Below, piece after piece: positions 1-64,000 of a stretch of 64,000 bases of DNA; within the stretch, counting starts at the first letter, position 1, and every line of letters starts with the position of its first letter. Below the pieces are notes generated by a model. It did no database searches and was not told the origin of the DNA. It worked only from the letters and a program-made list of their open reading frames with translations. The translations under genes and the position numbers were made by a program. The stretch comes from Plasmodiophora brassicae (taxonomy: Eukaryota; Endomyxa; Phytomyxea; Plasmodiophorida; Plasmodiophoridae), in the NCBI GenBank assembly GCA_039704465.1, contig JASFAU010000011.1:434001-498000 (forward strand), read 5' to 3'.

Positions 1-403
1 TTGAGCTAATCGACTTCACGATTGAAACCGCGTTGAAATACCTGTCTGAGACACTCAGCGTACGGCTGATGGATGGTCGGTGTTTCGTTTATCGCTTATC
101 GAGCGTTTTTCACCACAGGTTGTTACTGTGGCTGACAACCATTCGCTGTCATGGAACGTGGATCGTGTCTTTAAAGTGGCATCATCCACTAAGACGAGAC
201 GCCGCAAGCAGTGGGGCGGCGCGTCGAATTCCTGGGACGTGCCTGCCAAGCCGGCGCCGCCGAGTCGGCCGTCCCGACCTTCCGAGATGCACTGGGGAGG
301 CCAACGCCCTGCTCCGGCGCCAACCACCCAGCGCCAGTGGCCCCAGCCTCCCAACCCTGACATCAAAGATCCTGACGAATTTGTAACAGCCGTCATCAAC
401 TGA
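1..403 (+). CDS. 3' end of an unrecognised protein (partial, cut by window start)
   Basis: Two coding blocks are visible. The first runs from the window edge to about base 58 (reading ELIDFTIETALKYLSETLS). A 59-nt GT..AG intron, about 59-117, ends in TTTTTCACCACAG. The second block continues in phase as VVTVADNHSLSWNVDRVFKV and closes with a basic, Pro/Trp-rich tail (QWGGASNSWDVPAKP...) and a stop at 401-403. The tail looks disordered. I do not recognise the family. The exact phase match across a canonical intron and the lack of an equally good reading on the other strand support it. The 5' part lies outside the window. Confidence 0.5.
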
Positions 404-855
404 TTATCGACTCGCCGTCCTGAAATGCATGTGCCGCAGCCGAGCATGCCCGCAGCAACGGCTCAGTACTCAGCAACGTTGCCAGACGCCACCGACAGCG
501 CGCAGAAAACGTCGGTGTACCGTCGGCAGAAATTCTAACACGATATTCAGCTGGCGGCCAACGTTCCCATGCCGAGTAAATGTTTCGTCGTAGAAGACGT
601 CCCACGTGAAACGTCGAATAACAGCATCAGCGACGCGTGTGCATCTGGCTGCACTATCTGTACCATGCAGATGATGGCCGAAACGTGCTTGTCCTTATAC
701 GGCCGGCATCAGCAGTAACGTTAGCGGACTGCTGTGGTTCAATCTGAGACAACGAAGCAGGATGCGTGGCATCGTCCACGAATGCGCTACAGACAGAACC
801 TGGAATCGCAATCGCCATGATCATCCGACTGTATAGGTAATCAGAGCGACGGGGC
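404..855. other. Convergent intergenic region
   Basis: This lies between the 3' end of the plus-strand gene and the 3' end of the minus-strand deaminase gene. Only short unconvincing frames are present. I see no repeat, RNA gene or terminator motif here. Confidence 0.5.
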
Positions 856-3041
856 TTATCGCAAGACTGGTCTGACGAAGACCGAATCGCATATCATGCT
901 AGGAAACGTAAGCACGACAAAATCGGGATTGACGAGTGCGATCTTCTTCAGCCACTCTTTACAGGCTCCGCAGGGGTTGATTGGATTCAGCGCCCGTAGG
1001 TAAGGCGACACTGATTGTGTTGTCGCGTGGCGCATCGTTTGTGATCGAGTTGGACGAATATTGAACCGACGGTCGTCCCATGCGTCGGCAGCCAGCGTGG
1101 GGGAATTCGGAGGGGACGCGACATCTGACCAGATGACTTGAGATATCCCAGCTGCGACCGGCACAAGAAACGGCTTACCAGTATGCCAATGATGAGTAGA
1201 TGTCGAGTCACCGTTAGAAGGATCGGCACTCCCCATAGAAACGGAAAGGACGGCCATCGCTTTGAAGTGCTCCCGGTGAAGTGTCTAGTTGGAAGGGGAG
1301 ATTCAACGTTCTGGACATCAAGGATTTAGCGACCAGTGTACCGGATCTTGTGCAAGTGCGTTCCCGATCGCGTTCCTTTCAGCGCATAAGCTGCCAGTTG
1401 GCATCGACACCTCCATATTCATTCCAGAGAAGTACTGAGGCTCGCCGCCAGGTTTCATAACCAGCAGAACGCTCAACACGGGTTTGAACGTCTTCCGTAA
1501 CCAGAACGCACGCAGCTCGTGGTCGTTGCGCAATGCAAGAACAAACTGAATCGATAACTGTCAAGACAGTTCGAAACGCTTCATAGTCGGACGGCATACC
1601 GCTTGTCTTCGCTCTTTCATTTTCTCAACCAGACCCAGGTGGAGTGGCTCCAGTTCCGACAGCGTGGAAGGGGGACTAGCTTCCACTGAATCGAAATCGA
1701 GGAATTCAATGTCGCTCGACCACAACTGCGTTACGTTTGGCCATCCGTACCTATTGTCAACGTTAGGCCCACGACTGGCGGATGACATAACAGCAGTACC
1801 AAAAGGTCTTCGATTCAGATATGTGGATGTAGTCAGGTCGGAACTGACGCAGGCTGTAATTTCAACAATTACGAACACACTCTACGTTCTACTATAGACA
1901 AGCGAACCTCGACATAAGAGCTGACGTTCTTGCAGCTGTGTCGCTCTTAAGCGAGATCATGATATAGAACCGTGTCGGCCATTCCTCGCCAAGGGCTGCG
2001 GCCAATTCCGCTCGTTTAGCAGCAATCAGGGGTCTCAAACTCTAGACGGGTGCATGCGTATCAGTCAGGGCTGACTTTCGATACGCCTCCACCATACCTG
2101 CTGCATGAAGCGGACGTTGGCACTGAACGCAAACAGACCCGGCCCAGAATCAACTACAATTGTCTCAATGTCACGCGTCGGATACCCAAACCTGGTCCAG
2201 CAATGAGCACGCGGCTGTTATGCATCCCACGTCTTACCGCTGACGTTTTGAGGTATATCTCCATGAGGCGAGCGAGTTGGAATGTGGAATTGCCAGTATA
2301 GTCGTGCCCAGGCGTCCTAAACAGGCGACGTCATATCTACAGATCTGAACGCGCCATTGTTGTGCGGTTACCGAGGTATGCCCGATCCCGCGATAAGATA
2401 AACAAACTTTCGTCGACGAAGCACCGTTCCATCAGGGCCGACGTCAACAGTGACCTTAGACATGTCGAGCCACATCGGGATCACTACGACCTTGTGTCAG
2501 TCCCAAGGCAGGCGGTCTGTGATCAGATTCAGGGACCTACCAGTCGCGAGCAATGGGAAGTACAGCGCCGATACATTCGCGACAGCGTCTTGCGGCTCCT
2601 GCCGCCAACGTAATTATCATGTAACAAGCAGACCGCACCGCGACGTACTTCTTGGCATTCGTCGCGAGTCCGCATTCTCCAGTCGCCTACGGTACCGACG
2701 GGAACAGGCGTATCGAACTCGACGCCGATAGGGGACAACGCGGACGAGTCACACACATCGTTCGCCTTCATATCGGGCAGGTACACAACACGACATTGCG
2801 CCGTTTGCAACCGGGCAATCAACGCGTCACACAGCGCCGCATACCGCGAGTAGTGCGGCCGCGCGATCGCCGACGCCCCGTTCGCCAGCCGCAACGACAC
2901 GTGCACGTCGGCGTGCGTCGTCGTATGGACCAGTATCGAATACAGGTACGGGAACCGACCGTCCTCTGCATGGTGGTCCCCCAAATCGAGCGGTGTCACG
3001 ACCGCAGTCATGGCCGCACCATTCGGCGCGGGCCCAGCCAT
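856..3041 (-). CDS. Long cytidine/dCMP-deaminase-like protein, many introns
   Basis: The C-terminal half carries a cytidine-deaminase-fold zinc site: SLCAERNAIGNALA (C-A-E, metal ligand plus catalytic Glu) around 1365-1400 and NPCGACKEWLKK (PCxxC) around 955-985. Upstream, exons join in phase over short GT..AG introns at about 2648-2599, 2541-2485, 2364-2310, a 5' part before 2160, 2097-2042, near 1906-1853, near 1804-1756, 1599-1546, 1341-1285 and 1178-1125, mostly 48-58 nt. The resulting protein includes FVYLIAGSGIP, TFQLARLMEIYLK and RPDYIHISESKTFWYGWP before the deaminase core. The upstream module has no name I can give. An N-terminal stretch with HYSRYAALCDALIARL faintly resembles a PX domain. 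ATG at 3041 is the first good start. Substrate is unknown; the core predicts hydrolytic deamination of a cytidine-type base. Confidence 0.72.
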
Positions 3042-3483
3042 CAAAACTGACACGATACGGCGATGGGGGGCGACGCGCTCTTTTTTGCCGGCGGCCGCTT
3101 ATCATCCGGCATCCGCATCCCGCAACAAAAGCAAACGGCGTGACGGTACGAAGTCGGAGCCGCGCTGCTGATCCAACGAGACATGTTGGCGGTCCGTCCG
3201 CCTTCGAGAATTCGGCGCTCGGATCGGATGCGATCCGTGGGCGCAGGCGGGGCTGTTAAGTACGTAAGGTGCTGTTCCAGGGTCCAGCAGTGGTGGTCCG
3301 TTACAGATAACTGGGCAGCGGCTGACCGTCAGCGTTCGGATCGGAACGAGACCGGATCGGCTGATTCAGCCCATCGCGATGTGTGAAATGATGGCTGGCG
3401 CGGCTCTAGGGCAGTCGGTCACAGCTCGTTCGTGTCGCTACTGGAGTCCGCGGGCAGGTCGTCCCTCGTCTGCAGAACCACAC

Positions 3484-3508
<25 letters not shown>
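3042..3508. promoter_or_regulatory. Divergent intergenic region with a GAC microsatellite
   Basis: This space separates the starts of the minus-strand deaminase gene and the plus-strand Zn2Cys6 gene, so it should hold both promoters. A (GAC)n run at about 3481-3508 abuts the ATG of the downstream gene. If translation started farther upstream it would encode poly-Asp or another homopolymer, depending on frame. No TATA-like element stands out. Confidence 0.4.
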
Positions 3509-3514
<6 letters not shown>

Positions 3515-4740
3515 GCATCCGGCGGCCATCACCAGACCGCGGGGTCGGTGCGCACCAGGGTCGGCGCCTGTGCCCAGTGCCACACTGCCAAGGTTGCCTG
3601 CTCACAACGGTTCCCTTGCGACCGGTCTGCTTCCTTGCTGTTCCCCATATCCCCACATGACCGACGGGCCTTTCCCAGGTGCATTCGAAAGGGACGCGCC
3701 GCCTCATGTATGCCTTGGGGCATGGGCCCAGGACGACCCGTTAAGAACGGCATCTTGTCGCCGATGTCGCTAGCGGTCGTCGTCACCGACGCTCTCAAGC
3801 TGGCCATTGTCGAAGGGTACGGCGGGCTGGCCCTAGATCCCATTGCCAATTTCGTGGCCGACCACCGAGACGACATGTTCGTCGACTCTGCTTCGATGAT
3901 CGTTTCACCAAACCGGAAGTACTGAGTGGCGTGTCCTTCGCAGGTTCTCCACCTTCAACTGGCTGTCGTATGTGCTGAACTGTCGGGAACGGATTATGCT
4001 TCACAACCAGGTTCTCGCCCTGGCCAGACGAGCGCAACCCGCGACGTTCGGCCAGCAATCGCTGTTCCCCGCTGATCTACCCCTGATCACTGATGGCCTC
4101 CACCTGCAAAGATCGCTGCAGTTTGTTGTAAGCCTTCGCTGTTTCTCAGGTTCCTTGTTGAACGAACCTATCTTAGGTTCCCAGGCAAGCGCAGTGGGTC
4201 GCCGTATCCCCGGGAACGACCAACGACACTCTCATCCAGATTCTGATGCATGCGGCCCCTGGCGTTCTTGTTCGTGAGTGTTCTTTCCTTATGGTTCGGC
4301 CGTTAGTTCCCAGGTCTGACCAACGTCGCCTGTCAGGATCGATCTACCTCAACGAAGCAGCAACGGCCCTGTTCGGGTACACTGCTGACGAACTGAACAA
4401 ACACGCGAATGACCATTCTACAAGAGAGAACGATGCGTCACCGATGTTCGTCCCCCCGTTCTTCAAGTACAATTTGTTTCTGAATCTACCTTCTGTCGAT
4501 CTACCCTAAGCACTGGTCATGCTAGGCTATTCGCACCGTCAACATGGCCCGATATCCTCCGTCTGCATATCCACCTGCTGTTCAACAGGCGCGTTTCAGC
4601 CACGGCCAAGCTTCCCGTTCGCATCATCACACGAACCGGCCGGTCGATCCAATTCAGCTCCACCTGGCAGATGGACTGGATCGACGAAACCAAGGCAGAC
4701 CTGCTGACCATCTTTCTGCACTCGCAATCACAGACGTTTT
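3509..4740 (+). CDS. Zn2Cys6 binuclear-cluster protein with PAS domain (putative transcription factor)
   Basis: The first exon encodes CAQCHTAKVACSQRFPCDR, and after a 54-nt intron (about 3631-3684, ending TTTCCCAG) the frame resumes as CIRKGRAASC. The six cysteines have the C-x2-C-x6-C-x5-C-x2-C-x7-C spacing of a Gal4/Ert1-type zinc cluster. Farther on, after introns near 4132-4180, 4276-4338 and 4469-4527, come SIYLNEAATALFGYTADEL, a typical PAS core, and RIITRTGRSIQFSSTWQMDW. The order resembles Ert1/AcuK-type regulators of carbon metabolism, but target genes cannot be read here. The join near 3920-3945 is unresolved: a 25-nt or a 127-nt intron would both restore frame. Start chosen at the ATG after the GAC repeat. 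Confidence 0.7.
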
Positions 4741-4926
4741 AGACCTACACTGGTACCGGCAGAGACTATCTAAACATGAGATTATTCTATTCCAAGGTAC
4801 ATACATCACGGACCCCATCAGTGTGAGTCACCCACCTGCTGTACTGTCATTGCTCTTACGTCAATGATTGCGGTCACTGACCTATCGTCGATCACACAAG
4901 AGCGTCGAAACACTGGGATTGGACAC

Positions 4927-5644
4927 ATGACACGGTCCAACGTTTGGCGTGCCTTGTCGTTAATTGCAACCTGTTCGTTCTTACCGGGGATTAATGCCAA
5001 CAGCAAGGGAGCCGGGACGTGCTTCGCCACTGAATCCGAAATGCTGAAGATGTCGCAACCGATCGAGGCGCAGGCCGTCTTTCCCTATGTGATCACCGTC
5101 AGTAGGACTGGAGACAGGTCTAATGCCAACGGGTCCCTCTCCGTGAGACTGGCTGGCCCGCAACCCATCAAAGGGTTCCTTCTCTATTGCGAACACGTCG
5201 ATGAGGCAACCGGCCAGGTCATGCGCGTTGGCGAGTTCCTCCTGCCACCGTTCCGCCGAGGAAAAGGTAACACATATCAGTAGCGGCCATTCACTCGGCG
5301 TGCACATTTCAACGTTCCTGTGGGCAGGTGTCGCCCAGTACCATTTCCTGGCACCGTGTAACGATGGGAAGTCTACGATAACGCATGTGAACCCATTCCC
5401 CAAACATCCAGACGAGACGACGTTCCTGTGGAACGCGCCGGTGGGCATCCCGGCGCCGGTCACGTTTCGGGCGGCTGTCCTGGTTACCCATACCGAATGG
5501 TATATCATCGAGTCCCAGCCGCTGGACCTGTCGGATGTCGGCAACGACGCAGCGCGGGACCTCGCCGTCCTTGTCGTCCAGCCTGACCCGAATCCCAATC
5601 AACTGCTCCAGGAAGCCGTCTCGGCACCTCTCACCCCGCCCTGA
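4927..5644 (+). CDS. Secreted Reeler-domain protein
   Basis: The protein begins with a hydrophobic leader (VWRALSLIATCSFLPGINA) consistent with a signal peptide. It continues with features of a Reeler domain: SLSVRLAGPQPIKGFLLYCE in the first exon and, after a 61-nt intron at 5267-5327, GVAQYHFLAPCNDGKSTITH, TTFLWNAPVGIPAPVTF and THTEWYIIESQPL in the second. The conserved order KGFLL, C, STITH, F.W.AP and a closing aromatic strand is kept. Reeler domains occur in extracellular or luminal proteins of unclear biochemical role. There is no membrane anchor after the domain. Neighbours do not suggest a pathway. Confidence 0.75.
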
Positions 5645-5714
5645 CCCGATAGGATAATCGAAACCACTGACTCGATGTGTCATCCAATGTGATTGATTCT
5701 CCGGAACGTACTCT

Positions 5715-6657
5715 TTATAAGAACGGCATAGTAAGTAGAGAGCCGATAACGACGGCGAATACAACGCCTGCACACGATGCGGCACCTGCTGAGTTCCTCC
5801 GTCGCTTCCGACGATTCTTCTCGGGCGTCGGTGCAGGCGTTGCTTGAGGATGCTGTTGTGCTGGAGGCGGCACAGGTTCAGGTTCGAGTTGACGCAAGTT
5901 GCTCCTGAGAGACCCAGGCAGGATGCCCTGCAGAACGTTGCCTAGGAGCGTCACGCCCGCCTTCCAGTATCTCAGCAACGATTCCGGGTTCTTGTCTCCC
6001 GAGAACCAGGAGCGCACACTGCCACCCGTCTTCCTAGCCAGACCGAACAAGACAGCGTGTTTAACGGCGCTCCACGTCAACGATCCCGCCGAAGGCTGTC
6101 ATGCATCCGTTAACGAGACGGAAGCACATGTATCACTTGCAGGTGTTTACCAGGGTGACAAAATCGGCATATGGATCCGCTTTGCCAGACAGCAGGTTGT
6201 ACAAGGGCGACTTGAACCCGACGATACCGACGTACCCAAACAGGAGCATAAGGGCCGGCGGGAAGTCGAACACAGACAGGACAGCTGAACATATCCGTTA
6301 CACTCCTGAAGGGTAACTTGAAGCGCTGCGCGACTAACCTACGAATGACAGGAGGCCAGGCGTGCTCAGGACAATGTCCTGCATGGTTGACGACAGGACC
6401 TGATGGCCAACTGTCGCGGGCTCGCGGCGGCACCTCTGGCGCCAGCCTATATTTAGAACTGCGTCGGTGAACGGCGGGGCGGCAGACCGGATCGGAAGAA
6501 CAGTCGCGGGCGGGCATCCCAGCCTGAGGGGAAGTTCTCGTCAACCAGAACCTGGAACAACGCGCATTGCGAAACCAGGCATATGGATGTTCAGGTAAGG
6601 GTGGTGATTATGGCAGCAGCCGACGTTTGGTTTCCCGTTAGCGGAACCTTTCCTCAT
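5715..6657 (-). CDS. Unrecognised multi-exon membrane protein
   Basis: Coding blocks join in phase over short introns (about 6462-6502, 6280-6336 and 6099-6153). They give VLVDENFPSGWDARPRLFFR, then TVGHQVLSSTMQDIVLSTPG, then a hydrophobic region VFDFPPALMLLFGYVGIVGF followed by KSPLYNLLSGKADPYADF, then WSAVKHAVLFGLARKTGG. A Pro/Gln linker and basic cluster NRRKRRR precede a C-terminal transmembrane helix (AGVVFAVVIGSLLTMPFL). The arrangement suggests at least two or three membrane segments. I do not recognise the family. The 5' end is uncertain; ATG at 6657 is the best candidate, needing one more intron. Confidence 0.5.
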
Positions 6658-7012
6658 TATGTGCCGAGCCGGTATGTCACACGACTATGTAGCTATGTAG
6701 GTAATTGCCGGCACGCAACGCCATGAACTGTGCTCAAGCAAGATTGAGGATGACGATGCTACCACACCTCTAGATTGGCATCCCCGCGAATGCAGGAAGA
6801 AGGAACGCATTTCGCAAAGCAAATCGGCAGAGATGGGCATACGAACGATCGTGTTTTATTGATTGCGTCACCCTGTTCGGTGTCCTTCCAAGGTCTGTGC
6901 GATACGCCGTCTCCGGCTTAGCAGCACCAGAAGTCGGTACGACGCGGAGGAGATAACGCGTCACGGATGTCCTCGAGACCAGGGAATCCGGCGAGCAGGT
7001 CCACTGGCCTCT

Positions 7013-8022
7013 CTAAACAATATCGTTCCCCACGCGAAGGACGGATTCGTTGGCATCAACCACGGGACGAATAAGCTTCTCGATCCACATTTGCTTGCAG
7101 GCCTCCTGATCTTCCCGGTTGCCTGATCCCAGAGACGCCCACCTATTCCAAAATAAGTATCTTTGGCGAATGCTGAAGTCGCCCGTGTCGACGCACTCGG
7201 CAGCTGCTTGGGCGATCAGGTGCAATGCCGTGTCGCCATTGCCGTCCTGCAGCCTGGTCGATGCACCCGCTCGAATCATGTAGGAGACGATAGAGCACAG
7301 CGTCTCCAGACTACAATCGAAAGCCGCCATTCCGCAGCCTCTGCATCAATCGCTGTTACTGGGTTGCCTGGGAGCAGCACCTGAATGGTGCCATGCCACT
7401 TACGTGGCTGTGTCCTTCCAGTAACTGATGAGGGAATGCAACGGCGCCCTCCCGCACTCGTTCTGTATGTTGATGAAGTTCTTCGCACCGCTAATCAAAT
7501 AGTCGAGGATTCGCTCCTGGTCCCGCAGCATTTCGTCAAAACACTCTGCCCTATGCGGTTAGTCATTAAGTACGGTTTTGATGCTCAGTTACGACGTCGC
7601 CACGTATACCGGAAAATGTACCCTCCACTAGCGAACACGTTAATAAACCTGTTCAGGGCTGTGTTTCCTTGCGCATCGACAATATCGTGTGGGACGCGAT
7701 CGTTCCCGTCGGCGCCAAGGAGGCGCAACAACTTGCCCGTCTGAAAGTAGTAGTTGTGCAGGGCCGAGGACGTGTATGGTTCTTCATATTTCGAAACGAG
7801 GTCAGGCAAACGACGATGCAGAATCGACGCGATCACATGCAGCAACGACAGTTCGGACGAAGTGGCGTTGCTGCTTTTTTGCAACGGATGCAGACTCAGG
7901 CCGCGTCGACGAACGCGTCTGATCAGATCACCAATGTCATGCTTGTCGTTGACGCGCATCTTTGCCGCATTCGTGAAGCCGACCAACAAGCCCACGGCTA
8001 GGACCGCCCACCAGCACGCCAT
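7013..8022 (-). CDS. Secreted ankyrin-repeat protein
   Basis: ATG at 8022 starts a strong signal peptide (MACWWAVLAVGLLVGFTNA). The mature part carries ankyrin-type repeats: SELSLLHVIASILHRRLPDL, DIVDAQGNTALNRFINVFAS, then after a 59-nt intron (about 7603-7545) NIQNECGRAPLHSLI, and after a 63-nt intron (about 7404-7341) RLQDGNGDTALHLIAQAA. Repeats are irregular, about 4-5 in all. Secreted ankyrin proteins are a common host-interaction class in parasites, so an extracellular or host-directed role is possible but inferred. The last ~80 residues after the repeats are of unknown type. Confidence 0.72.
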
Positions 8023-8782
8023 AATGCAGAATGACCAGCCAGGGCTCCCTAGGCCAACGCGGTCGGGAGAGGCGACTGGCGGGTATCTCTTGTCCTCGGT
8101 ATCCCCGGCTATTTATAGGAACGCCCAGTCGTAGTCGCCAACAGGCAACAGGCCCAGCCAGCCCCAGTCCCCTGTCGGGGGCCCTAATTTCCCCGGTGTG
8201 TTTGGGCTCCTTTGCGCCAGGCTTGCACGATGACGTGTCTGACGCGTGGTACACGCTGTGCGCTTGCTGGCTCTTGCCGCTCACGGGTCGTTACACGCAG
8301 CAATACCGAGGCTGTCACCAGTGTCGCCGGCGCTCGCTAATTCGCAATGCTGCTGGCCTCGGGGGTACATAGGGCAAGGGCGAACTCGTCTTCAGTTGCC
8401 ATACCAGCGTATCAGTAAGCCATGTCGATATGTTCCATGAGAAGTGTATTGCTTTCTAGCTTAGGTGGGAAACCACCGATGTCTATACTAATATATTGGT
8501 CTCTGTTAGGTAACGCCTGGCGCAAACTCTGTTTGACGAGGGGACGATTGCTGCGATCGTATCGTTATACCGCTCATGACTTCAACGATGAGAGGTGTGC
8601 GACTAATGGGGATGAGGCCGTTCGTTGGGCCATTCGCTGGTTCTTTGCTACAACGAACCGGTGGCCGAGACAGCGGGAGTGGAATCCCACCTACGTATGT
8701 GACGACTCCATAGCCACGTTACGAGCTGGAGCTCTGGGCCAGTAGAGTAGGCCGCTGCACTCGCCCATACGCATAGACCCGA
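8023..8782. other. Intergenic region, possible small ORF 8422-8745 (+)
   Basis: This separates the divergent ankyrin and cysteine-rich genes. An ATG-started frame at 8422-8745 (107 codons) shows no recognisable domain and an odd composition, so I do not call it a gene. GC-rich stretches with imperfect dyads around 8130-8190 (CAACAGGCAACAGGCCCAG, CCCCTGTCGGGGG) could be regulatory or incidental. Confidence 0.3.
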
Positions 8783-9085
8783 ATGTATCGGCTCGTGCTG
8801 TGTGGCCTGGTGATCGTGGCCTCGCTGGCATCGATGGCGAACGGCGAGTGCCACGCTGTGAGCCCAACGGCAACGACGGCCTGGTGCGTCACGAACTGCA
8901 ACCACGACCCGCCGAACTGCCCTCCGGACCTGTGCTCCGACGACTGCGAGCCGTGCCACGCGGTCGGCCCCGTCACCACGGCCTGGTGCCGCGCCAACTG
9001 CTACCACGACCCGCCGTTCTGCCCGCCTGACCTCTGCTCCTCCAACTGCCTGCCCGCATACGGATCGCTGCCCACTAACGCTTGA
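8783..9085 (+). CDS. Small secreted cysteine-rich protein with two tandem repeats
   Basis: The 100-residue product begins with a signal peptide (MYRLVLCGLVIVASLASMAN). The mature part is almost entirely two copies of a ~34-residue unit: CHAVsPtaTTAWCvtNCnHDPPnCPPDLCSddC and CHAVgP.vTTAWCraNCyHDPPfCPPDLCSsnC. Each repeat holds six or seven cysteines with fixed spacing, suggesting a disulfide-bonded extracellular module. Similar C...TTAWC..NC...CP..C modules occur beside carbohydrate-active domains in some protists; that comparison is from memory and weak. Single exon. The small secreted Cys-rich form is typical of candidate effectors or cell-wall proteins. Confidence 0.72.
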   Translation: MYRLVLCGLVIVASLASMANGECHAVSPTATTAWCVTNCNHDPPNCPPDLCSDDCEPCHAVGPVTTAWCRANCYHDPPFCPPDLCSSNCLPAYGSLPTNA

Positions 9086-9229
9086 CGATCGGCCGACCCA
9101 CAGGACACGATCGACGTGACTCGTAAAATATATCATACAGGTGCGGACACGTAATAGGCTATCGGATAACCAGGCAGGCAGACAGGACCAAGTGGGTCTG
9201 AGATCTGTCGGGTGTCCGCGCCCTTGCGA

Positions 9230-9802
9230 ATGCCCAAAATTAGGACGCCGTCACGACGTATGAAGTTGTTGCCAGCGACAGCGTTGGTAGTCGGAGCCGG
9301 GGTCGGCTTGGCGTACGCCGCTGGCAGGCCATCCCGACGTCAGTTCGTGAAGAGCGTAACGGTTGCGGCGCCGATCAGCGTCGTCTGCCAGGCGCTTCGC
9401 GACCTGGACACGTACTTCAAGCTGTGCGAGCTGCCCGGTGAGCAGTACGCCGTCGAGGGGTGCACCACAGTCGACAAGACGACCACGTTCCAGGTCGTCC
9501 ACCGCCTCCGATTCGGCAAAGTCATCCGCACCTGGGCGTCTCGAGCCGAATCCGATGCCGGCGACGGCGTCGTCGAGTTCTGCGACACGTTCCAGGCGTG
9601 GAGCTCCGATTTCAAGATTGTGTTCCGTTTGAAACGCGCCGGTGAGCAACGCACGCAGGTCGACGTCGTCTGGGCCGCCACTGGCCCTCAGTGGCAAACG
9701 CTGTTCTTCTCGCGCATGGGCCCGAAACAGTTCGATATCCGGTTGGCTGGCCTGAAGCGGCACTGCGAATCGGTGGCCACCAACCACGGCAACCTCCCAT
9801 GA
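9230..9802 (+). CDS. SRPBCC/START-like lipid-binding-fold protein
   Basis: After a basic N terminus and a hydrophobic stretch (ATALVVGAGVGLAYAAG, a likely membrane anchor) the protein reads FVKSVTVAAPISVVCQALRD, typical of the first strand and helix of SRPBCC (polyketide cyclase / coenzyme Q-binding-like) domains. FCDTFQAWSSDFKIVF and RTQVDVVWAATGP follow as later strands. The single ~190-residue domain is of usual length. ATG at 9230 is used; an upstream GTG in frame is not a eukaryotic start. The gene converges on the kinase-like gene, with stop codons about 15 bp apart. Confidence 0.6.
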   Translation: MPKIRTPSRRMKLLPATALVVGAGVGLAYAAGRPSRRQFVKSVTVAAPISVVCQALRDLDTYFKLCELPGEQYAVEGCTTVDKTTTFQVVHRLRFGKVIRTWASRAESDAGDGVVEFCDTFQAWSSDFKIVFRLKRAGEQRTQVDVVWAATGPQWQTLFFSRMGPKQFDIRLAGLKRHCESVATNHGNLP

Positions 9803-9816
9803 CGAACATTCGTTCA

Positions 9817-10983
9817 TTAATGTACGCGGACGAATTCACGTTCGGCCCCGGCCATTTGAAAATCGACAATGACCCGGTCGCGGAAGTTGCTGAGAAGAAG
9901 GTCCAGCTGCTGCCGGCACGTTGCATCGTCGATGCTCGTGCAAGATCGAAAAGTGTCGTCCGCGTCGGCCATATTCCCGGCAGCGTCAGCGATGGCGACC
10001 TCCAGTTGCGAATGGGTATCCGGGTCCGGTCGCCGCAGGTATTCGCCGAGGTCCTGCAAGACAATGGCGTCGCCGGCGTTCAGCACGGTCTGGATCAGCG
10101 TGGAACCAAGGAGGTAGGTGATGATGGAGTCGAACGCGAGCCCTTGCTCGGCCATGTCGGTAACGTCGTCCATCGGGCGCAGCGAGGTCATGTACGTTCG
10201 CGTTGCCGTTGAAAACGGGACCTGCGCCTGTGGCCATGATGTCCAGCAGAGTTCGACATCTGCCAACTGGTACCATACAGGCAAGACGAACCCATGGTCG
10301 ATGGGCGTCAGCGCACCATCGGCGCTGGCAAGGAGATTGCCCGGGTGTCGGTCCAGGTTCATCAGGCGGATGTCCAGCAGACCGATCCGATGGACGCTCT
10401 CGACCTTGTAGTGGAACGATAGTAAAGGCGACGCGAACGGGGACGCAGCGGTGACGAATTTCTGCACGGAGCCGAAGATTGGCGTCGGGCAACTGCACTC
10501 GTCCACCACGACGTGAACGGTGCAGAGTGTGGTCTCAGGGACACCCGCCCAGTGGTCCTTGTCGAGGTCATACGCCAGTTTCTCCTTCAATACGGTATCC
10601 CCAGCGCGAATCCCGCGCTTCAGATCGTTATACTCGGCGCCCGCCTTCTTCAGTACGAATGCAGGCCGCCGCTCGATGTCGTCGGCATGCGCGAGAATAT
10701 AGGCCGTCGAGGAACGCGTCCCGGGAAGCGGGGACGCGACAAACGTGTGGTTATAGCACGACGGGCTCACCGGCGATGTCCGACTGCGATGCTCGATCTC
10801 GGTGACGCGGTCATCGCTGCGTTGGGACTCGAACATCACCACCCTATCTAAATGCGACCGCGGCACGCCGGTCGGTGCCTGCACAGTCAGCAGTGCCGGC
10901 GGACGTTTCCTTCCCTTCATACCGTCGACGCCGGCAGCGAACACGACCAGGACGGCCAGCGCCGTCCAGCAGTGCCATGTCAT
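9817..10983 (-). CDS. PI3/PI4-kinase-like protein with N-terminal signal peptide
   Basis: A single-exon 388-codon gene. The ATG at 10983 starts MTWHCWTALAVLVVFAAGVDG, a classic signal peptide. The rest resembles the type II PI4K/gamma clade of the PI3/4-kinase fold: AFVLKKAGAE (candidate ATP-binding Lys region), LAYDLDKDHWAGVPETTL, GSVQKFV, the catalytic loop DIRLMNLDRHPGNLL (D..N.DRH.GN) and PIDHGFVLP (metal-binding Asp, DHG in place of DFG). All catalytic motifs look intact. Plant members of this clade can act on proteins instead of lipids, so the substrate is open. A secreted or luminal location would be unusual. An in-frame TTG upstream was ignored. Confidence 0.72.
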   Translation of the reverse strand: MTWHCWTALAVLVVFAAGVDGMKGRKRPPALLTVQAPTGVPRSHLDRVVMFESQRSDDRVTEIEHRSRTSPVSPSCYNHTFVASPLPGTRSSTAYILAHADDIERRPAFVLKKAGAEYNDLKRGIRAGDTVLKEKLAYDLDKDHWAGVPETTLCTVHVVVDECSCPTPIFGSVQKFVTAASPFASPLLSFHYKVESVHRIGLLDIRLMNLDRHPGNLLASADGALTPIDHGFVLPVWYQLADVELCWTSWPQAQVPFSTATRTYMTSLRPMDDVTDMAEQGLAFDSIITYLLGSTLIQTVLNAGDAIVLQDLGEYLRRPDPDTHSQLEVAIADAAGNMADADDTFRSCTSIDDATCRQQLDLLLSNFRDRVIVDFQMAGAEREFVRVH

Positions 10984-11192
10984 CCCCAGCGGATGATGCC
11001 GCAAAACGCGACCGGTTGCTCCGGGTGTTTCGCGTCGTGGCTTCGGACATAAATAGCTTACCTATGTCTCGTACGGACTGCGGAGTGCGGACTGCGGCAC
11101 ATACCGCAAAAAACAGCAGCAGGAACCTGTAACGTATCTATGGGGGGATCTGCGCGCAATCGCAAGAAGAGCGGCGGCGTGCCGCGTGGTGG

Positions 11193-11630
11193 CAAGCGCC
11201 CAGGCAGCGGCCGTCCGTCAAAAGCTGCTCTGTTGGACCGTGAGAAAGCGAGGCAGCGCGAGGCACACCAGGCTCAGCTTTGTTTGCTCGATGTTCGTCC
11301 AGGAACTCAGCTCCATCCGATGTGGTTCCTGTGCCGCCAGCGGGTGTCGATTCTGGTATTGAACCTTGTGCCGAGCCCTGTGCCGCAGCTATACCAACTG
11401 AAGTTGGAACAAGCGGGAACGGAACATTAGGTGCGCCGGCACAGGGCTCGGCACAAGGTTCAATACCAGAATCGACGTCCGCTGGCGGCACAGGAACCAC
11501 ATCGGATGGAGCTGAGTTCCTGGACGAACATCGCGCAAACAAAAGCTGAGACTGGAGTGCCTCGCGCTGCCTCGCTTTCTCACGGTCCAACAGAGCAGCT
11601 TTTGACGGACGGCCGCTGCCTGGGCGCTTG
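11193..11630. repeat. Foldback inverted repeat, arms of about 194 bp
   Basis: Bases 11193-11385 reappear in reverse complement at 11437-11630 with a spacer of about 51 bp. The arms differ by a few substitutions and small indels (for example around 11270-11290 versus 11530-11550). Frames inside read GGKRPGSGRPSKAALLDREKARQRE on the outer arm, a GRP/AT-hook-like basic stretch followed by a charged helix, so the arms may derive from a coding sequence. The structure could be a foldback transposable element or a duplicated inverted gene fragment. No target duplication was evident. Confidence 0.75.
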
Positions 11631-11743
11631 TCGTCGCTAGCGACTGGAACCGGCGCGGGGGTGGAACGTTCCGCAATGTGACGAGCACTACGTGCATGTA
11701 TTTCGTTTAGGATAACAATGATTTACGATTAGTACAGAGCTGC

Positions 11744-12961
11744 CTAGCCGAAAGGCTCTCCGAGGTTGTCGAGTGGGTTGGACAGTGTGAACGCCCTGGT
11801 CATGGAGGAGCCGAGGAGCAGGTCGCGAACGTTGTCGTCGTGGGCTTGTGTCGGAGGGGACGCCGGCATCATTGGGAAGAAGGTCAGGGAATCGCCAGAT
11901 GCGTTCAGGTTCAGGGGCGGGCACCCCCAGATCGACTGTGAGCTCCCTGGGCTGACCAGGAACCCCTTGGTAGCAGCAACGGCGCTGCTGTTGCTGTTAC
12001 CCGCTGTTATTGCTGGCTCCGCTTCCTGCGCCGGTGGTGGATCGGTTCTGGGCGCCGCTTGTGGCTGGGCGACCTGCTTCTGGAGCGTTGTCATTTTCGC
12101 CAGTCCTTTTATGGCCTGTTCCTGGATCTGTACGCCCGGGCGACCCACCAGCATTCGCTTCTGCTCAACTGACAGCTGGTTGCCGTTCGCCGAGAACTCG
12201 TTCAGGCGTGACACTACGAATTGTGCCGTCTGCGGGTCGACGGCGTGCCCGTCTGCGTCCCCATCGACGATGATATTAGCGATACGACGGCGCTTGCCTG
12301 CGTGTACGTTCGCGATGGACGCCTTGGCGGGGATGACGTCGCTGCTCGGTGCCGGTAGCGATGGCGTTGGCGAGTAGTCGCGAAGGAACGCTGCCAGGAA
12401 CAGCATCATCTGCTGCTGGACCTTCCACATCTGCTGGTACTGCGTCTTCAGGTTGTCGACCTGCGACTGTAGCTCGTCGACAATGTGCTTCGACCGGGAC
12501 ATGGTTTGGTTGTTGCCGCCCGCTGGCGCTGCTAGCGATTTCGGCAGGGCGTGTTTCCGCTTGATGCGCGGCAGAAGGTCTTCCCGGCCGCGTAGGAACG
12601 CGTGGTGCTTGAATTCGATGTTCAGGTCGTGTGCGAACTTGTGGAACCCGTACAGGTTCAGCTGGCGTACGAACGAGGAGAAGTTCTTGTGTTTGAAGTA
12701 CCTGCAGGAGCGTGTGTGATCAGCGACGTGGTTAACAAGACGCGGCGAGGCGCAGCCGTACCGAGGCAGGATGAACTGAGCGAAGTCGTGCTCCCTCTTG
12801 ACGACGAACCCGTCGCCGACGACGTTCCAGGAGATGATGTCATGGTGGTCCCCACTCGACACCATCAACCATGTCTTCGAGATGAACGCGGGTAGCGGTT
12901 TCGCGATGCCCGCCTGGTGCTGGCGGTGCTGGTCGTCGGACGAGTCATCGCGTGATCCCAT
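11744..12961 (-). CDS. Heat shock transcription factor (HSF)
   Basis: The N-terminal HSF DNA-binding domain is clear: LPAFISKTWLMVSS, DIISWNVVGDGFVVKREHDF, and after a 60-nt intron (12761-12702) YFKHKNFSSFVRQLNLYGFH, the recognition region. The intron length is a multiple of three with no stop, so retention would insert 20 codons in the domain; splicing restores the family consensus. A coiled coil follows (IVDELQSQVDNLKTQYQQMW), likely for trimerisation, then a basic patch GKRRR and a Gln/Pro/Asn-rich C-terminal part suited to activation. The ATG at 12961 fits; upstream frame extension begins with TTG. Expected to bind heat shock elements in the nucleus. Confidence 0.93.
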   Translation of the reverse strand: MGSRDDSSDDQHRQHQAGIAKPLPAFISKTWLMVSSGDHHDIISWNVVGDGFVVKREHDFAQFILPRYGCASPRLVNHVADHTRSCRYFKHKNFSSFVRQLNLYGFHKFAHDLNIEFKHHAFLRGREDLLPRIKRKHALPKSLAAPAGGNNQTMSRSKHIVDELQSQVDNLKTQYQQMWKVQQQMMLFLAAFLRDYSPTPSLPAPSSDVIPAKASIANVHAGKRRRIANIIVDGDADGHAVDPQTAQFVVSRLNEFSANGNQLSVEQKRMLVGRPGVQIQEQAIKGLAKMTTLQKQVAQPQAAPRTDPPPAQEAEPAITAGNSNSSAVAATKGFLVSPGSSQSIWGCPPLNLNASGDSLTFFPMMPASPPTQAHDDNVRDLLLGSSMTRAFTLSNPLDNLGEPFG

Positions 12962-13400
12962 GTTGGCGCGCGCGACGAGATATCCCTCCCAGTGACTGGC
13001 AGTGTTGCAGTATCCAGTGGGCAGCCTCACTGACACCACCCGTCTCTGCTGCTCTGACGCTCCCGCCCCAAAATATAAGACGAATGGCAACGGGGGTCGT
13101 ACTCCCCGCAACCGTCAACAATGGGCCAGTCGACACCGACGATCTGCCCTGCCACGTGGTACCGGGGGCGTATACAGACGGTGGCCTGATTCGATCTCGA
13201 TCATTCCAGAACGCGCGCGCAGTTGCGAATCTGGAACGATCTGGAAGGGGGGCGCCAGAAATGGCGTGCGTGGTGCCGCAGTGAATATTCGGTGGATGGC
13301 ACGCGCGCCGCTGTTGACTCGGAGATTGCCCAGCGTGATTCACGCCCGGCAGGCAGGCGCGCTGCAGTTGATGGCTAGCGGGCGTCCATAGGCGATACAG

Positions 13401-14607
13401 ATGGCGGCGCGGGACGCGCAGATCGATGAGGATCTGCTACTTGCCAGGCGGCTGCAGCAGGAGGAGCTGATGGGCGCCGAACCGGCCGATGCCGATGGCG
13501 TCATCCGGGAACAGACCAATGACATTGCGTCGTCCATCCGGGCGTCTCCTCGATGCGTTGCGATTGTCATCGCGTGCAGCGTTATCGAGGTGATCGCCGG
13601 CATTGTCGTCCTGGTCCTAAGCCCGGTCTCGTCAACGTGCTCGTATAACGTGGCGCTCTCGACCGGCCTCATCGTGTTCCTCGCCCGCCATGTCGTGACG
13701 ATCCCACACGAACACGTCTGTGACAATCGGGCCGTCTGTTGCTGACGCTGTTCTGACGTCGCCACGATTCAGTTTCGATGTGCCGCCCAGCGCCACGAGA
13801 ACCAGCAAGCCATGCGAATGTCGGCGCGGTTCGATACCATTCGCCTGTACACGTTCCTGTCATTCGCCGGTGTGGTAAGGATGGCCCTTGCGCGTCGCCC
13901 AAATCAACCCCGCCGATACGCTGTGGATGTGCAGGCGTTTCTATTCCTGACGGACGCGTCCTACACGAACGGGAGCGGGTGCTCGGCGGTCCCCGATGGA
14001 ACGTCGTCGCAGCATCTGAGGATCTTCTTCATTGTCCTTCTCAGCGTGCACCTGACGATCACGTTCTCGTCGGTGGTGATCCTGGCGATGATTTGCCTGT
14101 GCTTCCCATGCCTGCTGTTCTTGATGAGGTACGCCGCGCTGTGTCGTGAGTCGCACCCGCTGTTCGTCACCGCCCGGGCCAGGTTTGTCAAGCCGCAACA
14201 TGCGGGTCTCGACAAGGAGAGCGTCAAGAAACTTCCAGAACGTGTCTTCAAGGTGGAAGATGACCACGGGCAGCATGTAAGTGCAGGCAATCGCCCGTTG
14301 ATCAGGACCCTGCAACTCAGCGCTTGTAACAGGCGTCGAACCCGCCAACGTGTGTCATCTGCCAGACTGACTATGCGGACGGCGACCAGCTGAAGCACCT
14401 GAATTGCAACCACGAGTTCCATTCATCATGTCTCGATCAGTGGCTGGAACTGAAAGCGTCGTGTAAGTTGGGCGCCTGTTCCTGACGTTGATGGTCCTGC
14501 TGAGGCACCTGGCAGGTCCGCTCTGCAGAGAAGTGGTTGGAAGACCCGACCGGCCGAGTGCCGACGTGGTCAATATCCCAATGGATGCTGAACATGTCGC
14601 TACGTAA
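13401..14607 (+). CDS. Membrane RING-H2 E3 ubiquitin ligase
   Basis: The N terminus (DEDLLLARRLQQEEL) resembles a ubiquitin-interacting helix. Several transmembrane helices follow (VAIVIACSVIEVIAGIVVLV, a second near ALSTGLIVFLA, LRIFFIVLLSVHLTITFSSV and a fourth). Introns lie near 13721-13777, 13880-13939, 14278-14333 and 14463-14515. The RING reads TCVICQTDYADGDQL, CNHEFHSSCLDQWL and, completed across the last intron, CPLCRE, giving all eight C3H2C3 ligands. The order (membrane helices then C-terminal RING-H2) matches plant and protist membrane RING proteins. Predicted to ubiquitinate targets at an endomembrane. Stop at 14605-14607. Confidence 0.88.
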
Positions 14608-14663
14608 TTCCTCACACGGAAACATATATCGAGCGGGATCTTGAGTGTGGTATAAATCACAGC

Positions 14664-14888
14664 ATGTGGGCATCGCTTTCGTTCTCGACACTGTTGTTGG
14701 CGGCTGCGACGTTGCTCCGGGATTTCACTCGAAGACGAACCGGGTATCTAGGTGGCCTACGTAGTCCACATTCGGTGTTAACCGTGCCCTTCCATTGGCG
14801 TTCACGTTCGCCTACTCCGTCTCCACTCGGTTTCGTAGAATGCCAATCACCGATCGACTTGTCTCCCAAATCAACCAGTGGGTTGTAA
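14664..14888 (+). other. Possible alpha-carbonic-anhydrase 5' fragment
   Basis: The frame opens with a plausible signal peptide (MWASLSFSTLLLAAAT) and ends with ECQSPIDLSP, which matches the C/xQSPIDL signature near the N terminus of alpha-carbonic anhydrases. I could not find the histidine-bearing strands in the next 300 bp on this strand in any frame, so this is either a truncated copy or a chance match. The following 14889-15117 holds no other visible feature. Confidence 0.25.
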
Positions 14889-15117
14889 GGAACCTGGTGG
14901 TCACAGTTTAATAACGTTTGTTAGCGGCATCTTGTAACCGGAAGCGCTAACACGTATGCTATGCTCGCTAATGTAGCCCTGAACTTGGCCGATTGACCAC
15001 ATGGCCAGCAGAACGCTGCCCTGCCTGGGAGCGCCGGCGCCCGGTGATCACAGCTCGAACGCCTGTACAACTGGTGAGACCATCGGAAGATTCGGTTAGA
15101 ATACGACTCTAACCGAG

Positions 15118-15500
15118 TTAAATGGGGTAGGAGTTCCTGGGAGGTTGTACTTTAGCAACCCCATCGTACAGTTCCTGGTCTTTGGTCCACAGCTCGCGAT
15201 CGTATTCCGCCTCGAACTGCTGCTGAGTCTCTTCGGGTCGGTATACGTGGACGACGGTTTCATAGGTATCATGAGCACGGTCAACCATAAGCAACGTTCC
15301 CTTGAAGTGGTACACTGCATCAGATGACACCGATCATCAGACGCTGCAGTTTACCCGACAAGTGTCAATGAAGATGGCGCACCTCACTATCGGAATGACA
15401 TCGCGGATCTTGACGTGGACGCTGAACTACCCGTGGGACCTCAACGCGTAACTGTGGCCGACATCCCCGACACAAGGCCGGCTGTTGCATGTACGCCTCT
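15118..15500 (-). CDS. Small unrecognised protein, 5' end unresolved
   Basis: A good C-terminal exon reads YHFKGTLLMVDRAHDTYETV and EAEYDRELWTKDQELYDGVA, ending PPRNSYPI at 15118. It must be spliced at the AG at about 15311, because stops precede it. Upstream, two alternatives restore frame: an exon beginning MQQPALCRGCRPQLRVEVPR or one reading FSVHVKIRDVIPIVRCAIFI. I cannot choose between them. The gene would be head-to-head with the ERV1 gene. Family unknown. Confidence 0.4.
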
Positions 15501-15523
15501 TCGCATCGGGTGCGATCTCCAGC

Positions 15524-16263
15524 ATGAACATGCTCGGCACGTGGCTTCGATCGGAAAGTGCGCTTCGCGTTTCGGGACGCAGTTCTGTCTCGAGCACCAG
15601 GAGAGCAATGGGCGCCGATGTGCAGACGGAATCCCCAGCATCGTGCCGGGCATGCACGGACATGAAGGATTTCCTGGCGCAGCGCGGGTTCAAACTGCCG
15701 GAACGACTGCCGGGCAAGGCGGCGGTAGGTGATGCCTGTGATAGCGTATCGGTTCCGTGTCGTGAGTCTCGCTATCGTGCAGGCGCCGTCGCCTGCGACC
15801 CGGAAACGCGATGAGTGCCCGTTGGACCGGGCCGAGCTAGGTCGACGATCATGGTCACTGTGTAAGTGCTGGGGGCTGGAATCTCCAATGCCTGCCCACG
15901 TCTGACGATGCGGTCGTCCAGTGCACACCATGGCGGCGTATTACCCTGACAGGCCGTCGAAGTCAGAGGAGCAACATATGGTGGAGTTTATGGCCAGATT
16001 TGCACAGGCAATGGACTGCGTCTGCTCGAAGAAACTTTGGATTTAACGTGCATGTTCAGTTTTATCCATGCGCGACGTGTCGGGAGCACTTGAAACGAGA
16101 CCTCGTGGCGCATCCTCCCCAGACCGGATCCCGTCACCTGTTCTCCCAGTGGATGTGCCAGATGCACAATCGCGTGAACAGGCGCCTCGGCAAGCCTTTG
16201 TTCGACTGTTCCAAGGTGGGCGAGCGTTGGAGGACCGGCCCGAAGGACGGGTCCTGTGGATAG
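15524..16263 (+). CDS. ERV1: ERV1/ALR family FAD-linked sulfhydryl oxidase
   Basis: Exons join in phase over introns of about 58 nt (15724-15781), 60 nt (near 15860-15920) and 40 nt (16020-16059). The protein reads SCRACTDMKDFLAQRGFKLP, then DECPLDRAELGRRSWSLLHT, then AAYYPDRPSKSEEQ, then DCFYPCATCREHLKRDL (active-site CxxC), SQWMCQMHNRVNRRLGKPLF and DCSKVGERWRTGPKDGSC. This follows human GFER/ALR closely, including the HN.VN.KLGKP FAD-binding region, the redox CxxC and the shuttle CRAC. Expected role: reoxidation of the Mia40 disulfide relay in the mitochondrial intermembrane space. Confidence 0.93.
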
Positions 16264-16351
16264 GCGCATACACAACCAGCATTGCTGTTCATCGTACGAT
16301 TGTCGACATGCGTCAATCGAACGACGACATGCACCCGGTATATCGTAAGTA

Positions 16352-16636
16352 TTGGGCATCTGCATTTCCTGGCATCACGTACCTGAGGCCGCCGCGTATG
16401 GAATCCGCATGGTTGCGATATCCATTTGGCGTCTTCACTTGGTTTCCTGCTTGTCTGCTTCCGATTCGCCTCGTTGTTGGCGACTGTATGTATCCGGAAG
16501 GCCTCTTGCCGACCTGGTTCGGCGCCTCTGGACCGAACGCGATGACGACGATTTGGTTCTTGCCGGCATCCAGGGACTCTTTTCACCCAACGTCTGTGGG
16601 CGAAGAACGGCCCGTGACGAACTCATTTGGCTCTAG
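16352..16636 (+). CDS. Possible C-terminal part of an unrecognised gene
   Basis: A frame ending at 16634-16636 reads LADLVRRLWTERDDDDLVLA and GIQGLFSPNVCGRRTARDEL, which looks protein-like. The 5' part is unclear; a candidate donor lies at about 16349 (CGTAAGT) with possible upstream codons starting MRQSNDD. I see no known domain. It could be a short independent gene downstream of ERV1 or a chance frame. The next 16637-17026 shows no feature. Confidence 0.28.
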   Translation: MGICISWHHVPEAAAYGIRMVAISIWRLHLVSCLSASDSPRCWRLYVSGRPLADLVRRLWTERDDDDLVLAGIQGLFSPNVCGRRTARDELIWL

Positions 16637-17026
16637 ATGTACGCGTAAATACGCTGGATAGGCCATCCAACGTCGGTGCCTCCAAGACCACGCCGCTCTT
16701 GCTCAAAACAATTAGCGAGTCGGGTGCCGGCAGTCAAACGCCTTAGCGTTTTCCAACCTGTCGCGAGCGTAGTCGGCAAAGTCGACCAGTTCACGTATTG
16801 TCCTGTGTCGCTTTCGCTATTCGCCTCACTTATTGCACCTGGGTCGCCTCGCACGCCAACGCGATCAGCCCAACGACGTAGTCATCAGTCAACATTTCGT
16901 AGTCGCATGCAGATCGCGAGCCGAAACGTCCACCTGGGGCGGCACGATCGATTACCGAGGGACGATGCGTGGAGCGAACAGGGCGACCAGACGAACGACC
17001 AGACGAACACTGGAAACGGAGATGCT

Positions 17027-19950
17027 CTATCTACTTTGTTTTCTCTGGTTGATCTTGGCAGCCTCACGCGACTCGCTTGACCGCACAGCAAGGGCGCTGA
17101 ACGTTCGCGAGAGCGACTGCGACGACTTCTTCGACGTCGTCCGGCTAGAGCGACCACGAACGTCAACCGAAGTTGATGTCCTGTGTTCGACTCTGCTGAC
17201 TGCCACACGTTGATACTCGGCCGCGTTGTGACCGGTCCCGGTCTCGTTCTCGCCCAGAAGACCAAAAGGGTCGTTGTCGCCCTTTGTAGAAGGTGCTGTT
17301 GGAGGCGAATGACTGGCGAGTTTCGGTCGTCGCTTGGAACTCGTAGAGCGCGACTTCGATCGAACTTTCTTGGGTTGCCTTCCTTCCCGACATGCACGCC
17401 CTCCTTCGACGACAGGCTTTTGGGGTTCTTCGGTAACCGGGTAGTACGCCAGCAGCTCCTGTTCTGCGATCTGCAACGAATTCGATGGAGAACCCTCCGC
17501 GTACGCTAGCAAGCAGTGGCAGAACTGCTCCCCCATTTCTACGCCATTCGTTAGATACCCCCAAACGATCAAACACTTGTGCAAACCTTGGTAATGGCGC
17601 TGGTTGAAATGGAAGCCCGCGCGGCTGCCTTGATCAGCACCAGAGAACGATGTCTCAAGAGTGAACGAGTTAAGACAGTTAAATTCGCGGTTAACGACGG
17701 CTCGGGCTGTGTTCTCCTTAGACTTTTGAATGGTGAACTTGCAGTCCTGGCGAACAGGTCATCTCAATTGTGGCAACATGGCCCCCTTTTCGCTCTGCAG
17801 GACCTGAAATGAAAAGTTTTCGGCTTGACGCCACAGCATTCTAGGAAACACTTGTTCCGACACGTGGGCTACTGCAGTTGACACTTGCTCAACAGCTGCT
17901 GGTGTCGGGGGACTGTGCGGAATCCAGTCAAGCATACGGTACGTGAGACTCAGGAACCAAAAACCATTACCATCCATAAATGAACATGTTGTGCCGACGA
18001 GAGTGTCCATGCAGGTCAACGAAGACAAACAGGCCCATTTCGTCCGACAGCCTACAGCAACAGAAGCGTTGGAACAGTTTTCATTGCCACCTGGTGAGCC
18101 TGAGCCTACCGTCTTATCACCTGTTTCGCAGCGAACACGGTGGGATGGCATTTCTTCGACGGGGAATGCCATATTCGGTTAAGGTCGGACCCTGATGCCA
18201 ACGGGACATGTGGGTAATGTGAAACACTGATTAACAGTCCGAAGCCAAAATTTGGTACCATCCAGTGAGCCGCCGCAACGATAACTCCCGTTGATTACAC
18301 CCTGATACCGAGAAATCAAAATCGCGCGAACACGAATCGCATAAGGCATCAGTCACATCTGGATTGAGCATTGGAATGACTTTAAAGACGAACAGCTCCC
18401 TGAGCCGTTTCGCCTGAGGAGAACAGCCAGTCAGGAACGTCAGAAACCCTTCTAACGTCCACGATGAGTTGGATTCCCCAGGGTGAACTGTGCGCATTCG
18501 ATGCTTTAGGGCGAATAGGGGACGGTGCTATGCAGGGTTCCTTCATACCACGTGCGGTAATGACAACCCCTTTGCGAGTCGACATGTCTTCCGACTTGGT
18601 GAAGTCAGTAACGGTCACAATATCAACGATGTTTCCGGCCAGGCTCCGGCAGAGAACGTCGCGTCGACAGAATTTCCTGCGCGCTTTGATCCCACTATCA
18701 GTACACCCATCCGTACGTCATACGGCGGATATGAGTTCCACATACCAGGTTCTTCCATCAGGTCACGAAGATATTGCTGCAACGCCGTATAGGAATATGG
18801 GTATGAATAAGCAAGATACAACGTCGTTGTATCTCCATCAGTCTTGCATGGGTCATCAGTCCCACAGTGAGTTAGTGGTAAACGCAGGTGCTCACCTGAA
18901 GTGTAAATGATAACGAGTGATAGGGCCTCGAGGCTTGGTATCTGCCCGTCCGCAACGAATTCCGGCAGTACGAGATGTCTTTGCCTCCTCTATACCATCC
19001 TCGGCCTTCGCTGTACATCAAAATTCGCATGCCCTGTGCCATGATCGTTAGAAACGAGCGCGCCCGTTGTTTCGAATCCAGTGTGACTTGTTGAAAGAGT
19101 GAGGTTGGCTTTTGGAAGTTGACAATGTTGACATGATAAGGGACATATGGCCTAGTAGACCTAAACGTCAGGAACCAATCTACACCATGAACAGCGATGT
19201 TCGGGCCCTGTACGTACCTGAGATTCCCAATGCGAAAGTAGAACCACTGCGTATGGGATGCAGAGCAGTCGTCCGGTCTTAGGTAAAGATCATATACCCC
19301 GCCACAGTCCTCGGGCTCTTTCACCCTACGCCATGCTCGTCGAAGGTTGCCACACTCGAAACGCGATTCGAAGATCAAATCCATTTGGGACATTCCTGGC
19401 CTGGCCAAACAACGCCGTTTGATAGTGCGGAAGTAAAGATCGCCACAGCAACCAACAAGGGAGTCTTGTCAAGCCGGGCAGAGTCGTATACGAGCCTTGA
19501 CGCTTGCGGTCGTTGCTCACCTTCCACCGCAGATGAAGACCCATCGTGGTACGGCTCGTCCGTGTACAGTTCCCCGGCGGGACTCGTGCGATCTGGTGGC
19601 GGAAGCTGGGCCGACACGCTAGGCGGCGTCTCGTTGAATGTCCCAAGGCTAGAAGAGAGTCTCAACCATCCGCACCCGTTAATCCAGGCATATCCCGATA
19701 CCTGGAGCGGCTCTCATCTCGGTCCAATTCTGGTGATGGTGACGGAGGTGCGGTTCGCAGGTACACGTTGTTTGGGATATGCATGGTCTTCGGCGCTTCC
19801 TCGTTCGCTTGCGAAAGCGCTTCTCGGAATCGGCTATATATTCTCTTCCACACATCAAGGTTAGGCCCACGATGCGTTGATGGAGCCGCCGACCCACCCG
19901 CTTCAGTTCGGCTTTCTCCAGCAGGGTCAACGATAGTGGCTTTGACATAG
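17027..19950 (-). CDS. Cytosolic carboxypeptidase, AGBL/CCP type (M14 family, tubulin deglutamylase-like)
   Basis: The CCP N-domain is clear: [50 protein letters not shown]. The metallopeptidase domain follows over many short introns: [18 protein letters not shown] (HxxE zinc ligands), [57 protein letters not shown] (third zinc His) and, near 17640-17700, [19 protein letters not shown] then TLETSFSG with the catalytic Glu. All key residues are present. A low-complexity basic C-terminal tail ([14 protein letters not shown]...) follows. CCPs remove glutamates from tubulin and other proteins. The N-terminal start is unresolved; ATG near 19950 needs an odd splice, and the region holds two alternative open frames. 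Confidence 0.88.
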
Positions 19951-20149
19951 GCGTACGCCGCTGCGATCCCCGCTTGTGCACACGGTCTAATACGATCGCG
20001 CTCCCCACACCTGTCAGGTCTCCGCGTTGCACTATCGCCTGGACATCGCCCCCCGAATCACCCGAATCGATTGGACGGGCTGCAGCCGGTGCAGTCGGCA
20101 CATCGTCCAGGCAGATTTCTGGCTGAGTTTCCGGGGCCTTTTTTGCATC

Positions 20150-20740
20150 ATGCTGGGCGTGAATAATGACGGTACGCGGGAGCAGCAGCAGATCGGGCCA
20201 TGGCACGGGGTCGCCGGTGGAGAGGTGCCCGGACGATGGCAGCCGTTCGAGTTGCCGCCCGAAATCACGGCCCCCGAATTCGCGCGGCAGTACGCGTGTC
20301 GGGTGTGCGGCGTGTGCTGCGCTTCGGCGGCGGAGCTAGACGTACACCGCAACGCGCGACACGTGTAACGACGTCGTACAGGCGGCCATGAATGGCGTTG
20401 AAAGCTGACAATGTCCCCATTATGCAGGAGCCAACGCCGGTTCCCGTGCGAAATTTGTGGTGATTCGTTTGTGAACGCGGCAGATCTTAACGACCATTCG
20501 TCCAGTCGTTGCAAGATAGGCGGGACATCCTTCACGTCATCTAGGTATGGATGCTGGGACGTACATTGTATCTTTTAGTCGTTCATCTGTGAATGCGTGT
20601 TTACCAATAGGCGCTTGGGGCAGCATACCCAGGACAGCGACGTCGCAGCAACAGAGTTCCTCTGCACAATATGCAACAGACGGTTCACGAAACCCGCTGG
20701 ACTGCGCCGTCACCTGTTCTATCATCGTAAAGGAATATAG
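20150..20740 (+). CDS. C2H2 zinc-finger protein (three fingers over three exons)
   Basis: Exon 1 ends with finger 1, YACRVCGVCCASAAELDVHR. A 63-nt intron (about 20367-20429) leads to RRFPCEICGDSFVNAADLND (finger 2, atypical end HSSSRC). A 66-nt intron then gives RRLGQHTQDSDVAATEFLCT and finger 3, CTICNRRFTKPAGLRRHLFYH, with stop at 20738-20740. Fingers 1 and 3 keep C2H2 spacing; finger 2 lacks a clear second His. Likely nucleic-acid binding. The ATG at 20150 gives a ~70-residue N terminus. The 5' end overlaps on the opposite strand the region where the carboxypeptidase gene should start. Confidence 0.62.
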
Positions 20741-20800
20741 CGCGTCGTTGTAGTTGGGAACACTGATGGGCTGTGGTAGAACATTCTTGTACATTAGCGA

Positions 20801-21724
20801 TTACTGTTTGGCAGATCTGCAGCCGTCAGGAGCGAGGGCGTAATCGTCCTCATCGATTGCTGGACTGACGAATCGATAGGCATCAAACCGATGGTTCAAC
20901 CTGGAGTCGCAGTGAATGTAGAACTGGGACCCACAAGCGCCATATCTCTTCACAGGTCGGATGTAAACGAGTCGGCCGATACGAGAATGCAGGGCTGCCA
21001 TCGTACACATGGCACACGGCTCATGTGTAACGAGCAAGTCTAACCCGCGACACAAATAGGGGTCTTGGGACCACGATCCTTTGCTGGCAATCGATTTATC
21101 GCAGTTGGCACGAGCGACCACATCGATAACTCGGATAACCGCATGATCCAGTGGATTCGGTTGATTACCAACCCGTTGTACTGCTTGGCCGACCACGACG
21201 CCGTCATCGTCGACAAGTGACGCAGCAATCAGATCGCCCCGAGGAAGGCCTTCCACGAGCTCAATGATTCGAACTCGAGTAGAGGACGTCAGCGGATCGA
21301 TAGGATTATGTCGAGGAGGTTGAGCACGCGAGGACAACGGCCAGATTTTACGCCAAGTTTGGTGTTCAACATGCGACATGGGTGGACACGACGGGACTTG
21401 TACGATGAAATGTGCACCATACTGCAGTATCCTTGTTCTACAGGTTTCGTCGAGTGTTGAGAAGTGACCATCATCGCAGATGAGAATTCGTGCCGTCGGC
21501 GATCCTCTGTCGCGTTTGACGCGGCCCAGATGCGATAAGCGCGGCAACGTCGTCAGGGACAGCGACCCCAACAGGTCGAGAATTTGGCTGATATTCCGGG
21601 CGACGACGTCGACAACAACGACATCGATTAATGGCGGTGACAATCGATCAACGTGAACTAACACGACACGTTCCAGCTGTGGTTCCTGAGCGCTCGCTGC
21701 GCACTCCGCCGCGGCATCTGTCAT
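20801..21724 (-). CDS. ADAT3: tRNA-specific adenosine deaminase subunit 3 (Tad3/ADAT3)
   Basis: Single-exon 307-residue protein. The C-terminal deaminase domain has HAVIRVID at residues 194-201, where the catalytic Glu of HAE is replaced by Val, the hallmark of the non-catalytic Tad3 subunit. The zinc site is completed by HEPCAMCTMAALHSRIGRLV (PCxxC at 236-240). YGACGSQFYIHCDSRLNHRF matches the family C terminus. Tad3 pairs with Tad2 to convert A34 to inosine in tRNA anticodons. The N-terminal ~150 residues are the tRNA-binding extension usual for the family. ATG at 21724. Confidence 0.92.
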   Translation of the reverse strand: MTDAAAECAASAQEPQLERVVLVHVDRLSPPLIDVVVVDVVARNISQILDLLGSLSLTTLPRLSHLGRVKRDRGSPTARILICDDGHFSTLDETCRTRILQYGAHFIVQVPSCPPMSHVEHQTWRKIWPLSSRAQPPRHNPIDPLTSSTRVRIIELVEGLPRGDLIAASLVDDDGVVVGQAVQRVGNQPNPLDHAVIRVIDVVARANCDKSIASKGSWSQDPYLCRGLDLLVTHEPCAMCTMAALHSRIGRLVYIRPVKRYGACGSQFYIHCDSRLNHRFDAYRFVSPAIDEDDYALAPDGCRSAKQ

Positions 21725-22447
21725 TGTGGGGCTGCTGGCCGGCCCGTGTACGCCTGAACGTCAGGTACCAGCCTACCAGGCGGGCATTGTTCCACTCAAC
21801 ACCCAAAACATTATTCCTGAGTGCATCGTCACTCTAAACCAGGCATTATGTTTTATAAAATATGTCAGAGCGCCAACCCGAATGCAGGCCTCAACATTCG
21901 AGGAAGCTTAATTGCGGCCATCATACTGTGCAACCTGGCTGCAGAGGTATCAAGACGCTGATTTGTGACAGTCAACCTTGTCGGCGGTGTCGAGCGCAAT
22001 TATAACAACCTCTGGATACTCGGCAGACAGATCATACAGTATTATGGCCACGACCAAGGTGTCCTCGATGTCTGCATTCTTGGCGGCCATAGCTTTGGAC
22101 TGGAATGCGACCAGAATAGGTTGTTTCGCAGGGACTTATCGAAACGATCAACGAGATCGTTCCAGGCGTTGCTCGAGCGCCGCCGCACTGTTCACCCGGC
22201 CCCGCTGCGTACGCCGCCAAGTGAGCCGAACCAAATCGGCTCAGTTGGCGGGGGATCGCATTCGCACCTGGGGACGTGCGGCGGGTCCATTTCAGGCGCC
22301 CCGGGTACATCGTCGTCATCCCGTGGCGGACCGCGCGATGCGACGCCATGGCCCCGGTTGGTGTCGGTGGTCCGAATCCCCCCCCCCCCCCCCCTTCCCC
22401 CTCCTCGCCAGATTTTATTCGGTGTGCCCACGTGAGTCCCAGTCGTC
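21725..22447. other. Intergenic region with a 17-nt poly-C run
   Basis: This divergent space lies between ADAT3 (minus) and the acyl-CoA-binding protein gene (plus). A C homopolymer spans about 22378-22394. Overlapping long frames here look like composition artefacts with no domain. The poly-C run is close upstream of the downstream gene and may vary in length or be a sequencing weak point. Confidence 0.4.
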
Positions 22448-23111
22448 ATGCTATCGTCGTCGTCGTCGCAACGCTCTGCATCCAAGCGCCGCTGGGCCGC
22501 GATCGCGGTTGTTGTCGTCGGTGTCGTTGTTGCCATCGCCACGGTTGTCGTCGCGGTTACCTGGCCCAAGATATCGGGGAAGACACCAACACCGAGAATT
22601 CGCCTTTCGGTCCGGAACCTACGTCGGGCCGGGATCACATCAGAAACTGATATTCAGTGATAGGCCGCGTTCAATGATGCCGCCGATAACGTGAAGACGC
22701 TGGGGAGCCTGGACGATGCTACAAAGCTGAAACTGTATGGCCTCTACAAGCAAGCAACCATGGGCGACTGTGACACTGGTACGGGGTCCCCACGTCTTCC
22801 GCGGTCGCGTCGAACTTACCGATTCGTCCCCAGAGCGCCCGAGTGTCCTGAACATGAAAGAGCGCGCGAAGTGGGACGCCTGGAAAGCTCTGAGCGGCAA
22901 GCCCAAGGCCGACGCCGAGTCTGACTACATTCGGCTTGTTAAATCGATGCTGAACAAGCAGCCGACCGGGTCCGACGCTCCTCCAGCGGGAGCGGAGCCC
23001 GGATGGGTGTCGACGTGCCGCAAGGCCGCCGGTGACCTGTGGGCGTACATCAAAGCGCAGTACGCCAAGGTCCAGGACCGCATCCCATTCGGGACCAAGA
23101 ACCAGGCGTGA
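22448..23111 (+). CDS. Membrane-anchored acyl-CoA-binding protein
   Basis: Exon 1 encodes a Ser-rich start, a basic patch KRR and a transmembrane helix (AAIAVVVVGVVVAIATVVVAV). A 54-nt intron (ending GTGATAG) leads to AAFNDAADNVKTLGSLDDAT and KLYGLYKQATMGDCDT. A 55-nt intron leads to ERPSVLNMKERAKWDAWKAL and DAESDYIRLVKSML. These are the ACBP signatures YGLYKQAT.GD, RP and K.KWDAW. The C-terminal ~45 residues after the domain are extra. Binds long-chain acyl-CoA esters; the N-terminal anchor suggests an ER or other membrane site, like membrane ACBPs of plants. The last part of this gene is also present as a remnant at 24664-24720. Confidence 0.88.
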
Positions 23112-23206
23112 CCGTAACTTCATAATCTACGTCACCCTAGCATACAGTTAAATTCGACGAATGACCCGTCAGTCATTTAGTGCTGCGTGTACGCCAGGAC
23201 AGTGGA

Positions 23207-24392
23207 TCACATGCGGGTAGTGACGATGATGATGACAATGCCAATGGCGATGAGCAGGACGACAGCCACGGCAGCAGTGGCATTGCGACTTAGGCTCCAG
23301 CTGTGCCATCTTCGATGTGTATGCTGAGGATCTAGCCCTGGCACGTCAGGGCTGACAGTCTGCGATCCTTCGATCTGAATCTGAACGCCGTCGCAGGGGC
23401 ACCCAGTTGCACGGCCAGGTGCGTCGATTGAGATCTGTGATACTTGTTCTGGGGCGATCGTCAACAGCATGATGGTGGCCATCAAATCGAAAACCATCAC
23501 CCACGCCTCTTTGACTTCAGCGTTGAACCTCTTCTGCGTGAACGCACACCCGCCACTCAGAATGGTCGCTTCGTCAGCTACGCGGCAGGAAACGCCTACC
23601 TTTCCGAGGATGTCTTCAAGGGTCCCAATCAGACTTTCGCCCACGACCCGGAAGTGCTCCGGGGCGAGGTCCAGATACCGGTGCACTTCGCCCAGGTACA
23701 CGAGCTTGTTGACCAGCTCCTCGAAATTGTCCAAAATGTTGACCGCGTCCGTCATCATCTGCCCGAACATCAGCTCCTGCTTAGACGTGTCCTCCTTGAA
23801 CAACGCGCGCGACTCAGGTGCTTTCGTGAACATATGATTGTAGAAGGCTTTCTGCAGTGTCACCCCATCGCGACCCTGCAGCGTCATGGCCTCCGCCCAA
23901 CTGGACTTGACGAGTTTGGTGACTCTCGCGGACAGGCGCATGAATTGGCCGCCGGTGACCATCTTGCCGACCTCACTCTGGGCTTCTTTCCACAGCGACC
24001 TGTCATTTGGCGACCGGAGCAGGGCATCGCGCAATGATCCACTGATGTTGATCTCGTGACTGGACCCTTCCTCGATATACTCCTTGATCATGTCGTCCGC
24101 ATCCGTCCGCGACGCCTTACTGCATTTCCATCTTCAGTGTAACCTTGTGAGTCGATAAAATCGTTGTGCACCTTTGTGTCTCTTTGAGATAGGCGGTCAC
24201 GTGTCGCCAGAAGTAGACGGACTCCAACGACACCTCGCGCTCGGCGAACCTCAGCAGCATCCGCTCGCAAGCCTGTCGTGACCCAGCGACATTAAGCAGC
24301 CAGGAACACATGCATGGGCACGTTGTGCCTCAGACCTTGCTCTGGAGGAAGAGCGACAAAATTCCACCTTCTTCCGGCGACGATGGCGCCAT
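23207..24392 (-). CDS. RGS-globin-transmembrane fusion protein, copy A
   Basis: Exons 24392-24336, 24272-24172 and 24119-23207, with introns of 63 and 52 nt. The first ~100 residues form an RGS domain: SLFLQSKACERMLLRFAERE, VSLESVYFWRHVTAYLKE, then IKEYIEEGSSHEINISG and a closing RSLWKEAQSEVGKMV. A globin follows: LVKSSWAEAM (helix A), SRALFKED (CD1 Phe), VYLGEVHRYLDLAPEHFRVV with the likely proximal His in LGEVH, and GESLIGTLEDILG. The protein ends in a transmembrane helix (TAAVAVVLLIAIGIVIIIV) with almost no tail. This predicts a heme-bearing RGS protein on the cytosolic face of a membrane. The RGS domain is shorter than usual at its C-terminal end. Confidence 0.82.
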
Positions 24393-24768
24393 CACGGCAG
24401 CGTTCGCGTCTTGCGTGGAGTGCACCTCAGAAGGCACGCGTTAGGCCAGCCTAGCTGTACCAAGTGGTACCATGCAATCGGCGGATCGGCCGGCGTTGTA
24501 CAACTGTAACAGGGGAAGTCCTGAGGCGACGTTTGTCCAGGGGCCCGGTCTGTGCCGGGCACATAAGCGTCCGCACGGGCGGCCTCCTGAGCATGCGACA
24601 GCACTGTCTTACACGATTGAGCCAGGGCAGCGTAGTCTATTAACTGGAAACGGTGCCCGGCCCAGAACCGCATCCCATATGGGACCAAGAACCAAGCGTG
24701 ATCGTGACTTCATAATCCGTCAATGACCAGCCATTTATTGAGGGTTGTGAGTACGCCAGTACAGTGGA

Positions 24769-25952
24769 TCACATGCGGGTAATGACGATGATGATGACAA
24801 TGGCAATAACGATGAGCAGGAAGGCAGCCATGGCAGCAGTGACATTTCGATTTAGGCTCCAGCAGTGCCATCTTCGATGTGTATGCTGAGGATCTTGCCC
24901 CGGCACATCAGGGCGGGCAGTCTGCGATCCTTCGATCTGAATCGGGATGCCATCACAGGGGCGTGCAGTTTCAAGTCCAGATAGGTCGATTGATAGTTCT
25001 GATACTTGTTCGGGGTTGATCGTCAACAGCATGATGGTCGCCATCAAATCGTAAACCATCACCCACGCCTCTTTGACTTCAGCGTTGAACTTCTTCTGCG
25101 TGAACGCACACCCGCCTTTCAGCATGATTGCTTCGACAGCTACGCGACAAGAAACGCCTACCTTTCCGAGGACGTCTTCGAGGGTCCCAATAAGACTTTC
25201 GCCCACGACCCGGAAGTGCTCCGGAACGAGGTTCAGGTAACGGTGCACATCGCCCAGGTACACGAGCTTGTCGACCAGCTCCTCGAAGTTGTCCAAAATG
25301 TTGACCGCGTCGGTCATCATCTGTCCGAACATCAGCTCCTGTTTCGACATGTCCTCCTTGAACATCGCGCGCGACTCGGGCGATTTCGTGAACATATGAT
25401 TGTAGAAGGCTTTCTGCAGTGTCATCCCATCGGGACCCTGCAGCGTCATGGCCTCCGCCCAACTGGACTTGACAAGGTTGGTAATTCTCGCGGACAGGCG
25501 CATGAACTGGCCGTCGGTGACCATCTTGCTGACCTCGCTCTGGGCTTCTTTCCACAGCGACCTGTCATTTGGCGATCGAAGCAGGGCATCGTGCAAAGAT
25601 CCGCTGATGTTGATCTCGTGCCGGGACCCCTTCTCGATATACTCCTTAATCATGTCGTTCGCATGCGTCCGCGACGTCTCACTGCATTTCCATCTTCAGA
25701 ACGACCGTGAGGGTCAACGGAATCGATGCACCTTTGTGTCTCTTTGAGATAGGCGGTCACGTGTCGCCAGAAGTAGACGGACTCCAACGACACCTCGCGC
25801 TCGGCGAACCTCAGCAGCATCCGCTCGCAAGCCTGTCGTGGCCCAGCGACATTAAGCAGTCGGGGACACATGCATCGGCACGTTGTGCCTCAGACCTTGC
25901 TCTGGAGGAAGAGCGACAATATTCCATCTTCCTCCGGCGACGATGCCGCCAT
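24769..25952 (-). CDS. RGS-globin-transmembrane fusion protein, copy B
   Basis: Same exon structure as copy A, with ATG at 25952 and introns of 63 and 50 nt. Protein identity to copy A is high over RGS (CERMLLRFAEREVSLESVYF), globin (VYLGDVHRYLNLVPEHFRVV) and the terminal anchor (AFLLIVIAIVIIIVITRM). Differences cluster in the linker between globin and the membrane helix (APGRATGCP versus LSGLETARP) and in intron 2. All features needed for heme binding in copy A are kept. Arose by tandem duplication; both frames are intact, so both are probably functional. Confidence 0.82.
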
Positions 25953-26239
25953 CACAGCAGCGTTCGCGTCTTGCGTGGATGCGCCCCCGAAAGCAAGCGT
26001 TAGGCCCGGCTAGCGGTACCAAGTGGTACCATGCAATCGGAGGATCGATCGACCTTGTACAACTGTACTAGTAGCTGTCTGGGGAAGTTCTGTGGAGACG
26101 CGTGTCCAAGGGCGCTCGGTGCCGGACACCGCTTAGAGCGCCCTCTGGACATGCGACAGTCATGTCATAAACGATAGAGCCAGGGTAACGTAGTGTATCA
26201 TCTGCAACGGGTGCCCGCGCATACGACATGACGAAGTCT

Positions 26240-26603
26240 CTACTTGTCGACGATCATGAGGATTCCCCAGATGATGCTCCAGACCCATCTGGCGACGCTA
26301 GGGCAGTCACGTGGACCGATACAATTGCGCCGGCACACATATTACCCGAGGATGGGAAGGATGAGCTGGAGGACGCCGATCAGGACGTCGGGCCACGATT
26401 TCTCGACAAGGGCGGCGAAGATGGTGCCGACCCCGAACAGGACGCAATTGATCAGGCCGAGCAGCACCTGAATGATACGGTTGCCGACTCGGGGCACCTA
26501 ATCAACATCGACGTCACGCAGAAGTTGGCCGTCGAGCAATATCGGCCCCGCATACCTTGCCCTTCCTCGTGTGATCCACGACGTCGCCGAAGAAATTGGA
26601 CAT
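26240..26603 (-). CDS. Small two- or three-TM membrane protein (PMP3/YqaE-like size)
   Basis: Three exons (26603-26556, 26497-26346, 26297-26240) with introns of 58 and 48 nt encode about 85 residues. The product reads MSNFFGDVVDHTRKGKVPRV then GNRIIQVLLGLINCVLFGVG, TIFAALVEKSWPDVLIGVLQ, LILPILGVARWVWSIIWGIL. Three hydrophobic segments with short loops fill most of the chain. It recalls small proteolipid-like membrane proteins but I cannot assign it firmly to PMP3. The exact phase at both introns supports it. Confidence 0.6.
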
Positions 26604-26769
26604 GGTTGGCTACGGAGTAACTGTTCACAATGGCACGCGACCCTTCGCCGATGACTCCAACCTCGATCGCGCAGCCTCGGCGAAATACTGTTAGTAAACG
26701 GACGCACGCCATGCCGGTCGATGAGCGCGGGGTCTCGGGGGGCGGGTGCATACAGACTCGTGCATCACA

Positions 26770-27340
26770 TCGCTCCGACTTACGTGACGGCGAGCACCTG
26801 GACGTGACGGATGGCGCCGTTTGCCCAGCTCTTGATCAGGTCAGTGAGAAGGCCAATGTGCCACGTGTACAGCGACCGCATGTACGGTTGTATCTAAACC
26901 TTGATCAGCGAACAGGACAAAGTTCACGCAACAACAAAGGCGTCCAGACCGCCGTATCGAATATCGGTCGAAACGTGATGATCAAAGCGAAGGCAACGTC
27001 CAAAATGACTGCCGTCTTTGTCTTGTTCGGCCCCAGGTTGTTGATCTCCCAGCGTGACGGCGAGAACAAGGGGTGGACAGCTCAAGCTGGAGAATCACGA
27101 CAAAGTAGAACGAAAACCGATCGTAAAGGGCGAAACAGGAACGGAGCCATTACACGCGCAGCATGACATACTTCGGCTCACTGAGAATTGGAGATCGTCT
27201 GTTGCGTGCAGGAGAACGTCGTCAAATAAACGAGCCACAGTGGTCGCGTCGCCAGTGGTACAAAGAACCGGAGGTTTACCAGGATCATCATCCAGGCCGC
27301 CGTATCTCATGATCCGATTGTCGGAAATGGCAGAAGCCAA
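26770..27340 (-). pseudogene. Frameshifted TLC-domain paralog
   Basis: The frame at about 27119-27080 reads SFYFVVILQLELSTP, matching FAFYGVAFLLFELSTP of the intact TLC gene at 28241-29366. After a one-base shift the next frame reads LFSPSRWEINNLGPNKTKTA and AFALIITFRPIFDTAVW, LLLREL, matching the intact copy's ALRWAILNMKLDKPQ.. and VFREL region. No GT..AG pair explains the shift. Upstream AAWMMILVNLRFFVP and downstream MRSLYTWHIGLLTDLIKSWA look like other parts of the same gene. It is either a decayed paralog or a base missing in the assembly. Confidence 0.5.
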
Positions 27341-27783
27341 ACGCTAGTTTATGGGCTCGCGCGTATGCTCAAACAGTTCGAGCGCCTAACACATATATAA
27401 GTTCCTATTGTCGGAAATGGGCAGAAGTCAAGCGCTTTCTGGAATCGCGTGTTTGAGGAGTTCTTCGACAAGATCCACATCAGCACGCGCCAAGCTCGGT
27501 CGCGCTCGCACAGAGCCCAGACCGCTTGCTTCGCCGTCGGTCTTTCCGCCAGCACAGCAGGTGTCCTGACACTCAACAAAGTGCTACCGCGTTCTACATG
27601 AATTGGGCAAAACTGGAATGCGTTTAACCAAGACGAGAGAAATCGATCACGCGCGTTCAACCATTGTAAATACGGCCAGAATCTCACACCCTTCATCTGC
27701 CGGGAAACGACATCCGAGCCGCGACATACTGGCCGCCTTTGAAATGGTTTTACATGGATACAACGTGCGGGACAACGTTATGG

Positions 27784-28122
27784 TCAGGTGGAAGCGCTGT
27801 ACCTTGCTCCGTTCTTTTCAATAGTGCCGAGGCGAAATCGCCCAACTGCATGGTCAAAGACGTGCGGCCGATAGCTTTCCAGTGCGGTTTCCGTCAGCAT
27901 TGGGAGCAGCTCGGCATCAAGCCGGGCGATCATGTCGCCGTATTGGTGCACGCCCTCTGAACTGAATGTCACCAGCTCCGCATGCCTGATAGCTTGGACC
28001 GATGCTGTGATGAATAGAGCCGTGTTGCCAGTTGTCGTTGCACAATGGTGTAGCAACTGCCCCACGGTAGTCGGCCGTCCACACTGTCGTCTTAAAGATA
28101 GGGAATTGAGCGTCGAGTTCAA
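27784..28122 (-). pseudogene. Possible ankyrin-like fragment
   Basis: One frame reads TVGQLLHHCATTTGNTALFI then SVQAIRHAELVTFSSEGVHQ and MLTETALESYRPHVFDHAVG. GNTALF resembles an ankyrin turn (compare GNTALN in the secreted ankyrin gene at 7013-8022). No ATG opens the frame and no upstream exon is clear; an alternative frame over the same bases is also open. A short near-repeat (GTCGGAAATGG.CAGAAG..AA.CGCT) lies at 27317 and 27410. The rest of 27350-28240 shows nothing firm. Confidence 0.25.
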
Positions 28123-28240
28123 ACAGTCGACGATTGCTGTCGATCCAAGGATGCTATGTTCAGGGCGTGTGATGGAGGTTGGAAAATAAGCGAACGACGT
28201 CTGAAACGAGATTTATCACGAATTCGAGGGTGGGAATCCG

Positions 28241-29366
28241 TTAATCGGAATGCATATGTTGCGTAGGAGGCAGCGGTCGTGTGCTCGAACCCCTTGCTCG
28301 CTTGATCGTCTTCCGGAGCATGCTGACGATCTGCGTCGAGAAGAAGACGTTCAGGCAGTTGAAGAAGGCGACGACCAGAACAATGAGACGCGCGAAATTC
28401 TGGATCAGTGCAGGGCTCGTTGTCTGTAGGCCCTGTCCGGCAAGCGGAAACAGATTCTCGTCGAACGTCCCATGCACCGCGACACGCCAAAGCTCCCGGA
28501 AGACTCTCGGCGATACAACGCCCATGCCGAACCCCAACCGGACAGCGAAGAACGTCAGCGCGAACGCGGCGTTCAGCACGTTCATCGTCTGTGGCTTGTC
28601 CAGCTTCATGTTGAGGATCGCCCAGCGCAACGCCAGGAACGGCGTGGACAGCTCGAACAAGAGGAATGCGACGCCGTAGAACGCGAACCGACTGTAGAAT
28701 GCGATCATGAACGCAATCATCGCCATGGCGTGGTGCAACATGTACATCGGCTGGTGGTCGATCGGCGATCGGATCAAGTCCATCACTGCACAGAACAGAG
28801 GAGTCGTTAGCGCACACGTCCGGCCCATGGTCTCGATCATCATTGTACGACGTACTGTCGGAGAGGAAATACCCAGCGGAATGGAGGACGAGCGTGCACG
28901 CGGCAGGATCCTCGGCAAAGATGTGATCCGCGTGCATCGGTTGGGACGGTCGCGCGCACAGAGCAAGAGCCCCGAGACCGGACACCATCGCGTGGATGAA
29001 CGATGCGAACTGGCCGCTTCCAGCCACTGCGAACCGGTTAAGGGCCTGCCCATTCGCAAAGCGCCGTCGTAGACGTCGGCTTTGCGACGCAAACACGGTG
29101 AACCCGATTGCAACCAGCTGGTACAGGACAACGAACGCGACGAAACGTGGCCATAACGGCTGCCCTGCCATCGGCAACACGGACGCCAGTTTCGGTGACG
29201 TCAGGATCCCCAGCATGGCCGACGTCGACGCGGCCGTTGTCGCGAGATGACGACCGAGGCTGATCTCCGGCCGTCGCGCCACGACCGTCGAATTCGTCTC
29301 AGCATCAGCGACCCACGCTACTGCGACGGCGGTCGCCACGAACGCAAGCACGGTCAGTTTCGACAT
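28241..29366 (-). CDS. TLC-domain multi-pass membrane protein
   Basis: Two exons, 29366-28856 and 28785-28241, with a 70-nt intron. The protein starts with a hydrophobic leader (MSKLTVLAFVATAVAVAWVA) and runs through several membrane helices. TLC signatures are FASFIHAMVSGLGALALC, HSAGYFLSDMMDLIR, MYMLHHAMAMIAFMIAF (conserved HH) and LLFELSTPFLALRWAI, with a last helix near LIVLVVAFFNCLNVFF. The family includes ceramide synthase, TRAM, CLN8 and TMEM56; the lack of the ceramide synthase Lag1 motif points to the TMEM56/CLN8-like side. Site: ER or Golgi membrane. A frameshifted paralog lies just downstream. Confidence 0.82.
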
Positions 29367-29522
29367 CGCTCGCGCTACTCAAATGGCAATGCCGCGCGGC
29401 CCTGTCGACGAAACGGGACAGGTCGTTGCGGTCCAGGTGCCAAATTTAGAACGCGCAACTATTTTTGGCACTCGAGAGAACGTCACCGCGTGTGCCGGAG
29501 GGCGAACTTCACTTCGCGGGGT

Positions 29523-30031
29523 TCAGAACTCGTAGTCGGACGGCTGGTGGGCGCCGCCGCTCTGACGCAGCTTCTTCACGATGTCGTCCTTGGTCATCTC
29601 GCCCGGTTTCTCGATCTGGAACTCGATGTGCGTGTTGCTGATGACCTTCTTCAGTTCGGTGCGGTGCCCACCCGTCTTGGCGCGCTGCATCGGCGGCGCC
29701 GCCCCCGGCAGGTACGACACGAACACGAACTTGGCGCGGCGACTCTCGACTGACCCGCGATGATCCACGCCGAAGCTAGGCGAACCAGCGCTGTCTCAGA
29801 TAACAGCACCGGTGGCGCTCGTCGGTGTTCGTACCATCGGAACACGCCAAAGACGATGTCGTCGGCGAGCTTGCTGATGAACTCGTCGTATCCGCCCGCG
29901 CCACGCCCAACCTCGACGAGCTCGCGCGGGTTCGCAGAATTGTAGCCGACCAGCAGCCAGTTTGTCGGTGTCTTGTCGTCGACAACGTCCTTGTAGGCGG
30001 CAGCAATGGATGCGTTGATCGTGATCGACAT
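29523..30031 (-). CDS. Coactosin-like ADF-H actin-binding protein
   Basis: ATG at 30031 opens MSITINASIAAAYKDVVDDK, PTNWLLVGYN, SKLADDIVFGVFRC. A 59-nt intron (29834-29776) joins FGVDHRGSVESRRAKFVFVS, YLPGAAPPMQRAKTG, ISNTHIEFQIEKPGEMTKDD and a C terminus GGAHQPSDYEF. This follows the ADF-homology domain of coactosin-like proteins in length (~150 residues) and motif order, with the RR.KFVF strand before the actin-contact helix. Expected to bind F-actin in the cytosol. Confidence 0.87.
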
Positions 30032-30176
30032 GGCTGGATATGGGTATGCGGCAGGATCGCGCGCGTGTGTACGCATGCACGCGATCCCGATCGTCGTCGA
30101 ATCTGTGTGCCCACACGTTCTCTGCGTCGTGTATTCTACTGCGAGTATGCATCCGACAGGATGCACCAGGCGGCGT

Positions 30177-32074
30177 TCACCAGTTCCCGATCCCGAGCCG
30201 AGACACTCGCGGCGATCTTGTCTGGGTCTGCAATGGAGGCACCGTTAGCATAGACGCTGCGTGACGCGCTTGCCGCTCGCGATTCTTACGAATGAAGCGC
30301 GCGACATCTCGGTACGCCTTGGCTCGCGGGAACGGGTCATGGGCGAACGCTGAGCAGATCGGAACCAGGTCGACGAATTGTCGCGAGGTCAGCAGTTTGG
30401 GCAGGGCGCAAACCAGAACGCGAAACGGGTCGCCGCCTGACCCGATCTTATGGGCGCGCACCCACTGCTCGATGGCCGCATCGACATCTAGGAGAACAGT
30501 GATCAGCAACAGCAGCAGGCGAGTAGGGCAAGATGCAACCTTGCTTGAGATCGTCCCTTTCTTTCTGGGTCTTCAGGAACTGTTCCTCGATTTCGCGTTT
30601 GATGCGAATGGCCTGGTCGGCTCGTCTGTCGACCTCAGCAGTCGAGATGGCGTGCCGTTCCTCGATCTTCTTCTTCAGGTCGTCCTTGTCGTGGTTGAGC
30701 CTGCGAAACTCGGCTAACCGCTTCGACGCCATCATCTGTTTGAGGATCGTCTTGCGCTTGTGCTCGGAATCATCGTCATCGACGACCTTAGGCTCCTCCG
30801 CCTGCACGTCCGAACCAGTGCTGTTGCTGATCAGGGATAGACTTCAGCGACACCGGTTTCTAAATTGTACAAATGTACCTCGTTCGTGATTCCTCATTGT
30901 GGATCATGGCGACGGAAGCGCTTCGCGACTGGACTATGGTGGCCTCGTTGCAGACGAGCTTCTGTAGAAGCTTTTTGACAGCAGGAGCATGGCTTGGACG
31001 TGCAACGACAGCATCGATCAAGAACGGGATGGCATCGGACACCCTAACCGGAGCAGCAGTCAGAAAGCGATCACACGAAGCTGGGGACGAAGCGTGTGTA
31101 CCTGTTGAGCTTGAAGTTGGCTTTGGCGATGTCGAGACAGGCGTCGGCATCAACTGGATCGTGCTTCAGGACGAACAGGGAATCGGCGATGCAATTCTCG
31201 TACTGCCCAACGCTGTAGTACGCCAGCGCTCGGTTATGGTACGCCTCGACGTCGTCCGGGCGGCCGTGAATCGCCTTCGTCAAGTCGGATATGGCCGCCT
31301 GGTAATTCTTCAGGTGCACGTGAATGCAACCCCGGTCTCGATATGCCGGATACGGATCCTACAAACACACGTCGTTAGCGACAAGGGACATCAAGGCACG
31401 GTATAGACGACACCTGCGGGTCTAGGGCAATGGCACAGTTGAAATCAGCTAGAGCCAGGGCGTACTTCTTCAGGTGGCCATACGCCAGTCCACGACTGCG
31501 GAACATCTCGCTCGAGTGTGATTCTGCTTGCAAATTCTGTTATCAACGTGCGCTAAGGTATCATAGTAGTCGTACCGATTTGGATCGCTGCCGTCAGGTC
31601 GTCAACAGCTGACAGGTAGTCGCCAAGTTTCGCCCAGGTGATACCACGAAAATGAAGGGCATCCGAGTCGTAAGGCGACAGCTGAAGGAGCGCAGTTAAG
31701 TCATCATTCGCTTTCGCGTGATCATCGGTCTTGTTCAGAATCAGTGCCCGCACCTAAACCGTGGCTCAGTAGGGCGCGAGGACGATCAAGTAGCGCTCCC
31801 ATACCCTGTACGCTTCGATGCATTTGGGGTCGAGCGAAAGCACCTTGGTTAGGTCCGCATAAGCCCGTTTGTATTCCTTTAGGGAGCGATAGGCACTGGC
31901 ACGACCCATTATACTCTGGCTCCCGTATCAGATCCGAGTTTCGTGCTAGTGCGCTGAACGTACCTGAATGTCATTGGGCGATCGTGACAGGATCTCGTCA
32001 AACACGGCAATGGCATCGGACGGCTTGTCCTGATCAAGAAGGCGCAAGGCTCGCTCGATGTCATCTTTCGACAT
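30177..32074 (-). CDS. TPR-repeat protein with C-terminal coiled-coil region
   Basis: ATG at 32074 starts MSKDDIERALRLLDQDKPSD. Exons join over introns near 31963-31916 (48 nt), 31807-31757 (51 nt), about 31590-31540, 31405-31350 and more. Successive 34-residue repeats are visible: SIMGRASAYRSLKEYKRAYA, ALHFRGITWAKLGDYLSAVD, FRSRGLAYGHLKKYALALAD, YRDRGCIHVHLKNYQAAISD, YHNRALAYYSVGQYENCIAD. Then comes a charged helical region (KRLAEFRRLNHDKDDLKKKI) and a final globular part, IEQWVRAHKIGSGGDPFRVL. Likely an adaptor or co-chaperone; no J domain or kinase domain is present. Exact partner cannot be told from sequence. Confidence 0.75.
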
Positions 32075-32189
32075 CGACGGCCGCTGTGTTGCACAAGCAC
32101 GTCAGATGGGCGCGTGCCACACCCTCACAGGAATACAAACACGTCGTACGCGCCGGTAGACGGAAGACGTCCGCTTGTTTATGAAGACA

Positions 32190-32916
32190 TTAGTCGCACC
32201 GTTCGGTCTGGAACGCGTCACCTCGTCGGGGAGACGATACCGATGTCTTGGTCTCCGCGATCAGGTACGACATCCAGAGCAGGGCGACGACGTTGGAGAA
32301 CCCAACTCTGAACCGGTCTGAGACGAACCGAAAATTGAAGAGCGTCGCAAGGGGCCAGACACGATAGTTCGCGCTGAGAATTGCAATGTACTGCCTCTGT
32401 TGACAAGCGAGGCGTCAGCTGGTACGACTATGCACGAGGAAATCGATTCTCTAACCTTGATATGCGTTCGAATCTCGTCTACCCGCTTGCCGTTTAGGAT
32501 CCCAATGGCAATGAAATACAGGAGCGTCATGACCTATGTGCGCCCAACCGGGTTTAGGACGATCACCAATACGTAGACAAGTGGAGCGAACGGACAGGTG
32601 CAAACACGGCCTGATCAATGATGACCTTTACGACAGCAGTCGCCCATAACTTCGGGGGACCCGATCCCGTCAGGCGTCCCACAATCCGGTCCAGGGCGAT
32701 ATGCCAGAAATGGACGAGCGGCCCGCGAAGGACGGCACCAATGACAGCCTCGTTGCGCGTCGTCCTCCAGTCAATCGGCATGTGCCGCCCGGCCTGCGCA
32801 ATGATGGACGACGCTGCCGACAGCAGCGCCGACGTCGTCGCCTTGGTCGGCAGCGGATACTTGCCCAGCAGGTCGCCGTACGCATGCCACACGCACGACG
32901 GCTTCGTCGAGGCCAT
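32190..32916 (-). CDS. Mpv17/PMP22 family membrane protein
   Basis: ATG at 32916. Exon 1 encodes WHAYGDLLGKYPLPTKATTS, RTTRNEAVIGAVLRGPLVHF WH..LD and KVIIDQAVFAP. A 62-nt intron leads to VMTLLYFIAIGILNGK, and a 59-nt intron to RQYIAILSANYRVWPLATLF, NFRFVSDRFRVGFSNVVALL, WMSYLIAE. This is the full Mpv17/PMP22 order (W..Y...L..YP, GP..H.W, DQ..FAP, W.VWP..Q..NF, RV...N). Members sit in the inner mitochondrial or peroxisomal membrane and act as channels or affect nucleotide and ROS balance. Confidence 0.92.
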
Positions 32917-33157
32917 TCACCGTCACGCACAATTCGCAATTGGAGAGGGGTCGACCACTCGTGGCCTGTCGCCCTCAGGTGCAGCACGGCAGCTTCCGAC
33001 TACATAAGCCCCTGTGCGACTCTGTGACTATGTGATTGGTGGTGGACCGAAGTGCTCGGTTTTCCTGAGACGACCAGCTCGGGTTTCTCCTGTTGGACCG
33101 CGCTCACTGGGATCACTTTGTTGGGTACCATTAATCTACCTTGTGGGGCACTCGGTG

Positions 33158-34670
33158 ATGGTGGACGCTGTAGTGCCTACCTTCGAGGTGAGGTCGGCCG
33201 TCGTGCACGTTCTGCTCCATCTCCTTCTTTTTCGTCTGTCCTGCGCCGTGGTAGTCTTGGATGGCAATCTGACCGCCATCGGGGACGGTATACCATCGCC
33301 GAACTACCGCTTGGGGAATAACTCGTTCACGGTCAGCGCCCCGTTCTATGTGGTTCCCGCTGACGATCACCGCCATTACACCCTTGAATCAACACCGACA
33401 AGCAGCAAGATCGTCATCGTCGATTTCAAGTTGGCGGGTGCCGCGAACCGATGGGCAGACGCTTGCCAGGCGGTATCGTGTTCGGGCGTCATGTTCATCA
33501 ACGGGGCCGCAAACCAGATGCACTCTTACTATGCGTACACCTTCCGACTGACATCGCCTACACCGTTCACCAACGTTCCAATCGTCGTGATCGACCTGAC
33601 GCAGACGCCGGCCTTCTTGGCGACGATCGCGTCACCTCGTGCCGTCTACCTTCGCATTCGCTCCGGCGACTTCAACGAAGCACAGTTCCAGGACGAGAAT
33701 AAGCCGGCCATCTGGTGGTCCAAGATCCTGACGCTGGTTCTGTGCCTGTTCAGCCTCTTGTCGTGCGCCATCCAGCTGACTCGGTTCCTGTTCGACAGCG
33801 AATGGCGAGTTCGCGCCATACCTCTGGTGCCTGCCATCGTGATCTTCCTGGAGACGTTGGCCAGTTCCTTTCGAGGCCTGCATGCCCTCAACACGACGCT
33901 CCTGAAGACGCGAGGGCTTTCGATGGGATTCACTCTGTACGCTGAACTGGCGTGTATGGCGTTCAATTATCTGTCGGTCGGGGCCGTATCGTACGCTGCG
34001 TACGAATCCCTGACGGCCAGCGAACCACCTTCATTGAAACGGAAACTGGCGATGACCATCGGTCTGTCCTTCCTGGGCGTCCTGTTCATCGCGGATCAGG
34101 CCCAGATTATCATCACCGCCGTCACGCTCACCGACCTCATGGACTCAACGTATCTGTCCTTGTTGTACCTGCTGTGCGATATCGCCGCCTCCTTTGCCTT
34201 TATCATCTTCGGTGGCCGTCTCGCCAAGCAACTGCACAGCACGACCACTAAACTGTCATCGGGCGAGGTATGCTTCCATCTCCCATTGAGCAGATCAAAC
34301 TGATTTAATGGCCGTGGTTCACTAGCGCGCTCGTCGTGAGCAATTCTCTCGGCGCGTTCGTCTGAGTGGCTGGATGGGGTTCCTCGTGGCTCTGACGCTG
34401 ATCCTGTTCGCGATCTTCAATTCGACGAGTTTCGACGCCCTGAACACTCTCTACTGGATGATCCAGGATGCGTTCACATTGGCAGGTCTCGTGCACGTCT
34501 GGGCATTCCGTCCCAGGCAGAGCGCGGTCGACAAATTTCTCAAGTGGAGCCGGTTCAGGTCGACTCAAATAGGGCCACCCGACAACTCCAAGGGCGCTCC
34601 TATACCTGGTCGGTATTCGCACAACCCTGCGTATCGAACCGTGTGTCTGAGCGTTGTCTATCTGCTATAA
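33158..34670 (+). CDS. Seven-transmembrane protein with extracellular N-terminal domain (GPCR-like)
   Basis: Start chosen at ATG 33158, which opens a leader (VVHVLLHLLLFRLSCAVVVL); an earlier in-frame ATG at 33014 adds 48 odd residues. A ~190-residue extracellular part (NVPIVVIDLTQTPAFLATIA resembles a protease-associated fold) precedes seven helices: ILTLVLCLFSLLSCAIQL, IPLVPAIVIFLETLA, LACMAFNYLSVGAVSYAAY, IGLSFLGVLFIADQAQIII, LSLLYLLCDIAASFAFIIF, then after a 58-nt intron (34268-34325) WMGFLVALTLILFAIF and WMIQDAFTLAGLVHVWAF. Topology fits a 7TM receptor, but no rhodopsin-class motif is seen. RGS genes elsewhere in the window make a G-protein link tempting but unproven. Confidence 0.68.
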
Positions 34671-35025
34671 GGCCCTTCCACTTCAAAGCAGCGCACAAGC
34701 TTCGGCTCCAAAGGGTGATTACTGATTACTGGTTGCAACGTTCCTTCTGCAGTATTTCTTGACAGCGTCTTCCGTGACACTGCTATATCGCCGAGCGAAT
34801 CAATAAACTGTCGTGCCAGAGGAGATCGTTTAGGAGGCGTCCCAGTTTGTTGCCACAGGTCCAGTGCATCCCGCTACAGAGGGGGGTTGCCCCAGTGGCC
34901 TACATAGGTAGACGCCCGGTCAGGCGAAGTCGAACGGACCACGCCGCAGGCGTTCAGTGCAAACACTGAGCCAGGAAACAGCGCCATTTGTAAATGTATA
35001 ATGCGAGTCTAGCCTGGGGGGCGGG
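34671..35025. other. Convergent intergenic region
   Basis: This lies between the 7TM gene (plus) and the TmcB-like gene (minus). I see no open frame, repeat or RNA-like structure beyond a short G-run at 34880-34886. Confidence 0.4.
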
Positions 35026-38000
35026 TTAGGCGGTGACCCCGAACCCGTCGCCGTCCTTGTCCAGCTGCTGCTGCCTGTGGTCGGCGTCGCCGGTCCTGTT
35101 GACGGTCTGGATGACACCGGTCGTGCCGATCACGACGGCGACGGCGGTAAGGACGGCGAGCGTACCGACGGCCGCGAACGTCATGACGCGATCGGCGTCG
35201 TCGGTGGATGTGGCGGCGACGACCGCCGCGAACTGTACGACGGCCAGCAGACCGATCAGCGGTAGGTTCGGTCGCTGACGAATGGCCAGCGGCATGAGCA
35301 CAATGCCGACCGGTACGGCGGCCATCAGGATACTCACTGTCCCTGGATGCCAAGGCGGCCCCATCGCCAGTTTGATGGCGCACAGCAGCACAGCGTTCCC
35401 AGCCCCAGCGACAACAGCGCTCCTGACGGCTACGTTGGCGTCGACACAGAAATACGAGGACGACAACGTGAACAGTGCCATGCTGAGGCCTGTTCCGGTC
35501 AGGCCGGACACGATGCCACCAACGAGGCCGAACAGGGCCAGGTCGACTCGGACCGTCCAACGACGAGGCAATTCGACCTGCGCCGGCGCTTCGACGCCCA
35601 GACGAACGACGCCCATAGCGGTTAGGAACGCGACCCAAGCGCCCGTGATGATGACTTCGGCCAGCGGCCCAGGGTCTGGCAACGACAGGCCGATGGTCGA
35701 CCCGACAACGCCCCCAAGGGTCCCGTACAGGATCACGGCTCGATCGAGGGGTGCCCCGGTCAGGATCGCGTTGATCGTTGCCGCCGACCCGCCCAGCGCC
35801 GTCTGCACCATGGCCAGCTCACGAACCTGCCCGACAGGCAACGACAGCAACGCCGTCCCGAACGCGTACGTCATCGATGATATGTCCAAAGGGGTCGCCG
35901 CCGACACAACGGAGGTGATCGCCAGAAGCGCCGCCGGGATCAACGTCTTCGTGGCCGGGACCGCCACCTTCCAGAACCGGAATTGTAAAGCAACCGGGAT
36001 CGCAATCGCCACAGCGAACGCGACGCCCGGGTGCTTCGCCAGCAGCCCATACAGCCTGTGCAGCACTGAACGGCGGTTTCGTCGCTGGATGGCGTCCAGG
36101 CGGCGACGTTGAGCGCGCTGGGCGGCGATGGCGGCAACGTCGCGGTCGTCGATGTCTTCGTCAAGGGGGACGATGAGGGACGAAATATCGGCGTCGTTCG
36201 CGTTGGAGCCGCTGTCGCGCATGTCTTCTGGTACGAGACGAACCAGGTCGGTGGACTCCATGAACTCGTCGGACACCTCGCGAAGCAGCGGACGGATGAC
36301 GACGACATGCACGAGGATGACGATGACGACGATCCCAGCGACAACGAGGCCGTCGTACGTGATTTGTGCCGTGCGAGCACTGGACAGGTTCGTATCGGTG
36401 ATGGCGATCATGGCCTGTAGCCCAGGCCGCAGGTACACCTTCTCTAGCACTTGTGCATCGTGCATATCGCTGCTCATCGCCACAGCTCGTCCGCTCGCAC
36501 CGGGGGCACTGGCGCTGGCCAGCAACGTTTTCGTCAGCGTGAAGAAGTCCACCAGGACGGCGTGCAGGCCGTTGACGGCCACTCCCGACCGGTACGTCGT
36601 ACAATCCGACACCGTCTGCAGCGCTGACAACGTGCACCTAACAGCCACTGTCAGGTGTGGATCGCTGTTCGGCATTCGTGTGTGCGCTACATGCTGGAGA
36701 ACATCAGCTGGAACAACGGGGCCGACGCGTCCAGCCGACCAGACGGGATGCCGTCGGCGGGACTGCCGTAGATCAGGGCGTTCATGACATCGGATGCCGT
36801 CTGGATGTCGGCCTGGGCGGCCGCGTACGACACAGTCGTATTGCTGGTGATGGCCTGCCGCACGGAAAGCAAGGCACGGCGCGCTGCTGCTTCCTCGCGC
36901 CAGCTCCAGTCGTAGATGGCCGGGAACGCACCCATCCTGGTCGATAACGAACCCAGGACGGCGGTAGCGGCTGCCAGCGCGGCCGCGTTCAGGATGATGA
37001 TCACGAACAAGCGTCGAGCGACTTGAAGATACCGTGCCCGGCGTGCTCCGCTGCCTTCCGTGATGGCATCCTCGTTACGCCGGTCGGCGGCACCTTGCGA
37101 CGTCGCCGGCGTGTCGGTCGCTACTGGATTCGCATCGGCGCCTTCCTGCACCGTCATGTCACCGGCAGCAGTCAGGAGTGTCAGATGTTTTAGCGTCGGA
37201 GGGATCAGCGCACGAATGTGCTGTCGAGGAATGCGAAGCAACTGAAGGAACACGTCGTCCCGGTCACGAAGTGCCGTCACGACGACGCCGCGTAACGCGA
37301 GCACGGCCAGCAAGGTGACGCCAATGGCGACGAGAACGATAACAACGGTGCCGAACGTGGAGTACGCGTTGAGATCGTATGCGAACTGGTCCTCCATGGA
37401 CTGGTCCACTCTTAGGACTCGGTCTGCGACAGGACCCGCGCTGTTCTCCATCAGAAAGGCCACTACGGCGCTGGACGCCAGTGCGTTCAACGGCATCATG
37501 GCGATCTCGTTGGCGTACGCCATCGACATGGTCAGGTCGTCGATCAGGGCCGTGTCGGCCAGGTCGCCGCGCTGGATGCTGGCCCCGTTCTTGGCGGCGA
37601 CGTCGGCAGCGAATGCAACAATGTCCGCACGGGTACCCGACTGGCCGGACGGGTCCAGGATGCCAACCGACATGTCCTTCAGGTCCTGGGCGCACAACGC
37701 GATCGTGATCAGGTCGGTGGATCGGGACGCCGACGACGACAACTTCGCAATCGTCGCGACCTGCGATGACAGCAACGCTGATCGAATCGGCAACGAAGCT
37801 AGCGTTACGACGCAGAGCACGATCGATAGCATGACCGTCGCTCGCTGTAGCCAAGTCAGAAGCGCGCGTTGCCGTTGAGTGGCGTCGTCGTCCTGCGACG
37901 TGGTGTCACCGGCTCCCGTTGCCGATGTAGCTGAAGACGCCCCGCCGCCGTTCGTTGCCTTGTCCAACAGCTGGGACTCTTCGTCGTCGTCGTCCTCGTC

Positions 38001-40401
38001 GTCGGTAAACGTGACCTCGATCGCCGACCCGTCGTTGCCCTCATCGTCCTCGCCGTCATCGTTCAGCATGGCAACCTGGAGGTCCGTCAAGTTGGGAGCG
38101 GCACCTGCCCCGAGCCCGGTTTCACTCTCGGTGCCCATGTGCGATGATGACGACACCTTGATGCGTGCAACGCAGGCGGCAGTCGCACCGTCCTCGTTGC
38201 CCAGCGTGAACGGCTCCGCGTCAATGTCGATTCGTCGTCGTCTGCCGGCCGTTGTCATCAACGCCCCTGTCCTGGACTGCCCATTCCAGCCGGGGACGGC
38301 GTCCTCGAATCGCAGGCCAGGGCGCACGTCAAAGACGGTCGGCGCCTGACGACAGGTCGCTGTTACGATCCCGTTCTCATCCAAGACGACGATGGCTGTC
38401 GCGTCCCCATCGACGCTGCGATGCTGGCGCGTGTCCACGACGCCCAGCACCGACAGGTGCTCCTGGTCGATGAACAGCTTCAGGAATACGGTGGCGTCGA
38501 ACACGGTGCCGTCGTCGACGCGGCGACAGACAAGACGACGGCGCTGATCGAGGATGGCGTTTGTGCCCCGGGACAGGTTCCGACGCATGATGTGGGAGTG
38601 GGCGGTTGAGAACGGGTCCGGCATCAGTGTGCTGACGTTCTTGCCGATGACGGCGGCGCGCCCCGCGCCGAACACGTTCGACACGGCCGATGACGCAGAG
38701 ACGATCTCGCCCAGATTGTGGCTCTCCCCCGAGACGATCAAGACGCAGTTGTCGTCGTTGAACAACGACGCCCGGAACGACAACGAGGCGGCACCGGCGT
38801 GTGCGCCCAGATCGCTGGCCCGCCCCCGATACTTCGACGCGCGCCGCTGGTCGTTCAGGAGCGTGCCGAGGAAGTCGGCATACATCCGATACGTGGTGGG
38901 CGACCCGGTCCACCGGCGCAGGCAGTCGGCGTAGGCGGCGCGCGCCGCCCCCATCTCCACCGACACGACATGCGCCATCGACCGCATCTTGGTCACGTTC
39001 GGCACGTCCAGCGTCAGCTCCCGCCAGAGCGCCAGCAGCGCCCGGGCCAGCTCGGTCTCAGCGCGCGCTGCTTCCCCTGCCATTGGCCCGTCAGTCCCGT
39101 GCCATATTAGCGCAGCTCGCCATATAGTCGCGCCGACCTCTTCGCCCAACGTACTCCACGTACGTGACAATGTCACGGCTGGCTTCCGACCGCAGGATAT
39201 GCTGGGCGTGCACCCGCTGCAAGCGCCGAAGGGCGAACCACAAGTCGGGCAACGTTGCACTGGACGCCATGGCCGTCGCGATCGCCGAGTTGGCCATGAA
39301 CGGTACGCGGAACAAGGTGACATGCAGCAGCGCGGATCTCAGCATGGTGATAGGTGCTGACGGGTACAGGCGCTCGTTGCGCTCGTTAATGGCTCGGGCG
39401 GCCTCGCAACGCTCCGACGTGTCCGGGTCGGTGTCCCGATAGACGTCGCAGAGCAGGAGGCGGAACTTGACCTCGGCGTCCCACGCCGTCCCGAGCTTGT
39501 CGTCGTCGGTGCGTCTGATCGCCGCGATGCGCTTGTCAACCAGAAGAGGCGTTAGGGCGGCCAGTGTCGGGACACCGGCGGCCAGCATGGATACGGCGCC
39601 GGACCGGGTCGGGTCGGCGGATATCATGCCGACGAGCGCGCTGAGGAGGACCCAGTCGACGACGACCAGCAGCGTGCATCGCACACGAACCATCTGCATC
39701 GAGTAGTAAGGGACGTACCTGACGAACAGGTACGTGACAACGGATACGATCACGAACGAGATGCAGACGGCGATGACGGGCTTCGGGAACGCGACCATGA
39801 CGATGGGGACGGCGGTCCGGGCCAGAAAGTACGCCATTTCAAGGCGGGAGTGAGGGCGGGCCGTCGGCGATGTCGACTCGAAGTGCTGGTCGAAGAGGGT
39901 GCATGTGCACGTGGCTGCCAGGACGACGAAGGGCGGGAGGCAGACGGCGGCCAGGGCGATGTAGGGCGGTGACGACGACAGCATCATGGCGAGGAACGTC
40001 CGCAAGATGGGCAGGTAGAGGATGGTCGTGGATGCGGCGAGGGCGCGGCGCAGGACGCGGGAAGCGAGGCGGACGGCGGATTCGCCGACGGCATCGTGGG
40101 CGTATCCTATGGCGACAAACGATGCCAGAAGGGCGACAGTGATGACGGACACGACGTATGACGTGGCGACCGGGCCGAACAGAGCGGCGAGGAGGTTCTG
40201 GTCGCATACATGCAGGACGGATCGAATCGGGGCTGTGTCGGCCGCCGTCCAGGCGGCCGACCCCGTGTCTGGGAAGACGGTACCGGCCAGTTGCAGGCAT
40301 TCGACCACCGCACCAACGATGGCGATCGATGACGACGACAACGCCTCCTGGTCGGCCAGCACGAACAGGGACGACGACAGCGACGACGCGCGAACTGACA
40401 T
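35026..40401 (-). CDS. Very large TmcB-like multi-TM PAS protein with a TauE/SafE-like C-terminal region
   Basis: Three long frames join exactly: a 61-nt intron near 39132-39072 gives EYVGRRGEAARAETELARAL, and a 53-nt intron near 36690-36638 gives LFQLMFSSMCTLSALQTVSD. The ~1,750-residue product has an N-terminal multi-TM block, the TmcB-type helical stretch (YRMYADFLGTLLNDQRRASK), PAS-like parts (VSNVFGAGRAAVIGKNVSTL MPDP, then ATAIVVLDENGIVTA), acidic linkers and paired TM segments flanking cache-like domains. The C-terminal ~350 residues have ~8 helices and two similar halves (ALLSLPVGQVRELAMVQTAL; ALFGLVGGIVSGLTGTGLSM) reminiscent of TauE/SafE permeases. It may sense ligand or redox state through PAS; the transport part is inferred. 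ATG at 40401 preferred. Confidence 0.72.
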
Positions 40402-40608
40402 GGTCGCAGTAGCACCGACTGGTACTCGGCACAGTGGGGCACACTCCCACTGGCACTGGCGACCTCCTCCACGTGCCACGTATCGAAAGGTGACATGAAA
40501 CGGTATGGTCTGGATGGAGTTCACCTTCTCTCCTGATGGACACACGTGTCGCCAGCGTCACGGTGCGAATTGCCAGTCGATGCCGGGGGCGCCACCGACC
40601 ACGACGCG

Positions 40609-43555
40609 CTATCGTTCATTATCGGGCTGCGATGACGTTGATGCGACAGCGGCGGCCGCCACCGCCTCCCTGGCCTTGTCGGCGATCGTCTTTCGCTCGA
40701 CGACTTTGGGCGGGATGTATCGCTGTTTGCGCGCCCGGACGACAGCCTGGTAGGCCACGTTGCTCTGCAACAGCGTGTCCAACAGCGCCGACGACTTATG
40801 GCGCCACTCGCGCGCGTCCGCCGCCAACTTCCTGTCGACGGCATCGCGCATCTCAGTCCCGTTCTTCGCCATCATCGCGACCGTCGCCGTCGTCGCGTTC
40901 GTCCTCGCCGACGCCTGGCTGGCGTTATCCGGGAACGCCGGCTCGGACGACCCGCCCTCATCCGACGCATGCCTCAGCGTCTTCTTCCGCGACGCGTTCG
41001 TCTCGTTCGTCGACGTGCTGTCGTCGCGCATCGACGGTTTCCTGATCGACGACAGCGGCGGCGGCGGCCCCTCGTGAAACGAGACCCGACTCTCGCGTCG
41101 GGAGTCTTCCGACTCGTGGTGAGCGGACCCTGTCGCCTGCACGCGAACGTCGGTCGTCGCGTCCGACGTCGGATTCTGCCCCGGCAGCGTCATCCGATCC
41201 GAATCGGATCGCTGGCGGGACAGCGACGGCGCTCGGGATACCGACGATCTCATCTGGTCGGCGATCGCAGCACGCCCCAGCGACCCGGTGGCGGCCGGCC
41301 TGGACGGCGGCTCCACCGGCGTCGGCCTGTCCAACAGCGGCTTGACCAGCAACGGCTTGATGCGGTTCTGGATCATGAACCTGCAGGCGGGGACATCAGC
41401 CGGGCGACGACGTCGGGTGCCCAACATGGGCGTACGCGAGGATCTGCGCCTCGAGTTCGACCATGATCCCGCGGCTCTGCCGCTGGAGTTCACCCTGCGA
41501 CTCGATCGCCGCCGTCGTGAACTGGACGATGCTGCGCGCGTCGCCGTCCTGCGCGGGAGCGTCGACCAGCTTCCGAAACGCATCAAACTCGGCCGGCGAC
41601 GGTTTCGTCGGCGGGATGCCGATGATCACCACCGACAGCGGCCGGGTGGACGCCTCCGACACCCTGAACGCAACGGACGCTCAGCAATGGCGAGCCGGCG
41701 GTCGAGTTGATGACGACGGCCAGACGCGGTTCTGAACGCGGCCATGTCGCCGAAGGCGCCGCCGGTCACGATGATCAGGACGGCATAGGCCTGCGATTCG
41801 CCGGTCATGGACCGGACGCCCTGCACGGCACAGTCGACGAGCGGGGCGGCGTTGCGTTCCCGCCCACGTTCGACGGCGGCCATGGTGGCCCCGTATGCAT
41901 CGACCAGGTCGTCCCAGGTGCCCACCTGCGCATCTAGATCAATGACAGAATCGCGCGCGCGCCACACGACCGCTGGGCACGTACGAGCCCGCTCGAATCG
42001 GCGCGGGGCACCCTGAACTGGAAGAACCCGCCGTTGCCCGGTTCGTCGGGGAGCGCGCCGTTCTATGGGGAGCGTCAGGACGTCGTGCAGGCGACGAGCT
42101 GGACACGGGCGCCAGTACGAATCCAATCGGGCAGATCCGCGAGCAGTGTGGCGCCAGTAGGTGAACGATCGGGTCCAGGGCCATCAGACAAGGGTTGGCG
42201 TTGGCGGCGCGGGCCAGGCCGGTGCCGACGCCGGGCGCGTGCGCGTCGATAGCGATCGTCAGGTCCAGCATCATGCCGGCGGTGATGTACTCGAAGATCG
42301 TGAAGGCGCGGTTGATGCGCGCGATCTCCAGCGTCACGTCAGCGGCCACCTGCGTTTCGTCGCTCGGCGACCGGAGCTTTATCGACAGCGTCGACGGCGT
42401 CATCTTCTCGGTCGCATCGAAGATGCTCATTCGCTGTCCGCTGGCCTTGGTCGCGCCCGTCAGCGACCCGCGTTGTCGGGCCTCCAGCTCGGTGAACAGC
42501 TTCACAACGGCGCGGCGCCTGACGAACGCATCGCCCAGGAGCAGGCGCGACGCGCCCGCGTCTCGCCACAGCTTGACGCACAGCGAATCGCCCGGGTCGG
42601 GCGTGATCTCGTCCTCGGCGATGCGCTCGATGAACCACGACGGTTCGAAGCCGGCGACCGGGTCCGTGTCCACGATCCGGCGCCACGTCTTGTCGGCATC
42701 GGTGCCCCCGTGCTGCCGCAGGACCTGCAGGCGGGTGCGCACGCGCGTCTTCAGGGCCCTGCACGGCGTCACAAAACAGGTACAAGTAACTGCGCGACTG
42801 CTACAATACCGGTCGACGCAGGTGAACCGGTTGCCGACGAGGGCGGCGCTCAGTAGCAGGTTGACGACACGCGTGTTGTGGTGCACCTCGCGCCATTGGA
42901 TGGATATGCTGGGGGCCTCGTCGCTTACGCCCGGGACCACGGTTCGCAGCGGGCGTTTGAACCCGGTCTGGAGAGCGGGGTCGAACGCGTCCGGTTCGAT
43001 GCTGGCGTCGCGGAGCATCTCCATAACGGGGACGACCATGTCCGCGAACATGTTCGGGCTCAGGGCGGCCATCTGATGACGGATTAGGCTGGGCGGTCTG
43101 GGTCGGGTGTGGGGTGCCCAACCCGGTCTTCGATTGAGGTCACCGCCGGCTGCTTGTCCTTTGTGGTGGCCGAGTAGAGCCTGACGCAAATCTGTTGCCG
43201 CGAGGCGAACTCCAGAGGGAACTCGATGGACGGCTGGAAGTGAACGCGTCCCATTTCGTTGGCGCTGACCTTCGGGTCGTTGGTCAGAGCCAGGTACACA
43301 GTGCCCAGCGATAGCGTGCTGCTATTACATTGCACAAGCCGACCACCTCGCTGGATTGCAGGTGGAGGTCGCCGCAGATAACGGCCGCTACCAGATACGG
43401 TGTCGAGCTCGGTATGTTCCTGCGACAAAGACACACCTGATCAATGGCGGGTCTCCTGGGGGTGCAAAGCGGGACGGCTACATTGCCTCGACCGTCAGCG
43501 TCAGCGTCGTCCTGGCGGCCCACTGGTCATCCGACTTCGCCGCTGGTGCCGCCAT
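40609..43555 (-). CDS. Copine-family protein (C2 domains plus von Willebrand A-like domain)
   Basis: ATG at 43555 starts MAAPAAKSDDQWAARTTLTL. A 62-nt intron (43481-43420) gives TVEAMNIPSSTPYLVAAV, the first C2 strand. Later frames give ASRQQICVRLYSATTKDKQ, a second C2-like part with KLRSPSDETQVAADVTLEIA, then the A domain: FTIFEYITAGMMLDLTIAID, DDLVDAYGATMAAVE, YAVLIIVTGGAFGDMAAF, RPLSVVIIGIPPTKPSPAEF. A 55-nt intron near 41438-41384 links LEAQILA to FMIQNRIKPLLVKPLLDRP, followed by a long Ser/Arg-rich tail. The MIDAS Asp-x-Ser-x-Ser is not plain in ITAGMMLDLTIAIDAHAPG. Copines bind membranes in a Ca2+-dependent way. One join near 43340 stays out of phase. Confidence 0.78.
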
Positions 43556-43580
43556 TGCAGGTTGGGCTGCAGCACACAAG

Positions 43581-43598
43581 ATATCCTATATAGGATAT
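43581..43598. repeat. Perfect 18-nt palindrome ATATCCTATATAGGATAT
   Basis: The sequence equals its own reverse complement. It lies 26 bp upstream of the copine ATG (minus strand), within the likely promoter. It could be a dimeric factor site or a TATA-containing core element (it holds TATATA). Confidence 0.5.
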
Positions 43599-44007
43599 TT
43601 CTGTCCTGGTGCACTGGCTCTGACAAGTCGGGGCAGAGGGCTGGGTCGACAAAGTCCTGCGGTGCATTCCTCGCTTATCTAATATGGTAGTCCTCCTGAG
43701 GGCGCGCTGGAACCATTTCTGTGAAGCCCTGTCACGGGCGAGAGTGTCGTGCTACAACGCCTGCGTATGACGCACCCAGATCGGGGCGCGATTACCCAAA
43801 CACTGGGTGCTGGATCTCAACCGGAGGACGATTCAAACCTTTGGGTGGTGAGGTCCCAGCTCTGGGTGTGACGTTGCGTGGGTCCAACGGTAGGCGCTGG
43901 GTCCCTTTAGAGAGCAGCACCATGTCGACGTGACTCATCGGTTATGCGTCATGCTGACCTGACTGTATCTGGAATGCCCTTGTCATAATTCAACAACATA
44001 ATAGCCG

Positions 44008-44163
44008 ATGTCGCCCTTTCAGCTGAGGTTGGTGGTCGGCATGATTGCGGTTTCTGCATTGGCGACCTACGTGATCGCCAAGAGGCACGACGACCGCTTC
44101 GATATGAACAATGATGATGGCGTGAGGACTCAGTACGCTGACAGCTACGTCCCTTTGGACTGA
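44008..44163 (+). CDS. 51-residue single-pass membrane protein
   Basis: ATG at 44008 to TGA at 44161 encodes MSPFQLRLVVGMIAVSALAT then YVIAKRHDDRFDMNNDDGVR and TQYADSYVPLD. One transmembrane helix near the N terminus is followed by a short charged tail, a form seen in small mitochondrial or ER membrane subunits. Single exon. It is too short for a firm family call; a chance frame is possible. Confidence 0.4.
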   Translation: MSPFQLRLVVGMIAVSALATYVIAKRHDDRFDMNNDDGVRTQYADSYVPLD

Positions 44164-44361
44164 CGGTGTGCAATGCTTCCAGGACAGAAAGTACCGTTCT
44201 GGTCGACACCACGACGATGACGACGACGTTAGCGCGGTCCTTGCCTATCCATCTGAACAGATTGTAAACAATGATTCCATTAGGACGACAATGGAGACGA
44301 CTATGGAGATGATGATCGCGAGCGACGCCACTCGGTACTACCGCACGTTGCCGGCTGAAAG

Positions 44362-44587
44362 CTACAGCGAATTAACATTGCTGTGCTCCAGAGCCATCAC
44401 GGGCACAAGGCACATCGGCACGATAAACATCGTACCAACAGCCACCATGGCGACGACGTAAGTGTTCCCCGACTGTCTCGCTCCCCCACTTGCCAGGGCT
44501 GACGGTTAGTTGGGCCAGGGCGATGGCGAAGGCGATACGGTCAGCGCCAGCGACATTCACGTGAGTTCGCAGATCGTGCAACCGCAT
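44362..44587 (-). CDS. Possible small membrane protein
   Basis: ATG at 44587 opens MRLHDLRTHVNVAGADRIAF and AIALAQLT. The frame GNTYVVAMVAVGTMFIVPMC LVPVMALEHS up to a stop at 44362 gives a good transmembrane helix, but joining the two needs a 31-nt intron, shorter than others here. The 5' frame without splicing reads through into less plausible sequence. Call is tentative. Confidence 0.28.
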
Positions 44588-44687
44588 GTCACACGTACTG
44601 ATGCCATCCGGCCAGGTCAAGAGCAAGCACAGTCACATACCGATGGATGCCTGGTGAGGAAATACACACAGCCGTCGCGTCCGTTCA

Positions 44688-45302
44688 TTATTTGGCCTTC
44701 TTGGCCAGCGTGATATCGGACAGGCGCGACCCGTACGCTGTCATGGCCAGCAGACCACACGAGATGGCGGTCAGGGCGGCACACGCGATATGATGTTGCA
44801 CTTTCGCTAGCAGGACAGGGCCGGCAACGACGAAAGCGAGAACGTTGGCGACAAACGCGCCGGCGGCGCTGGCGGATTTCGGGTTGCGTCTGGCGTCCGC
44901 CATGGACAGTACGACGGCGATCGTCATCAGCAGGGTGGGGCTCGACAGCATAGCGGATTCGAGCGCGCCCCAGCTGAACTCGCTCGAGCGGAGCAGGTCG
45001 ATCAGCAGCATGGCGTTCGAGCAGACGGAATCAATGGCCGCCCACGCGATCGCCACCAGCGTCGCGTTCCGCGCCGACAGCATCGTCAGCGTCGCCCAGA
45101 GGCCGGCCACGTCGAACGCCCTCGCGACGACCAGCGAATTGCCGACGACCGGGACGACGGCGATGATCCGCACCAGGTTCAGCACGACGTACACGAGCAG
45201 CGCCGTGAACGTTGTCCGCGACGCCGCGTACTGGAAATGGTAGACGACGGCGTGCGGGCCGAGCGACAGCGCCGCACAGTTCAGGAAGTGGAACAACGTC
45301 AT
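44688..45302 (-). CDS. TMEM147: TMEM147-like ER membrane protein
   Basis: ATG at 45302 starts MTLFHFLNCAALSLGPHAVV, closely like the conserved MTLFHFGNC start of TMEM147. The ~204 residues form about seven membrane helices. SARNATLVAIAWAAIDSVCS matches the MSRNAG...ALGWATAELI region and SSEFSWGALESAML matches the IEFDWKYIQMSI region. The protein ends with a KKAK-type di-lysine tail, an ER retrieval signal. TMEM147 belongs to the BOS subcomplex of the multipass translocon. The frame upstream of this ATG is not needed. The transposon at 45371 inserted only ~70 bp from its start. Confidence 0.82.
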   Translation of the reverse strand: MTLFHFLNCAALSLGPHAVVYHFQYAASRTTFTALLVYVVLNLVRIIAVVPVVGNSLVVARAFDVAGLWATLTMLSARNATLVAIAWAAIDSVCSNAMLLIDLLRSSEFSWGALESAMLSSPTLLMTIAVVLSMADARRNPKSASAAGAFVANVLAFVVAGPVLLAKVQHHIACAALTAISCGLLAMTAYGSRLSDITLAKKAK

Positions 45303-45370
45303 CGCGTGCGTCGTCGTCCCTCGACCAATGCTCGCCACGGACTGCGTCGATCGGATCGACGACGGCACTA

Positions 45371-45500
45371 CAGTAATTGCTTCTAATAAGCCCCGAACTG
45401 AAATAATTGGGGTTCGGGGTCATAGAGCATTGTGAGGGTTTGGGGTCTTATTGTGAAATATTTTTTGGGTAGGTTCAGTGCTTGGGGTCTTATCAGGAGC
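45371..45500. repeat. Left terminal and subterminal repeats of the transposon
   Basis: Begins CAGTAATTGC and then carries CCCCGAAC, GGGGTTCGGGGTCATAG, GTTTGGGGTCTTA and CTTGGGGTCTTATC. These G-rich motifs match the right end in both orientations and are probable transposase binding sites. Confidence 0.7.
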
Positions 45501-45580
45501 ACAGTTTATACTTGGAGTTACGTTGCGTAATTCAACCACAGACTGGTCCCGATTAGCCCAAACAACAAGAAACGGAACAT

Positions 45581-48193
45581 TTATTTGTCGCAGCACAGGA
45601 ATGCTCGATTCACAGGGACGGCAGTATATCCTCCGACGCCAACAGGTTCTCCAAAGTGATCCACGCCCAGACAACTTGTAGTGTGCAGTCGTGCGATAAC
45701 GACCACGATGTGGCCGTCGGGCACAGGCTGTCCGTGTAGAGAGGTACGCGGTGCAGTAACAGAGCCGGTGAGTAGCGGCTGGCCATCGGAGTCGAACACC
45801 TCGACATAGTCGCCTTCACGAAAACGGTTTTGTCCGGGTTCATACGACAGGATAGGCGCGTCCTCGTCCGATGAACTAGGGTCTGCGGCCTTGTAGGTGC
45901 CTTCAGAAAATTCGCCGCTGTCGCTGCTGTCGGAATCTGTCCCGTCATCGACGTTAATTATGAACGGGACGTTCGGGATAAACCGGTACTCATCAAGACC
46001 CTGGATCTTGATCCTGCCGGGATCCGCACCCACCGTACCAAGCAGGCAACCGGTCTTCTCGAAGTACTTATGAATGTACCCCGCTTGACACAACCGCTCC
46101 CACGCTTCACCCACCCAGTTGGTAATGAGGACGCGACGCTCGGAAGCCGTGAACTTTCCTCCTAACCATTTGGATGAGAACGCAGCGTCATCGTCCATCT
46201 GCGCATCAAGCCGCGATGCGATCAGATATTTCATCATCCGACCGGCGCCGGCATCGACTGTCAACGACAATTAGCATGGGAAAATCAAGGTGAACGAAAT
46301 ACATACCAGGTTGCAACAAATCAGTAACGTTTGGCGGAAACAGCACGATTTCGCCCAAGGACTTCATCGAATCGACAAACTCTGGTGCCTTGTGGGATTG
46401 AAGGTTGTCGCAGAGGAAGGTCCGATTCTCGTCAGGGTTTACGAACGCAGGATCTTGCTGCATGACCTTCGCGATGTTTACAGCGGTCTTGGTGTCAACC
46501 CATCCGTTTTCTTGAAAATGGACCGACACCCTGGAGTCCTGTGACAAATGGCACTTAGAAGTTGATTTGAAGCGTCCAGTGAAGAACACACCCATTGATT
46601 CGGCTCGTCAGATCGGAGAATCTGTGTACCCTTGCCGCGAAATATGACATGGGGTCGCGGTTGGACCTCACAATCCGCCCCAATGCAGAGGAACAGTGTC
46701 GCCTGCCGCTTTTCATCTCCCGCACCCGGCTGCCTGATCCAGACTCGCTTTGTGCCAACGTCGTCAACGGTCCGTCTGTCACCATCATTCACGAATGGAA
46801 GAGGAACCTGCAAAGCATCAAAGAAGTGCAATACAGAGCATCTAGGCGGAATGGACCTCATCGAAGTTGAACATGGAATGTGGAAATACACTACGACTGG
46901 AATTGCGTTTCGCGAGTAGTTGATGAAATTCGTAAACGATGGGCTTGTATGCTACTGCATCAATCTTCTTTCGGTTGTTCCCGCGTCTGATGGAGAAATC
47001 GTGCCTCGGAAGGAACCCATGATAGTACCACCCATACGAGAGCTTAATCTCCTTCGCGTTGTTTGGATTTACGATGTTCGGCCTTCGACGAATCTGCCTG
47101 GCCATTGAGAGTGACCAGTTCTTCGATATTTTCCTACCTGGAATTACACAGTTAAAACGGTTACCTTTGACGGTTAACCCGGAACCACCTTTCGCCCTCT
47201 CTTTGCGGATCTCGCGAGCAAGCACCTCTTCGAGGTGCCGCAAGTCCTTCAACCAACAGCGATTGTACGAGGACTTCTTGGCACGATCGGCCGACGAAGC
47301 CACACGGTCACGTAGTTGATCTTCGTTCTTCATCCATCTTGCGATGGTCGTTGCAGGTATACCAGTATCATCGGATACAAGTTGAACCGCCAGCGCACGA
47401 GACCGCTTCTCACCCGAGCTAGGACGCTGCGTGTCCAATACTTCTTTGATAATATCCACCTTGCGCTCAAACGAATAACGCTGGCGCTTCGACGAGGGCC
47501 ATCAACCCGTTGTTCATCAGGCTGGGGATTTGCTTGGTCTATGACACAACCACGAATTATCACACAAGGCACAATATTGGGCGTAGAAACTCCATTCGGC
47601 ATACATTCTTCCTCGACCTTGTGCGTTTTCATGTGGGAAATCAGGGCTTGTTTGGTTTGACAGCGTTTATCACATTCAGAGCATGTGAACCTGTCCTTGA
47701 CCATAGCTGGACACTTGGAGGACACGAATATCTCGCCGGAGCCACGGGACATTAACATGGACGGCCCGAAGTATTTATGCAGAGTCGCTTGCGACGTCAC
47801 AGTCTTTCCGGACGTTGCATTCGATGAACTACCTGTCAGCAAACGTCATTAGTTCAAGAACGAACAAGTAACCACAACACGTACTGTGAGCAGCAGAGCC
47901 AGGACGGAAAGGGTCAAGAGTTCTGTCTGACGAAGACGCACACGATGCGGGTCTTGCTTCTTGCTTTCCATTCACGTCTACGAGAGAGACAGTTATTCAC
48001 GAACGTTCGTGGCAAAAACTCGCTGACCTTCACTCGATTCCTCGAGGTGACTGTTGTCGCTGGGACCTGTGTTGCCTGATCCCTTGTATCGGGCGATAAG
48101 CGCTCGTTTCATATCATCGAACTCCGAAGGTGTTATAATATCATCCTTCAGCAGCCCAGATAGCTCACGGAGCTCTTCCAGCATCGATGACAT
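45581..48193 (-). CDS. Transposase: SHOCT-like start, C2H2 finger, HTH and DDE domain
   Basis: ATG at 48193 opens MSSMLEELRELSGLLKDDII then TPSEFDDMKRALIARYK, a SHOCT-like helix pair. After a gap (intron within ~47842-48000) comes FTCSECDKRCQTKQALISHM KTH, a C2H2 finger, then a helix-turn-helix region TGIPATTIARWMKNEDQLRD. The catalytic core reads FNFDE/VPLPFVNDGDRRTVD (first Asp), TLFLCIGADCEVQPRPHVIF, TFLCDNLQSHKAPEFVDSMK (second Asp) and VTDLLQP/VDAGAGRMMKYL (third Asp), with short introns at the slashes. This is a DDE_1-type core of the sort found in oomycete and protist elements. The ORF looks intact, so the element may be active. Confidence 0.8.
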
Positions 48194-48299
48194 TCGCACA
48201 GAAGCACTACAACACCATTCGACAATGCACAATGAGTCAATGAGCTTGCGCGGCACCGCCGCGTAGTCCGTGCACCAAAAAAACAGCAAAACGTTATGT

Positions 48300-48451
48300 G
48301 GAATTCCTAATAAGACCCCAAACATCTAAATTTAGCCCTATGTCTTTTATTAAGACCCCGGATATGCCTCGAAATCGGGGTTCGGGGTCATAAGCCATCG
48401 AATTCAGGGTTCGGGGCTTATTACAGGAAACCTTAATAGGAGCAATTACTG
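48300..48451. repeat. Right terminal and subterminal repeats of the transposon
   Basis: Contains AATAAGACCCCAAAC, TAAGACCCCGGATA, GGGGTTCGGGGTCATAAG, GGGTTCGGGGCTTATTA and ends in AGCAATTACTG before the TA duplication. Confidence 0.7.
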
Positions 48452-48500
48452 TACCCGACCGAATGCTACATTGACCCGCCGTTGCTCTGCGTGCTGTGGT

Positions 48501-49559
48501 TTAAGAGGCGCGGTTCCCATTGTATGCAGGCGCGGGCTGGGCAACGCCCGTTGTTAGCATGCGGATGCCGTCGGAGAGCTCCAGGTAGAGCTTGGACCTG
48601 TCGGAGTGGGCCGTCCTGGATTTCCATTGGCCGAAGCCGTCGGCGGTGCCGCCGTCCAGGTGCTTCCAGTCCATGACGGGTTTGAACGTGCACGCGGACA
48701 GGTGCTGGATCCGCTGGTCGATGCCGCGGACGATGCGCTTCTCCATGCGCACGTCGTTCCATGCGAGGCTGCGGTCGTAGACGCCGTTGAGGTCGTGGCA
48801 CGGCGGGGCGCTCGGCTCGTCGAGAGCCGCCAGTGCAGCGCGAATCCGATCTCGTTCGATACGTTCGGCAACACGCGCCTCGTACGCCCGGCGTTGCCGC
48901 TGGTGGAACGGCAACAGTTTCCGCTTCGTCTTCATGGGCGGGACGCGGGGGCTGAACGTGCAGGTGTTCGCCATGTCCTGTTCAATGCGGGCGATCAGGT
49001 GGTTCCGCTTGGCGATGGTGGCTGCCATTTCCTCCCGATCTCGCTGGTAGAACCAGTCATCTGGTCGGCGAGGCCGCCTCTGGGACCGTATTGGTTTTCG
49101 TCGCGGTTTCTTGGGCTGCTGCTCCATGATCGTCGACGATGCGTTCGCAGCCGGTTGCGGCGGATGGCCCGTTCCTGGGACAGCCTGCTCCTGCCCGGAT
49201 GGGGGATGTTGTTCCCGAAGTCCCCCTGTGAACGAACGCCTACGCAGGCGCCAGAGGGATCGCAGGCGCCGCCACAGCTTACGTCTGGGGTTATCGGAGG
49301 GAGATGATGGCTCGACCACCGGCACAGGGGCGGCGTCCGAGATCGTGCGCTCCTGCCCTGCATCGGTCGTTTCCCCTATGGACTCGCGTTCCCCAGGAAA
49401 CTCTGTCATCGAAGGCGACCGCGTCGACGAGAACAGCCTCGATTTCCACTTGGACAGGCTCGACAGGGACGGCGACCGCGCATTGCCTTTCGACCCGAAC
49501 AGCGACCGCCGCGGGGATGTTGGCGGCCCCCCGCCTGCGACGGTATCGCTGGCGCTCAT
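48501..49559 (-). CDS. Basic, mostly disordered protein with TFxP motifs
   Basis: Start at ATG 49559 (MSASDTVAGGGPPTSP). The N-terminal 170 residues are Ser/Pro/Arg-rich. A charged helical part follows: DWFYQRDREEMAATIAKRNH, ANTCTFSPRVPPMK, AYEARVAERIERDRIRAALA and a second related motif, SACTFKPVMDWKHLDGG. The paired CTF.P motifs after charged helices occur in ciliary and microtubule-associated proteins of many protists, so a cytoskeletal role is possible. An upstream frame (49556-49720, DTDLEPGALVRVLPDAEIAF) may be a separate exon or gene. No enzyme signature. Confidence 0.55.
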   Translation of the reverse strand: MSASDTVAGGGPPTSPRRSLFGSKGNARSPSLSSLSKWKSRLFSSTRSPSMTEFPGERESIGETTDAGQERTISDAAPVPVVEPSSPSDNPRRKLWRRLRSLWRLRRRSFTGGLREQHPPSGQEQAVPGTGHPPQPAANASSTIMEQQPKKPRRKPIRSQRRPRRPDDWFYQRDREEMAATIAKRNHLIARIEQDMANTCTFSPRVPPMKTKRKLLPFHQRQRRAYEARVAERIERDRIRAALAALDEPSAPPCHDLNGVYDRSLAWNDVRMEKRIVRGIDQRIQHLSACTFKPVMDWKHLDGGTADGFGQWKSRTAHSDRSKLYLELSDGIRMLTTGVAQPAPAYNGNRAS

Positions 49560-49917
49560 ACTCCCGACGCCTCCCCTGGTATAGCTAAACACCAACCATA
49601 ATAGTACGCGAATGCGATCTCTGCATCCGGAAGGACCCTGACGAGCGCGCCTGGTTCCAAGTCGGTATCCGGGCAGGGCAGTGCAGTTGGGGTGACAGGT
49701 GTCGTTCGTTCACGTTGGGCCATACTTATTTTCGGCGACTGCGCGCCCCGCGGGGCAAACACGTTCACTGCGCGTCCGCGGGTGACGCCCTGACGCGAAC
49801 CGCCGGGCGGCGTGTCGAAGCAACGCGAGTGCGGGTTCTGAGCCGTGGGTGGGCACGGGGCAGAGCGGCAGCTGCACTGGGGCGGGCCGGATTCCATTCC
49901 GCGGAATCATTTTGGGT

Positions 49918-52903
49918 ATGGTATTCGCCTGTGACGCGCAGCGCATCGCGCCGGGCGTTGAGATGGGCGGGATGGCGGACGCGGACGTCGATGACGTCGG
50001 GACCGTGCGCGAGTGCCGCGTCTGTCGCGGCGGGTCGTTCGACGACGAGCCGCTGTACAACCCGTGCCTGTGCCGCGGGTCGATCAAGTGGGTGCACCAG
50101 TCGTGCCTGCAGGACTGGCTGGCGCATCGACCGCGAACGGACGGGCGATGCGAACTGTGTCGGCATCCCATTGCGTTCGCACCGATATACGCGAGCGACG
50201 CGCCCGAATCGCTGTCGTTCGTCCAGGTCGTGACGGATCTTGCGACGAGGTTTATCAAATGCCTCCCGGGCGTTGCAAGATCCGCTGTGGTCGCCGCTGC
50301 CTGGCTAATTCTTGTGCCGTTGCTGACGCGGTTCATGCTGCGAGCGTGCTTCCGAGCGGAGCTGTCCTGGCTGTTCTCTGTCGCCGCATTTCGTGGCGTC
50401 CTTCCTCGTCCACTGACTCCGCTGAATCTGCTGTTCGATTTCCAAACCGGCATCCTGATTTGTTCGCTGATTTTCGTGTCCGTCGCTCTGATGGCCTCGT
50501 TTCGGGATATATTCCCCGACGACTTCGTCCCGTTCGACAATCGGGAACAGGCGCCTTCAGACGAAGAACCTGGTGTCGATGATCCGTTCGACCCAGCGTT
50601 TGCCCTGCTGCCCGCTGAGCAAGCGCCTTTGCCTGTTGCCGAACCTGACGAGGCCGGGGTTTTCATTGAAGACATGCCGCTCTCTCAGTGGCTCGGATTC
50701 TCTGGTCACTGGACGGTCTTCATTTGCCACTTCGCGTTCGTACTCCTGTGTATGTACCCGGTCGACCGTTGTGTCGTTACCGTGCTAATCGTCTATGTAG
50801 GCAATTTCATGGTGCTTCTCTGTGCCATCTTCATACCTCTACGGACAGGGAGAGTAATCATGAACCATGTGTGGCAAATCGAGTCGTCGACGCTCGCTAT
50901 CCAGATCCTGGACGGAGCCAGCACCCTGATGGCCCTGGCGCTCTCGGAGAACCTCGTTCCGGACACGGATGCACTGCGTGTGAGTGCTATCGAATCGTTC
51001 GCCCCGGGCTCGTTTTTCGACCAAGCGATGACCATTGCCGTCGGATTTGGAGTCCTCGTTCTGTCGATGTCGCTCTTCATCATTGCCGTCTCATCGTTTG
51101 GGAGTGCCTGGAGCAATGCTATTGGCCGCTTCCTTCTGTCGGCGTTTCTCAATATCTTGATGTGCATCAAAGTCGCCGTGTTACTAGCAGTGGAACTGGT
51201 TGGATGCCCGATCCTGTTCGGGATAATTATCGATGTACTCACAATCGGGATACGGCATACCACCTTATCAGCTCGGATGGACGCGTTCCTGGCATCTCCG
51301 TCCCTCTCCGTCCTGCTCTTCTGGTTCACAGGCATCGCCCTCTTTCTAAACCTGTCAGTTTTCGCATCCGTTCTACGTCAGACTGTTCGAAGAGAGGTAT
51401 ACCTCGTTCTTTTCCGAGACGTAAGTGTGGGCTGCATGCGACAGCAATGACTCCATGCTAATGGTGAATGTCGTGTAGCCTGAAGATCCAGATTTCCACC
51501 CTATTCAGGAACTCGTTGACAAGCCTCTTCCCCGCCTTATTCGAAGTTTGGTTGTATCTGTTACCATCTATGTTGTTCTCCTTCTCCTCTGCCTACATGT
51601 CCCAACGAAAATGGCTGTGTCGATCGTCCCGTCTGTTGCTCCTCTAACGCTGCGATTTTCCAATTCAAACGAGTACGTACGCTTCTTGTTAATCGACAGC
51701 CTCGGTTCTCAGCGATGTGTTTCGTGATGTTAGGATGCCTGGTGATCTCGTGTTCCTCCATTTCTGTCTCCCGTTCGCCATCGAGCGCATACACTCAGGC
51801 CGTTTGCACAGTAGGTTTGTATCGTTCTGGCTGAAACATGTTTGCCGACTGCTGTCACTGTCCGATTTCGTGTTGCCACGGCCTGTTGGGACGAACCAGC
51901 AACCTGCCGCTCCTTCTCACCTATCATTGCGCGTGTTTCTGTTGTTCCTCCTGGCCTGGATAACGTACATTGTCGTTTTCTTTGCTTGCTTCGTAACGCC
52001 TCTGCTTGTTGGGCGGGCGGTTCTAGCTCATGCCGTCGTCGTGCTGACATACCATGACATGTACGCGTTCCTCGTCGGCTTCAACATTTTCCTTGGCATC
52101 TTATGGGCCATTGAGACGGCCGTCCGTGTTTGTCAAAGAGGAGACTTTGCGAAAATGGCAGCATTCCTCAGCAAATGGATCGTGTTTGTGAGTCCTGCGT
52201 TTGAGCTTAAATGTACTGCCTTATATCTGAACGGGAATATTGTCGACAGTCGGGGAAAGTCGTTGCGATCATGCTTGCGGGTGGCTTGCAACTTCCGCTA
52301 ATGGTCGGCATTCTCTTTGACCTGCTCGTCATCATTCCTGTCAGGGTGCCGGTAGACCAGAGCCCTGTGGTATACCTGACGCAAGACTGGATTCTTGGAC
52401 TCGTGACTCTCAAAATCTGTGCAAGACTGATACGGATCGGCGTTATACCGTCGTCGCGATGGAGGGAACGAATTGAGCATCTGGGCCATATGGGCGTAAC
52501 AGGGCTGGATGTTGCCTGGGTCCTAACCGAAATCATATGGCCGGTGGCGCTCAATGTTGGGGTCCATCTTGGTAGGGCTCTCCTTGTCTTGTTGTCTGTA
52601 TGTTAATGTTTACAACGGTTTGTCGCAGCGTTCCCGTATGTGTTTGCACGGGCCGTGTACCCGATGCTCGACGAGTCCCCCCGAGGCCAGGAAGTCATGC
52701 TGAGGTTCGGCTTCTTTGTGTTTGGAGTGGGTCGATTCGCCGTGTTCCTGTGCGCGTTACTGTTGCGCTGGTTCTGCAATCTGGAGAAGTCCCTGTTTAA
52801 CGATCGGTATCTAGTCGGGTGCGGACACTGCCCGTCGTCTTGTCTGGAATCTATCTGACACTGCCTGCGTTCTGACAGGCAGCGGTTACTGAACCACGAA
52901 TGA
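49918..52903 (+). CDS. MARCHF6: Doa10/MARCHF6 ER membrane E3 ubiquitin ligase
   Basis: An N-terminal RING-CH domain is complete: CRVCRGGSFDDEPLYNPCLC, RGSIKWVHQSCLQDWL, CELCRHPIAF. About 12-14 transmembrane helices follow. Introns restore conserved text: PEDPDFHPIQELVDKPLPRL after 51430-51478; NSNEMPGDLVFLHFCLPFAI after a 61-nt intron near 51679; LKSGKVVAIMLAGGLQLPL after 52211-52248; VALNVGVHLAFPYVFARAVY after a 57-nt intron near 52572-52628; DRYLVGQRLLNHE after a 60-nt intron at 52819-52878. VPVDQSPVVYLTQDWILGLV and YLVGQRL match human MARCHF6. Expected role: ER-associated degradation of membrane and N-degron clients. Confidence 0.93.
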
Positions 52904-53017
52904 TCGTTGGCAGTCTAGTAACGAATTCTGTGATCACCACCTCAATTCATTGCTTAAAGTAAATACAAACGCTATCAGTTCGAGTTCCCATCTCTACCCG
53001 GTTGGTTCCGCCCGTCC

Positions 53018-54927
53018 TTGCAATCGATCTCCCCCAGTTCGTCGTCGTCCTCTTCGTGTGACGGCGGTCACAGACTACAGGCTGTGCCAGAGAGAACGAT
53101 CGAACAACAGGTCCACGCGACACGACAACTGGCTGTTTACGCCCAGGTCCACTGGCATATCCGCAGCGCCATGTTCGACTACAATAGTCTGTACCTCGTC
53201 CAGCTGGCCCTGACAGGCTACATGCCGGTTCGCCTGTACCAGTACAGGTGCCATCGGCAAGACTTCCCCATTCGGTCCGTCGCCTGACTTGCACATGCCG
53301 TGCGTCGCGGTTCATGATCCGACCAGGTTGTGGAGGCACGGGTTCGTGACTGCCGCCGGGTGGTCCCTCTTGTTCCACATCTGGGTACTGTGTATGTCCC
53401 AAGCAATGGAACAGTTTCCCGTTATTGCCGCCGCCATACCGCTCATGGTGACCGAGTCCATCACAATCGACATATTCCTCCTCGAAGCCGCCAACGTACG
53501 TCGGGAGCAGTCTAGAGGATGCTCTCACCGAACTGACCGCCGCGTAAGGTCTATCGCAAACTGAAGACATTCCAGCGGGTCAATAAGTCTGGCGCTGTCG
53601 CGAGCATGAGTACTGCTGGGACACTCGACACGAACAGGGAGGCACCAAAGGTTCCGAGTGCCGCCCGATACCTGGCATGCCTCCTGACCCCGGCGGCGTC
53701 CATCCTGTTCATTGCTGTCAATGCAATTGTGCTGCAGGCCATTCCGTGCCTGGTGCTCTTCTCACGTCACCAGGGCCTCGCGTTCCTGCCGGCCTCTGAA
53801 TGCACTAACAACGCAGTACATCGGGGCTGTGTGAACCTGTACGGTCGTCTACGTCTCCCTTACGTTCAGCGACCTGACAAACGTGTCCAGGATCATCGTC
53901 GTCATTTGCAAGGGCGTGGTTAGCCTACTGCTGGCGGCCTTCATATCGTTCTGCCTGTCCGGCGTCCAGGATTCGACAGGGACCAAGTCGGGCCTGAAGC
54001 GCGTCGCCGTCTCGTACCTACTCAGCTATGCACTGTACCTGGTGCTGACGACCCTGTTCGGGCGGACGGCTCTGTCAGCTACCAACGCCGATGTCTTCGG
54101 GAACTTGCTGATCCTCGGGTTCCATGCCGTGTTCCATTTCGCTATCACCGAGCCAGTCGTTAGGGCGAAACGGTTCGCTGCTGAGTCAAGCCCTGAAACG
54201 TACCAGGACATCCACCCGTTCCTGTCGGTGCCGAAATGGTTCGACGCGCTCTACCAGCACGCCATCACCGAATGCAACGCCGAGAACCTGCTGTTCTGGA
54301 AATCCGTTCAGGAGTGCGACAATGGGACCGCGTCCCCTATCAAACGACTCTCTCGGATCCGGTCGTCGCGTTCCCTGCGGCGCCTGGGGGTCAAGAGCGA
54401 CCAGCCGCAGATGCAATTCATCTACAACACGTTCATTGCTCCTGGCGCTCCCTTAGAGGTATGTTCTCGCTGGCGCAGCGCAGGCATGCGACATCAGCCT
54501 GACCGTGTCCGCCTAGGTCAACCTGCCTGCAGACGTGACGGTCAGCCTCCACGCCTATTTCAAAGGATTGGCAGGACCACCCGATGCGTGCTCGCTGTCG
54601 ACCACGCAAGGGTCGGCAAGTTCGATCCTGAACAGCAGCGTATACACAGACGCTGTGAACGCGATCGAGTTCCTAATAGCGCAAGGTTGGTAAGCCCGGT
54701 TGGAGATCGCGGGGGTCACTCTTTGCTCAGGACGTACGACCTACACAGACATACTGCCGAGGTTCCGCTCGACAGCAGCGGGGAAGGCGGCGTGGGCCGA
54801 GTACGAAGCCAGTCGCATTGAACGGATGGCCCTGGACAGCGAGGTGACCCCGACGTCGGTCGCTGCCGAGAAGGTGCCCCACCCGCAGCGGGGCACCAGC
54901 ATGCCGGTCGTCCTCGAAATGAACTGA
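53018..54927 (+). CDS. 7TM-RGS protein 1
   Basis: Exons read IRSAMFDYNSLYLVQLALTG YMPVRLYQ, then LWRHGFVTAAGWSLLFHIWV, IAAAIPLMVTESITIDIFLL, RYLACLLTPAASILFIAVNA, VSRIIVVICKGVVSLLLAAF, RVAVSYLLSYALYLVLTTLF and GNLLILGFHAVFHFAITEP, giving about seven helices. A C-terminal RGS domain follows: LSVPKWFDALYQHAITECNA ENLLFWKSVQEC, QMQFIYNTFIAPGAPLE, VNLPADVTVSLHAYFKGLAG and AVNAIEFLIAQ. The order matches the AtRGS1-type receptor-like RGS design, predicting GTPase acceleration of a G-alpha at the membrane. The true start lies in an unresolved 5' exon; 53018 is the open-frame edge, not an ATG. Confidence 0.68.
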
Positions 54928-55181
54928 GGAGGCAGCGGGAACAGGCCCCATAGGACGGTGCGGGTCCGGGCACCCGCTATAGTCGGCAGCTGCGCACTCA
55001 CTATAATTAGTCTTTGTTAAACCTCAGACTGCAATTATACGATATACGATATTGCAGTGATGAAGAGACATCTCGACCGGATGCTGTTCGCGGCTTGATC
55101 GCGGCCTTGGCCGCTGATCGCCGCCATGGCTCATTCTGGAATCACTATAGATAGCTGAGCTGCAATACCCCCTCTGTCGGA

Positions 55182-56729
55182 ATGAAAACGAACAAACGAT
55201 GGCCCGCAGAAACCGTTCCAGGGTCGCCGCGGAGCCTCCCCCGCCGGAGTGACGACTCGGATAGTGCTGCGAAACCCGACAAGGCAGCCAGCGAATCCGC
55301 AACCGCGATTTCAGTACGTTCGACGCCCCGCCCGATGGTTCCGGCGCGTTCCTGGATTGTCGCCACGTTGGTGGTCAACGCTGCGCTGCTGCTGGTGCTC
55401 TTCACGCGCGTTCAGGATTGTGCGCACCTGGCACCAACCGTGCGGTGGTCGACCACCGAGGGCGCCGGGGACCACATTCCGCTAGCGACCCGGCAGATCG
55501 ATCCTGGCGCTTCAGGCACTGCTGCTCGGTGCCAGGTGTCTCTCGATATATCCCAGTGGGCGAGCAATGTCTCTCGCGTGCACGTCTGTGGGACGACGGA
55601 GATCGTGACCACGATAACGTCAGCCTTAGAAGCAGCCCCATGCCATGTGGGCCAATGCTCGATTCGAGCGTATATCAGGGATCCCGTCGGGCACCGGTTC
55701 TCGTTGTTTCTCGAGCCGTCCGGCGGCGACGTGTACAAGGCGGAACTATACGGTGCATGCGCTGGCGACTACGAGCTGGTGTTCGTCCTCGAAGGTGTCG
55801 ACTTCCTAACCGAGGCGCCGCCTATCCCCTCGGCTCTCGTGATGCAGAAGAGACGGATACACGTCCGCCCTAGCAACCTCGTACGGGACGTGGTCCGATT
55901 CCAGGACCGGCCCCTGAACACGTCGCTGGACATGCTGGCCGCGATGGACCGCCTCGGTATCGGGTCGCTCGACCTGCTGTTCTATGGGACATCGCGAGTC
56001 CGAGAACGATGGTGCCGATTCATGCAGCAGCTAGGGCACGACATCGAACACGACTTCATGATCGTCGGGGAGAAATTCGAGCCGCACGATGCCACGGTGG
56101 CGGGCGGCCGCGTTCGATCCAACCAGATCTACATGAGCCTGGACCGGGTCGACATCCGCGCCGACGAGATCACCATCGACCGGTTCCACGAGAGGTACGC
56201 CCGCGTCATGACGTCGATTGCGATGGAGCTGGATTCCAGCCAGCTGTGCGGGAATCGCAGCGACCTGGCCCGACGCGCTGCCATTGTTATCGCCATCGGC
56301 ATCCACGAGGTCGACCACGTGCCACGTACCGAATTCACAATGGAGCGCTTCCGGCGGTACGCGTCCGACATCCTCGACATTGTCCAGAACGAGTGCCGGG
56401 CGATGAAGTACACCGACCGGTTCGAGATCGTCGTCATGGGGGAGCCCAGCACCCACATGATCGCGGCCGGGCCGGACGATGAACACGTTTCGTTCGGGAC
56501 GAACTCCAGGTGGTACTTGGCGCAGATGCTGTACCGCACGAACCTTGTGGTTAGGGACGAAGCCCTGAAGCGCGGTCTGGGATGGGTCGACACGTTCCAG
56601 ACGACGGGCGCCATGTTTGACGATAGCCGCGACGGCTTGCATTACTACGTGCCTGGTAAGACCGTCGACGCCGACGTTTCTGCGGTCGTCAACGAGCTCG
56701 TCCGCCTGTGGGATTCGCGGCAACGCTAA
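55182..56729 (+). CDS. Type II membrane NXPE/PC-esterase-like protein
   Basis: Single exon, 515 residues. A ~55-residue basic N terminus precedes one transmembrane helix (WIVATLVVNAALLLVLFT), so the rest should be luminal. An Ig-like part (YELVFVLEGVDFLTEAPPIP) is followed by an SGNH-like domain: LDLLFYGTSRVRERW (GxS-like block I), IVIAIGIHEVDHVPRTEF, EIVVMGEPSTHMI and the C-terminal DSRDGLHYYV carrying D-x2-H. This order resembles NXPE and PC-esterase/CAS1-like proteins that O-acetylate glycans. The block I Ser is not in a perfect GDS, so catalysis is unsure. Site: Golgi or secretory membrane. Confidence 0.62.
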   Translation: MKTNKRWPAETVPGSPRSLPRRSDDSDSAAKPDKAASESATAISVRSTPRPMVPARSWIVATLVVNAALLLVLFTRVQDCAHLAPTVRWSTTEGAGDHIPLATRQIDPGASGTAARCQVSLDISQWASNVSRVHVCGTTEIVTTITSALEAAPCHVGQCSIRAYIRDPVGHRFSLFLEPSGGDVYKAELYGACAGDYELVFVLEGVDFLTEAPPIPSALVMQKRRIHVRPSNLVRDVVRFQDRPLNTSLDMLAAMDRLGIGSLDLLFYGTSRVRERWCRFMQQLGHDIEHDFMIVGEKFEPHDATVAGGRVRSNQIYMSLDRVDIRADEITIDRFHERYARVMTSIAMELDSSQLCGNRSDLARRAAIVIAIGIHEVDHVPRTEFTMERFRRYASDILDIVQNECRAMKYTDRFEIVVMGEPSTHMIAAGPDDEHVSFGTNSRWYLAQMLYRTNLVVRDEALKRGLGWVDTFQTTGAMFDDSRDGLHYYVPGKTVDADVSAVVNELVRLWDSRQR

Positions 56730-56808
56730 CGAATAAAGACGAGGAACGACAGATTGATTGCTGTATTTATGGAGATCAGTCCAGGTGGTCGTGAGCGCGA
56801 CAACGTGC

Positions 56809-57372
56809 TTAGACTTGGAAACCGCGGCTGGGGCGACGACCACGGGCGCGTTCGAACTTACGTCCCTTGGAGCGCACGTACGGCTTGGCGTGCGAGTGCT
56901 TCGTGCCGGGCGCACCGAAGTGCTTGACGGCCTCACGGTGGCTCTTGCGTCCACGAAGAAGGACGGTGTTAGAACCGGTCGGCGCACGGAGCGCCAGCTG
57001 GTCGAACGTGAGGATCTCGGCGTTCGCCTTGACGAGACGGGCGCGGGCAGATTCGGTCACCCGCAGGGCGCAGACCTTGAGGTTCTCCGGTACCTCGACC
57101 AGGCGCGTGTCGTCCGTGATGGTGCCGACGACGACGAGGATCTTGTCCTCGGCACCGCGCGAGAACGCCACCAGGCGCGACAGCGACATGGGCGGGCGGT
57201 TGACCTGCGACGTCATCAGCCGCTTGACGATAACGGCGTTGAACTTCGAGTTCGTGCGGCGCGCCAAGAATTTGTACAGCTTGATCAGCATCTGAACGTA
57301 CACATTCTTGGTGACGGCCTGCGTACGCCCGTTGGCCGGGCGGCGCCCTCCCGCCTTCAAATCGATACCCAT
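56809..57372 (-). CDS. RPL18: Large ribosomal subunit protein eL18
   Basis: ATG at 57372 starts [20 protein letters not shown]. The 187 residues follow eL18 end to end: [108 protein letters not shown] and the basic end [18 protein letters not shown]. Length and motif order equal yeast and human eL18. Part of the 60S subunit. Confidence 0.95.
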
Positions 57373-57578
57373 AGCGATACCAGCGGCAATGCGATCACGG
57401 GGAACGCACCCGTCCAGGCAGTCCGCCACGCAGTCCGTGGCCCCGATATATGGCAAGGCGCCCTAATCTACACATCCCACCCGCGCCGCTTACCAATACT
57501 GAGCACGGTCCATTTTTCGCGAGTGCAACGCGATGAACGAGTTCTCGTTCGCGCCATGCGCCTACTCTGGTGCACGGA

Positions 57579-58222
57579 ATGACCTCATTTCCGCGGTCAC
57601 CCTGCAGGGGCCAGGTGACGTTAGCGCCGTTGGATCCTGTGGCGCACGGCGACGAGCTGTATGGGATCATGACGAACGAGTACTTCCGGTACATGCCGTT
57701 CGGGCCGTTCGAGTCGCAGCCGCAGTACATGGGCAAGCTGGAGTGCATCCATAAGAGCCCGACATGGATGCCGTTCGTCATGCGCGAAAATGCGTCCGGC
57801 ATGCTGATTGGCATGGTGGCGTTCCTCAACATTGTGCCGGAATACAAGGCTGCTGAAATCGGCATGATCTGGGTTGCGGAAAAGTTCCAGGGTCGTTCAC
57901 CTGCGCCACCCCGCCTTGGAATAAGCCAGCTAAGCCGGCTACATCTGTAGGTAGAGGCTACGCAGCCGAAGCGTCAGGGCTCCTGCTGTGGCATGCGTTT
58001 CGTAACCTGCACCTGCGCCGCGTTGAGTGGAAGGCCCACCACAAGAACGTTCCTAGTCAGAACCTGGCAACCAAGCTTGGAGTCGTCCACGAAGGCACGT
58101 TCCGCAAGCACATGTTCTTCAAGGGCGAATCGCGCGACTCGCTGTTCTACTCGGTCATCGACGACGATTACGAACACGTCGAGAAGAACCTCGACAATAT
58201 CGTCTCCAGGCGTCGTGCATGA
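57579..58222 (+). CDS. GNAT-family N-acetyltransferase (RimJ/RimL-like)
   Basis: Start at ATG 57579 gives MTSFPRSPCRGQVTLAPLDP. The core reads GDELYGIMTNEYFRYMPFGP, MPFVMRENASGMLIGMVAFL, KAAEIGMIWVAEKFQG and, after a short intron ending at about 57950, RGYAAEASGLLLWHAFRNLH (acetyl-CoA-binding Q/R-x-x-G-x-G/A, here QGRGYA) and VPSQNLATKLGVVHEGTFRK. This is the RimJ/RimL order with N..S...A.KLG. It should acetylate an amino group of a protein or small molecule; the substrate is unknown. Stop at 58220-58222. Confidence 0.82.
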
Positions 58223-58279
58223 ATGCCCGCGAATATAATATCCACCCGTGTCTTCGTCTGGAGGCGCTCGCGAGCTGAC

Positions 58280-58999
58280 TTATTGGTCCTTCAGATACAC
58301 AGTGTATAAGCGGTTGCCAATCTTGGCAGAGACACTGTCGACGACGACGGCGGCGTCCGCATCCAATGACAATGGATCGTCTCCGATGACATGGGACAGC
58401 TCCTGTCGTTGATCGCCGATGCACCACGCGAGGGTCACATGAGGCTTCGGGTCTGCATAGTACACCGGCAGGCCAAAGGCGCGCATCGCCATGTCCACTC
58501 GTTCGATCAGCTTTGCGACGGCACCCACGTCTCGTTCAACGGCGGACGCCCCAACAAACGTCCTCGAGCGCTCCTCGTTGACGAGCAGAATCAATCGTCG
58601 GAATCGAACCCGAAATGAACGAAGGTCGCGGACCGCTTTGCCCAGCTCGTCTACGAACGCGCGAATCTCGTGTCGTCGCAACGTGGCCGTCTTCGACAGC
58701 GACATGTGCCTGTCCTCATCCGGAACACGGGTCAGGCTGCACCGATTCAGGCGATCGCAGACGGATCGAAACGCGGGGCACGGCCCGACCGCCACGAAAA
58801 CGACGGTCGGATAGTTGCCGACGACGTGGGGGAACGATCGCGACCGGTTGCCATGCAGGTCCGGCCGGTCAGACCACGCCTGCCGCGTCCCGCTGACGAT
58901 ATGCGCCGGCGGCAAGGACAGCCGCCCCAGGCCCCCGCCCTGGCACCCTTGGTCCTCCTCGTCGCTCCCATCGCCGTACATCGCAGCGATCCGCTCCAT
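58280..58999 (-). CDS. USB1: U6 snRNA phosphodiesterase USB1
   Basis: The 2H-phosphoesterase motifs are present: DEDRHMSLSKTATLRRHEI (H-x-S/T-L, first) and DPKPHVTLAWCIGDQRQEL (second). RSFPHVVGNYPTVVFVAVGP matches the USB1 N-terminal core and LILLVNEERSRTFVGASAV the central strand. Start at ATG 58999 (MERIAAMYGDGSDEED) resembles USB1 starts; an in-frame ATG at 59113 would add 38 residues. USB1 trims the U6 snRNA 3' end to a cyclic or phosphate end in the nucleus. Single exon; the 5' side is head-to-head with the next gene. Confidence 0.88.
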   Translation of the reverse strand: MERIAAMYGDGSDEEDQGCQGGGLGRLSLPPAHIVSGTRQAWSDRPDLHGNRSRSFPHVVGNYPTVVFVAVGPCPAFRSVCDRLNRCSLTRVPDEDRHMSLSKTATLRRHEIRAFVDELGKAVRDLRSFRVRFRRLILLVNEERSRTFVGASAVERDVGAVAKLIERVDMAMRAFGLPVYYADPKPHVTLAWCIGDQRQELSHVIGDDPLSLDADAAVVVDSVSAKIGNRLYTVYLKDQ

Positions 59000-59282
59000 G
59001 CCCTGGGCGGCCGCGAACTCGCAGTTGGATTTTGGTCGAGCGGCGGCGGCGTTGCTGTCGCTGTCAACGGTGCCGACTCCGCGCGGCTTTGCGTCTCCCG
59101 GCCGCGTCACCATCCGCCGCAGCACGTCATCATGATGCGGTGCATCCGGGTCGTGCCGCCGTCGTGCGTTCGGGTCCGGTGCATGTCGACCCGGCCGGTC
59201 GTGACGAAATTCGACGTGGACTCCCCGTTCCGCAAGCGCCGGCTGAACGGCGTCCAGCCCGTCAAGAGTACGGTCGTCGTGC

Positions 59283-59843
59283 ATGACAGGATTGGACGTC
59301 CGGGTTGCGGTTGTTGACCGTGGCGCGGCGCATGCAGATTATGAGATATGGTATTCGGTGGTGAACCCGGAGATGTGGCCGTATCCCGCGGGGAGCTCGC
59401 CGCTGTCGATCGCAATGACGAGCGAGGAGAGCGTGGGCGTGTTCCGCGACAAGGTGTGGAAGGCGGTGGACGCGTTGCAGAAGTTCGACGTCGCCCAGCT
59501 GCGCATCAATACGCGACGCAAACCGGGCGTTAACGTCAAAATGAAGGCGCCGATCGGGCAACTCCGGTCGACGCAGCAGAGCCCCGTCTACGTGATCGTG
59601 CCGCGGCCGCGCACCGTCTACATCCAGGACATGGACCATCAATACCGCCCGAAGGAGACGTTCCGCCTCGTGCACCTCGAGTCGCAGTCCGATTTCAAGA
59701 AGGTCCTCGGGCAGCGCGGACGCGCCCTCGTCAAGGTCACCGACCTGTCCAAGGTCGTCACCAAGGTCAAGGAGCTCAAGGATGGCGCCAAGTACAGAGT
59801 CTGCACCATGTTCGACCCGTTTGTCAGTCTCGATGTGTACTGA
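59283..59843 (+). CDS. Unrecognised 186-residue protein
   Basis: Single exon from ATG 59283. The product is evenly globular: DYEIWYSVVNPEMWPYPAGS, FRDKVWKAVDALQKFDVAQL, VYVIVPRPRTVYIQDMDHQY, FRLVHLESQSDFKKVLGQRG and KVTDLSKVVTKVKELKDGAK. Codon use is like its neighbours. No membrane segment or signal peptide. I know no matching family. It starts ~280 bp from USB1 on the other strand, so the two may share a promoter. Confidence 0.62.
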   Translation: MTGLDVRVAVVDRGAAHADYEIWYSVVNPEMWPYPAGSSPLSIAMTSEESVGVFRDKVWKAVDALQKFDVAQLRINTRRKPGVNVKMKAPIGQLRSTQQSPVYVIVPRPRTVYIQDMDHQYRPKETFRLVHLESQSDFKKVLGQRGRALVKVTDLSKVVTKVKELKDGAKYRVCTMFDPFVSLDVY

Positions 59844-60095
59844 GACGCCGCCACTGCCTACCTACACGTGTCACGCGATACAACGGAGCTGTGCACCGGC
59901 CCCATCCGAAGACGTTGCGCCGGAGCTGCACGCAGTGCGCCACTGTGTTCACCGGGAGCTGCTCACGATATATTGATGAACTTGAGCCAATTTTGCAGGC
60001 GGCGGCGGGTGCCGAGATATACTAACGTGGCGCGCGCGCGCGCGTCCGTGTGTGTATGCGTTCATCCGTTCTGCCGCAATATCTGCCGTCAGATC

Positions 60096-61753
60096 ATGTC
60101 GCAGCCGATCCTGGCGCTGACGATGGCGCTTGCCATCGTCATGCAGCTGGTGTTCCCGCTCGTCGTCTGGGCCAGGCGCATGCGTCGGGATTGGGCGACC
60201 GACGACCGTATCGGCATGGCGACATCGACGATAAGCTTGAGGAGCAACGGGTCGCCGTTGCTTCGCGTCCTTCAGCGACGAGACCGCCGCAATCGTGCCA
60301 GTATTGTCACGACGCTTGTCCTCATGCTGATGTCGTTGTTCGCTTTCCTGGGAGCGGTTTCCTGCCTACTGATGCTCACACAGTCCATCGTCGTCGACTC
60401 GCTGTTCCACATCAGCTCCCAGGCGCAGTGCCTATCGTTCCTGTTCGTCGTCCTCCCCGTCATCATCGAGATCCACAGCCGCGTTGTTCCCATGCGCACC
60501 GTCCTGATCCTCCTCGGCATTGTCGCCCTGTACACGATTTACAACCTCGTCGTCATCGTCGCCACCATCATCAACAACGGCAGCACCGACATGAACCCGC
60601 TGACCGTCGTCGGCGATTTCCAGGAAACCATCGTCTTCTCCATTGTCCTTGCCTTCAGACTCTGGTCCGCGGTCACCATCTTGAAGGCGCAGACCGGTGT
60701 CAGGAATTACATCACCCTGCTCGCCCGATGTCTACAGGAACGCGGCGTCGAGATCGGTATCCTTCTGGTTCTGGCTCTGAAGCAGTCCATTCTACGATTC
60801 GCGGTCGTGCCGCTGATCGCTTCCAACGGCACCAACGTTGCCATCGCGAGTTCGTCGTCGGTCGCGCTCACGTCGATGCTGATGATCGCCAGCGTCATAC
60901 ATGGGGCGGGTAACGGCGAAGATCGCGATTCGACGGGGTCAGGGACGACCGAGGCGGAGGTTGACAACGACGAGAGCGCCGTCCGACTACGTGCTGTGCT
61001 CAGCAACGCCAAGTCGTTCCGGCAGTTCTCTGCGTTCTGCAAGGCGTCGCTGTGCCAGGAGAACGCCGTGTTCTGGAAGGACGTGTCGAACTACAAGGAC
61101 AAGTTGTACCTGGCGATGCTGGACGCGAAACGGCCGCTGACAGGTTCCGCCAGGCATCACGTCGTCCAGCGGATGAACGCGATCTTCGACCGGTTCCTGA
61201 AGGACGACTCGCCGTTCCAGGTGAACCTCAGCTTCGAAAGCGTCCGGTGCGCGCAAGCCGTCGTCCAGCGTATTAACGAACGGGAGAAGAGCCATACGAG
61301 GACCGACAGCGGGCAGGAAGGATCCGCCGCCTCCGTATCCTCATCGACAGCCGCCTCAAAGACAAAGCTGAACGGGACGGCAACGAGCGGATTGACGTGG
61401 GCCAGCGGCGCTACGACTCAGGATTTGGACGACAAGAGGGACGACGCCGAATTCATTAAGCGGGAGCGTCCCGCGACGAATGCGGCCGCCCAGGCCAAGA
61501 TCGACCCCGTCATCTGGAACGATATGTGGGCCATGTTCGTCGTATTCGACGAGTGTCAGAAGGAGGTATACGACCGTTGCGGGTAGCGGTGTCCCCGTTC
61601 GGGCAGTCGCTGATGCGTCATGTTTGGCAGGCGTTCTGCACCATGAAGAACGACGTGTTCGCCAGGTTCACGAATACGAAAGAGTACAAGAAGTTCCAGG
61701 CCCAGTCGGAGATCAACGACGTCAAAGTTGACGTTATCAAGAACTTCATGTGA
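60096..61753 (+). CDS. 7TM-RGS protein 2
   Basis: Start at ATG 60096 (MSQPILALTMALAIVMQLVF). Seven helices follow, including IVTTLVLMLMSLFAFLGAVS, QAQCLSFLFVVLPVIIEIHS, TVLILLGIVALYTIYNLVVI, ETIVFSIVLAFRLWSAVTIL and EIGILLVLALKQSILRFAVV. The RGS domain reads LSNAKSFRQFSAFCKASLCQ ENAVFWKDVSNYKDKL, HHVVQRMNAIFDRFLKDDSP FQVNL, FVVFDECQKE and after a 41-nt intron (61566-61606) SLMRHVWQAFCTMKNDVFAR. An acidic and Ser/Thr-rich insert lies within it. This is the receptor-like RGS design, similar to the gene at 53018-54927 but diverged. A GC dinucleotide run (about 60026-60038) lies upstream. Confidence 0.8.
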
Positions 61754-61993
61754 CCCAACGTCATATCTCATTGTTTGGCTGAAATGTATTTCACGTTGCG
61801 GCGTAGCCGTGTGCCGTCTCGTAACAGGTATCAGTAGGATCCACGTTGCATTGCCTGAGGTCTGCGGTGCGCAATGCAACTCGTGAACAAATGGGAGAGT
61901 CCCATGCTAGTTTGCTGCAGGAGCGCAGACGGCCGCTGTACGATCCTTCCAGTTGTCCGAGTTCGAAAGAGACATGAATCGAGAGAGGATCTC

Positions 61994-62070
61994 TTATGCT
62001 AAAACCGTTCAGCGTCCGCCCATTCAAATCCTACCCTGTCAACGGATGGCACACATTCTATTCTGGGTGG
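61994..62070 (+). repeat. Direct repeat, left copy (~78 bp)
   Basis: The segment CTTATGCTAAAACCGTTCAG...CACACATTCTATTCTGGG recurs at 63434-63511 in the same orientation with a few changes. The two copies bracket the large palindrome. Confidence 0.8.
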
Positions 62071-62106
62071 CAAACCATGCACGAATTATCAGCCTCTACC
62101 CAGGCA

Positions 62107-63003
62107 TGGCAGTTCCGCCGGTCACATTGTACGTGGTGCGCTCCACAGAACAGACATGGACGACGGTCTTGCCGAAGACTACCTGAGTACTATGGTCGAA
62201 CGATGTTCTCATTGTCGGGGCGCGAATGTTTCCAAATGAGAACATCAGTTGCTGTGGCCGGCCGCTACCACCATATCACGTTGCCGCTACGAACCGTCGC
62301 CGACATCCCTCAGCAAATCTTATTTTCTGAAACGGAACAGGTATCGCTCCTCATTTCGTCAACCATAACGGCGGCCGTTACCGCAATGGATCCTGCTATA
62401 CAAGACATTCACGAACATCAGTTGCTGTAGAAGCTACCACCATATCACGTTGCCGCTACGAACCGTCGCCGACCTCCCTCAGCAAATCTAATTTTCTGAA
62501 ACGGAACAGGTATCGCTCCTCACTTCGTCAACCATAACGGCGGCCGTTACCGCAATGGATCCTGCTATTCAAGACATTCACGCTGCGATAGACGAAGTTC
62601 GTTCGGCACAGTTGCAGTATCAATTTCTGGAATACGTAAAACAATTCGAGAAATTGATACTGCAACTGTGCCGAACGAACTTCGTCTCGTAATAAAGCTA
62701 TCGCAGCATGAATGTCTTGTATAGCAGGATCCATTGCGGTAACGGCCGCCGTTATGGTTGACGAAGTGAGGAGCGATACCTGTTCCGTTTCAGAAAATAA
62801 GGTTTGCTGAGGGATGTCGGCGACGGTTCGTAGCGGCAACGTGATATGGTGGTAGCGGCCACAGCAACTGATGTTCTCATTTGGAAACATTCGCGCCCCG
62901 ACAATGAGAACATCGTTCGACCATAGTACTCAGGTAGTCTTCGGCAAGACCGTCGTCCATGTCTGTTCTGTGGAGCGCGCCACGTACAATGTGACCGGCG
63001 GAT
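62107..63003. repeat. Large palindrome with an internal partial duplication
   Basis: Bases from about 62107 (CCGCCGGTCACATTGTACGT) reappear in reverse complement ending at about 63003 (ACGT.CAATGTGACCGGCGG). The centre is near 62641, where TTTCTGGAATACG and AAATTGATACTG halves meet. The left arm also contains a tandem partial copy: 62237-62411 and 62412-62580 share CATCAGTTGCTGT..CTACCACCATATCACG. Frames in the arms (RLPEYYGRTMFSLSGRECFQ) are the same protein-like text in both arms but match no family I know. This is likely a foldback or inverted insertion of an unknown element. Confidence 0.75.
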
Positions 63004-63433
63004 CACCGATGAATCCGATGACGCCTTGAAGCGTGATCGGGTGTTCAATGGTACACCGGGTCGCGGCCGTCGTAGGGCGACGCTAGACCTGCCTAGGGCA
63101 GCCGGACACCCGTGACGAGGGCAACCAAATAAGACACTGCAGCGTGCGAACTGTTGCCATTATACAGTGGTTGTTGTTTGGACATGCGACCCACTGCCAT
63201 GCCCGTGTGAGTCAATAGGGTTTGCGCCAGGCGTCACTGTCACCAAGTCATCCGCTACATAGTAGCGCCAAGCGGCGGCGTAGGAAGGCGCCAGTCGATC
63301 TCGAAGGACAGTCACAGTGCATGGCAGTACTGACGGTGCGTATTGAGTTGGCGCGATGGCTTCTTAAGGGACGATGTTCGCTCGTGACAATTGCGGTATC
63401 TGTTTTAATCCAACTGTTTACTTATTCCAGAAA

Positions 63434-63511
63434 TCCCTTATACTAAAAACGTTCAGCGTCCGTCCATACAAATCCTACCCTGTCAACGGATGGCACACAT
63501 TCTATTCTGGG
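63434..63511 (+). repeat. Direct repeat, right copy (~78 bp)
   Basis: Matches 61994-62070 (CTTATACTAAAAACGTTCAG...ACACATTCTATTCTGGG). Immediately after it begins the retrotransposon fragment on the opposite strand. Confidence 0.8.
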
Positions 63512-63519
63512 ACCTGGTC

Positions 63520-64000
63520 AAACACAATCAACCACCGTCGCCGTCTGCGTCAGCCGCATCCAGAGGACCCATCTGGCAGGACCCATATCCTTGGTCTCGA
63601 ATCGTGTCGACAACATCGCCTTCACTTCGTCCACCAAGCCAATAGTGGGAAATCATCCACAAACACGCCAAGAAGTACGATATGCCTCCCGCGTCTGAGC
63701 ACGTACACGCAGGGATCGCCAAGCGCTCTCCCAAAACCGAAGCCAGACACAGTGGTGGAGCGCCTCGTATCACAGCGGAGGAGCTTCAACCAGGCCGTAG
63801 AGCGCCTTTGTCAGTTTCCACACGTACCCCTTGCTCTTCTGGTTGACGTTTCTCGGCTGCAACACGTCGATAGGTGCAGGAAAGCCGTCTTCACGTCAGT
63901 CTGATGAATCGTCGCTCCCATGACCGCTGCCATCGTGATCATCACCGTGAGCGTCGCGTAACGCAACGTCGGAGCAAACGTGTCTATCAGTGCCTTCCGG
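63520..64000 (-). pseudogene. Decayed Ty1/copia retrotransposon reverse transcriptase fragment
   Basis: Read from the window end on the minus strand, the pieces are IDTFAPTLRYATLTVMITMA, IHQTDVKTAFLHL, a frameshifted stretch, KLTKALYGLVEAPPL, a TGA stop where Trp is expected, YEALHHCVSGFGFGRALGDP, CVYVLRRGRHIVLLGVFVDD. These are motif blocks of a copia-type reverse transcriptase (DVKTAFL, KALYGL..AP..WY, GDPCVY, VDD). Frameshifts and the stop show it is dead. It continues past the window. Confidence 0.82.

Follow-up and report, generated by a model that had tools for sequence, protein, structure and literature searches.

Two intact tandem genes of Plasmodiophora brassicae, located on the minus strand of the 64,000-nt window analysed here (contig JASFAU010000011.1, C11:434001-498000; the genome counts 25,344,181 bases in 21 contigs), each join an RGS domain to a 3/3 globin, a linker, and a putative C-terminal tail anchor. 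Together with a diverged paralog on another contig (C6), they constitute a three-member RGS-globin family, apparently intact. The reading favoured here, with a probability of about 0.52, is that these proteins would act as tail-anchored, heme-gated regulators of heterotrimeric G-proteins, with predicted heme binding and control of GAP activity.

Gene structure and tandem duplication

The eukaryotic origin of the window is evident from its introns and gene content. A preliminary description of this DNA had reported two intact genes between positions 23207 and 25952, each with RGS, globin, and a tail helix. This holds for the spliced models listed below, in which both domains pass the Pfam cut-offs in both copies (positions are those of the window).

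24769..25952, minus strand: copy B, RGS-globin-tail-anchor gene, ATG at 25952, stop ending at 24769, four exons (25952-25896, 25832-25732, 25681-25162, 25095-24769), 334 aa (spliced model and Pfam)
25833..25895, minus strand: copy B intron 1, 63 nt (spliced model)
25682..25731, minus strand: copy B intron 2, 50 nt (spliced model)
25096..25161, minus strand: copy B intron 3, 66 nt, GTAGGC..ACGCAG, in frame, no stop (score gain, alignment, model confidence, C6 paralog intron)
23207..24392, minus strand: copy A, RGS-globin-tail-anchor gene, ATG at 24392, stop ending at 23207, four exons (24392-24336, 24272-24172, 24119-23600, 23533-23207), 334 aa (spliced model and Pfam)
24273..24335, minus strand: copy A intron 1, 63 nt (spliced model)
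24120..24171, minus strand: copy A intron 2, 52 nt (spliced model)
23534..23599, minus strand: copy A intron 3, 66 nt, in frame (spliced model, score gain on removal)
23160..26217, unstranded: tandem duplication, 23160-24659 vs 24722-26217, 87.4% identical (self-blastn)

The sequence ERMLLRFAEREVSLESVYFW is common to copies A and B. Beside the tandem unit, the 3' end of an acyl-CoA-binding-protein gene is duplicated as well (23069-23127 vs 24659-24717, 88.1% identical); the 3' part of this gene lies on the plus strand (22731-23111, ACBP 42.6 bits), with its tail repeated at 24659-24717.

All introns of both copies start with GT, end with AG, and measure 50-66 nt; several gaps between neighbouring G-alpha exon matches of the same genome measure 47-59 nt. 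The last open frame of each gene extends over 308 residues from stop to stop, including a 66-nt in-frame stretch. We interpret this stretch as a third intron, so that the protein has 334 aa. This reading is preferred because the Pfam globin score rises when it is removed, from 40.3 to 50.9 bits (copy B) and from 35.2 to 46.7 bits (copy A), the match then reaching profile position 115; because the insert is missing from all 25 bacterial globins aligned (25 of the 68 bacterial globin loci); because an AlphaFold2 model of the copy B globin with the stretch kept has ten-residue pLDDT means of 58, 46, and 76 within it, vs 82-98 elsewhere, the lowest confidence (<50) falling on residues 119-129 inside the stretch; and because the C6 paralog has an intron at the same position and phase. 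On this evidence, a two-intron model (356 aa, with the 66-nt stretch coding) was dropped for the three-intron model. Retention of intron 3 may possibly constitute an alternative splice form.

The RGS domain

25504..25907, minus strand: copy B RGS domain, residues 16-112, exons 1-3 (Pfam; coordinates by hand from exons)
23942..24347, minus strand: copy A RGS domain, residues 16-112, exons 1-3 (Pfam; coordinates by hand from exons)

Profile searches of the spliced proteins with PF00615 and PF00042, which the preliminary description had proposed as a check, support both domains in copies A and B. Pfam RGS (PF00615) gives 38.6 bits for copy B and 40.3 for copy A, with a curated cut-off of 23.9, and a model derived from the other RGS frames of the genome gives 56.4 (B) and 54.6 bits (A), with E-values of 1.2e-16 and 4.1e-16 among 616 sequences. 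The exon-3 open frame holds the second half of the domain in its first 120 residues, for which the genome-built model gives 30.4 (B) and 28.8 bits (A), the best of 400 shuffles reaching 11.5. Taken alone, the copy B exon-3 frame scores 40.7 bits for Globin and 17.0 bits for Pfam RGS, the latter below the cut-off. In this single frame, a heme-type globin is joined to the RGS part, a signalling output domain, as in a globin-coupled sensor in the functional sense, and the globin is predicted to control that output. Compared with PDB sequences, the RGS part yields weak matches (best E 0.0025, with RGS6).

The residues contacting G-alpha, which we take to be Glu87, Asn88, Asn128, and Asp163 in RGS4 numbering, were located by alignment to RGS7 and to the genome RGS frames. 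The whole genome gives 97 RGS matches at E up to 10; the counts below cover the loci of 30 of these 97, in 57 rows that include fragments and repeats from overlapping loci. The Glu87 equivalent is kept in all three RGS-globins, which also share Asn at the Asn128 equivalent with 36 of the 39 lettered genome rows. At the Asn88 equivalent, Asn (22) and Ser (11) occur among 38 lettered rows; copies A and B carry Ser, and the C6 paralog carries Arg, which was not met in the other genome RGS rows. The Asp163 equivalent is variable (Asn 13, Asp 11, Gly 7, Ser 3, and Glu 2 of 36 lettered rows), and is Gly in all three RGS-globins, as placed for the C6 paralog through its alignment to A and B. Since Ser 88 and Gly 163 occur among the genome's other RGS rows, these changed states need not mean decay. 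By its sequence, the RGS part of copies A and B appears unremarkable within the genome's RGS set, although GAP activity is not readable from it.

The globin domain and its heme pocket

25018..25485, minus strand: copy B globin domain, residues 119-252, exons 3-4, split by intron 3 (Pfam, alignments, AlphaFold2 model, fold match 3s1i; coordinates by hand)
23456..23923, minus strand: copy A globin domain, residues 119-252 (Pfam, alignments; coordinates by hand)
25243..25245, minus strand: copy B proximal His F8, His199 (alignments; coordinates by hand)
23681..23683, minus strand: copy A proximal His F8, His199 (alignments; codon confirmed in the sequence)

The Pfam Globin profile (PF00042, cut-off 22) scores 50.9 bits in copy B, 46.7 in copy A, and 53.3 in the C6 paralog. 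Pocket positions were assigned by alignment, using helix position names that we take to be those of Hell's Gate globin I. All three paralogs carry Tyr B10, Phe CD1, Gln E7, Phe E11, and His F8. The CD1 Phe and proximal His previously reported for the two copies are, thus, found in the C6 paralog as well, and the earlier statement that both copies keep their heme residues is borne out for Tyr B10, Phe CD1, Gln E7, and His F8. The motif LGEVHRYL, given earlier for the proximal His region of both genes, is exact in copy A only, copy B reading LGDVHRYL.

The same pocket is widespread among the bacterial globin loci, with Phe CD1 in 68 of 68, Gln E7 in 66, His F8 in 67, and Tyr B10 in all 68, the Tyr count being partly by construction, as one of the two bacterial scan patterns contains Phe-Tyr at B9-B10. 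Position E11 is Leu in 63/68 and Phe in 5/68 bacterial loci vs Phe in 3/3 RGS-globins, and E10 is Lys in 51/68 bacterial loci vs Met in 3/3 RGS-globins. Pockets with Tyr B10 and Gln E7 are those of tight O2 binding and NO dioxygenase-like chemistry. A flavohemoprotein model (NCBIfam, NO-inducible) matches over its globin part, with 60 bits for copy B and 50.8 for the C6 paralog (cut-off 432).

Hell's Gate globin I comes first among the PDB sequence matches, with E-values of 1.9e-14 and 2e-14 for the C6 globin and 5.9e-9 for the unspliced, 356-aa copy B. The AlphaFold2 model of the copy B globin (25024-25497), built from the sequence that retains intron 3 and an alignment including 25 bacterial relatives, has a pLDDT of 86.9 and a myoglobin-like fold; its top fold match is the Hell's Gate globin I structure with bound oxygen, 3s1i, at a TM of 0.92 (normalized to target length) or 0.77 (query length). 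Profile, His F8 and Phe CD1, and predicted fold all place the domain among heme-type 3/3 globins, and it is predicted to bind heme. When viral contigs were searched with the alignment of the three proteins, 45 stretches matched, but no relative was encoded in any of them.

Fusion joint and C-terminal tail

24781..24837, minus strand: copy B tail-anchor helix, residues 313-331, three residues before the stop (hydropathy; helix in the poor full-frame model)
23219..23275, minus strand: copy A tail-anchor helix, residues 313-331 (hydropathy)

The Pfam RGS match ends at profile position 105 of 117, and globin helix A starts a few residues later (helix 3-18 of the model starting at residue 115). AlphaFold2 was also run on the 308-residue open frame with two sequences; with a pLDDT of 45.8, this model was set aside for fold claims. 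In it, one helix spans the joint (63-82) at low confidence. A helix that is shared by the RGS and globin domains, or directly abutting between them, may exist at the joint, and is proposed as the route of coupling.

The hydrophobic segment at the C-terminal end has a best 19-residue mean Kyte-Doolittle value of 3.25 in copy A and 3.44 in copy B, and a hydrophobic helix is also present at the C-terminus of the C6 paralog. Elsewhere in the proteins, 19-residue windows exceeding 1.6 are absent from copy B and the C6 paralog, and amount to two in copy A, at residues 235-236 (globin H helix). The full-frame model has a helix at 282-307, with pLDDT of 42 for 281-290 and of 77 and 74 for 291-308. A single hydrophobic helix within about 30 residues of the C-terminal end, and none elsewhere, is what characterizes tail-anchored proteins; the RGS-globins show this pattern, and membrane insertion is predicted.

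A third paralog, and selection on the pair

The whole-genome search with PF00042, which also matched 3 of 14 control genomes, gave three matches here: copies A and B, and C6:163220-163465. The gene at the latter locus was modelled at C6:162732-163972, with three introns, 353 residues, and the RGS-globin-tail order, and is 47% identical to copy B. As this diverged paralog keeps the domain order, the fusion is older than the tandem duplication. Its RGS part gives no Pfam match at E up to 1, and is detected only with the genome-built RGS model (18.7 bits, E 6.6e-5); nevertheless, 15 of the 16 residues 12-27 of copy B are identical in it. A search with the C6 protein (residues 1-246) returned nine exon matches at E up to 10, all within the three RGS-globin genes.

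It was considered whether RGS-globins are the genome's only globins, and this was rejected: the three loci with PF00042 belong to them, but two protoglobin-family (PF11563) matches, of 57.2 and 41.8 bits and apparently tandem copies, occur at C19:238074-239354. One of these copies is followed, as judged by eye, by a C-terminal hydrophobic stretch, and the genome may, therefore, have tail-anchored protoglobins.

Over the RGS and globin domains, copies A and B show 25 nonsynonymous changes (590 sites) and 26 synonymous changes (166 sites), with pN 0.042 vs pS 0.157 (one-sided Fisher p 2.1e-6). Purifying selection is detected for RGS alone (p 0.003) and globin alone (p 0.00017), and constraint on the linker and tail is not significant (p 0.17). 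The earlier view of selection on both copies with differing linkers is, thus, sustained for the domains and their contrast with the linker; as for both copies being selected, Nei-Gojobori counts on two sequences would look alike if only one of the copies were selected. A and B are nearly identical over their first 53 codons (2 synonymous and 2 nonsynonymous codons), and intron identity is 58/63 for intron 1, 38/52 for intron 2, and 58/66 for intron 3. This pattern suggests gene conversion at the 5' end of the copies.

The G-protein setting

G-alpha yields 82 matches in the genome, in 34-36 clusters by position, and the heterotrimeric G-protein set is large for a 25 Mb genome. In a pattern scan of 12 fetched G-alpha loci, switch I reads TTG followed by Ile or Met in eight; a ninth has TTG followed by unlike residues. 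Guanylate-cyclase-family matches number 10. Exon-wise searches of the genome, which intron-split genes can escape, gave no match for truncated globin or for nitric oxide synthase; with no match for the latter, internal NO would need another source.

Six other RGS frames were scanned for further domains. One each has a cNMP-binding, an FHA, a protein-kinase, and a Myosin_TH1 domain over cut-off, and two have RGS alone; based on these matches, the genome frequently pairs RGS with further domains. Some of the other RGS frames look polytopic and 7TM-like by eye. A globin match was found neither in these six frames (E up to 0.001) nor in the RGS frame at 59844-61586 of the window. This last, a 580-aa open frame on the plus strand, has its RGS match (40.3 bits) after several hydrophobic segments (by eye) and is perhaps 7TM-RGS-like.

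Proposed function and alternatives

In the proposed mechanism, the RGS domain would bind activated G-alpha at the membrane and shorten its signal. The globin, joined to it with almost no linker, would bind heme, its A helix beginning approximately where the last RGS helix would lie. Shifts in globin shape with ligand or iron redox state could then make the RGS face more or less accessible, or alter its geometry. Control of G-protein deactivation by heme ligand or redox state, as suggested in the preliminary description, is therefore plausible. At this stage, we infer the binding of heme, the GAP activity, the allosteric coupling, the insertion into the membrane, and the signal sensed. The likely input would be NO or the heme oxidation state rather than ordinary O2 swings, because tight O2 binding and NO chemistry are what a Tyr B10/Gln E7 pocket suggests; graded O2 sensing is unlikely, given such a high-affinity pocket. 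The heme-gated regulator is favoured by both domains passing their cut-offs, the third paralog, the kept pocket, the selection on the pair, the G-alpha genes of the genome, and the precedent of the bacterial fusion HGbRL (see below). Weighing against it are the partly kept RGS contacts, the C6 RGS falling below Pfam detection, the weak RGS match in the PDB, and the nitric oxide synthase search.

Heterotrimeric G-proteins are usually regulated by receptors. A bolder version, to which we give a little less than even odds, is that heme provides a direct input to G-protein switch-off, the gas or redox state at the membrane setting G-alpha lifetime through a globin that abuts the RGS domain or shares a helix with it. 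If true, it would add to receptor and effector control another route, one retained across two or more rounds of duplication, by which heme chemistry (O2, NO, redox) in a eukaryote would bear directly on the turn-off of G-alpha, without a second messenger.

Alternatively, the globin could be the working part, removing NO or buffering reactive oxygen locally, with RGS as an address label docking on active G-alpha near receptors. The pocket, which fits the flavohemoglobin or single-domain F-globin type (60 bits for copy B and 50.8 for C6 with the NCBIfam model), and the partly altered RGS contact positions are consistent with such a role. However, the proteins have no reductase domain (Pfam, E up to 1), the flavohemoprotein cut-off of 432 bits is far from being reached, and the RGS domain is under purifying selection with its Asn128 equivalent kept. 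We give this alternative about one chance in four.

Less probable still is a heme-independent scaffold, in which RGS without GAP catalysis would be a G-alpha binder or dimer module and the globin a folded spacer. It would account for the changed Asn88 and Asp163 equivalents and the very divergent RGS of the C6 paralog, and a heme-free globin domain in signalling is known from RsbR of B. subtilis, according to the available part of PMC4476040. Key heme residues are, nevertheless, kept in all three paralogs despite 47% identity, and Ser 88 (11/38) and Gly 163 (7/36) are also met among the genome RGS rows and need not mean decay.

Finally, that the fusion arose from misjoined neighbouring genes or a splicing artefact, or that the copies are pseudogenes, is very unlikely, because a single exon encodes the second half of RGS together with most of the globin; moreover, three loci have a common order, A, B, and the C6 model all have intact frames, and A vs B comparison indicates purifying selection.

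Relation to known systems

Globin sensors are known mainly from bacteria, with bacterial outputs. Among them, globin-coupled sensors of the HemAT and RsbR class, with S-family globins and bacterial outputs, follow the same logic of a heme globin plus a signalling output; RGS-globins differ by their F-type globin, which is C-terminal to RGS. Hell's Gate globin I and the bacterial single-domain F globins share the fold and pocket type (26-41% identity in the best segment), but no RGS fusion or tail is reported for Hell's Gate globin I, and the bacterial F globins mostly have Leu at E11 and Lys at E10, instead of Phe and Met. Flavohemoglobins are alike in their globin half; the FAD/NADH reductase is what RGS-globins lack (no Pfam match, E up to 1). 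On the RGS side, RGS6/7, GRK-type kinases, and 7TM-RGS proteins likewise have an RGS core joined to targeting or sensing domains.

The nearest working analogy is HGbRL of Methylacidiphilum infernorum (PDB 3wfw), in which a globin 38% identical to Hell's Gate globin I is fused to a Roadblock/LC7 domain, of a family including the GTPase-activating protein MglB, and for which the authors propose a ligand-driven relay (PMC4476040, as far as its available text goes). In HGbRL, as in RGS-globins, a related globin is thus fused to a domain from a GAP-containing family. It differs in being bacterial, in its output domain being C-terminal and unrelated to RGS, and in its other target class, and a tail anchor is unmentioned in the same text. 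This parallel hints at more than one origin of globin control over GTPase-activating modules.

The preliminary description knew of no described RGS-globin protein. Consistently, a globin joined to RGS was not found in a literature search (with most subscription journals outside its coverage), nor could a description of the domain order RGS-globin-tail anchor be found there; an RGS-globin that is annotated elsewhere but undiscussed is possible. In the available parts of two papers, one on Guillardia chimeras, with a putative cytochrome b5 part (PMC4101818), and one a fungal globin census (PMC3287990), 'RGS' is not mentioned. The RGS-globin protein itself is small (334 aa).

Neighbouring genes in the window

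Three further features of the window lie on the minus strand. A cytidine/deoxycytidylate deaminase-like open frame is found at 20801-21760 (PF00383, 36.5 bits), possibly, as a guess, a tRNA-editing deaminase. A TLC-domain (TRAM/LAG1/CLN8) gene occupies 28241-29200 (50.6 bits), and an apparent decayed partial copy of it, recognized by eye, lies near 26905-27343. A Cofilin/ADF-family exon (47.1 bits) is found at 29523-29795.
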